Shown here one piece after another: positions 1 to 34,129 of a DNA stretch of 34,129 nt. The notes beneath the pieces are model-generated. The model was not told where the DNA came from, did not search any database, and saw only the letters and a program-made list of their open reading frames with translations. The translations under genes were made by a program, and so were the position numbers. Source of the DNA: Ignavibacteriales bacterium (GTDB lineage Bacteria; Bacteroidota; Ignavibacteria; Ignavibacteriales; Ignavibacteriaceae). The stretch is taken from NCBI GenBank assembly GCA_020061465.1, contig JAGUYG010000096.1:1-34129 (forward strand), in the 5' to 3' direction. The first letter of the stretch is position 1. Each line of letters starts with the position of its first letter.

Positions 1-228
1 AGTCGGATGCCAGACAGGATTGTCGAAGTAAACTGGAGTTATAGGAAAGATAGTATTGCGTTTTCCGTTGTCGGTTATATTATCTGTGCACGAAATAAAT
101 AGCGTAAATAAAAGAACTATGTTAATACAAATGCATTTAATTAACCTCTTACGCTCTTTTGAATATAAACAATCTATCGATAGGATTTTACTAAAAAAAG
201 ATAATCTAATGTGATAATTCTGTTTCAT
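1..228 (-). CDS. Putative lipoprotein, 5' part only (runs off the left edge)
   Basis: Reading leftwards from the ATG complementary to 226-228 there are 76 codons without a stop to base 1. The product begins MKQNYHIRLSFF, has a basic stretch (KERKRLIK), then a hydrophobic run ending in LFTLFISC, a good lipobox with Cys about 32 residues after the last Lys of the n-region start being unusually late. After the Cys come TDNITDNGKRNTIFPITPVY and FDNPVWHPT. The last phrase resembles the start of a PD40/TolB-like propeller blade (the usual form is DNPVWSPDG), so a lipid-anchored beta-propeller protein is a reasonable guess, but only the N-terminus is visible. The leader before the hydrophobic segment is long for a lipoprotein; no later Met exists, so either this start is right or a non-ATG start is used. 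Confidence 0.55.
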   Translation of the reverse strand, partial: MKQNYHIRLSFFSKILSIDCLYSKERKRLIKCICINIVLLFTLFISCTDNITDNGKRNTIFPITPVYFDNPVWHPT

Positions 229-417
229 GATTTTATAAAGATAATTTTTCAGTGTTCTTTTAGATTTAATTAAACTAAAGTCGGTAGTAAATTCAATTTT
301 ATTCTTTATACAGCAAAATGCTCATTTATTGTGTTGAATCAACTTGCCTCTCTCACTTATTATTGATCAAAATAAAATATTCCTTTTATACACCTTCAAA
401 TCTAGATTTTTTTGTTT

Positions 418-3363
418 TCACTTACTGAAAATCATTTTCTTAACCTGGCTGAATGAATTAGCCCGTCCGAAAAAACCTATCGATAGCCTATAAAAATAAA
501 CTCCGCTTGTCAGAATTGATCCCTTTGGGACTAGATTGATTCCGTCTCCAAAGGATCCTACGGAGAATTCAACTTCGTAAGTTCCGGGAGATTTTTCTTC
601 GTTTACGAGCGTAGCTACCTCCCTGCCAAGCAAATCATAAATTTTCAGTCTCACTAGTTGTAAAGACGGGGCATGCCCCGTCTCTACAACAGGTAAAGTA
701 AATTTTATTTTTGTTGTTGGGTTAAATGGATTTGGATAGTTTTGGTACAATTGAAATTTTAATTCAGTGAAACTGTCTTGCTCAAAAACGAAGCTTACAA
801 TATAATTTTCATCAAAGCCGCTTTCAAAAAATTTTTGAACGTTTGCCGCAGTAATTTTTAATTCGGTTACGCTTGTTATATTATTTAAACCCTGCGCAAT
901 CAAAATGGCAATTAAAACTTCTTGAGTATCGCCGGGAGCTAAATTAAAGGAACCTGTAGAAACCATATAATATCTATCTCCTGCAGGAAAACCTCCGGGC
1001 CAGCCGGGTCCTTCATACCAGCTGGTTCCGCTTACAGGATCACCAGGAACACAAAACGGAGTTGCCTGCATAGCATTCGGATCAACGTAAGGAACACCTC
1101 CAAGTCCAAATCCACGCATGTTATCATATATTTGTGCTGCTCCTTCATTAGTATAGGATGGACATAAATATACTCCGGAGGGATAGCAAACGTAATGAGA
1201 AAAAGCAGTCATTGGTAAATTTTTATATCCGCTTCTTCGTTCGCTGCCAAACCATGCAGTGTCGGTCATGCTTCCTTCAACAATAGGACCGTATAGCAGC
1301 ATGTGTCCAACTGCCGGAGGATTATTGCCGTAAACATCATCTGCCGCTTTCCCGTTATAAGTATAACCTAAATTTAATGTGGTATCGCATCCGTTAAAAT
1401 CATCGTTCGCCATACCCAAATCGTTATCAGCCCAATAACCGAGGTGCATATTTTCAACAAGATTATTACCCTTGTTGATGATTCGATATTTTTTAAATAC
1501 TACATTTTTCAGGATATCGTGTCTGTTAAAACCGAAGACAGTCGTTTGAAATTCTAATCCTACAGGCGATGTTTCAAAAGTATATTGACATGATGAATCG
1601 TCAAGATCGTTAGCCGCATAAAACAAAACTTCATCTCCAATAAAATCGGGTTGATCGACACCACGTGTAAACACGCCGTCGTTGTCGACATCTACCCACG
1701 GTGCACCGCTTTCGATGGGCCAATTGTTGTAGTCATATTCAAATCTTTCTCTTTGTCCTCCCGGCGGAAGCAGTTCCCAGCCCTTTCTGATTTTATAGAT
1801 TTTATATTTTGAATCATTCGGATCGGCAGGAGTGCCATTGGGGAAAATTATACCGGGCTGCAGTCCTGCTCTATGAGTATTGCCGTTAACTCTTAACTCA
1901 CCGTTTACCATTCCTCCAAACAGCAGACCATCTTGAAAAATAGCACCTTTCTCCGCCTCATTTCCTCCGGGCCATAAAAATCCCTGGTTGTCGGTTAAGA
2001 GATTATGCGAACCTTCTCCGTGATTTCCAATCCACATTTTAACTTCGTTTATTGAGATGTAATCGTAATTTTGTTCAAGCACAATTTCGAATTCACCTGA
2101 TAGTGAAGCTAAAAACGGATTAGCCGACTCATAAATTTTTATTATGCAGTTTGATGATGGCTCATTCGGAACACTCCATAAATAAGTATGACTCTCAGCA
2201 GGATGGTTTACGGCAATGCTTTTCCAATTTACTCCGCCGTCTGTTGAGTAGTCGATGTTTATTTCAGAAATATTCATGGAATACCAACTAATTTCATGAG
2301 AATTAAATATAAGCAGTTTAGCACCTGCTGAAGGCGATATTAAATCAAGAGCTTTATAGAAGCCGTTGTTATCGGTTTTAACAAGCCATACCTTACCTTC
2401 CAGCATTCCGGTTACTGCAAATCCTCCGCCTGATACAGAGCAGGCTGCGTATGAAAATCCTCTGAGTTCTTTTTGCCATTCGATTTCTGCAGCGTTATTG
2501 ATTTTGATTAAATTAGTTAGACCGGATGCAGTAATAATAAAGCCGCCGTCTGATGATGCTGCAATTGAAGTTGGATTCGATTGAAGATCTGCTGAAAATA
2601 CTGTATTACCGTCAAGATCGATCTTTTCGATTTTGCCGGAACCTGAAATTGTAATTTTATCATCAAGACTTACGCAAGCTGCAGTAATAGCAAAACTGTT
2701 AGTCTTCTGCCAGATGATGTTCCCATCGTTGTCAAGCTTTAGAAAATCGTTTCTTCCGCAGAACAATAAGTTACCATCGGGCAGCTTCAATAAAATATAT
2801 CCTTGATTGGATGAATTAGTTATTTCGTATTCTTTCATCCAAATTAATGAACCGGCGGCACTTACTTTGAACAATTTGGCTTTTGTGAAAGTAAATATTC
2901 TATTACCTCCGGCAGCAAAAAAATTTCCATCATCGGATTGGATAACAGCAGCACCGTATTCCTGATTCTCATCTCCGTACATGTATGACCATTCAATCTC
3001 ACCATTTGGAGTGAGCTTCGTAAGCAGGATATCTTGAGATATAATACTGATTGTATCGATTATGATAACTCCTCCGTCTGAAGTTTTTGAGAGAGGGTAA
3101 CTTCTTACGGTAGTACTATTATTTGATGCTATGTCTGTATTCCAAATAATATTGCCGTATCGATCGGTTTTAATTACACTTAATTTTGAATTGAAAACTG
3201 CACCGATTAAATAACCGTTATCGTTCGACTCAAAAACTGAATATCCTTTTATACCGGTGCCGGTTTGTGAGTAAGATTTATCAAACATGAAGTCTTGCGC
3301 TGTTAGATTATGCGCAGCGAGATACAAAATAATACAAAGAAGCGTACTATTTTTTTTGAACAT
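418..3363 (-). CDS. Secreted protein with type IX secretion C-terminal sorting domain
   Basis: About 981 residues, starting at the ATG at 3363; a GTG at 3375 would add four residues. A signal peptide (MFKKNSTLLCIILYLAAHNL, cleaved near TAQ) is followed by a propeller-like region of repeated SDGG and KTD.G.I.W phrases (residues ~40-330), then an Ig-like/fibronectin-like segment with STDGGVNWK, then a ~450-residue region found in large surface proteins of this group (DNDG, PWVDVDNDGVFTRG). The last ~107 residues are a type A sorting domain: NYPNPFNPTTKI, LKIYDLLGREVATLVNEE, SGVYFYRL, KKMIFSK. That domain directs export by the type IX system and attachment to the cell surface. It is ~25 residues longer than usual because of two in-frame repeat insertions at 657-690 and ~511-570. 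Substrate or enzymatic activity is not evident. Confidence 0.85.
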   Translation of the reverse strand: MFKKNSTLLCIILYLAAHNLTAQDFMFDKSYSQTGTGIKGYSVFESNDNGYLIGAVFNSKLSVIKTDRYGNIIWNTDIASNNSTTVRSYPLSKTSDGGVIIIDTISIISQDILLTKLTPNGEIEWSYMYGDENQEYGAAVIQSDDGNFFAAGGNRIFTFTKAKLFKVSAAGSLIWMKEYEITNSSNQGYILLKLPDGNLLFCGRNDFLKLDNDGNIIWQKTNSFAITAACVSLDDKITISGSGKIEKIDLDGNTVFSADLQSNPTSIAASSDGGFIITASGLTNLIKINNAAEIEWQKELRGFSYAACSVSGGGFAVTGMLEGKVWLVKTDNNGFYKALDLISPSAGAKLLIFNSHEISWYSMNISEINIDYSTDGGVNWKSIAVNHPAESHTYLWSVPNEPSSNCIIKIYESANPFLASLSGEFEIVLEQNYDYISINEVKMWIGNHGEGSHNLLTDNQGFLWPGGNEAEKGAIFQDGLLFGGMVNGELRVNGNTHRAGLQPGIIFPNGTPADPNDSKYKIYKIRKGWELLPPGGQRERFEYDYNNWPIESGAPWVDVDNDGVFTRGVDQPDFIGDEVLFYAANDLDDSSCQYTFETSPVGLEFQTTVFGFNRHDILKNVVFKKYRIINKGNNLVENMHLGYWADNDLGMANDDFNGCDTTLNLGYTYNGKAADDVYGNNPPAVGHMLLYGPIVEGSMTDTAWFGSERRSGYKNLPMTAFSHYVCYPSGVYLCPSYTNEGAAQIYDNMRGFGLGGVPYVDPNAMQATPFCVPGDPVSGTSWYEGPGWPGGFPAGDRYYMVSTGSFNLAPGDTQEVLIAILIAQGLNNITSVTELKITAANVQKFFESGFDENYIVSFVFEQDSFTELKFQLYQNYPNPFNPTTKIKFTLPVVETGHAPSLQLVRLKIYDLLGREVATLVNEEKSPGTYEVEFSVGSFGDGINLVPKGSILTSGVYFYRLSIGFFGRANSFSQVKKMIFSK
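511..570 (-). repeat. Repeat insertion inside the sorting domain (GGATCC family)
   Basis: In coding sense, 543-570 reads GAATTCTCCGTAGGATCC then TTTGGAGACGG, a close relative of the copy at 8648-8670. It is followed by a second small palindrome, TCCCTTTGGGA at 520-530. Together they encode about 16 extra residues (VGSFGDGINLVPKGSI) between the conserved EVEF and SGVYFYRL strands of the sorting domain, where such domains normally have about six residues. Confidence 0.7.
657..690. repeat. 34-bp palindrome inserted in frame in the sorting domain
   Basis: Two 17-base arms meet at 673/674; the left arm is GTTGTAAAGACGGGGCA and the right arm is its reverse complement apart from one base. The core GACGGGGCATGCCCCGTC resembles palindromes scattered through many bacterial genomes. 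Read on the minus strand it encodes roughly VETGHAPSLQ, placed between the FTLPV strand and the LVRLKIYDLLG strand. Length is compatible with the frame, so the gene stays open. Confidence 0.85.
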
Positions 3364-3578
3364 GTCATACCCCACGTTGATAAAATTTATTATTTAGGTT
3401 ATACACAATAAAGTATATTTTTTGGAGTTGTACTTCTATGCAGAAAGATTGTGAGAAGAGTGAAGCGGAAATATTTAGAATTATTTTCATTTAAGTTCCC
3501 CATAAATGTTAATTGTAACAATAGTGATACAAAATCAACAATTACAACATTCATCAGGTGAAACCCGAAAGATATTAA

Positions 3579-3803
3579 CCCCCGCCAATTGGTTTAGCTC
3601 AAGGTGGAATAGAATTGCTAAATAAATTGCATTGAGTAAAGAAAAATTAGATTATTGTCAAAGATTAGGGAAGGTTAATACCTTCAGTTATTGATTGGTT
3701 AAATAGTAAGGATTATCAGAGAAAAAATCAAATACTATAATTGTGGACTGAAGTAATGAAATCTTTTAATACAAACTGAACTTACTTAATCCAACATTGT
3801 CGC
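3579..3803 (+). pseudogene. Possible decayed coding remnant
   Basis: One continuous frame reads PPIGLAQGGIELLNKLH, stop, VKKN, stop, IIVKD, stop, GRLIPSVIDWLNSKDYQ, RKNQIL, stop, LWTEVMKSFNTN, stop, TYLIQHC. The segments VIDWLNSKDYQ and LWTEVMKSFNTN look like real protein (aromatics spaced in helices) although five stops interrupt the frame. This could be a gene decayed by point mutation, or chance in AT-rich DNA. I do not recognise the family. Confidence 0.25.
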
Positions 3804-3985
3804 TGCGATGTCGTGAAAATATTTTTGTTATCATTATGATCAGTCTTAATTCTTATATCATTGTCATCCAATTTAAATTTGATATCGAGATTTTGTTGAG
3901 AATAACAAAACATTTCAATCTTCTTTAGGTAAAATTAAATTCATTCTTTTGAGATTATAGAAAAAGTTCTTTGTGGAAGTTGGTG

Positions 3986-4077
3986 CCCTTGTGACTTTGT
4001 GGCAAAGGCTAATTTTTTGAACAAAAACAAATATTTTTAAGCCACAAAATCACAAAAACACAAAATATCACAAAGGG
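3986..4077. repeat. Inverted CACAAA-rich repeat
   Basis: The left arm, 3986-4003, reads CCCTTGTGACTTTGTGGC. The right arm at 4041-4077 starts GCCACAAAATCACAAA and ends CACAAAGGG. Arms are separated by 37 bases of AT-rich sequence. Similar GCCACAAAG-type strings are common interspersed repeats in Bacteroidota-like genomes (from memory, not checked). Confidence 0.6.
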
Positions 4078-4264
4078 AAATTTCTCTTGGATCATTATCA
4101 TTAGAGATAGTTTATTTATTTCAGACAGATATGTTTAATAAAACTACCCACTGTTTGTTGTTTGCATTCCTTATCGATAATTTTATAATTAGAAAATGAA
4201 AGTGTTCGATTGATAATTATTGAATGTTTCCGATTCTTAATTCTTTTAATTAAAGGTAAGTGTT

Positions 4265-5302
4265 ATGAAAAAAATGAAAGCGCTTGTAAAAAAATATTCC
4301 GAGCCCGGATTGTGGCTGGACGAGGTTCCGGTTCCTGAAATGGGGATAAACGATGTCCTTGTAAAGGTTCATAAAACATCAATATGCGGTACTGATATTC
4401 ACATTTATAATTGGGATGATTGGGCAAAAAAAACAATCCCTGTTCCTATGGTAATCGGACATGAATACGTAGGCACAGTTGAAGCAATCGGCAGTAATGT
4501 TCAGGATGTTAAAGAAGGTGAAGTCGTAAGCGGCGAAGGACATATTGTATGCGGGCATTGCCGTAACTGCCGTGCCGGGAGAAGACATCTTTGCAGAAAT
4601 ACTATGGGTGTCGGTGTAAACCGCTCCGGCTGCTTTGCCGAGTACTTAAGCATTCCAGTTTCGAATGTTTGGCATTGCGATCCTTCGATTCCGATGGATG
4701 TGCTTTCGATATTCGATCCATTCGGTAATGCTACACACACCGCCCTTTCATTCGATCTTTTGGGTGAAGATGTATTAATAACCGGCGCCGGTCCTATCGG
4801 AATAATGGCTGCCGCAATTGCAAAACATTCCGGTGCAAGAAATATCGTTATAACAGATTTAAATCCGTATCGTCTTGATCTTGCAAAAAAAATGGGAGTA
4901 ACGAGAACTGTTAATGCTGCCAAAGAAAACTTGAGAGACGTTATGCAAGAGCTTGGTATGAAAGAAGGTTTCGATGTTGGGCTTGAAATGTCCGGCAGTC
5001 CTAAAGCACTTAACGATATGATCTCGGTGATGTTTCATGGCGGTAAAATTGCACTGCTCGGAATATTGCCGGGCAATGCTGGAGTTGATTGGGAAAAGAT
5101 TGTGTTCAACGGTCTTACGCTAAAAGGTATTTACGGAAGAGAAATGTTCGAAACATGGTATAAGATGACGGTGATGATTCAAACAGGATTAGATATATCG
5201 CCGGTGATAACGCATCGATACCCTTATGAAAATTTTATCGAAGCTTTCGAATTAATGAAATCCGGAAACAGCGGAAAGATTATTTTAGATTGGATAAAGT
5301 GA
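4265..5302 (+). CDS. tdh: L-threonine 3-dehydrogenase
   Basis: 345 residues, the usual size. Zinc- and NAD-dependent; it oxidises L-threonine to 2-amino-3-ketobutyrate in the cytoplasm. Visible features: catalytic zinc ligands Cys41 ([15 protein letters not shown]) and His66-Glu67 (VIGHEYVG); structural-zinc cysteines 96, 99, 102 and 110 ([15 protein letters not shown]); the [20 protein letters not shown] segment; a nucleotide-binding [10 protein letters not shown]; and [15 protein letters not shown]. The sequence follows E. coli Tdh almost throughout. The ATG is preceded by AAAGG at a good distance; a second ATG three codons on is possible. The product is unstable and is normally handed straight to Kbl, encoded next, so the two genes form a threonine-to-glycine module. 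Confidence 0.96.
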
Positions 5303-5315
5303 AGATAGTCTATGT

Positions 5316-5383
5316 CATCCCTACGGGATTTTTTTATTCCTGCTACAATAATTTTCTATAATTGTTTCATCCCTACGGGATTT
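5316..5383. repeat. Composite repeat: two CATCCCTACGGGATT hairpins 52 bp apart
   Basis: CATCCCTACGGGATT occurs at 5316-5330 and again at 5368-5382, each with a small internal palindrome, with an AT-rich spacer containing CTATAAT. A second element at 34031-34098 has the same layout and exactly the same 52-base offset, with CATCCCTTCGGGATT as the hairpin. The conserved spacing indicates one composite repeat family rather than independent hairpins. Confidence 0.75.
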
Positions 5384-5469
5384 ATTCAATCAGCACATTA
5401 GAAGTGTAAGGAATTAATTTGCTGGATAAAAATAACCGCATTATCGTAAAAGATAACGAGTTCATACAA

Positions 5470-5490
5470 GCTGATTTATCAGCCTTTTTT
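5470..5490 (+). terminator. Possible intrinsic terminator after tdh
   Basis: GCTGA, loop TTTA, TCAGC, then CTTTTTT. The stem is only 5 bp, so it is weak, and it lies 168 bases beyond the tdh stop. If it works, kbl needs read-through or its own promoter. Confidence 0.35.
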
Positions 5491-5496
5491 CGGTTA

Positions 5497-5518
5497 GCGT
5501 CACCATTCATGGTGACGC
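5497..5518. repeat. 22-bp palindrome (GCGTCACCAT arms)
   Basis: Perfect 10-base arms, GCGTCACCAT and ATGGTGACGC, around a 2-base centre. It lies in the tdh-kbl gap together with the composite repeat at 5316-5383 and looks like another interspersed palindrome rather than a gene-specific operator. Confidence 0.7.
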
Positions 5519-5583
5519 GGTTAAGTATAAGCACAAGCAGACTGCAATAATCAAAAATAAAAATCTGACAAAAGGGAGTAATC

Positions 5584-6768
5584 ATGATAGAAACCGTAAA
5601 AAATCATTTCAGAAATATTTTAACTCAAATTGAAAATGACGGGTTGTATAAGCTCGAAAGAATAATTACAAGTCCGCAAAACGCCAATATCGAAGTTGCC
5701 GGCGGAAAGAAAGTATTGAACATGTGTGCGAATAATTATCTTGGATTAGCCAATCATCCTGAAATTATTGCCGCCGCCAAATCAAGCTATGATAAATGGG
5801 GATACGGACTTTCATCAGTAAGATTCATCTGCGGGACGCAGCAGATTCATAAAGAGTTGGAGGACAAGCTCACCGAATTTCTCGGAACCGAAGACACAAT
5901 ACTTTACACCTCATGCTTTGATGCAAACGGCGGCTTGTTTGAAACTATCTTAGGTGAAGAAGATGCGGTAATCAGCGACGAATTAAATCACGCCAGCATT
6001 ATTGACGGAATAAGATTGTGTAAAGCGCAGCGATTTCGTTATAAGAACAGTGATATGGATGATTTGGAAAGTAAATTGAAAGAGGCTTCATCCGCCAGAT
6101 TAAAATTAATTGCAACCGACGGAGTATTCTCAATGGATGGATTTGTGGCTAAGCTTGATGAGATTTGCGATCTTGCCGATAAATACAATGCAATGGTAAT
6201 GGTTGACGACTCTCACGCAGTCGGTTTCATGGGTACAAAGGGGAGAGGGACACACGAACATTGCGGAGTGATCGGCAGAATAGATGTTATTACCGGAACA
6301 TTGGGTAAAGCATTAGGAGGTGCCAGCGGAGGTTATACAAGCGGAAGAAAAGAGATTATCGATATGCTTCGGCAGCGGTCAAGACCTTATCTATTCTCCA
6401 ACACTGTTGCACCAAGCATCGTTTCTGCTTCAATCAAAGTTTTGGATTTATTAGAATCCTCAACTCATTTGCGCGATAAGCTTGAGAAGAATACAAAGTA
6501 TTTTCGGGAAGAAATAACAAAAATTGGATTGACAATAAAACCAGGTATTCATCCTATCATACCTATAATGATCGGTGATGCGGCACTATCGCAAAAAGTT
6601 GCCGCACGAATGCTTGAGAAAGGTGTATACGTAATCGGCTTCTTTTATCCAGTTGTTCCAAAAGGAACGGCTCGGATACGCGTTCAAATTTCTGCAGCAC
6701 ACTCAAAAGAAGATTTGGATTTTGCATTGAACGCATTTAAAGAAGTTAAAAAAGAATTCGCACTGTGA
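5584..6768 (+). CDS. kbl: Glycine C-acetyltransferase (2-amino-3-ketobutyrate CoA ligase)
   Basis: 394 residues, the normal length of this PLP-dependent enzyme of the alpha-oxoamine synthase family. It cleaves 2-amino-3-ketobutyrate with CoA to glycine and acetyl-CoA. Seen: [11 protein letters not shown], the substrate loop [31 protein letters not shown] (Asp208 and His211, which hold the cofactor ring), and the Schiff-base lysine Lys242 in [15 protein letters not shown]. The start is supported by AAAGGGAG just upstream. It works with the preceding tdh; the order tdh-kbl is the reverse of E. coli, and 281 bases of repeats separate the two genes, so co-transcription is likely but not certain. 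Confidence 0.96.
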
Positions 6769-6818
6769 AGCAGACACGAAGAGCGGCGCAGGGTTGCGGA
6801 GCTGCACCAGGGATGCAT

Positions 6819-8357
6819 TCATTTTTCCTGCATGGGACTTTGTCCAAAATATTCATGCAATTCTTTTCGTGCCGCAAGGTTTATCCTTTCTGACCAAATA
6901 TCTACCGGATTTAGGTCATCAGTAAGAATAGAAAAGTTTTTTGTTTCGGGTATAAAACTGTTATCCCATGCGTGCACGCGTTGATACCCGGCTCCATATC
7001 TAAAATCCGGGTTGGAATAATCTCTATCCAATTCTTCTTTTAATTCTAAAGGACGATTTGAAGCGAGTAGAATTAGGTTGCCAAGTCTGTTTGGCGGTTC
7101 AGCAATCGGAAGAGCCTTCACAAATTTAAATGAAGTTTTTAATGTTGTAGTTATTGAATTGACTATAATATCATCCCAGCCGACCGCTTCAATGTTTATG
7201 GCGAGTATGCCTTCTTCGTTCAATCTTGAAGCCGCTAAAACAAACGCCTCTGCTGTAACGAGATGAAAGGGAATAGAGCTGCTGCCGAATGCATCAAGAA
7301 TAATCAAATCGTATTTCTTTGAAATCTCTTTAAGAAATCTTCTGCCGTCCATGTGAAGAATGTTTCCCCAATCGGGATTAAGCCCGAAGTAGTTATATGC
7401 TGTTTCTGTAATAGCCGGATCAATTTCCACAGCGTCAATATCCCAACCGTCGAGATAATATGATTTCAAAACTGAACCTCCTCCCAAACCGATTAAAAGC
7501 ATATCGCCTATGTAGTCAAACATATTTTTAGGAATATCCAATACCCATGCATAATTATAATTATTTTCAAATGTAACAGCATCAACAGAAGTATGAATTC
7601 CGCCGTCAATTAATAAAAAACGGCTGTCTTTAAAATCTACTACTCTAATTTCTCCGTAAGGACTTTGCTTTATCATAAGTAAACCTGATTCAGGCTCAGC
7701 TTTCTCAATAGGAATTATTGAATAGCTGACTAAAGCAATTATTACAAACGCAGATAGGATGATTGCCTTTTCTATTAATCTCCTTCCTTTTATGATTCCA
7801 ATAGCAGCAACAATTATGAGGATAATTCCGATGCTTAATACAAGCATATTTACTCCAACATTAGGAATTAAAATGAAACCGGTTAACAATGCCGCTATCA
7901 CACTTCCGATTGTAGAAAATGCATAGAGGTTTCCTGCAGTTCTTCCTACTTCCTGAATTGCAGTGGCTTTCAATCTGATTGCATAAGGGCTTACCATTCC
8001 AAGCAAAGTAAGAGGGGGTGCAAAGAGTATAAATGAAACAATCAGCACTGCCGCTCGTAATCCTAATGGCTCTGCGGCAGAAATTATTCCTCCCCGAATC
8101 AAAGGGATTATAAGCACCCACAATCCGGCAACAGCTATTACGAGACCTAATGTTCTAATGTCAGGTCCTTTATCGGCTAACCATCCGCCAATAACATAGC
8201 CTATACTAAGTGCGATTAAGGTAATAGATATTAATGCCGACCATAAGAAGATACTGACTCCGTAAAAAGGACCGAGAATTCGGGTGCCTAATATTTCGAT
8301 AGCCAACACAGCTCCGCCGGAAATGAAAACAATAATGTATAAAAAGACTTTCTTCAT
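6819..8357 (-). CDS. Membrane protein fused to a spermidine-synthase-like domain
   Basis: 512 residues. The N-terminal ~215 contain about seven hydrophobic segments of the type seen in fused MFS/spermidine synthases, beginning FISGGAVLAIEILGTRILGP. The C-terminal half (from ~225) is a Rossmann methyltransferase-like fold: SPYGEIRVVD, LLIDGGIHTS, the SAM-site loop GLGGGSV (290-296), acidic AVEIDP (E311, D313), HMDGRRFL and LDAFGSSSIPFHLVTAEAF. The GGGDGG signature of true aminopropyltransferases is replaced by GLGGGS, so polyamine synthesis is doubtful; the physiological substrate of these fusion proteins is generally unknown. It converges with kbl, the two stops being ~50 bp apart. No neighbour suggests a pathway. 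Confidence 0.85.
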   Translation of the reverse strand: MKKVFLYIIVFISGGAVLAIEILGTRILGPFYGVSIFLWSALISITLIALSIGYVIGGWLADKGPDIRTLGLVIAVAGLWVLIIPLIRGGIISAAEPLGLRAAVLIVSFILFAPPLTLLGMVSPYAIRLKATAIQEVGRTAGNLYAFSTIGSVIAALLTGFILIPNVGVNMLVLSIGIILIIVAAIGIIKGRRLIEKAIILSAFVIIALVSYSIIPIEKAEPESGLLMIKQSPYGEIRVVDFKDSRFLLIDGGIHTSVDAVTFENNYNYAWVLDIPKNMFDYIGDMLLIGLGGGSVLKSYYLDGWDIDAVEIDPAITETAYNYFGLNPDWGNILHMDGRRFLKEISKKYDLIILDAFGSSSIPFHLVTAEAFVLAASRLNEEGILAINIEAVGWDDIIVNSITTTLKTSFKFVKALPIAEPPNRLGNLILLASNRPLELKEELDRDYSNPDFRYGAGYQRVHAWDNSFIPETKNFSILTDDLNPVDIWSERINLAARKELHEYFGQSPMQEK

Positions 8358-8817
8358 CGTAGTTTTTCCTCACATTTTTAGGGGGTAAGTTTATAATTAT
8401 TAAACTGCTTCATCGTCAAATTCTTATACTGTTCGAATTTTACATTGTTAATTTGCCGAATATGGTTTTCGTCTCTGAAGCAATTCAACAATTGTGCGAT
8501 GGGGCGATTAGATTCTTAATCTTTAGAAATTAAGAGAAAATCTCTCAGATATAAAATTCCTCAAAAGGAGTCCTTTGGACAAATCTCAAAAAATCACCGC
8601 TTAGCGGGATGCCGCTACTGCGGCACAAATTACAAATAATGTTCAATCTTCTCCGTAGGATCGTTCCGAAAATATCAATTCCGAAGGATCGTTCCGAAAA
8701 TCAAACCGCAGAGTGACAAGCTTTTAAGATTTTGAATTTGTTATTTGTTTTTTATCTACAATTAAAATTTCTCCACAGAGTTCTTTGGACAAATATTTTT
8801 GGTTAGATATTTAAAGT
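8358..8817. repeat. 460-bp intergenic region built of small repeats
   Basis: No gene. It holds four GGATC-family units: 8561-8583 (AAAAGGAGTCCTTTGGACAA), 8651-8670 (CTCCGTAGGATCGTTCCGAA), 8679-8698 (TTCCGAAGGATCGTTCCGAA) and 8771-8793 (CTCCACAGAGTTCTTTGG and on). Between them lie two adjacent GC hairpins, CCGCTTAGCGG (8597-8607) and GCCGCTACTGCGGC (8611-8624). The two central units differ at a few bases and are 28 bases apart. The promoter for the minus-strand spermidine-synthase-like gene should lie at its left end. Confidence 0.7.
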
Positions 8818-9531
8818 TCAAGTTTTTTGATTAAGATCAAGCCCGTGCTGTTTGAACAAGTCATAGTACTTTTGGGCAACTAAGTTTTTAATTTCATCAA
8901 GGTCCTCAATGAAATTAACCAGAACCAAATCGCCGCTGAACCTGAAATAATAATCGGTTAAGAGATTTATATATTCCAGGGTCAGTTTAGATATTGCATC
9001 GAAAGAAAAAATTGTATTACTGCCAAGTTCATCCAGGCTTCTTTTCTCATCGGGACGCAGAGCTTCTTCGCTGCTTAATTCGGAATAATCGTCAACCTTT
9101 TCTTCAAGCTCTTTGTGAATTGCCCAATTTCTTGCAAGCTGTAATAAAGTATCAAGAACTTTGCTAAGCATTGCTTCGCGCTCTGCTTTATAGCTCTCTA
9201 AAGTTTTCATTGGCTTAGTAATTTCCTTCGATTCAATCTCCAGCTTATTCAGCAATGCCGAAAGGTTTACGTTAGAGTATTCCTTATCAACAATCTGCTT
9301 AAACTTAAAGTGAATATTTTCGTCGAAAGCAATTTCGCGGTCATTGTTTATTCCGTATCTCAAAAGCAGCTCGATTATATCTACTCTTCGATCCGGAAAA
9401 CGTCGTTCTAAAAACTCTTCGGTGTAATAGAAACTTTCAGAAGCTTCACCGGGATTTTCCAGCAAGCTTACTAAATATGACCTCAATCTTAACAGTGTGA
9501 AAAAGAGATCTGATTTTGCTGACTCCATCAT
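8818..9531 (-). CDS. Hypothetical protein, 237 residues, mostly helical
   Basis: I do not recognise this protein. It has no signal peptide or membrane segment and is rich in Leu, Glu, Asp and Lys. Much of it looks alpha-helical, including ITKPMKTLESYKAEREAML (about residues 102-120) and an acidic stretch VDDYSELSSEEALRPDEKRS. It ends DLFKQHGLDLNQKT. Cytoplasmic location is inferred. Two consecutive ATG codons (9531 and 9528) are possible starts. Composition is uniform with neighbouring genes and the frame is long and clean, so I regard it as a real gene. It is divergent from the lipoprotein gene at 9743 and preceded (on its own strand) by 210 bp; nothing around it suggests a role. Confidence 0.75.
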   Translation of the reverse strand: MMESAKSDLFFTLLRLRSYLVSLLENPGEASESFYYTEEFLERRFPDRRVDIIELLLRYGINNDREIAFDENIHFKFKQIVDKEYSNVNLSALLNKLEIESKEITKPMKTLESYKAEREAMLSKVLDTLLQLARNWAIHKELEEKVDDYSELSSEEALRPDEKRSLDELGSNTIFSFDAISKLTLEYINLLTDYYFRFSGDLVLVNFIEDLDEIKNLVAQKYYDLFKQHGLDLNQKT

Positions 9532-9681
9532 TAGCTACTCCATTAATAATTCTCATTGAAATTTATACGCCTTTGTTAAAAAGTGCAAATTAAAATCGAT
9601 AATGTTCGGCATACCATTGACAGTACAGACGAAAATCAATTATGAATAACGGAAACAGAATCTGAGGTTGAATAATTATCA

Positions 9682-9712
9682 TTGTGTCTAATTAGTAAAT
9701 GAGCTATTTTTT
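9682..9712 (+). promoter_or_regulatory. Candidate Bacteroidota-type promoter
   Basis: TTG at 9682-9684, 20 bases, then TATTTTTT at 9705-9712, close to the -33 TTTG / -7 TAnnTTTG pattern. It sits about 30 bases before the lipoprotein start at 9743, leaving a short leader with the ribosome site GAAGGGG. Confidence 0.4.
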
Positions 9713-9742
9713 CAATTGTAAAACCCGGGTGAAGGGGATATT

Positions 9743-10195
9743 ATGAAAACAAAAACGATTTATCTTTATACAGTTGTATTTATTGCTGCCGCTTTAATTG
9801 CTTCATGTCTGGAACTAAATTCGGTTTCCTCAATTTCAGGTTCTATCAAATATGGTTCATTTGAAGATTTAGGCTGCACCCCTGATGGGTCATTAGCCAA
9901 AATAAATGATGAGGTAATATTTAATTGGGAATATTCAAATAACCATTTGAGCTTAGAGTTTTTATTTTCGACTCATTGTTCGGCAGAATGTAAGGACAGC
10001 GTTTTGATATCTGAAAATCTGATTCACATCTATTTGGCTGATACGAGTGATTACGCTGCTAGGTGTATTTGCCGGCTGCATGAAAAATTTGATTTTCAAG
10101 TATTCAATCAAAGCCAAATAAGAGTTCTATTCAGCTATAAAGCATACGCATCAACTGAATTTCAACTACTAATTGATCAAACGATAAATTTATAA
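9743..10195 (+). CDS. Small putative lipoprotein
   Basis: 150 residues. The N-terminus MKTKTIYLYTVVFIAAALIA followed by SC is a clear lipoprotein signal with the lipidated Cys at 22, so the protein should be anchored in an envelope membrane facing the periplasm or outside. The mature part is ~128 residues, has paired cysteines (STHCSAECKD; ARCICRLH) that could form disulfides, and alternates hydrophobic residues as in a small beta-sandwich. I do not recognise a family. GAAGGGG seven or so bases before the ATG is a strong ribosome site. It stands alone, divergent from the gene on its left and convergent with AMP nucleosidase on its right. Confidence 0.75.
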   Translation: MKTKTIYLYTVVFIAAALIASCLELNSVSSISGSIKYGSFEDLGCTPDGSLAKINDEVIFNWEYSNNHLSLEFLFSTHCSAECKDSVLISENLIHIYLADTSDYAARCICRLHEKFDFQVFNQSQIRVLFSYKAYASTEFQLLIDQTINL

Positions 10196-10352
10196 GTCAA
10201 TAGGTTTTAATTTTTATTTAGTAAGCAAATTGCGTACACTTTAGTAAAATTATTATCGATATAAAATCAATCTTGCACTATCTATAAATTTAAAACCCTT
10301 CTTCATTATTCATTAATTGTCCGAAGGATGCTGTGCAATTAGTGTTGGTCAT

Positions 10353-10379
10353 TTCCTGAATCTGTCATGTGGTCAGGAA
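10353..10379. terminator. Hairpin between convergent genes
   Basis: TTCCTGA (10353-10359) and TCAGGAA (10373-10379) form a 7-bp stem with a 13-base loop. A GGATC-family fragment, TCCGAAGGAT, lies at 10320-10329. The hairpin lies between the converging lipoprotein and AMP nucleosidase genes and could end transcription in one or both directions, but no long T run follows on either strand, so it may be only a repeat. Confidence 0.3.
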
Positions 10380-10408
10380 GGTTTTAGTTCCTTACCTTTT
10401 AGAGTAAG

Positions 10409-11185
10409 TTAATACTTAAAATGCTTTATCTTTTCACCTTTGGCTCCGATATCCGTCATTGCCTCAATGCCAATTTGTAAATGAAGCTCTGAAAATTTTT
10501 CTGTTACCAATTTATCCGATTTTTCTGTTTTCACTCCTTCGGGAATCATTGGCACATCGGAAACAAGTAACAGTGCTCCGCGGGGGATTTCATTAACCAG
10601 TCCCACAACAAATAGTGTAGCCGTTTCCATATCAATTCCGATAGTGTATAAGCTCTTCAAATATTTCTTGAAGACTGTATCCCATTCCCAAACTCGCCGG
10701 TTGGTTGAGTAGATAACGCCGGTTCTGTAATCCAAGCCGTGTTCGACGATCTTATCGGAAACAAATTTATGTAATTTAAAAGAAGGCAATGCGGGTACTT
10801 CTTTCGGTAGATAATCATCGCTAGTTCCCTCACCGCGTATTGCCGCAATCGGTAAAATAAAATGACCGATTTCGGTTGAACGTTTTAAGCCGCCGCATTT
10901 GCCCAAGAAAAGTACGCCTTTCGGTTTGCGGGCAACAAGCAGATCCATTATAGTTGCAGCGTTAGCCGAGCCTATTCCAAAATTAATAATGGTAAGACCC
11001 GAATTATTTGTGCAAGTTTGCATTGGTCTTCCGATCCCTTTTATTTCGCAGTTGAACATTTCGGCAAAACCGGTTAAGTAATTATGAAAATTTGTGAGAA
11101 GCATATAATCGCCAAACTCATCTATGTTTGTCCCGGTATAGCGCGGAAGCCAGTTTTTAGCAATTTCCAATTTTGTTTTCATCAT
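10409..11185 (-). CDS. amn: AMP nucleosidase, short Bacteroidota form
   Basis: 258 residues; hydrolyses AMP to adenine and ribose 5-phosphate in the cytoplasm. It belongs to the purine nucleoside phosphorylase superfamily: TIINFGIGSANAATIMDLL (phosphate/ribose site), KPKGVLFLGKCGGLK, FILPIAAIRGEGTSDDYLP, the DMETATLF motif with the substrate-binding Met-Glu, and LLLVSDVPM. Unlike the ~480-residue proteobacterial Amn it lacks the long N-terminal regulatory domain; this short form is common in Bacteroidota. Two ATGs in tandem (11185, 11182) are possible starts, preceded by GCAGG. It is divergent from the rhomboid gene. The adenine-related function has no evident link to the purine-oxidising xdh operon 5 kb away. 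Confidence 0.88.
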   Translation of the reverse strand: MMKTKLEIAKNWLPRYTGTNIDEFGDYMLLTNFHNYLTGFAEMFNCEIKGIGRPMQTCTNNSGLTIINFGIGSANAATIMDLLVARKPKGVLFLGKCGGLKRSTEIGHFILPIAAIRGEGTSDDYLPKEVPALPSFKLHKFVSDKIVEHGLDYRTGVIYSTNRRVWEWDTVFKKYLKSLYTIGIDMETATLFVVGLVNEIPRGALLLVSDVPMIPEGVKTEKSDKLVTEKFSELHLQIGIEAMTDIGAKGEKIKHFKY

Positions 11186-11287
11186 ACCTGCTTTGTTAAT
11201 TAGTTGGTTTTAGTAAAAGAAATATTTAAATAGAAATTAAGATTAAACGAATTATTTTAGTATTGTTAAGTAAAAATAATTTGAATT

Positions 11288-11944
11288 ATGTCGGAAGAAA
11301 AGAAAAAATTTTATAAAAGCCTAATTGTTCCGTGTTTGTTTATAGCAGTGATTTGGATAATAAAATTATCAGAAACTGTTTTTGAATTTTCATTACAGAG
11401 CTACGGTATACGCCCAGGGAGCTTATCCGGATTAATCGGAGTATTAACCTCGCCATTAGTTCACGCCGATTACGATCATCTGCTTGCCAATACGTTTCCA
11501 ATTCTATTATTGGGGACAGGAATTTCATATTTCTATAAAAATTCTTTCATAAAAGTTTTTCTGATAGTATATCTTTTAGGTGGTCTTTTAGTTTGGCTAT
11601 TTGGTCGTTCGGCTAATCATATAGGAGCGAGCGGATTGATTTACGGCTTTGTCGCATTTTTATTTTTCAGCGGTGTTATAAGGCGTGATATTAGAGCCAT
11701 TGCGCTATCTTTAATTGTTACATTTCTATACGGCAGCTTAATTTGGGGTGTTCTTCCGTTAGATCAAAAAATATCGTGGGAGTCCCACTTATTCGGGGCA
11801 GTAACAGGAATAATTTGTGCATTCTTATTTATGAAAACCGATCCCTATAAAAAATATGATTGGGAAGATGAAACGGATACAGCGGATCCGTCTAAACTTG
11901 AAATTTCTTACGATAACGAGTATTATAATAATGAAGAAAAATAA
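11288..11944 (+). CDS. Rhomboid-family intramembrane serine protease
   Basis: 218 residues with about six hydrophobic segments. The catalytic serine is Ser115 in HIGASGLIYG, the catalytic histidine is His167 in SWESHLFGAVTG, and the conserved His64/Asn68 pair is in the HLLAN loop after the first membrane helix. All hallmark residues of an active rhomboid are therefore present. It should cleave single-pass membrane proteins within the bilayer. The C-terminal ~35 residues are acidic and cytoplasmic (DWEDETDTADPS). Upstream no clear ribosome site is seen, as is common in this phylum. It is followed by a separately started serine-protease lipoprotein gene 72 bases downstream; the two may be co-transcribed. 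Confidence 0.92.
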   Translation: MSEEKKKFYKSLIVPCLFIAVIWIIKLSETVFEFSLQSYGIRPGSLSGLIGVLTSPLVHADYDHLLANTFPILLLGTGISYFYKNSFIKVFLIVYLLGGLLVWLFGRSANHIGASGLIYGFVAFLFFSGVIRRDIRAIALSLIVTFLYGSLIWGVLPLDQKISWESHLFGAVTGIICAFLFMKTDPYKKYDWEDETDTADPSKLEISYDNEYYNNEEK

Positions 11945-12016
11945 ATGTCTCATCAACCTCGGCATGTTTAATAGAAATTAGAAAAATAATTGACTACTGT
12001 ATTAACGGGGGCTTAT

Positions 12017-13048
12017 ATGAAAAGAAAAATTTACCCTGTAATAACTTTATTGCTGCTTCTTCCCTTGTCTCTTTCTTGTTCGTCTGCTATATATCAAGCT
12101 GCATATCCTACTCTGAACGATGGAAAATACGACAGTGAATTTCCATATAAAAACTGCTCACAAGAACTGGAAGAATTAGGCAAAAGTGTTAAGCTCATTA
12201 TATCAATGGCTTTTTACAAGACGCATATTTTTGGCGAAAAAAGTTTGCTTAAACTTGAAGAATTAAGCAGCGATGTAATATCTCAAAAAGCAATTGAAAC
12301 ATCATACTTCGATAAAAATGAATCGGGATCCGCTACAATTATTTTTTCAAGCGGAGGGAAAATTGCTTTGATTACATGCGCCCACGTAGTTGAATTTCCC
12401 GACACGCTCTTTACTTATTTTGCCGGAGAAGGAGGCGTGATGACGGATTACCTTCAAAGTGTATCTTTTAAGGTCTCTCAATCAACTTATATTGCTGAGT
12501 TTTCCGATATAGGAGAACTCGAAATTCTGTTGTTGGATAGAACGCTTGATATAGCAGTGTTAGGCAAAAATGTAGGTGCGCAATACAATTTTAGATTCCC
12601 GCCGCTTAGATATCCTTACGGTAAAGCGAAAGAATTAGAATGGGGCTCGTTCGTTTATATGTTCGGTTATCCGATGAATTTTAAAATGGTTTCGAAAGGA
12701 ATAGTAAGCAGTCCGAACAGAGATAAAAAAGGTTCCTTTTTATTAGACGCTGTAGTCAACCGCGGATTTAGCGGAGGAACCGTGCTGGCGATAAGAGATG
12801 GCGTACCAAATTTTGAATGGGTTGGTATTGTTAAATCTGTCCCTGCCGATTTATTGTACATCTTACGACCTAAAGAATTGAAAACAGGTTATGAATACAG
12901 CACAAAAATACCATACACCGGAGATGTTTATGTAGATAAAAGACTATCAATGAATTACGGAATTACATTTGTGATATCTATTGAATCGATACTCGAATAT
13001 TTAGAGGCGAATAAAAAAACGTTACGACGGAAGGGATATGAACTATAA
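12017..13048 (+). CDS. Trypsin-like serine protease lipoprotein
   Basis: 343 residues from the ATG at 12017, chosen over the upstream TTG at 11990 because it gives a proper signal (MKRKIYPVITLLLLLPLSLS, then lipidated Cys21) and has GGGG just before it. The peptidase core shows a complete chymotrypsin-type triad: His123 in LITCAHVVEF, Asp178 in DRTLDIAVLG, Ser252 in VNRGFSGGTVLAI. FGYPMNF and GIVSS occupy the usual strand positions, as in DegP/HtrA-like trypsin folds, but I see no PDZ domain. It should be anchored in the envelope. The target is unknown. The neighbouring rhomboid protease suggests, without proving, a shared role in envelope proteolysis. Confidence 0.8.
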   Translation: MKRKIYPVITLLLLLPLSLSCSSAIYQAAYPTLNDGKYDSEFPYKNCSQELEELGKSVKLIISMAFYKTHIFGEKSLLKLEELSSDVISQKAIETSYFDKNESGSATIIFSSGGKIALITCAHVVEFPDTLFTYFAGEGGVMTDYLQSVSFKVSQSTYIAEFSDIGELEILLLDRTLDIAVLGKNVGAQYNFRFPPLRYPYGKAKELEWGSFVYMFGYPMNFKMVSKGIVSSPNRDKKGSFLLDAVVNRGFSGGTVLAIRDGVPNFEWVGIVKSVPADLLYILRPKELKTGYEYSTKIPYTGDVYVDKRLSMNYGITFVISIESILEYLEANKKTLRRKGYEL

Positions 13049-13072
13049 TTTATTAGCCGGGCGAGGATGAAC

Positions 13073-13096
13073 AATTAAGAATTAGGAATTAGGAAT
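13073..13096. repeat. 24-bp repeat, left copy
   Basis: It begins AATTAAGAATTAGGAATTAG. An identical 24-base copy in the same orientation is at 14916-14939. Internally it is a run of GAATTAG units, a type of low-complexity repeat frequent between genes in this group. The left copy is followed by related GAAGAATGAAAATTCAAAATT sequence. Confidence 0.85.
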
Positions 13097-13230
13097 GAAG
13101 AATGAAAATTCAAAATTAAATGAGAAGATAATTCGTGGATTAAGCAGCTTATCCTCTTGTTCGATTTACGAACATCGGATTCACTTTTTTCTTGTAACCC
13201 GTTTCCATTTTTTCAACTGAAGGGAGTATT

Positions 13231-14928
13231 ATGAAAAAAATTAACAGAAGAGAATTCATCTACAGTTCTTCAATTACCGGCGCATCAATTTTCGTTATGA
13301 GTAATCCGGTTTACAGTTATTTCAGCCGTCCTAAGGGATTTGATATTTTAATAAAAGGCGGGACAATCCTTAACGGCAGCGGGCAATCCGGATTCATTGC
13401 AGACTTAGGTATTAAAGACGGGATAATCTCTGCGATAGGAAATTTAAATGAATCCGAAGCCGCTCACATTATAAATGCTAATGGTTTACATGTTGCACCG
13501 GGTTTTATCGATTTCCATTCGCATACCGATGCAGGATTGATAATTAATCCAAAAGCCGAAAGCAAAATAAGACAGGGAGTTACTACCGAAATTTGCGGGC
13601 AGGACGGTTCGTCGTGGGCGCCGGTCGGCGGTCCCGATTTGCAGCGCACGCTCGATGCTTTCAAAAAAAATTATTTTGAAGAATTAACCTGGAGAACTTT
13701 CGAAGAATTTTTATCTGATTTTTCAAAAAGAAAATTTTCTATTAATCTTGCTTCAATGCTTGGTTTAGGAACAGTAAGAGAATTTGTAGTAGGATTGGAT
13801 GATAGACCCGCAACTACTAATGAAATGATGCTAATGAAAGAAGAAGTGATTAAAGCTTCAAACGCCGGAGCCGTTGGATTGTCAACCGGATTAGAATATA
13901 CACCGGGCAGTTTCGCTTCAACCGAAGAGTTAATTGAATTAGTTAAAGCCGCACCTCTTAAAGCAAGGTTATACTCAACGCACATGCGAAACGAGGATAA
14001 CTTTGTGCTCGAAGCAATTGATGAAGCAATAAGAATTGCAAGAGAATCCGATGCACGGCTTCAAATAGCACACTTAAAAACACAAGGGAAAACTAACTGG
14101 CACAAAGCAAGCTTAGCACTTGAGAGAATCGACAAAGCCGCAGCGGAAGGATTGGAAATCCACGCTGATCGTTATCCCTATGTAGCTTATCATACAAATT
14201 TATCATCGCTGTTTCCTTTATGGTCGAGGGACGGAGGAACAGAAAAATTTCTTCAAAGATTAAAAGATAATTCTCTTACAAAAGATATAAGAGAGCATGT
14301 TGAAAAAAAGGTGGATAATTTGGACGGCGAATGGAATGGAATTTTAATTTCGAGCATCGGCAAAGAAGAATTAAAAAATCTTCAGGGAAAAACGATAAAG
14401 CAAATTGCTGAAAAACGCAGTGCCGATTATTTCGAAACGGCGGTCAATATCCTGATTGATACTAATAACTCAGCAATGATGATGGGATTTGGAATGGAAG
14501 AAAAATCTACGGAAGAAATTTTAGCTCATCCGCGTGTAATGATTTCCTCTGATGCAGGCGCACATGCACCGTATCCGCCGATGACGCGAAGTATTGCGCA
14601 TCCGCGCGCTTACGGTACTTTTCCGCGTGCGATTGCAAAATATGTTCGCGAAAGAAATATTTGTTCTCTTGAAGAGATGATAAAAAAAATGACATCAATG
14701 CCTGCTGATAAACTCGGTTTAAATGATAGAGGAAGATTACTGGAAGGAAAAACCGCCGATGTAGTAATTTTTGATTATAAAACTATTCAGGACAAAGCCA
14801 CCTTTGTTGAACCTCACCAATATCCCGAAGGAATTCCACATGTAATAGTGAACGGAGAAATGGTAATACACAACGGCGAACACACCGGAGCTATGCCGGG
14901 GAAAACGCTGAAATTAATTAAGAATTAG
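13231..14928 (+). CDS. N-acyl-D-amino-acid deacylase / D-aminoacylase family amidohydrolase
   Basis: 565 residues. A twin-arginine-like leader (KINRREFIYSSSITGASIFV) suggests export, possibly by the Tat route. The rest is a metal-dependent amidohydrolase: DILIKGGTILNGSGQSG (first beta-domain), GFIDFHSHTDAG with metal ligands His96 and His98, GVTTEICGQDG with Cys122 near where D-aminoacylases have a metal-bridging Cys, GLEYTPGSF, THMRNED, QIAHLKTQGK, SSDAGAHAPYP, and the closing KTADVVIFD and PHVIVNGEMVI. Such enzymes remove acyl groups from N-acyl-D-amino acids; D-stereospecific substrate range cannot be read from the sequence. GAAGGGAG supports the start. The last codons and stop (LIKN-stop) are supplied by the 24-bp repeat at 14916-14939, so the native C-terminus may once have been different. 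Confidence 0.85.
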   Translation: MKKINRREFIYSSSITGASIFVMSNPVYSYFSRPKGFDILIKGGTILNGSGQSGFIADLGIKDGIISAIGNLNESEAAHIINANGLHVAPGFIDFHSHTDAGLIINPKAESKIRQGVTTEICGQDGSSWAPVGGPDLQRTLDAFKKNYFEELTWRTFEEFLSDFSKRKFSINLASMLGLGTVREFVVGLDDRPATTNEMMLMKEEVIKASNAGAVGLSTGLEYTPGSFASTEELIELVKAAPLKARLYSTHMRNEDNFVLEAIDEAIRIARESDARLQIAHLKTQGKTNWHKASLALERIDKAAAEGLEIHADRYPYVAYHTNLSSLFPLWSRDGGTEKFLQRLKDNSLTKDIREHVEKKVDNLDGEWNGILISSIGKEELKNLQGKTIKQIAEKRSADYFETAVNILIDTNNSAMMMGFGMEEKSTEEILAHPRVMISSDAGAHAPYPPMTRSIAHPRAYGTFPRAIAKYVRERNICSLEEMIKKMTSMPADKLGLNDRGRLLEGKTADVVIFDYKTIQDKATFVEPHQYPEGIPHVIVNGEMVIHNGEHTGAMPGKTLKLIKN

Positions 14929-14939
14929 GAATTAGGAAT
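14916..14939. repeat. 24-bp repeat, right copy, overlapping the D-aminoacylase stop
   Basis: Identical to 13073-13096. The TAG stop of the D-aminoacylase gene (14926-14928) lies inside it. The two direct copies bracket the whole gene. Confidence 0.85.
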
Positions 14940-15393
14940 AATCAATCTATGTTGCGAATTCATAAGTAAGATTAATTTTATTAGAAGTTAGATAGAATGA
15001 ATAACATTTAACATAAAATAACAAATGAATAATAATGAAGAGTAAAAAACACTTAGTCGAATATGAACAATGATGAAGGGAAAGAAGCTTTGAAGTCTAA
15101 GTTAAATCATTAGATTAAATTTTATTTACAAATTTTACCAAAAACATTCCTTCGGAAGGAGAAATTTATAGGTGTAACAGAAAAAGTTACACAGCGTAGC
15201 AGTCAGACTGATCCTTCGGAAAAGCTACAAACAATCAGACTGATCCTTCGGAAAAGTTTGCTAAAAAAACAAACTTTTTTGACGCAGTAGCACAGAGATT
15301 TAAAAGGCTTTTTCTTAAATAATATTGAATAAGAATTTAACTACTAATTTCTAACTTCTGTCTTCTGATCCATGTCTTCTGATATCCCCTCCG
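14929..15393. other. 465-bp intergenic region with GGATC-family and other repeats
   Basis: No gene seen. After the GAATTAG repeat there is AT-rich sequence, then a CCTTCGGAAGG palindrome (15150-15160), then two copies of a 22-base unit beginning TCAGACTGATCCTTCGGAAA at 15203-15224 and 15235-15256, 32 bases apart. Near the end are repeated TCTTCTGAT strings (15361-15383) that abut the xdhC stop. Confidence 0.6.
15203..15256. repeat. Two 22-bp direct repeats of the GGATC family
   Basis: TCAGACTGATCCTTCGGAAA plus AG at 15203-15224 and 15235-15256, identical, with a 10-base spacer. It is a tandem pair of the half-palindrome ATCCTTCGGA. Confidence 0.8.
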
Positions 15394-16356
15394 TCATCCG
15401 CTGTTCTTTACGCTAATTACTTCCGCGGCAATGCTTACAGCAATTTCTTCAACCGTTTGGCTGTTGATACCTACTCCTATCGGCGCGTGAATTTTCTTTA
15501 AAAGTTCAAGCGACATTCCTTCTGCTTTTAGTTCGCTAAAAATTTTTTGAAGTTTCGCCGGACTTCCCATCAAACCGAGGTACCCTAATTTCTTTGGCAG
15601 AATTTGTTTCAATGCTAACTTATCTGTCGGATACGATGTGGTTACCACTGCCACATAAGAACCCGATCCTTCTTCGATATAATTACCGATTTGATTATAG
15701 TCCATTATTATTTTTTTATCGGCAAAAGTATTTTCTCTGATAGTTCTAACATCCTTTCTGTTGTCAAATACAATAACATAAAAACCGAGTATTGACATTT
15801 GTCTCGATAAAGCTAAACCAACATGTCCGCCGCCGCATATATAAAAAATATCCTTGGCTCCAATTATCTCTTCATAGCGCCATTGTTTTTCCGATTCGTA
15901 TTTAAAATTTATTTGAGAATTTACTGCACCATCAGAATCAAAAGAAATTCCCTTAGGAGTTATAACAAGAACACCTTTTTTATTCGATTTAAAAGTTTTG
16001 ATGATATTATTTACAACTTCCAAATCCGATGCATTCAGCGAACAGATAAAATTTGTCTGATTGCCTGCGCAAATCAAACCAGATTGTTTCTTGCTTGTCT
16101 TCTTGCTGTGGTAAAGTTTTTCGTAAATGCGGATTTTTTTCTTTGCCGTTAAATATTGTTCGCAATTCTTTAGCAGCTTAAATTCCATCTCGCCTCCGCC
16201 GATTGTGCCGATTGATTTTTGTCTTTTAGCTGCCGCCATCTTAAATCCGGCTCTGCCCGGCGAGCTTCCTTTCGAATCTAAAACTGCGGTTAATATAACC
16301 GGTTCATTTTTTTTGAGATAGGATTGTATGAATTTCCAAACGCTTAAATCTCTCAT
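15394..16356 (-). CDS. xdhC: XdhC/CoxI-family molybdenum cofactor maturation protein
   Basis: 320 residues. XdhC proteins bind molybdenum cofactor, help to install its terminal sulfido ligand and deliver it to xanthine dehydrogenase. Seen: the N-terminal domain with DSKGSSPGRAGFKM and GTIGGGEMEF, SGLICAGNQ, then a Rossmann domain FYICGGGHVGLALSRQMSIL followed by YVIVFDNRKDV, a VAVVTTSYPTDKLAL segment, and GYLGLMGSPAKLQKIFSEL; the end (HAPIGVGINSQTVEEIAVSI) is the usual family C-terminus. It is the third gene of the xdh operon, 44 bases after xdhB, consistent with a dedicated chaperone. Cytoplasmic. Confidence 0.9.
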   Translation of the reverse strand: MRDLSVWKFIQSYLKKNEPVILTAVLDSKGSSPGRAGFKMAAAKRQKSIGTIGGGEMEFKLLKNCEQYLTAKKKIRIYEKLYHSKKTSKKQSGLICAGNQTNFICSLNASDLEVVNNIIKTFKSNKKGVLVITPKGISFDSDGAVNSQINFKYESEKQWRYEEIIGAKDIFYICGGGHVGLALSRQMSILGFYVIVFDNRKDVRTIRENTFADKKIIMDYNQIGNYIEEGSGSYVAVVTTSYPTDKLALKQILPKKLGYLGLMGSPAKLQKIFSELKAEGMSLELLKKIHAPIGVGINSQTVEEIAVSIAAEVISVKNSG

Positions 16357-16400
16357 TTGAAATTTGCCTTGCTTCTTTAACGTGACGCAGTAAAAAAATT

Positions 16401-18725
16401 TTAGTAAACTAAAGCAGCGGGAGTTTTGACATCATCAATTGCCAAATCCGGTTTCATACCCGAAAATCTCTCAGCCGGATAAAGCGTAAGTAAAACCCGC
16501 TCGTTTGTTATCGGAGCAACAAAATCAAATTGCCTTTCGGGTCTAAATGCTTTCATTGCATTTCGAATGGCGAAAAAAGCACCGATGCCGTACATGAGCG
16601 GCGGTTCGCCGATTGCTTTTGAATTAAACGGACCAAAAGGATTAGCTGCATCTTCAAGAAAGTGTACTTCCATATCTTTAGGCGCACTTTGAATATCGGG
16701 TACTTTGTAGGTGGAGAGAGCATCGGTCATTAATTTTCCTTTGCCGTCAAACATAACTTCTTCAATTGTCATCCAGCCTATTCCCTGAACAATTGCACCC
16801 TCTGCCTGTCCGCGGTCAACAACCGAATGGAGGCTGCTGCCGAAATCATGCACAACTTTTACCGAGTCAATTTTGTAAGTGCCTCTCAAACAATCTACCG
16901 TTGCTTCTATGATTGCCGTTCCGTAAACATGATATGCGAACGGTTTTCCTTTTGCTTTTTCTTTATCGAAATAAATATCCGTCGTTGCGTGGTGAGCATG
17001 AGCAGATAAGCTCACTCTTCTTAGATAAGCAGCTTGAATAAGCTTATTCCAGGTGAGCGGTGTTCGATTTCCATCGTAAAAAATATGCTCCTCTCTTATT
17101 TCTACTTTTTTAGGGTCGTCAAATTTTAATTCGTTGCAGGCAGTTTTCTTGAGTCTTTCAAGAATTAATTCGCAAGCCTTCATAGCTGCATAACCGTTTA
17201 GATCGGCGCCTTTGCTTGCCGCAGTTGGTGATGTATTAGCAATCCTTGTAGTATTTGTTGAATCTATTTTAATTCTGCTTATATCGATTGAAAAAACTTT
17301 TGATGCGATAACCGATATTTTAGCATTAACTCCCTGTCCCATCTCCACCGCGGCGGTGCTAATTCTAACGCTGCCGTCAGTATATACATGAACTAATGCA
17401 CTTGCTTGATTCATAAAAGTAGTAGTGAATGAAATGCCGAAGCAAACCGGCATAACGGTAATTCCTTTTTTAACAAGCTTGTTTTCTTGATTGAACTGCT
17501 CCACATAATTTTTGCGCATTTTAAAATCATATCTTTGTTCAGCCTCTTCAAAGCATCTTATCGCTCTGCAGTGTTCGGTGCGTTGTCCGTAAGGAAATTC
17601 GTCACCTTCCTTTAAAAGATTTTTCCGTTGAATTTCATGCGCACTAATTCCCATTACTTCGGCGGCACGATTTATAGCCGACTCAATCACAAACATTCCC
17701 TGCGGTCCGCCAAAACCTCTAAATGCCGTGTTGGGTAATAGATTAGTTCTGCAGCTATAAGCGGTTGCCTTAACATTAGGAATATAGTAGCTGTTAGTGC
17801 AATGAAATAAAGTTCTGTCAAGAATGGCAGGGGATAGATCAGCCGCTGCACCTGCATTTTGATAAAATGTTACTTCATACGCTAATATCATTCCTTCCTT
17901 ATTCAGTCCTATCTTAAAGTCGGAAGAATAAGGATTTCGTTTACCGGTTAATCTCATATCTTCTTGACGGGGAAGAATGATTTTAACAGGGCGCTGCAAT
18001 TTGGATGCTGCTAATGCCGCTAATGCAGCCCATGCCGTAGCTTGATCTTCTTTTCCACCGAAACCCCCTCCCAAACGAGGTACATCAACTTCAATTTTGT
18101 GCATGGGTACGTTTAAGATTCGTGCACTCACTTTTTGAACCGCAGTCGGATTTTGTGTTGATGAGTAGATTTTGATTCCACCACCTTCCACAGGAATTGC
18201 TACGGCACCCTGTGTTTCGATGTAAAGGTGCTCCTGTCCGCCTGTTTCTGTTTTTCCTTCAACGATATATTCGCACTGCGACCATGCATTGTTTACATCG
18301 CCCAAAGAAAAAATTCTTGGAGGTATTATCAACTCACCTTTTTCGCAAGCGATTCTTGGATCGAAGACTGCCGGATACTCTTCAATCTTGCAATCGATCA
18401 GTTTTGATGCTGACTTTGCGGCTAATTTTGTATCGGCAACGACCAATGCGATTGGCTGACCGATAAAATCAACTTTTGAACCGGCTAACAATACTTCATC
18501 GGGAACTATTCCGCCTATTTGATTTTCGCCTGGAATATCTTCTGCAGTAAACACTCCGCGAACTCCCGCATATTTCAAAGCCTTCTTTAAGTTTATGCTC
18601 ACTATTTTTCCGTGTGCAATGGAAGAATAGTAAACATAACCGTAAAGCAATCCTTCAGGATTGAATAAATCATCAACAAATTTGGATTCGCCCCTTACAT
18701 GTTGTATTGAATCATAAGTTTTCAT
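16401..18725 (-). CDS. xdhB: Xanthine dehydrogenase, molybdopterin-binding subunit
   Basis: 774 residues. Large subunit of the molybdenum hydroxylase family that converts hypoxanthine to xanthine and xanthine to urate. Residues diagnostic for xanthine as substrate are present: Glu226 in GGFGGKEDQ (bovine Glu802), Arg336 in TAFRGFGGPQG (bovine Arg880), and catalytic Glu707 in KAIGEPPLMYG (bovine Glu1261). TGGQEHLYIET, EMGQGVNAK and QGIGWMTIEE are cofactor loops. Its ATG overlaps the xdhA stop (ATGA at 18725-18722), so translation is coupled. Naming of the subunits varies: this is XdhB in the two-subunit scheme. The enzyme works with XdhA (electron transfer) and XdhC (cofactor). Purine catabolism is the likely role; no uricase or later-step gene is seen here. 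Confidence 0.95.
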   Translation of the reverse strand: MKTYDSIQHVRGESKFVDDLFNPEGLLYGYVYYSSIAHGKIVSINLKKALKYAGVRGVFTAEDIPGENQIGGIVPDEVLLAGSKVDFIGQPIALVVADTKLAAKSASKLIDCKIEEYPAVFDPRIACEKGELIIPPRIFSLGDVNNAWSQCEYIVEGKTETGGQEHLYIETQGAVAIPVEGGGIKIYSSTQNPTAVQKVSARILNVPMHKIEVDVPRLGGGFGGKEDQATAWAALAALAASKLQRPVKIILPRQEDMRLTGKRNPYSSDFKIGLNKEGMILAYEVTFYQNAGAAADLSPAILDRTLFHCTNSYYIPNVKATAYSCRTNLLPNTAFRGFGGPQGMFVIESAINRAAEVMGISAHEIQRKNLLKEGDEFPYGQRTEHCRAIRCFEEAEQRYDFKMRKNYVEQFNQENKLVKKGITVMPVCFGISFTTTFMNQASALVHVYTDGSVRISTAAVEMGQGVNAKISVIASKVFSIDISRIKIDSTNTTRIANTSPTAASKGADLNGYAAMKACELILERLKKTACNELKFDDPKKVEIREEHIFYDGNRTPLTWNKLIQAAYLRRVSLSAHAHHATTDIYFDKEKAKGKPFAYHVYGTAIIEATVDCLRGTYKIDSVKVVHDFGSSLHSVVDRGQAEGAIVQGIGWMTIEEVMFDGKGKLMTDALSTYKVPDIQSAPKDMEVHFLEDAANPFGPFNSKAIGEPPLMYGIGAFFAIRNAMKAFRPERQFDFVAPITNERVLLTLYPAERFSGMKPDLAIDDVKTPAALVY

Positions 18726-20155
18726 ACCAACACCTCCACTTCAATTAGCTGCGGAAAGAGTTTAATGAAATGAGCTTTTAATAATTGTTTTAACAATAGT
18801 GATTTATATTCTGCTGAACCTCTTGCATCGCTAATTGGGGATATTTCACTTAATGCATAATGCGCAGCTTCATCAACTAAATCTGAATTTATTTCTTTTC
18901 CTTTAAAAAAATTACAAGTCGATTTCAGATATAACGGTATAGGCGCAACTCCTCCTGCTGATATACTAATATCGATGATTCTTTTTCCGTCGCTTTTAAT
19001 TAATGCGGCAGTGTTTACCGATGCTATATCCAAATAAGTTCGACGCGAAATCCTTTCATAATTGAAGTAATGCTCTTTACTCGGAATTTCTATTGAAATG
19101 TTTTCAATTATTTCTTTCTCTTTTTTATTTAGTGTTTTGTAACCCAAATAAAATTCATTCAGCGGTAAAGATCGCTTCTTTTTGTTGGTAGTTAAATTAA
19201 GATTTGCACTAAGCGCAAGTAAAATATTTGTCATATCGGCAATAGGCGAAGCGTTAACAATATTGCCTGCTATCGTTGCTCTGTTTCTTATAGGCTGTGA
19301 ACCGAATAAGTTCAAATACTTTGTTACTTCGGGAAGATGTTTGCGAATGAGCGGTGAGTTTTCAAATTCAGATATAGTTACTGCGCCGCCTATAAATATT
19401 GTATTACCTTCTTTCCGGATTTCCTTAAGTGCTTCATTCCCGGAAATGAACCGGACATTTGACTCAAGCAGACTTTCCCATTTCTGTACGAACAGATCTG
19501 TCCCTCCTGAAACTACATATCGCGGTTTAATTTTCTTTTCGGTTGGTTTATCGTATTGAATTTCTTTCGACAATGTTTTTAAACGTTTTGGAATGGAGGA
19601 AAAATATTCAGGCAGAATTTGTGCTTTCATTAAAAAATCAGTTTGATTCGAATTTTTTCTAGGAATTGAATTAAGATAAGCGATAACATTTTGTATGGCG
19701 CGCCGAATTCCCAAATAACCTGTGCATCGGCAGATGTTGCCGTCTAAAGCTAAGGCAGCTTTTTCGGGATCGTACTCGGAGTGGTTGATGAAATAATTTG
19801 TCATCGAGATAATAAATCCCGGAGTACAAAAACCACATTGCGTTCCGCCTTCATCAACCATTTGTTCTTGAATTATATTCAAGCCGTCGAGGTTCAATCC
19901 TTCTATCGAAACTAAGTGTTTTCCGTTCAGATCTGCGATGGGTAACAGACACGAATTTATAGTTTGGTAAACTATTCTTTTGCCGTTTAGTCTGCCTACT
20001 ATTACTGTGCAAGCGCCGCAATCGCCCTCACGGCAGCCTTCTTTAGTGCCGGTTAACCGTTTGTTATCTCTAAGGTAATCCAACACAGTAAGAGCCGGAT
20101 TGATTTCAATAGAAATGTTTTCATCATTGCAAATGAAAGTTATTTTTTTCTTCAT
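18722..20155 (-). CDS. xdhA: Xanthine dehydrogenase, iron-sulfur/FAD subunit
   Basis: 477 residues. N-terminal plant-ferredoxin-type 2Fe-2S domain with Cys41, 46, 49 and 69 (CREGDCGACT), then a second 2Fe-2S domain with Cys107, 110, 142 and 144 (TQCGFCTPGF, NICRCTGY), then a FAD domain from ~residue 205 with YVVSGGTDLFVQ and the conserved GSQPIRNRATIAGNIVNASP. Electrons from the molybdenum site of XdhB pass through both clusters to FAD and then NAD+. All cluster ligands are intact. It is the first gene of the minus-strand operon xdhA-xdhB-xdhC. The ribosome site is weak (CTGAGAAA before the ATG). Upstream is a ~900-bp gap with a hairpin-rich leader at 20284-20354. Confidence 0.95.
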   Translation of the reverse strand: MKKKITFICNDENISIEINPALTVLDYLRDNKRLTGTKEGCREGDCGACTVIVGRLNGKRIVYQTINSCLLPIADLNGKHLVSIEGLNLDGLNIIQEQMVDEGGTQCGFCTPGFIISMTNYFINHSEYDPEKAALALDGNICRCTGYLGIRRAIQNVIAYLNSIPRKNSNQTDFLMKAQILPEYFSSIPKRLKTLSKEIQYDKPTEKKIKPRYVVSGGTDLFVQKWESLLESNVRFISGNEALKEIRKEGNTIFIGGAVTISEFENSPLIRKHLPEVTKYLNLFGSQPIRNRATIAGNIVNASPIADMTNILLALSANLNLTTNKKKRSLPLNEFYLGYKTLNKKEKEIIENISIEIPSKEHYFNYERISRRTYLDIASVNTAALIKSDGKRIIDISISAGGVAPIPLYLKSTCNFFKGKEINSDLVDEAAHYALSEISPISDARGSAEYKSLLLKQLLKAHFIKLFPQLIEVEVLV

Positions 20156-20283
20156 TTTCTCAGAAATAAAATTGTTGTGGTTGATTTTATATTCTTCTGA
20201 ATTTTAATCTCTCAAACAAATAAAAGAAATCATTTTTGTATACCACTTTCTCTGGAATCACTAAGCAGATCATCTGTTAAAAA

Positions 20284-20354
20284 AGAGATTGAATATATGG
20301 CGGATATTATCTCCTGGAAAAAGGATTGAATTTTAACCTCGAAATTCAATCTCT
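20284..20354 (-). promoter_or_regulatory. Possible alternative-hairpin leader (attenuator-like) upstream of xdhA
   Basis: Read on the minus strand: arm 1 AGAGATTGAATTT (20354-20342), arm 2 AAATTCAATCC (20333-20323), arm 3 ATTCAATCTCT followed by TTTTT (20294-20284 onward). Arm 1 can pair perfectly with arm 2 (10 bp, 8-base loop) or with arm 3 (11 bp, followed by U-rich sequence), but not with both. It lies ~130 bases before the xdhA start. This is the geometry of a transcription attenuator, but the 1-3 loop is ~49 bases and the sequence is AT-rich, so the case is tentative. Confidence 0.3.
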
Positions 20355-20649
20355 CCTATATCAAAATAATATAAAAAAATCACAATTGGAATGGATTAAT
20401 TAGAAGACGGGTTATTGAACGATAGAACCTTAATGAATTTGCAGTAAAAAAAATCCCTGGCCGTTGCTGTCTAATATAAATTTGAAATAGTGAAAAAGGT
20501 TCACTTTAAATATGTATTCTATAAGTTTTTCTCTTAACTGAATTCAATCCCTCTGTTTAATATGGAATCAACTTCCTTTTAACTTTATGAAATAAGCTAA
20601 TCCATTGGATCCTTGGATAAGGTTTGAGTGATTTTATTGCTGCCTTTTG

Positions 20650-20758
20650 TTACTAAGGTTTTTGATTCTCCTTAGGAGTCATCAGACAATTGAGATAATA
20701 TATTACCGGATAAAAAGTTTAACAGAAATATTCTTTATATTTTTGAAAACCTTAGTAA
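20650..20758. repeat. Inverted repeat with 13-bp perfect arms
   Basis: TTACTAAGGTTTT (20650-20662) and AAAACCTTAGTAA (20746-20758), 83 bases apart, enclosing a CTCCTTAGGAG palindrome (20669-20679). It could be a small mobile element remnant, but the flanks show no target duplication. Confidence 0.6.
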
Positions 20759-21056
20759 TAATAACTATCCTCGTAAACTATTCACCTTGTTACCTTATTT
20801 TTTTGGATAAAATTATTTTACAGATATGCCCCTGCGGAATTATTAACGAATTAATTTTGTAAAAAAAATCATTTCCTTTAAATTGCCGCTTGAATATCTC
20901 GCATCTGAGAAGTTGATTCAAAAAATATTTAGTTATAAAGGTTATTCTTGAAACGATCTTGCATTCAATTATTGCATTTCTTATCGCTTCAACCCTTTAA
21001 CATCAATAAGAATAAAGTTTAATTATGATTTACAAGAAAACTATTAAGGAGGATTA

Positions 21057-22568
21057 ATGAGTAAGCCCACATATTTTCAAAGAATGTTAGATAAAGTTGA
21101 GAGAGTAGGGAATAAGCTTCCGCAGCCGGTTACACTTTTTGTTATACTTATCGGTATTGTGTTAATTAGTTCGTGGCTTGTTTCATTATTCGAGGTGAAA
21201 GCAATTCATCCAGGAACAGGCAATGAAATAAAGGTGATTAATCTTTTAAACGGTGAAGGGATTCAAAGAATATTTACCGAGATGGTGAAAGTATTCACCG
21301 ATTTCCCCCCGCTTGGGTTAGTGCTTGTAGTGATGATCGGAATTGGTGTTGCTGAAAGGACAGGCTTAATCGCTGCTTCATTAAAAGCTTTTGTTTCAAG
21401 TGTATCTCCCAAGCTTATCACATTTTCTATTGTTACTGCCGGTATGTTATCCAGTATAGCTGCAGATGCAGGTTATGTTGTGTTGATACCGCTCGGTGCA
21501 GTAATTTTTCATAGTATGGGTAGACATCCCATCGCGGGACTTGCGGCAGCTTTCGCAGGAGTATCGGGAGGGTTTGGCGCCAATTTATTTCTAACATCGC
21601 TTGATCCTTTATTAGCAGGATTTACCGAGCCCGCCGCACATCTAATCAATCCCGGATACCGTGTGGATGCAACAGCAAATTGGTATTACATGGCAGCCTC
21701 GGTACCTGTTATTGCGTTAGCCGGCACTTATGTTACGGAAAAAATTTTAGAACCACGCCTCGGTAAATACGAAGGCGGCGAGCATCTTGAAAAAGAAGAC
21801 GGTGAACTTACACCCGTTGAAAAGAAGGGATTATTAGTTGCCGGTTTATTAGTCCTGATTAGCTTAATAGTAATCGGTTTTATGTTTATTCCCGAGGGTA
21901 GCATTTTACGCGACGCAAATGGTGATCTGCTTCCTTTTTTCAGAAGTATCGTTCCACTGGTGCTGTTTCTCTTTTTCATACCGGGTTTAGGTTATGGTTT
22001 AGTAACAAAAAGCATTAAAAGCGATAAAGAAGTTGCCAAGATGACTGCCGATTCAATGGCAAGCATGGGTGGATATATTGTGCTTGCATTTGCCGCTGCT
22101 CAGTTCGTTGCATATTTCAATTGGTCTAACCTCGGAATAATCTTTGCGATAAGCGGTGCGGACTTACTCAAGACGATCGGTTTCACAGGAATTCCTTTAA
22201 TCGTAGCATTCATCATTGTTGCTTCTTTAATAAATATTGTAATCGGAAGTGCTTCTGCCAAATGGGCTATCATGGCGCCGATATTCGTCCCGATGCTGAT
22301 GCTGATGGGTTACTCACCCGAATTGACGCAAGCTGCTTATAGAGTGGGGGATTCCTATACAAATATCTTAACACCGCTGTTACCGTATTTTCCAATTGTT
22401 GTTGTATTTGCGCAAAAATATATTAAAGATATTGGTATAGGAACGTTGATATCCGTAATGCTTCCCTTCGCGATAACATTTGCATTAGTGAGAATACCTA
22501 TGACAATAATATGGATGTTATTAGGATTACCTTTAGGACCAGAAGCGCCGCTTTACTACAATCCCTAA
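21057..22568 (+). CDS. AbgT-family transporter
   Basis: 503 residues, many membrane segments. AbgT proteins were first known as p-aminobenzoyl-glutamate importers and related members (MtrF, YdaH) export sulfonamides; they are inner-membrane, ion-coupled. Family traits: short amphipathic N-terminus before LPQPVTLFVILIGIVLISSW, VMIGIGVAERTGLI, DAGYVVLIPLGAVIFHSMGRHP and SGGFGANLFLTSLDPLLAGF (first hairpin region), and the mirrored SASAKWAIMAPIFVPML and YRVGDSYTNILTPLLPYFPI near the end. Length matches the family. AAGGAGG directly before the ATG is the strongest ribosome site in the window. Substrate is unknown; no folate or peptidase (abgA/abgB) gene is next to it, so I would not call it AbgT in the strict sense. 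Followed by terminators, it is a single-gene unit. Confidence 0.88.
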   Translation: MSKPTYFQRMLDKVERVGNKLPQPVTLFVILIGIVLISSWLVSLFEVKAIHPGTGNEIKVINLLNGEGIQRIFTEMVKVFTDFPPLGLVLVVMIGIGVAERTGLIAASLKAFVSSVSPKLITFSIVTAGMLSSIAADAGYVVLIPLGAVIFHSMGRHPIAGLAAAFAGVSGGFGANLFLTSLDPLLAGFTEPAAHLINPGYRVDATANWYYMAASVPVIALAGTYVTEKILEPRLGKYEGGEHLEKEDGELTPVEKKGLLVAGLLVLISLIVIGFMFIPEGSILRDANGDLLPFFRSIVPLVLFLFFIPGLGYGLVTKSIKSDKEVAKMTADSMASMGGYIVLAFAAAQFVAYFNWSNLGIIFAISGADLLKTIGFTGIPLIVAFIIVASLINIVIGSASAKWAIMAPIFVPMLMLMGYSPELTQAAYRVGDSYTNILTPLLPYFPIVVVFAQKYIKDIGIGTLISVMLPFAITFALVRIPMTIIWMLLGLPLGPEAPLYYNP

Positions 22569-22582
22569 TTCATTTTCGAGTT

Positions 22583-22606
22583 GTGCCGGCAAAAATACTC
22601 CGGCAC
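22583..22606 (+). terminator. Intrinsic terminator after the AbgT-type gene
   Basis: GTGCCGG, 10-base loop, CCGGCAC, then an ATCTCATTTTATTTTT tail. A 7-bp GC-rich stem with a T-rich tract 15 bases after the stop codon. Confidence 0.6.
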
Positions 22607-22657
22607 ATCTCATTTTATTTTTGAATCAGACTACTCTTCTGATATACTAACGAAAAA

Positions 22658-22691
22658 ACACCCGGTCGGAACGATCCATTGGACAGGGCGT
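22658..22691 (+). terminator. Terminator-like stem carrying a GGATC-family repeat in its loop
   Basis: AAAAAACACCCGGTC on the left and GGACAGGGCGTCTTT on the right make an imperfect GC stem framed by A and T runs. Its loop is the GGATC-family unit TCGGAACGATCCATTGGA (22666-22683). Either a second terminator or a terminator invaded by the repeat. Confidence 0.4.
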
Positions 22692-22835
22692 CTTTGCTCA
22701 CACCTCCCCTAAAACATGTTCATCTTAAAAATATAATTTCTAAACAAAAATTAATCTGCATATCATTTCTTCATTTGTTAATCGCTTTGAAGGCTTCTCT
22801 TCAATAAACTCCGATTTTAACATCATTAAATATTA

Positions 22836-22897
22836 TTATGCGCTCTTTAGATATGAAATTAAATGCACTTGACAATTAAATTAAGCGCACTTAAATT
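22836..22897 (+). promoter_or_regulatory. dtxR operon promoter with three evenly spaced operator-like sites
   Basis: TTGACA (22869-22874), 17 bases, TAAATT (22892-22897) is a good sigma-70-type promoter ending 22 bases before the ATG at 22920. Three related 14-mers overlap it: TTATGCGCTCTTTA (22836-22849), TTAAATGCACTTGA (22859-22872) and TTAAGCGCACTTAA (22881-22894). The third is a palindrome at 6 of 7 base pairs and sits across the spacer and -10 box. Sites 1 and 2 each match site 3 at 11 of 14 positions. Centres are 23 and 22 bases apart, about two helix turns, so dimers would line up on one face. Autoregulation by the first gene is inferred. Confidence 0.5.
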
Positions 22898-22919
22898 TAC
22901 ATTAAAAATATCCCTAACA

Positions 22920-23579
22920 ATGCAAAATATATCTAAAGAAGACTACCTCAGCGTCATTTATAAGCATAAGGACGAAAGCGGCGAAATTAAACCGAATGTT
23001 ATTGCCGATAAGCTGCAAATATCCAGTCCGGCTGTTACGGATATGTTAAAAAAATTAGTAAAGGACGGTTACATTAAATATAAGAAATATAAAGGCATCA
23101 GATTGACTGAGACAGGTGAGGAGTACGCCAGAAATATGGTAAGACGACACAGAATTTGGGAAGTATTTCTTCATCAAGTTGTCGGGCTGCCATGGGATCA
23201 GGTTCACGACGAAGCGCATAATCTCGAACATTCGGGCTCGGATACTTTAATAAACAGATTGGAAGAAATGCTTGATTTTCCCGAGTTCGATCCTCACGGC
23301 GATCCCATCCCTTCAAAAAGCGGAATTGTTCCAAAACAAAAGAATGCTGTAGCATTAACTCTTCTAAACAAAAATCAAAAGGGTGTGGTTATAAGAGTTA
23401 ATGATTTCGACAATGACTTTTTAAAATATATTTCGAAAATCGGTATCAAGCTAAATAAAAAAATTGTGGTAAAAGATATTCTCGAGTTTGATCGTTCTAT
23501 GATACTTGTGATTGAAAAAAAAGAAGTGAATGTAAGCAGTACAGTTGCTGCAAACATTTTTGTTAAACTCGCAAAATAA
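22920..23579 (+). CDS. DtxR/MntR-family metal-dependent repressor
   Basis: 219 residues from the ATG at 22920; an ATG at 22863 would place the promoter inside the gene. Winged-helix DNA-binding domain (1-65, VIADKLQISSPAVTDMLKKL is the recognition region), metal/dimerisation domain (70-130; [27 protein letters not shown]) and a C-terminal SH3/FeoA-like domain (~140-219). Metal ligands by alignment to DtxR: His77, Glu81, His96, His100 (Cys102 in DtxR), Glu103, His104. Position 8 is Asp, as in the manganese regulator MntR, where DtxR has Met. It should bind DNA when Fe2+ or Mn2+ is plentiful and shut the operon. It is the first gene of the feo-like cluster, 19 bases before the next. Confidence 0.9.
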   Translation: MQNISKEDYLSVIYKHKDESGEIKPNVIADKLQISSPAVTDMLKKLVKDGYIKYKKYKGIRLTETGEEYARNMVRRHRIWEVFLHQVVGLPWDQVHDEAHNLEHSGSDTLINRLEEMLDFPEFDPHGDPIPSKSGIVPKQKNAVALTLLNKNQKGVVIRVNDFDNDFLKYISKIGIKLNKKIVVKDILEFDRSMILVIEKKEVNVSSTVAANIFVKLAK

Positions 23580-23598
23580 AATTTTAACTTTTTAATAG

Positions 23599-24618
23599 AT
23601 GATGATGGAAAATCCATTTTTAATGTTAATAGCCGGAATTGTGTTTATAATACTCGTTGCCATTATATTTTGGCCGGAAAAAGGAATTATCCCGCGCCGT
23701 TCAAAAATAAACAAAACAAATGTACGTGTATTAATTGAAGATGCACTCAAGCATCTTTATGACTGTGAATACACTAACTTAACCTGCACTATTCACAGTG
23801 TTGCCGGAAGCCTTCATATTTCCGGTAATGATGCTGCAAATCTAATTTCAAAACTTGAAGCAATGGGTCTAATCAAATCTTCATCTGATTCGCTCCTTTT
23901 AACTCCGGAAGGAAGATCTTATGCACTTAGAGTTATAAGAGTTCATCGTTTGTGGGAAAGATATCTTGCAGATGAAACCAGCATAAGTGAAACCGAATGG
24001 CATACAATTGCCGAAGAAAAAGAGCATGCTATTAGTTTCGAACAAGCCAACATGCTTGCGGCACAGCTAGGCAATCCGATAATTGATCCGCATGGGGATC
24101 CTATACCATCTGATACCTTGCAAATGCCTGCACGGAGAGGGATTCCGCTTACTTCTCTAAAGGAAGGAGAATCTGCAACAATAATCCATATTGAAGATGA
24201 ACCGGAAGAGATTTATGAACAATTAGTTGCCGAAGGTTTGTATCCTGGAGTTCAGGTAAGAATGGTTGAATCGACCACTAAAAGAATTAGATTTTCTGCT
24301 GATAGTGAAGAATGTGTTTTAGCCCCTTCATTTGCTTTAAATGTAACTGTTGTTCCTATTCCCAAAGAAGAGGAGATGAAAGAATATTTAACACTTTCTA
24401 AACTGAAACAAGGAAAGGAAGCAAAAGTGGTGCGAATATCAACGGTTATTAGAGGGCAGCAGCGCAGAAGATTAATGGATTTTGGAATTGTTCCGGGAAC
24501 AAAAATTACCGCAGAGCTTTCCAGCCTGGGAAGCGATCCCGTTGCATACAAAATTAGAGGCGCTCTTGTTGCTTTAAGAAGAAACCATACAGATCATATT
24601 TTTATTGAAGAAGTGTGA
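23599..24618 (+). CDS. Membrane-anchored DtxR-like domain fused to two FeoA domains
   Basis: 339 residues. One N-terminal membrane helix ([19 protein letters not shown], ~7-25) is followed by basic residues (PRRSKINK), predicting a cytoplasmic C-terminal bulk. Then comes a DtxR-like winged helix (~38-105) and metal/dimer domain with HRLWE (His116, Glu120) and [10 protein letters not shown] (His135, Glu139, Glu142, His143), plus DPHGDPIP as in the first regulator. Two FeoA/SH3-like domains follow: 181-253 ([18 protein letters not shown]) and 264-338 ([44 protein letters not shown]). FeoA domains are small partners of FeoB; here they are joined to a metal-sensing module at the membrane, next to the FeoB genes. 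I infer a sensor that gates transport directly, but a membrane-bound repressor is possible. Confidence 0.85.
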
Positions 24619-24625
24619 AATTAAA

Positions 24626-25474
24626 ATGAGAAATACAAATCATTGCCAAAATTGTTCCGCCCACAATATCGGTAACCTGGTTAAGCTAGGTATTAATATG
24701 GAAAATTTCGATTACGTAATTGCACTTGCGGGAAATCCCAATACTGGGAAGAGCACCGTGTTTAATAAGCTTACCGGACTTCGTCAGCACACAGGCAACT
24801 GGCCTGGCAAAACAGTTGCCCGTGCTGAAGGTGGATATATATTTAGTGAGAAGAGGTATAAAATTGTTGACCTGCCGGGAACATATTCACTTCTTTCCAC
24901 AAGCTCCGATGAAGAGGTTGCAAGAAATTTTATTCTCTTCGGTCAACCGGATGTAACCGTAATAGTTGCAGACGCAACAAGGCTTGAAAGAAATCTGAAT
25001 CTTGTACTTCAAATTTTAGAAATAACTAACCGTGCAGTTTTATGCTTAAACCTAATTGATGAAGCCGATAGAAACAACATAAAAGTTGATGAAAGAATCC
25101 TTTCAAAAGAACTGGGTATTCCTGTTGTTCCTACTGCTGCAAGGCAAGGAACCGGAATGGATATGCTGCTCAATTTTATTCACCAGGTTGCAACCGGAAA
25201 GTACGTTTGTAAACCTCATAGAATTACTGCCGATTTCCCGGCAGTAAAAAATGCCGTTAATCGTCTCTCAAAAAAAATATCCGAAACATACCTAAATCTG
25301 CCGAATGCGCGCTGGATTGCACTACGTTTACTTGAAGGAGACCAAAGAGTTATTGATGCCGTACGGAACAATGAATTACAAGACCTGGTCTCGGAACGAT
25401 CCTTTCCGAAGGATCCTTCGGACGGAAAAGAACAAAATTTAAATATAAGCGATGTACTTGAACCTGTTGTTTAA
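24626..25474 (+). CDS. FeoB small GTPase domain protein (N-terminal half of FeoB)
   Basis: 282 residues from the ATG at 24626; a TTG at 24605 would overlap the previous gene. A CxxC (HCQNC) opens the protein, then the GTPase: G1 GNPNTGKST, switch [10 protein letters not shown]3 DLPGTYSL, G4 NLIDEAD (Leu in place of the usual Met/Lys), G5 near PTAARQGTG, then the helical GDP-release domain with [11 protein letters not shown]. It stops where the FeoB membrane domain would begin; that domain is encoded by the next gene in another frame, 20 bases on. Similar split FeoB pairs exist in other Bacteroidota relatives (from memory), so it need not be broken. The segment [12 protein letters not shown] near the end is encoded by an inserted palindrome pair (25391-25422). 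It supplies the nucleotide switch for Fe2+ or Mn2+ uptake. Confidence 0.88.
25391..25422. repeat. GGATC-family repeat pair inside the FeoB GTPase gene
   Basis: TCGGAACGATCC (25391-25402) is followed by a perfect 18-bp palindrome TCCGAAGGATCCTTCGGA (25405-25422), the cleanest copy of this family in the window. It is translated as [11 protein letters not shown] and keeps the frame, 50 bases before the stop. Confidence 0.9.
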
Positions 25475-25494
25475 TAGAAATTTATAGATGAAGT

Positions 25495-26925
25495 ATGAAT
25501 GAAAAAATTACTCAAAAAGGCTATTCAATAATAGCCGAAGCAAATATGCTTAGATGGGAAGTTGGTGAAAATTTTCATGATGCACTTATGGAATCAATCT
25601 ATGCCGATGCACAAAAAATAGCCGATAAAGCTGTGGTAATGTTAGGTGCAGAAAAGAAATTCGGTTTTGATCAAACGCTTGATAAAATTGTTACAAGCAA
25701 ATGGCTTGGTTTTCCATTAATGTTCTTGACGCTTGCAGTTGTTTTTTGGATTACAATAGAAGGTTCAAACGTACCTTCTTCTATGCTTGCCGCATTGCTT
25801 GTAGATACTTTTCATCCTGCATTAAAAACATTTGCGGTGAATGTCAGTCTTCCATGGTGGCTGAGCGGAGTACTGATTGACGGAGCATATCTTGCAATGG
25901 CATGGGTAGTGGCGGTTATGCTTCCACCAATGGCAATCTTTTTCCCATTGTTTACATTATTGGAAGATTTTGGTTATTTGCCGCGCGTTGCTTTTAATAT
26001 GGATGGATTGTACCGAAAAGTTGGTGCACACGGTAAGCAGGCTCTAACAATGAGCATGGGTTTTGGATGCAACGCTGCAGGTGTTATTTCTACAAGAATA
26101 ATTGATAGCCCCCGCGAAAGAATAATTGCAATTATTACAAATAATTTTTCGCTTTGTAACGGCAGATGGCCCACTCAAATATTAATTGCAACAATATTTA
26201 TCGGTGCTGCCTTTCCTGCATATCTTGCAGGCATTATTTCTGCACTTGCCGTTGTAGGCATTGCTTTACTCGGAATATTTTTTAGCCTTGTAACATCATG
26301 GGGATTATCAAAAACAATTTTAAAAGGAGAGGCTTCCGTTTTCAGCCTTGAGCTGCCGCCTTATCGCCCGCCGAGGATTTTGCAAACACTTTATACTTCT
26401 TTAATTGATCGAACAATTTTTGTTTTATGGCGCGCTGTCGTTTTTGCACTTCCGGCGGGAGTAGTTATATGGCTGGTTGCAAATATTCATATCGGGGATT
26501 TAAGCCTTGCGCAGCATTTCATTTCCTGGTCTAATCCCTTCGGATTATTGCTGGGATTAAACGGTGTAATTTTACTTGCCTATATAATTGCCGTTCCGGC
26601 TAATGAAATTGTTATACCGACTATTTTAATGCTGACAGTGATGACACTCGGTATTGTTGACGTAAGTGCCGGAACCGGAGTAATGTTCGAGCTTGAATCG
26701 GAGATGTTAACTAAAGAGATACTTGTTGCAGGCGGATGGACAACTTTAACAGGTATATCACTTATGCTATTCAGCCTTTTACATAATCCTTGCTCAACAA
26801 CACTATATACAATTTATAAAGAAACGGGAAGTATAAAGTGGACAACTGTTTCTGCGTTACTGCCAATTGCTATAGGCTTTGCAGTTTGCTTTTTCGTTAC
26901 ACAAATATGGAGGCTGATTGCTTAA
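25495..26925 (+). CDS. FeoB membrane transport domain (nucleoside-recognition/Gate protein)
   Basis: 476 residues. It opens with the remaining FeoB helical linker ([22 protein letters not shown]) and then has about ten membrane segments with two Gate motifs. Key site: [39 protein letters not shown] (positions ~186-224), with the conserved Cys of the GCN motif thought to line the metal pathway and a second Cys in SLCNGR. The second Gate motif includes [16 protein letters not shown], and the end [20 protein letters not shown] is typical. It is the permease for divalent iron or manganese, working with the GTPase encoded just before. Its start is 20 bases after that gene and in a different frame. 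Confidence 0.92.
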
Positions 26926-27703
26926 ATCAAAATTAACTTTTATGATTTATTTCATAATGATTTTTTACGCTTTCAATACGTCTGCTCAAATGCATGAACA
27001 TCCTTTAATAACCGACCGTCCGGATCAAACCGAATCACCGAATGCAGTTCGGTTAGGAAGCATTCAGTTTGAATCAGGTTTTGTTTATACAAGTTTTATA
27101 CAAAAGCATTTAGAATCGGATATGTTTACTCTTGCATCCTCGCTAATAAGATACGGTTTATTTAAAAATTTCGAATTAAGAATCGGCTTTGAATATTTAA
27201 CAAGCCGGATTAAAGAAAATAATATTGAATCTTCTGTCTACGGATTTGGTCCGCTTCATTTAGGAGGTAAATATCATTTTATGCATGCCGGAGAAGTACC
27301 GGTTGATGCCGGAGTATTGTTTGGATTCACACTTCCTATCGGGGAACGGTACTTTCGACCCAAAAATATTGAGCCGGAATTAATTATTTCGATAGCACAT
27401 TATTTATCGGATATATTTTCACTGGCAACTAACTTAGGCACTGTTTGGAACAGTTATGAAAAAGAATTGATCGGATTATATACATTAGTTTTTGGGATAA
27501 GCCTGACTGAAAAAATTGGCATCTTCACGGAAGTTTTCGGAAATTATTCTTCGGGAAATTCCACTTCAAATAGTATCACCGGAGGCATTACATATTTACT
27601 ATCAAATAATTTGCAGTTAGATTCTTCGGCAGGATTTGAGCATACAAACTATGATAGACACTTCTTCATAAATACCGGTATTTCAGTTCGGTTCGGTAAA
27701 TAA
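26918..27703 (+). CDS. Outer-membrane-type beta-barrel protein (phenol MetA-degradation/transporter family)
   Basis: 261 residues. A signal peptide ([18 protein letters not shown], cleaved near NTSAQ) precedes [20 protein letters not shown], the opening typical of Phenol_MetA_deg-like outer-membrane proteins. The rest alternates short amphipathic strands and ends in VRFGK, consistent with a barrel. TTG at 26918 is the likely start: it overlaps the end of the transporter gene by 8 bases and has GGAGG four bases ahead; ATG at 26942 would lose the basic n-region. Overlap means translational coupling, so this protein belongs with the metal-transport genes; a channel for metal entry across the outer membrane is a reasonable but unproven idea. 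Confidence 0.75.
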
Positions 27704-27724
27704 TATTTGTTCAACCTTTTGATA

Positions 27725-27778
27725 TTGCATTAAATCACCAAAAACCGTATCTTTAATCAGATAATTTTATCTGATTAA
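27725..27778 (+). promoter_or_regulatory. Candidate promoter overlapping a 26-bp palindrome
   Basis: Possible promoter: TTG at 27725-27727, 20 bases, TATCTTTA at 27748-27755. Directly overlapping it, 27753-27778 is TTAATCAGATAA, TT, TTATCTGATTAA: perfect 12-base arms. It lies 10-35 bases before the ATG at 27788 and overlaps the -7 box, where a dimeric repressor would block RNA polymerase. It is unlike the GGATC repeats and occurs only here in the window. Confidence 0.5.
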
Positions 27779-27787
27779 GGAATTATA

Positions 27788-29020
27788 ATGAGTGAATTTA
27801 TAAATAATAGTACGCAACGCGTAAATAAGCTGAAAGAACTTATCTTAAAGCTGCATGAAGGTGTAACAGTTGAAGAAACAAGAAAAGAACTAACTGAAGC
27901 TATGGCAGCAGTTCCTTACGGGGAAGTTGTAAGGGCTGAGGAGGAATTAATCGCCGGTGGATTACCAAAGGAAGAAATACTCAAATTTTGTGACATTCAT
28001 ACTGATGCTTTGAAAGGGAAAATTGACACTTCGGCAGCTAAGTCTGTACCTGACGGACACCCGGTTCACACTTTTATCAAAGAGAATGACGAAATTATAA
28101 AAACCACCGCTAAGATCAGAAGTATCGTAAACGAAATAAAAGGTAAAGAAGATACCGCAGATGCATCGGATGAGATGATGCAGATGCGAACTTTATTCAA
28201 CTCATTGATGGATGTTGAAAAGCATTATTTAAGGAAAGAAAATTTAGTATTTCCTTTTCTTGAAAAGTACAATATAACCGGACCGCCAATGGTTATGTGG
28301 GGCAAACACGATGAAATAAGATCGTTCCTAAAATCTTCGATGCAGATTTTTGAATCATCACCAAATCCTTCCATCGAAGAATTAAATGGATATATTGAAT
28401 TTATGTTTGAACCAACATTGAAGGCAATCGAAGAAATGATTTACAAGGAAGAGAAGATTCTTTTCCCGATGTGTCTTGATGCATTAACTGAGATCGATTG
28501 GTACGAAATCTATCAACAAAGCGACGAAATAGGATTCACTCTTTATTTTCCTCAAGCCGAATGGAAACCGACAGAGCTTTCTGATATTGACCTGAAGAAA
28601 CCGGATACGAAAAAAATTAAACTTCCAACCGGGTCATTTACACCAGAAGAACTTGAAGGAATTTTCAACAGTCTTCCATTCGATTTAACATTTGTGGATA
28701 AAGAAGATAACGTCAGGTTTTTTTCTCACGGTGAAGAAAGAATTTTTCAGAGGAATAAAGCCATTTTAGGCAGGAAAGTTCAGTATTGTCATCCGCCTTC
28801 GAGCGTTCATATTGTTAATCAAATATTGGATGATTTTAAATCGGGTAAACAAAGCTCAGCTAAATTTTGGATAAACTTCAGGGGAATGTATGTACTGATA
28901 GCTTATTACGCTGTCAGAAATGAAAGGAATAAATATTTAGGCACGCTTGAAGTTACACAGGATATAGCACCATTGAAAAAAATTGAAGGTGAGAGGAGAC
29001 TGCTGACTTATGACAACTAA
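27788..29020 (+). CDS. DUF438 protein with hemerythrin and PAS domains
   Basis: 410 residues, cytoplasmic. DUF438 domain (~12-78), hemerythrin-like HHE four-helix bundle (~88-235) and a PAS-like domain (~285-405). Candidate di-iron ligands: His91/His94 (DGHPVHTFIKEND), His146 and Glu151 (MDVEKHYLRKENL), His174 (MWGKHDEI), and Glu221/222 (MIYKEEKILFP). The PAS part has FVDKEDNVRFFSH, GRKVQYCHPPSSVH (a His that could bind heme or metal) and LGTLEVTQDI. Such proteins occur with DUF1858/DUF2249 genes and are tied to O2, NO or iron sensing in anaerobes; the molecular function is unproven. AAGGA gives the ribosome site. It follows the metal operon by 84 bases but has its own candidate promoter. Confidence 0.88.
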   Translation: MSEFINNSTQRVNKLKELILKLHEGVTVEETRKELTEAMAAVPYGEVVRAEEELIAGGLPKEEILKFCDIHTDALKGKIDTSAAKSVPDGHPVHTFIKENDEIIKTTAKIRSIVNEIKGKEDTADASDEMMQMRTLFNSLMDVEKHYLRKENLVFPFLEKYNITGPPMVMWGKHDEIRSFLKSSMQIFESSPNPSIEELNGYIEFMFEPTLKAIEEMIYKEEKILFPMCLDALTEIDWYEIYQQSDEIGFTLYFPQAEWKPTELSDIDLKKPDTKKIKLPTGSFTPEELEGIFNSLPFDLTFVDKEDNVRFFSHGEERIFQRNKAILGRKVQYCHPPSSVHIVNQILDDFKSGKQSSAKFWINFRGMYVLIAYYAVRNERNKYLGTLEVTQDIAPLKKIEGERRLLTYDN

Positions 29021-29059
29021 AAAATATTTTTATTGATTATAATGATTTGACTTAAAGAA

Positions 29060-29620
29060 ATGGAGACAACACTAATGGAGGAAATTTTTTTTACTGAAAA
29101 GATAGATATTACCCCTAACACGTTGATTGCAGATTTGATAGAGCGATATCCTCATCTGGAAGATAAGCTGATTGAAATAGCCCCGGTATTCAAGAAGCTG
29201 AAAAATCCGGTACTGCGCCGGACAATTGCAAAAGTAACAAACTTAAGACAAGCGGCGGTAGTGGCTAACATAAATTTGGGTGAACTGATAAATAAAATTA
29301 GAGCCGGGGCAGGACAATCTATACAAAAAATAGAAGAAGTCGAAGGGTATTCACTAAGCGAAAAACCCGAATGGCTGAAAGAATACGCTGTAAAAATAAT
29401 TTACGATGCAAGGGAAGGTCTTGAAAACGGCATTCATCCAATTGCCAAAGTATTGAATGATATAAAGAATTTGAATGAAGGTGAAATTTACCTGCTAATT
29501 ACTCCGTTCATACCCGCACCTCTGATTGATATACTTCAGCAAAAGACTTTCAACACATACACGGTAGAAGCCGGCAGCAATGAAGTTAAGACATTTATCT
29601 CGACTAATACCCTTAACTAA
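29060..29620 (+). CDS. DUF1858 / DUF2249 domain protein
   Basis: 186 residues from 29060; the ATG at 29075 has the better ribosome site (GGAGA 9 bases ahead) and gives 181 residues. N-terminal DUF1858 domain: KIDITPNTLIADLIERYPHLEDKLI, FKKLKNPVLRRTIAKVTNLRQAA, helical and small as in ScdA/RIC-type proteins. C-terminal DUF2249 (~115-182): IYDAREGLENGIHPIAKVL, EGEIYLLITPFIPAPLIDIL. These domains accompany hemerythrins in iron-sulfur repair and nitric-oxide response. It is 39 bases after the DUF438 gene, probably the same transcript. No metal-binding Cys pair typical of RIC is seen, so a direct repair function is not claimed. Confidence 0.82.
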   Translation: METTLMEEIFFTEKIDITPNTLIADLIERYPHLEDKLIEIAPVFKKLKNPVLRRTIAKVTNLRQAAVVANINLGELINKIRAGAGQSIQKIEEVEGYSLSEKPEWLKEYAVKIIYDAREGLENGIHPIAKVLNDIKNLNEGEIYLLITPFIPAPLIDILQQKTFNTYTVEAGSNEVKTFISTNTLN

Positions 29621-29790
29621 ATGAAAAGTATTTGAAGAAAGGGTAAAAGTTTATCAATACAGAGCTTGGTTTGAAAGACCTTGTAGGAAAGATACGCTGC
29701 ATGAATTGTAATGGCGCAAAAAGAAAATTCGATATCTATGCTTACAAAAAAAATTTTCGCAATAAAAACGCTTAAATCGATCTAAAACTA

Positions 29791-29821
29791 TTTGCATTAG
29801 CACCTTCAATAGTTATGTTTA
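29791..29821 (+). promoter_or_regulatory. Bacteroidota-type promoter of the saccharopine-dehydrogenase-like gene
   Basis: TTTG (29791-29794), exactly 19 bases, TATGTTTA (29814-29821). This matches the TTTG / TAnnTTTG pattern at all but the last position. The ATG is 24 bases further, so the leader is very short. It marks the gene at 29845 as a separate unit from the metal-response genes. Confidence 0.6.
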
Positions 29822-29844
29822 AATACAAGATTTGAAGGGATATT

Positions 29845-30960
29845 ATGCGCTCAAATACCTTTCTCATTTTAGGCGGATATGGAAATGCCGGTATCGTTAT
29901 AGCAAGACTTCTTCTAAATTATACTTCATCTAACGTTATCATTGCAGCCAGGAGCTATGAGAAAGCAAATGCTGCTGCTGTTAAACTCAACCTCGAAACC
30001 AATTCAACCAGAGTAAGTGCGCTGAGAGTTGATGCGGCTGATGCATTATCCTTAGAATATACTTTTCGGTTATGCAATTTTCTGATTGCAGCATCCAGCA
30101 CTTCGGAATATACTCTCAATATTTGCAATGCAGCTATTAAAGCCGGTGTAGATTATCTTGATATTCAATTCTCTAAATCGAAGCTGCAGGTATTAAAAAG
30201 TTTCGAAGAAAAAATTAAAGCAAGCAACAGATGTTTCATTACAGACGGCGGTTTTCACCCGGGGCTGCCTGCAGTCATGATTCGTTATGCAGCCCGATTC
30301 TTTGATGAAATTGAAACTGCTAACGTTGCCAGCATGATAAGAGTAAATTGGAAAGAGTATAATTTTTCCCAAAGCACAATGATTGAATTTATTGCTGAAC
30401 TGCAAGAGTATAATCCTTCATATTTTGCCGATGGAAAGTGGATTAAAGCTAAATTGAGTTACTCCCGTAAATTTAATTTTAACGGCGGATTCAAGAACCG
30501 GAGAACAGTTCCTTTTATGCTTGAAGAGATGAAGCTTATTCCGGAAACTTATCCGTCCATCAAAGAGACAGACTTTTTCGTTGGTGGTTTTAATTGGTTT
30601 GTAGATTATTTTATTCTGCCCCTAGTTATGGTATTCTCTCGTTTATATCCGAAATCAAAAAAAAGTTTATCAAAGTTTTTAATATGGGGACTGAAGAAAT
30701 TCTCCCGCCCGCCCTATCGCACAATTCTTAAATTAGAAGCCGGCGGTTTTGCGGGTAAGCAGAGGAAAAGTATAGAAATGTTTGTTTCGCATGAAGATAG
30801 TTATTTCTTAACCGCCGTTCCTGTAATTGCCTGCATATTGCAGTATTTGGATGAATCGAACAAAAGAACCGGACTTTATACTATGGCTTATTATGTTGAG
30901 CCTGCACGATTTATAAATGATTTGAAAATGATGGGGGTTAATGTTTCAGTAAGAAAATGA
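29845..30960 (+). CDS. Saccharopine-dehydrogenase-like NAD(P)-binding protein
   Basis: 371 residues. N-terminal Rossmann fold: FLILGGYGNAGIVIARLLL, AARSYEKANAAAVKL, then VDAADALSLEYTF, LIAASSTSEYTLNICNAAIK and AGVDYLDIQFS as in the saccharopine dehydrogenase NADP-binding family (trans-acting enoyl reductase-like relatives included). The second half has a hydrophobic stretch (WFVDYFILPLVMVFSRLYP) that may touch the membrane or bind a lipid substrate, followed by PYRTILKLEAGG. True lysine-pathway function is unlikely because there is no companion gene; the substrate is unknown. GAAGGGA gives a good ribosome site. Preceded by its own promoter and followed by a 514-bp repeat-rich gap. Confidence 0.8.
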   Translation: MRSNTFLILGGYGNAGIVIARLLLNYTSSNVIIAARSYEKANAAAVKLNLETNSTRVSALRVDAADALSLEYTFRLCNFLIAASSTSEYTLNICNAAIKAGVDYLDIQFSKSKLQVLKSFEEKIKASNRCFITDGGFHPGLPAVMIRYAARFFDEIETANVASMIRVNWKEYNFSQSTMIEFIAELQEYNPSYFADGKWIKAKLSYSRKFNFNGGFKNRRTVPFMLEEMKLIPETYPSIKETDFFVGGFNWFVDYFILPLVMVFSRLYPKSKKSLSKFLIWGLKKFSRPPYRTILKLEAGGFAGKQRKSIEMFVSHEDSYFLTAVPVIACILQYLDESNKRTGLYTMAYYVEPARFINDLKMMGVNVSVRK

Positions 30961-31026
30961 TGTTAATTCCCCTTAAGACAATTAAGTGAATGTTGAGGAA
31001 GATTTAAAGTTATTATGCATTTCCTT

Positions 31027-31122
31027 AGCCACGAATTCACACGAATAAGCACTAATGAATTTCAATTTATAGAGATGACATCTTTTGGTAATTATTCTGC
31101 TGCGAAAAATGTCATCTCTTTG
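31027..31122. repeat. CACGAATTCACACGAA-type repeat and an 11-bp hairpin
   Basis: 31027-31061 opens AGCCACGAATTCACACGAAT, a common repeat style in related genomes. At 31071-31081 and 31109-31119, AGAGATGACAT and ATGTCATCTCT form perfect 11-base arms with a 27-base loop. The hairpin could end transcription of the upstream gene, although no T run follows. Confidence 0.6.
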
Positions 31123-31192
31123 CTGTGAATTAATAATTAAATTCAGCGTAAAAGATCGAACTATTTTTCAATCTTTGTTTATATTAATTTTA

Positions 31193-31406
31193 CTCAAGTT
31201 GACCATTTAAGTTCTTTATGGATTTAAAAACCGTTCCATAGGGATCCTTCGGATAAAACGGTTTAATTCTCAAGATTTGGCTTTCAGCAGCCCACGACTT
31301 AAGTCGTGGGTTGCTTAACAAAAAATCTTATCCGAAGGATCGATCCGATTTACTAACCATTTTAATGGTTTTCAATGTAATATTAAACCAGAGCGGTCAA
31401 CTTGAG
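31193..31406. mobile_element. MITE-like element: 12-bp terminal inverted repeats, 9-bp target duplication
   Basis: Ends are CTCAAGTTGACC (31193-31204) and GGTCAACTTGAG (31395-31406), perfect inverted repeats. The 9-base sequence TTAATTTTA occurs directly outside both ends (31184-31192 and 31407-31415), as expected of a target-site duplication. The 214-bp body has no gene. It holds a broken palindrome AAACCGTT...AACGGTTT (31228-31264) with a GGATC-family unit inside, a 28-bp palindrome of GCAGCCCACGACTT-type arms (31287-31314), a second GGATC unit, ATCCGAAGGATCGATCCGAT (31330-31349), and AACCATttttATGGTT-like arms (31355-31370). A non-autonomous element moved by a transposase elsewhere is the natural reading. 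Confidence 0.65.
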
Positions 31407-31474
31407 TTAATTTTAGATAGGATTTTGTAACAGTTTTCCTGGCTAATAAATTATCCTACGAATTCTTCGAATAG

Positions 31475-32326
31475 TTATTTCTCTTTCCAGTCATTCAACA
31501 GCTTTTCCATATTATCTAAATCAAAGGGCTTGTTCTGCAATTGTTTTCCTAAAGCCAAAGATTTTTCCATTACTGATACTGCTTCATTTGTTTCACCTTC
31601 TTTAGCTAACAACTGCGCTTTGATTCTTAGATTCCAATAATTTTCATTTATAGAGATTGATGCATTTATCCAATTCTTTGCTTGTTCTAAATTAATATTG
31701 TTCTGAAGACAATAGGTGGCAGCAGTCATAGGTGTAGACCAATCAATGGCAGCCCTTGCTTTTGCAAGTGTAAGCTCTTGCGTATCGGTTTCAATCATAA
31801 AAGATACTTTTAATTTTTCCCAGATTAGATTTATTAGAGCCGAGTTGTCAGTTACATTAACAAAAGTAAAAATTAATCTTTCCTGGAATTCGGCAGTTTC
31901 CGGTTTGACTTTAATCCTAAGTGTTTCTTTTTCTTTATTAAACGTTGCACTTCCTCCAATTTTTGTATCGCCGCTGAAAATTATTTCCCACTCATCCTTA
32001 TTCGGAACAGTATGAATACCGTATGTACCGGTTTCTAATTTATTACCGTTAACTTTTACCGGATCGGAAAAGGTGATTGAAGTTACTTCATTTGCTCCTG
32101 TGCGCCACACTTGATTAAAGGGAACCAACTCACCCCAAATTACGCGATCTTTTACTCCCGGGCGGCAATAGTGAATTGTTATTTCAGTTACTCCTACTGT
32201 TTGACTAACTGAAGCCTTCGGACTCGGGCGTGGTGTTTGAAATTGCTGTGCTTGTAATCCTGAGATTGTATATAATATAATAGATAGAAAAACGATCAAT
32301 CCGGGAGCTTTATTAATTAATTTCAT
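31475..32326 (-). CDS. DUF2911 domain secreted protein
   Basis: 283 residues. A signal peptide (MKLINKAPGLIVFLSIILYT, cleaved near GLQAQ) predicts a periplasmic or exported protein. The DUF2911 domain covers ~35-180: SPKASVSQTVGVTEITIHYC, RPGVKDRVIWGELVPFNQVW, RTGANEVTSITFSDPV, ETGTYGIHTVPNKDEWEIIF. The final ~90 residues (TAATYCLQNNINLEQAKNWI and on) look like TPR-type helices. Function of DUF2911 is unknown; it is common in Bacteroidota. GGAGG nine or so bases before the ATG is a strong ribosome site. It is divergent from the HEAGH gene across 160 bp and stands alone on its strand. Confidence 0.88.
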   Translation of the reverse strand: MKLINKAPGLIVFLSIILYTISGLQAQQFQTPRPSPKASVSQTVGVTEITIHYCRPGVKDRVIWGELVPFNQVWRTGANEVTSITFSDPVKVNGNKLETGTYGIHTVPNKDEWEIIFSGDTKIGGSATFNKEKETLRIKVKPETAEFQERLIFTFVNVTDNSALINLIWEKLKVSFMIETDTQELTLAKARAAIDWSTPMTAATYCLQNNINLEQAKNWINASISINENYWNLRIKAQLLAKEGETNEAVSVMEKSLALGKQLQNKPFDLDNMEKLLNDWKEK

Positions 32327-32485
32327 TTATTGGTACCTCCAATGTGTTTGTTGATTAATGGTTGAATTGCAAAGTTTTTTGTCCAATGATTTTATATTGT
32401 AATGCTCTTTTAAATAAGGTAAGTTTACGCTCGAACTACTTGAAAAGTTAAATAATGACTATTTGAAAAACAAATAATTTTGCCG

Positions 32486-33031
32486 ATGAATATTAAAAAA
32501 TCATATTCTCCGCAGGATCGTTCCAGGAAAGAAGCCGATAATTCGGGAGTATGGGAATTAATTAAAACCTGGACGCCCTCTGTCGCAGTGTTTGGGTTTT
32601 CTCTTTATTGGATTATCAACAGAGGTACATATACCTGGATCGACAATGCCGATCTTGTAATTCATGAAGCGGGTCATTTGTTCTTTTTCATATTCGGTAA
32701 ATTTATTTACACTGCCGGAGGAACGTTGATGCAAATTATTCTTCCGTCAATAATAGTTTTTTATTTTCTTAAAAGTTTATATCGAACCGGAATGCAATTC
32801 GGATTGTTGTGGTTAGGACAAAATTTTATCAACATCAGCGTTTATGCTGCCGATGCTCAGGAGAAAAAATTAAAACTATTAGGCGGCAGCAAAGTTTATC
32901 ACGATTGGAATTATATGTTAGGCGAAATAAATATGCTTGAATATTCTGCCGAGGTCGGTTACTTTTTTTTCGGTGTTGCGATCTTAATTTTTATAACGGC
33001 AGTGCTGCTGCCACTTTTAATCAGAGATTAA
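32486..33031 (+). CDS. Small membrane protein with HEAGH motif, possible metalloprotease-like
   Basis: 181 residues from the ATG at 32486 (a TTG lies two codons earlier). About four hydrophobic segments. LVIHEAGHLFFFIFG contains HExxH, the zinc motif of many metallopeptidases, next to a membrane segment as in M50-type intramembrane proteases. The second M50 motif (DG-type) is not clear; NISVYAADAQEKK is the nearest candidate. The N-terminus SYSPQDRSRKEA is encoded by a GGATC-family repeat (32508-32529), in frame. It is 24 bases ahead of the MORN-TonB gene and likely co-transcribed with it. I regard peptidase activity as possible, not shown. Confidence 0.65.
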   Translation: MNIKKSYSPQDRSRKEADNSGVWELIKTWTPSVAVFGFSLYWIINRGTYTWIDNADLVIHEAGHLFFFIFGKFIYTAGGTLMQIILPSIIVFYFLKSLYRTGMQFGLLWLGQNFINISVYAADAQEKKLKLLGGSKVYHDWNYMLGEINMLEYSAEVGYFFFGVAILIFITAVLLPLLIRD

Positions 33032-33055
33032 ATTTTATATTTCAAAAAAGAATTC

Positions 33056-33898
33056 ATGGGCATGAAAATTTTAAATACTACTTTATTCTCAATTTTATTT
33101 CTTTGCTTTACCATAAATGCTCAGGACGGAGTACTAAAAAGCTATTATCCTGACGGCAAGCTTGAATCCGAAATTAATTTTAAAAATAATATTCGCGAAG
33201 GCGAGGCTAAATTTTACTATCCAAGCGGAAATCTGGAAGAAGAGAGATTTTATTTCAACGGAAAGATTGAAGGGCTTGTAAAGATTTATCATGAAAACGG
33301 GAAATTGAAAGAGCTGCGAAATATCGAGAGCGGCAAAGTCGAAGGATCGATTACCTTATTCAGCGAAGAGGGGGAATACATTACCGATATTTATTTTCAG
33401 GAAGGCAAGAGAATAATAGAAACCTCTCCGTTTTCCGAAGAGTCCTTTAGAGAAGAATCGGAGAAACCGACAGCAGCAGTTGCTGAAGAAAAGAAAGCAG
33501 TAGGCACCGATAAACCGGCAGTGGAAAAAAACAAATCGGCAAATTCTTCTTTGTTACCTCCTTCCATAGAAGAAGAACGCTTTGAAAATGATCCTGCATT
33601 TTACTTAACGGTCGAGGTAATGCCTGAACCGGTGGGTGGAATGGAAACAATTTATAAAAAATTAGTTTATCCGGAAACGGCTAAAGATAAAGGTATTGAG
33701 GGAACGGTTATCATAAAAACGTTCATCGACGAATACGGCGAGGTTACCAACGCCGAAGTTGAAAAGGGTATTGGCGGCGGCTGCGACGAGGCTGCAAGGT
33801 TAGCAGTATATTACACAAAGTTTAAACCCGGTATGCAGAGAGGAAGACCGGTTCGAGTTCAAATGCAAATACCGGTTGAGTTTAAATTGCTGAAATAA
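33056..33898 (+). CDS. MORN-repeat protein with TonB C-terminal domain
   Basis: 280 residues from 33056; a second ATG at 33062 is equally good. A signal peptide (MKILNTTLFSILFLCFTINA, then QDG) precedes four MORN_2-type repeats (~22-120: KSYYPDGKLESE, KFYYPSGNLEEER, KIYHENGKLKELR, LFSEEGEY), a charged linker with Ala/Glu/Lys (PTAAVAEEKKAVGTDKPAVE), and a TonB C-terminal domain (~200-280): PVGGMETIYKKLVYPETAKD, GTVIIKTFIDEYGEV, GGCDEAARLAVYY, VQMQIPVEFKL. TonB domains contact outer-membrane receptors, but with a cleaved signal and no membrane anchor this one would be free in the periplasm. Similar fusions are frequent in Bacteroidota. Confidence 0.85.
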   Translation: MGMKILNTTLFSILFLCFTINAQDGVLKSYYPDGKLESEINFKNNIREGEAKFYYPSGNLEEERFYFNGKIEGLVKIYHENGKLKELRNIESGKVEGSITLFSEEGEYITDIYFQEGKRIIETSPFSEESFREESEKPTAAVAEEKKAVGTDKPAVEKNKSANSSLLPPSIEEERFENDPAFYLTVEVMPEPVGGMETIYKKLVYPETAKDKGIEGTVIIKTFIDEYGEVTNAEVEKGIGGGCDEAARLAVYYTKFKPGMQRGRPVRVQMQIPVEFKLLK

Positions 33899-34030
33899 TT
33901 TTGGAATTTTCAATACAAAGTTTAATGCGGTTATAATATGGATTTATGTAGTACAGCGATGAGGTTTTAGGTGTGTTTTTTTTATCGTAATGAAGACAAG
34001 TCGCGGATTCCATATTATGCGGCATTCTAT

Positions 34031-34098
34031 CATCCCTTCGGGATTTTATTTCTTACGGGTGTATTGATTACTATAATAATATCATCCCTTCGGGATTT
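34031..34098. repeat. Composite repeat, second copy
   Basis: CATCCCTTCGGGATT at 34031-34045 and again at 34083-34097, 52 bases apart, the same offset as 5316-5383. The spacer again carries CTATAAT. Like the first copy it follows a coding region, about 130 bases after the MORN-TonB stop. Confidence 0.75.
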
Positions 34099-34129
34099 GT
34101 AATTCATGAGATTTTCGGATTGACAGAAC

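Follow-up and report, generated by a model that had tools for sequence, protein, structure and literature searches.

A membrane-tethered MntR-like protein with a C-terminal FeoA domain as a candidate post-translational metal sensor of an adjacent FeoB-type importer

The open reading frame at 23599–24618 (+ strand) of a 34,129-nucleotide stretch of DNA from an Ignavibacteriales bacterium, here called the window, encodes a protein of 339 aa without internal stop. It is referred to as TMDF (membrane-tethered MntR-like sensor with a C-terminal FeoA domain), a label coined in this analysis for its family. TMDF probably serves the adjacent FeoB-type importer as its FeoA subunit and carries, in the same chain, a tethered Mn(II)/Fe(II) sensor that would adjust FeoB post-translationally, with transcription under the control of a separate DtxR. 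As read from the sequences, the protein combines a predicted membrane helix, an MntR core with conserved ligands, a decayed DNA-binding face and a canonical FeoA domain, and pairs almost obligatorily with one FeoB subfamily. The probable start of translation is the third ATG (23605), which corresponds to the start in most homologues.

TMDF has a single N-terminal hydrophobic segment, with a 19-residue Kyte-Doolittle mean of 3.13 and values of at most 1.15 elsewhere, and the AlphaFold model (74-row alignment, pLDDT 95, pTM 0.87) places a helix at residues 6–24 (23614–23670), followed by PxxG at residues 26–29 and by a helix at residues 30–58 that continues into the winged helix; the membrane helix proposed in the initial annotation is thus borne out. 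An artefact or misplaced start behind the helix was rejected, since the helix is found in 70 of 76 testable loci, mostly at a fixed spacing to the winged helix-turn-helix (wHTH) domain; these loci come from the best 80 of 590 relatives, fetched from public genome contigs, a sample leaning towards close relatives, and among them L123, scored as helix-less, may be a plain DtxR and L115 is borderline (1.51). A cleaved signal peptide was also rejected, since in each of the 70 tethered loci (best 80 of 590) the 15 residues following the helix have a positive net charge. By this charge the flank reads as cytosolic, and the short N-terminus would accordingly be placed outside the cell.

The remainder of the chain is divided into four parts, all on the + strand. 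A degenerate winged helix, delimited by Pfam and conservation, covers residues 44–101 (23728–23901), and is followed by the metal-binding and dimerisation domain (residues 102–170, 23902–24108) with H116, E120, H135, E139, E142 and H143, to which D48 is added from helix 1. DtxR domain 3, which is SH3/FeoA-like, covers residues 182–254 (24142–24360) and has the motif HIEDEP with H197 and D200, and the FeoA domain proper (FeoA2) lies at residues 264–338 (24388–24612), as assigned by Pfam, structure and the presence of a free FeoA at the same position in four genomes. Pfam identifies Fe_dep_repr_C at residues 102–170 (E 2.5e-21) and two FeoA segments (E 2e-25, the best at 265–337), while the DNA-binding model Fe_dep_repress reaches only E 0.16 in the window protein, under the curated cut-off; the winged-helix fold itself is nevertheless retained in the predicted structure. 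Residues 45–254 of the model superimpose on the whole Mn-dependent repressor 5zr6 of D. radiodurans with Z 26.2 and an rmsd of 1.4 over 206 residues, and residues 264–339 on B. fragilis FeoA 7r7b with Z 14.4 and an rmsd of 1.5 over 74. Because the fit to 5zr6 includes the whole repressor, the first "FeoA" is DtxR domain 3, and two independently acquired FeoA domains were rejected. Of the two FeoA domains initially annotated, the C-terminal one is therefore genuine and the other belongs to the repressor core, and the additions to a full-length DtxR/MntR core are, by the model, one membrane helix and one FeoA. TMDF shares the three-domain fold of 5zr6, which differs in being a soluble DNA-binding repressor. 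Two FeoA-like domains in one protein have already been published (PMC8749426).

The family is found with E<1e-60 in 60 of 97 genomes, including that of the window, and all five genomes of group f3 are without it. A TMDF-like match is present in 78 of the best 80 of 590 fetched loci, and 74 usable loci from this set are distributed over ten named phyla as labelled, mainly Bacteroidota (21), Chloroflexota (17), Ignavibacteriota (8), Gemmatimonadota (8) and Acidobacteriota (7), where single labels may be wrong because most loci are metagenome assemblies. In a plasmid search no record covered 80% of the query, the best match being from Prevotella.

Immediately downstream of TMDF is a split feoB, as the initial annotation stated, with the GTPase part at 24627–25474 (Pfam; the listed frame opens at TTG 24605 but ATG 24627 is more likely) and the membrane part, of a distinct subfamily by Pfam and pore motifs, at 25495–26925, both on the + strand. 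All 75 testable loci (best 80 of 590) have a feoB gene at most 400 bp downstream of TMDF, so that the linkage to feoB holds throughout; exclusive linkage to the split form was rejected, as 54 of these are split and 21 unsplit. The converse survey, starting from the FeoB, gave the strongest result. The subfamily linked to TMDF was detected in 38 of 296 Bacteroidota genomes with E 4e-187 or better, a count that leaves out a 39th match (E 9e-41, 28% identical), and in 34 of these 38 TMDF is located upstream on the same strand, with the membrane part of FeoB starting 789–1381 bp after it. The remaining four have a free FeoA of 77–81 aa at the position of TMDF, with a soluble DtxR adjacent. This replacement indicates that the last domain of TMDF is the FeoA subunit of this FeoB, and TMDF would thus behave as a FeoA with a tethered sensor. 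FeoA2 scores above the Pfam cut-off, has the FeoA fold and is the sole FeoA encoded with its feoB; in the 78 loci scanned (best 80 of 590; 47 with at least 4 kb on both sides) only three small FeoA frames were detected, all belonging to other feoB genes. The clamp positions of FeoA named in PMC8980893 are hydrophobic at four of five sites in TMDF, and in the FeoAB fusion described there FeoA stabilises GTP-bound FeoB. TMDF has the FeoA fold and the position beside FeoB in common with such FeoA and FeoAB proteins (B. fragilis 7r7b), which differ, as described, in that FeoA is free or fused to FeoB and has no sensor attached.

The linked FeoBs have pore motifs of their own. C192-N-A-A, C221-N-G-R, A369-N-E and H430-N-P-C are among the core residues invariant in 69 of 69 proteins, and in canonical FeoBs most of these residues, with the exception of C, A369, E and R224, are different, the comparison being between 69 linked FeoBs of >400 aa and >45% identity and only three canonical ones. 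When the membrane part was searched by sequence against the PDB, the single match had E 0.82 and no credible relative was found. Of 73 linked FeoB proteins with a recognisable first GTPase motif (best 80 of 590), 66 carry a CxxC before it; in the window this pattern is located at 24627–24720. The perfect palindrome TCCGAAGGATCCTTCGGA (25405–25422) is located in frame close to the C-terminal end of the GTPase gene; 117 sites in the genome match it when up to 2 mismatches are allowed, against 0 for the backwards control. It is a dispersed palindromic repeat within coding sequence, reminiscent of the Rickettsia palindromic elements. The membrane gene is overlapped by 8 bp by an outer-membrane-type Phenol_MetA_deg frame (26918–27703), homologues of which come after feoB in L040 and L080, and the region 27788–29620 encodes a DUF438-hemerythrin-PAS protein followed by a DUF1858/DUF2249 protein.

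The metal site of TMDF appears to have been conserved while the DNA-binding face was lost. In the alignment, which consists of the window protein and 73 of the 78 loci (best 80 of 590; L067, L078, L120 and L123 were dropped as truncated or doubtful and L085 as a near copy of L082), H116, E120, H135, E142, H143, H197 and D200 are invariant in all 74 rows, D48 is kept in 71 of 74 and E139 is E or D in 63 of 74. These positions are presumed to be the MntR ligands, by alignment and by MntR numbering. At E 0.001, Fe_dep_repress matches 5 of the 74 TMDFs (best 80 of 590) compared with 38 of 38 ordinary DtxRs encoded at these loci, which were chosen by likeness to the intact DtxR of the window and are thus biased towards intact ones; none of these 38 has a membrane helix. 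In 37 same-locus pairs (best 80 of 590) the entropy of the wHTH is 2.32 bits in TMDF and 1.78 bits in the neighbouring DtxR, whereas their metal domains have the same level (1.37 and 1.39 bits). The mean net charge of the helix-turn-helix is -1.0 in TMDF and +2.1 in the neighbour, which is the more positive in 29 of the 37 pairs (Wilcoxon p 3.5e-5). The family features of DtxR/MntR found in TMDF are thus the metal/dimerisation domain and the SH3-like third domain; a recognisable wHTH and, judged by hydrophobicity, solubility are absent. The initial description of a winged helix with a mostly intact metal site was accordingly too cautious about the site, which is intact, and has to be modified for the DNA-binding part, which has degenerated.

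These observations bear on two other readings of the protein. It is unlikely that TMDF is a membrane-tethered transcription factor of the YtgCR kind, with a wHTH that still binds the operator of the operon either in place or after proteolytic release. In Chlamydia, cleavage frees YtgR from the ABC-3 permease YtgC and YtgR then represses (PMC7755916, PMC5599777), the helix and linker of TMDF match those of ABC-3-DtxR fusions, and the related PgMntR binds DNA (PMC4805248), but the DNA-binding model is missed in 69 of 74 TMDFs (best 80 of 590), the recognition helix is variable and acidic, and an intact DtxR directly upstream in 29 of 72 loci (best 80 of 590; same strand) can explain the operator. 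Quite improbable is a DtxR part that serves as a scaffold only, anchoring or dimerising FeoA at the membrane and sensing nothing: FeoA2 is the FeoA subunit and 4 of 38 genomes make do with a free FeoA, as this would predict, but seven presumed ligand positions have stayed invariant in 74 sequences (best 80 of 590) assigned by label to ten named phyla while the wHTH surface drifted.

The transcriptional function is more readily assigned to the gene upstream. An ordinary soluble repressor of the DtxR/MntR type, with wHTH, dimerisation and SH3/FeoA-like domains, is encoded at 22920–23579 (+ strand), and is matched by Fe_dep_repress (1.5e-16), Fe_dep_repr_C (2.7e-31) and FeoA (1e-9). A probable promoter, TTGACA-17-TAAATT, is located at 22869–22897 on the same strand with a palindromic putative operator, TTAAGCGCACTTAA, between the hexamers at 22881–22894; a longer DtxR frame from 22863 would enclose this operator. 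The same class of operator is found upstream of DtxR in 29 of 29 regions with a relaxed pattern and in 21 of 29 with a strict one, the window included, against shuffle means of 0.88 and 0.005, where the relaxed pattern was written after inspection of the sequences and the shuffles preserve single-base content only. L010, with an upstream region that is not intergenic, and L046, L048 and L122, copies of L020, L022 and L021, were left out of this count. The 4.2 Mb genome contains three strict sites, the other two inside long open reading frames, and the pattern with one mismatch shows no genome-wide enrichment (90 places, control 148). A promoter scan of the region gave 12 sites compared with 17.7 in shuffles, and the promoter call therefore rests on the conserved operator and its location. 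The dual switch of the initial annotation, transcriptional and post-translational, is plausible given this separate intact DtxR with a putative operator of its own.

Helix and linker of TMDF likely have a common ancestry with those of ABC-3-DtxR fusions, whatever the direction. In ten such fusions from Bacteroidota the last helix is followed by PxxG and then by an acidic residue at G+18 in 8 of 10 (Q in two), a position that corresponds to E47 in TMDF, and the order and spacing of helix, PxxG, 17-residue linker, wHTH and metal/dimerisation domain are the same. PxxG is present in 59 of 70 tethered TMDFs (best 80 of 590), 58 of these with E at G+18; this set of 70 differs slightly from that of the helix count, with L115 and L085 in and L067 out. 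The motif was found near the C-terminus of none of 20 unfused ABC-3 permeases of relatives, which may be another subfamily. An unrooted tree of 75 rows, with about every second TMDF and DtxR, has three clades, namely TMDF with nested TM-less forms (100/98), the ABC-3 fusions (97/84) and the DtxRs (100/98), and being unrooted it gives no answer on TMDF and the ABC-3 fusions as sisters. The TM-less forms require about three changes, which are losses if the tether is ancestral, and include the helix-less Prevotella relative L045 on a long branch. In YtgCR, compared by its description, and the ABC-3 fusions, unlike TMDF, the sensor is within the permease chain and there is no FeoA2 and no feoB. 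Permease-repressor fusions are reported from 11 phyla, as cited in PMC5599777. A single chain at locus L219 contains an ABC-3 permease, the dimerisation domain of a DtxR and a FeoA/SH3 domain, with domain 3 over the Pfam cut-off. A possible history, offered tentatively, is that the membrane-anchored MntR module split from an ABC-3-DtxR fusion and moved to FeoB, a transporter of an unrelated type, where DNA binding was lost and the module came to serve as an allosteric gauge of metal on the FeoA subunit; one cassette would then directly brake importers of two superfamilies, alongside transcriptional control.

The closest described protein is PgMntR of Porphyromonas gingivalis (PG1044), compared here by its published description in PMC4805248. 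Like TMDF it has an MntR/DtxR core and a second C-terminal FeoA with FeoB in the operon, and by spacing its potential domain 3 ligands H166, D169 and E170 correspond to H197, D200 and E201, and its Cys108 to Glu139 of the window protein. It differs in being soluble, encoded by a 933 bp gene, with a DNA-binding domain predicted at 13–65, and is described as a DNA-binding repressor; it binds its own promoter, and loss of the second FeoA abolishes both Mn and DNA binding (PMC4805248).

The cargo of the linked FeoB is more likely to be manganese than iron, as judged from indirect evidence. Strong Nramp matches (E<1e-100) and TMDF largely exclude one another: of 96 genomes, 2 have both, 58 have TMDF alone, 19 Nramp alone and 17 neither (Fisher p 2e-8; G060, with the gene cut by a contig end, left out). 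The same holds by genus (2/31/10/9, p 2.5e-4) and with all Nramp over the cut-off (7/53/24/12, 96 genomes, p 4e-8), although the exclusion is partly lineage-bound, as the five f3 genomes without TMDF show. In several TMDF-less genomes an Nramp gene is by coordinates beside the same DtxR, which was confirmed on reading two loci, and an ABC-3 permease-DtxR fusion is near this DtxR slot in two further loci read. The same class of putative operator is present in all four, and MntH or an ABC-3-DtxR fusion in the same slot with the same operator indicates manganese. No such avoidance of TMDF is seen for ABC-3 permeases taken together, some match being found in 50 of 97 genomes including many TMDF carriers; in the window genome (G000) searches for ABC-3 (PF00950) and Nramp gave no match, and PF00950 was also unmatched in the TMDF protein. 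At L041 (genome G001) an Nramp gene is located between the DtxR and TMDF genes, which places two importers in one DtxR slot, and the MntH in the DtxR slot of L252 bears a C-terminal universal-stress (Usp) domain.

That the same tethered sensor sits on a ferrous-iron importer, a mechanism overlapping with the one preferred, is considered rather unlikely. FeoB is named as an Fe(II) transporter, DtxR proteins can sense Fe(II) and PgMntR binds both Mn and Fe (PMC4805248), which speaks for it. Against iron speak the occurrence of MntH and ABC-3-DtxR fusions in the same slot with the same operator, the altered pore motifs, and a canonical feoA-feoB-fur locus (feoB 678 aa) elsewhere in the window genome; moreover, FeoB2 of P. 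gingivalis, in one operon with the twin-FeoA PgMntR, is reported as a Mn transporter in the same source.

In the favoured mechanism, with TMDF as a tethered gauge on FeoB, the linked FeoB would import Mn(II), perhaps also Fe(II), and cytosolic Mn(II)/Fe(II) would fill the MntR site of a membrane TMDF dimer. The filled site might then alter the engagement of the GTPase of FeoB by the FeoA domain, so that uptake is adjusted, most simply throttled, ahead of any transcriptional response, with the tether holding the sensor at the transporter and the soluble DtxR repressing the operon via the putative operator at 22881–22894. That high metal would slow uptake is a guess based on what homeostasis would call for. 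The proposal that TMDF controls the transporter rather than transcription draws on the presence of feoB beside TMDF (75 of 75 testable loci from the best 80 of 590, and 34 of 34 Bacteroidota genomes), on a degenerate DNA-binding domain with a conserved sensor and on FeoA2 as the FeoA subunit. Points against it are the DNA binding of soluble PgMntR, the TM-less TMDFs, the four genomes with free FeoA, and the 5 of 74 proteins (best 80 of 590) that match Fe_dep_repress; because of the TM-less members and the free FeoA, neither tether nor sensor can be strictly required. A membrane-tethered DtxR with decayed wHTH as the FeoA subunit of FeoB was not found in searches covering open-licence PMC papers.

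The finding touches two open questions, the role of FeoA for FeoB and how bacterial metal importers can be closed more quickly than transcription would permit. A metal switch of understood structure, fused to FeoA and tied to the membrane beside the transporter, would offer a testable system for metal-gated FeoB, and the linked FeoB subfamily may be a widespread manganese importer. Some apparent metal-dependent transcriptional regulators may thus not be transcription factors.
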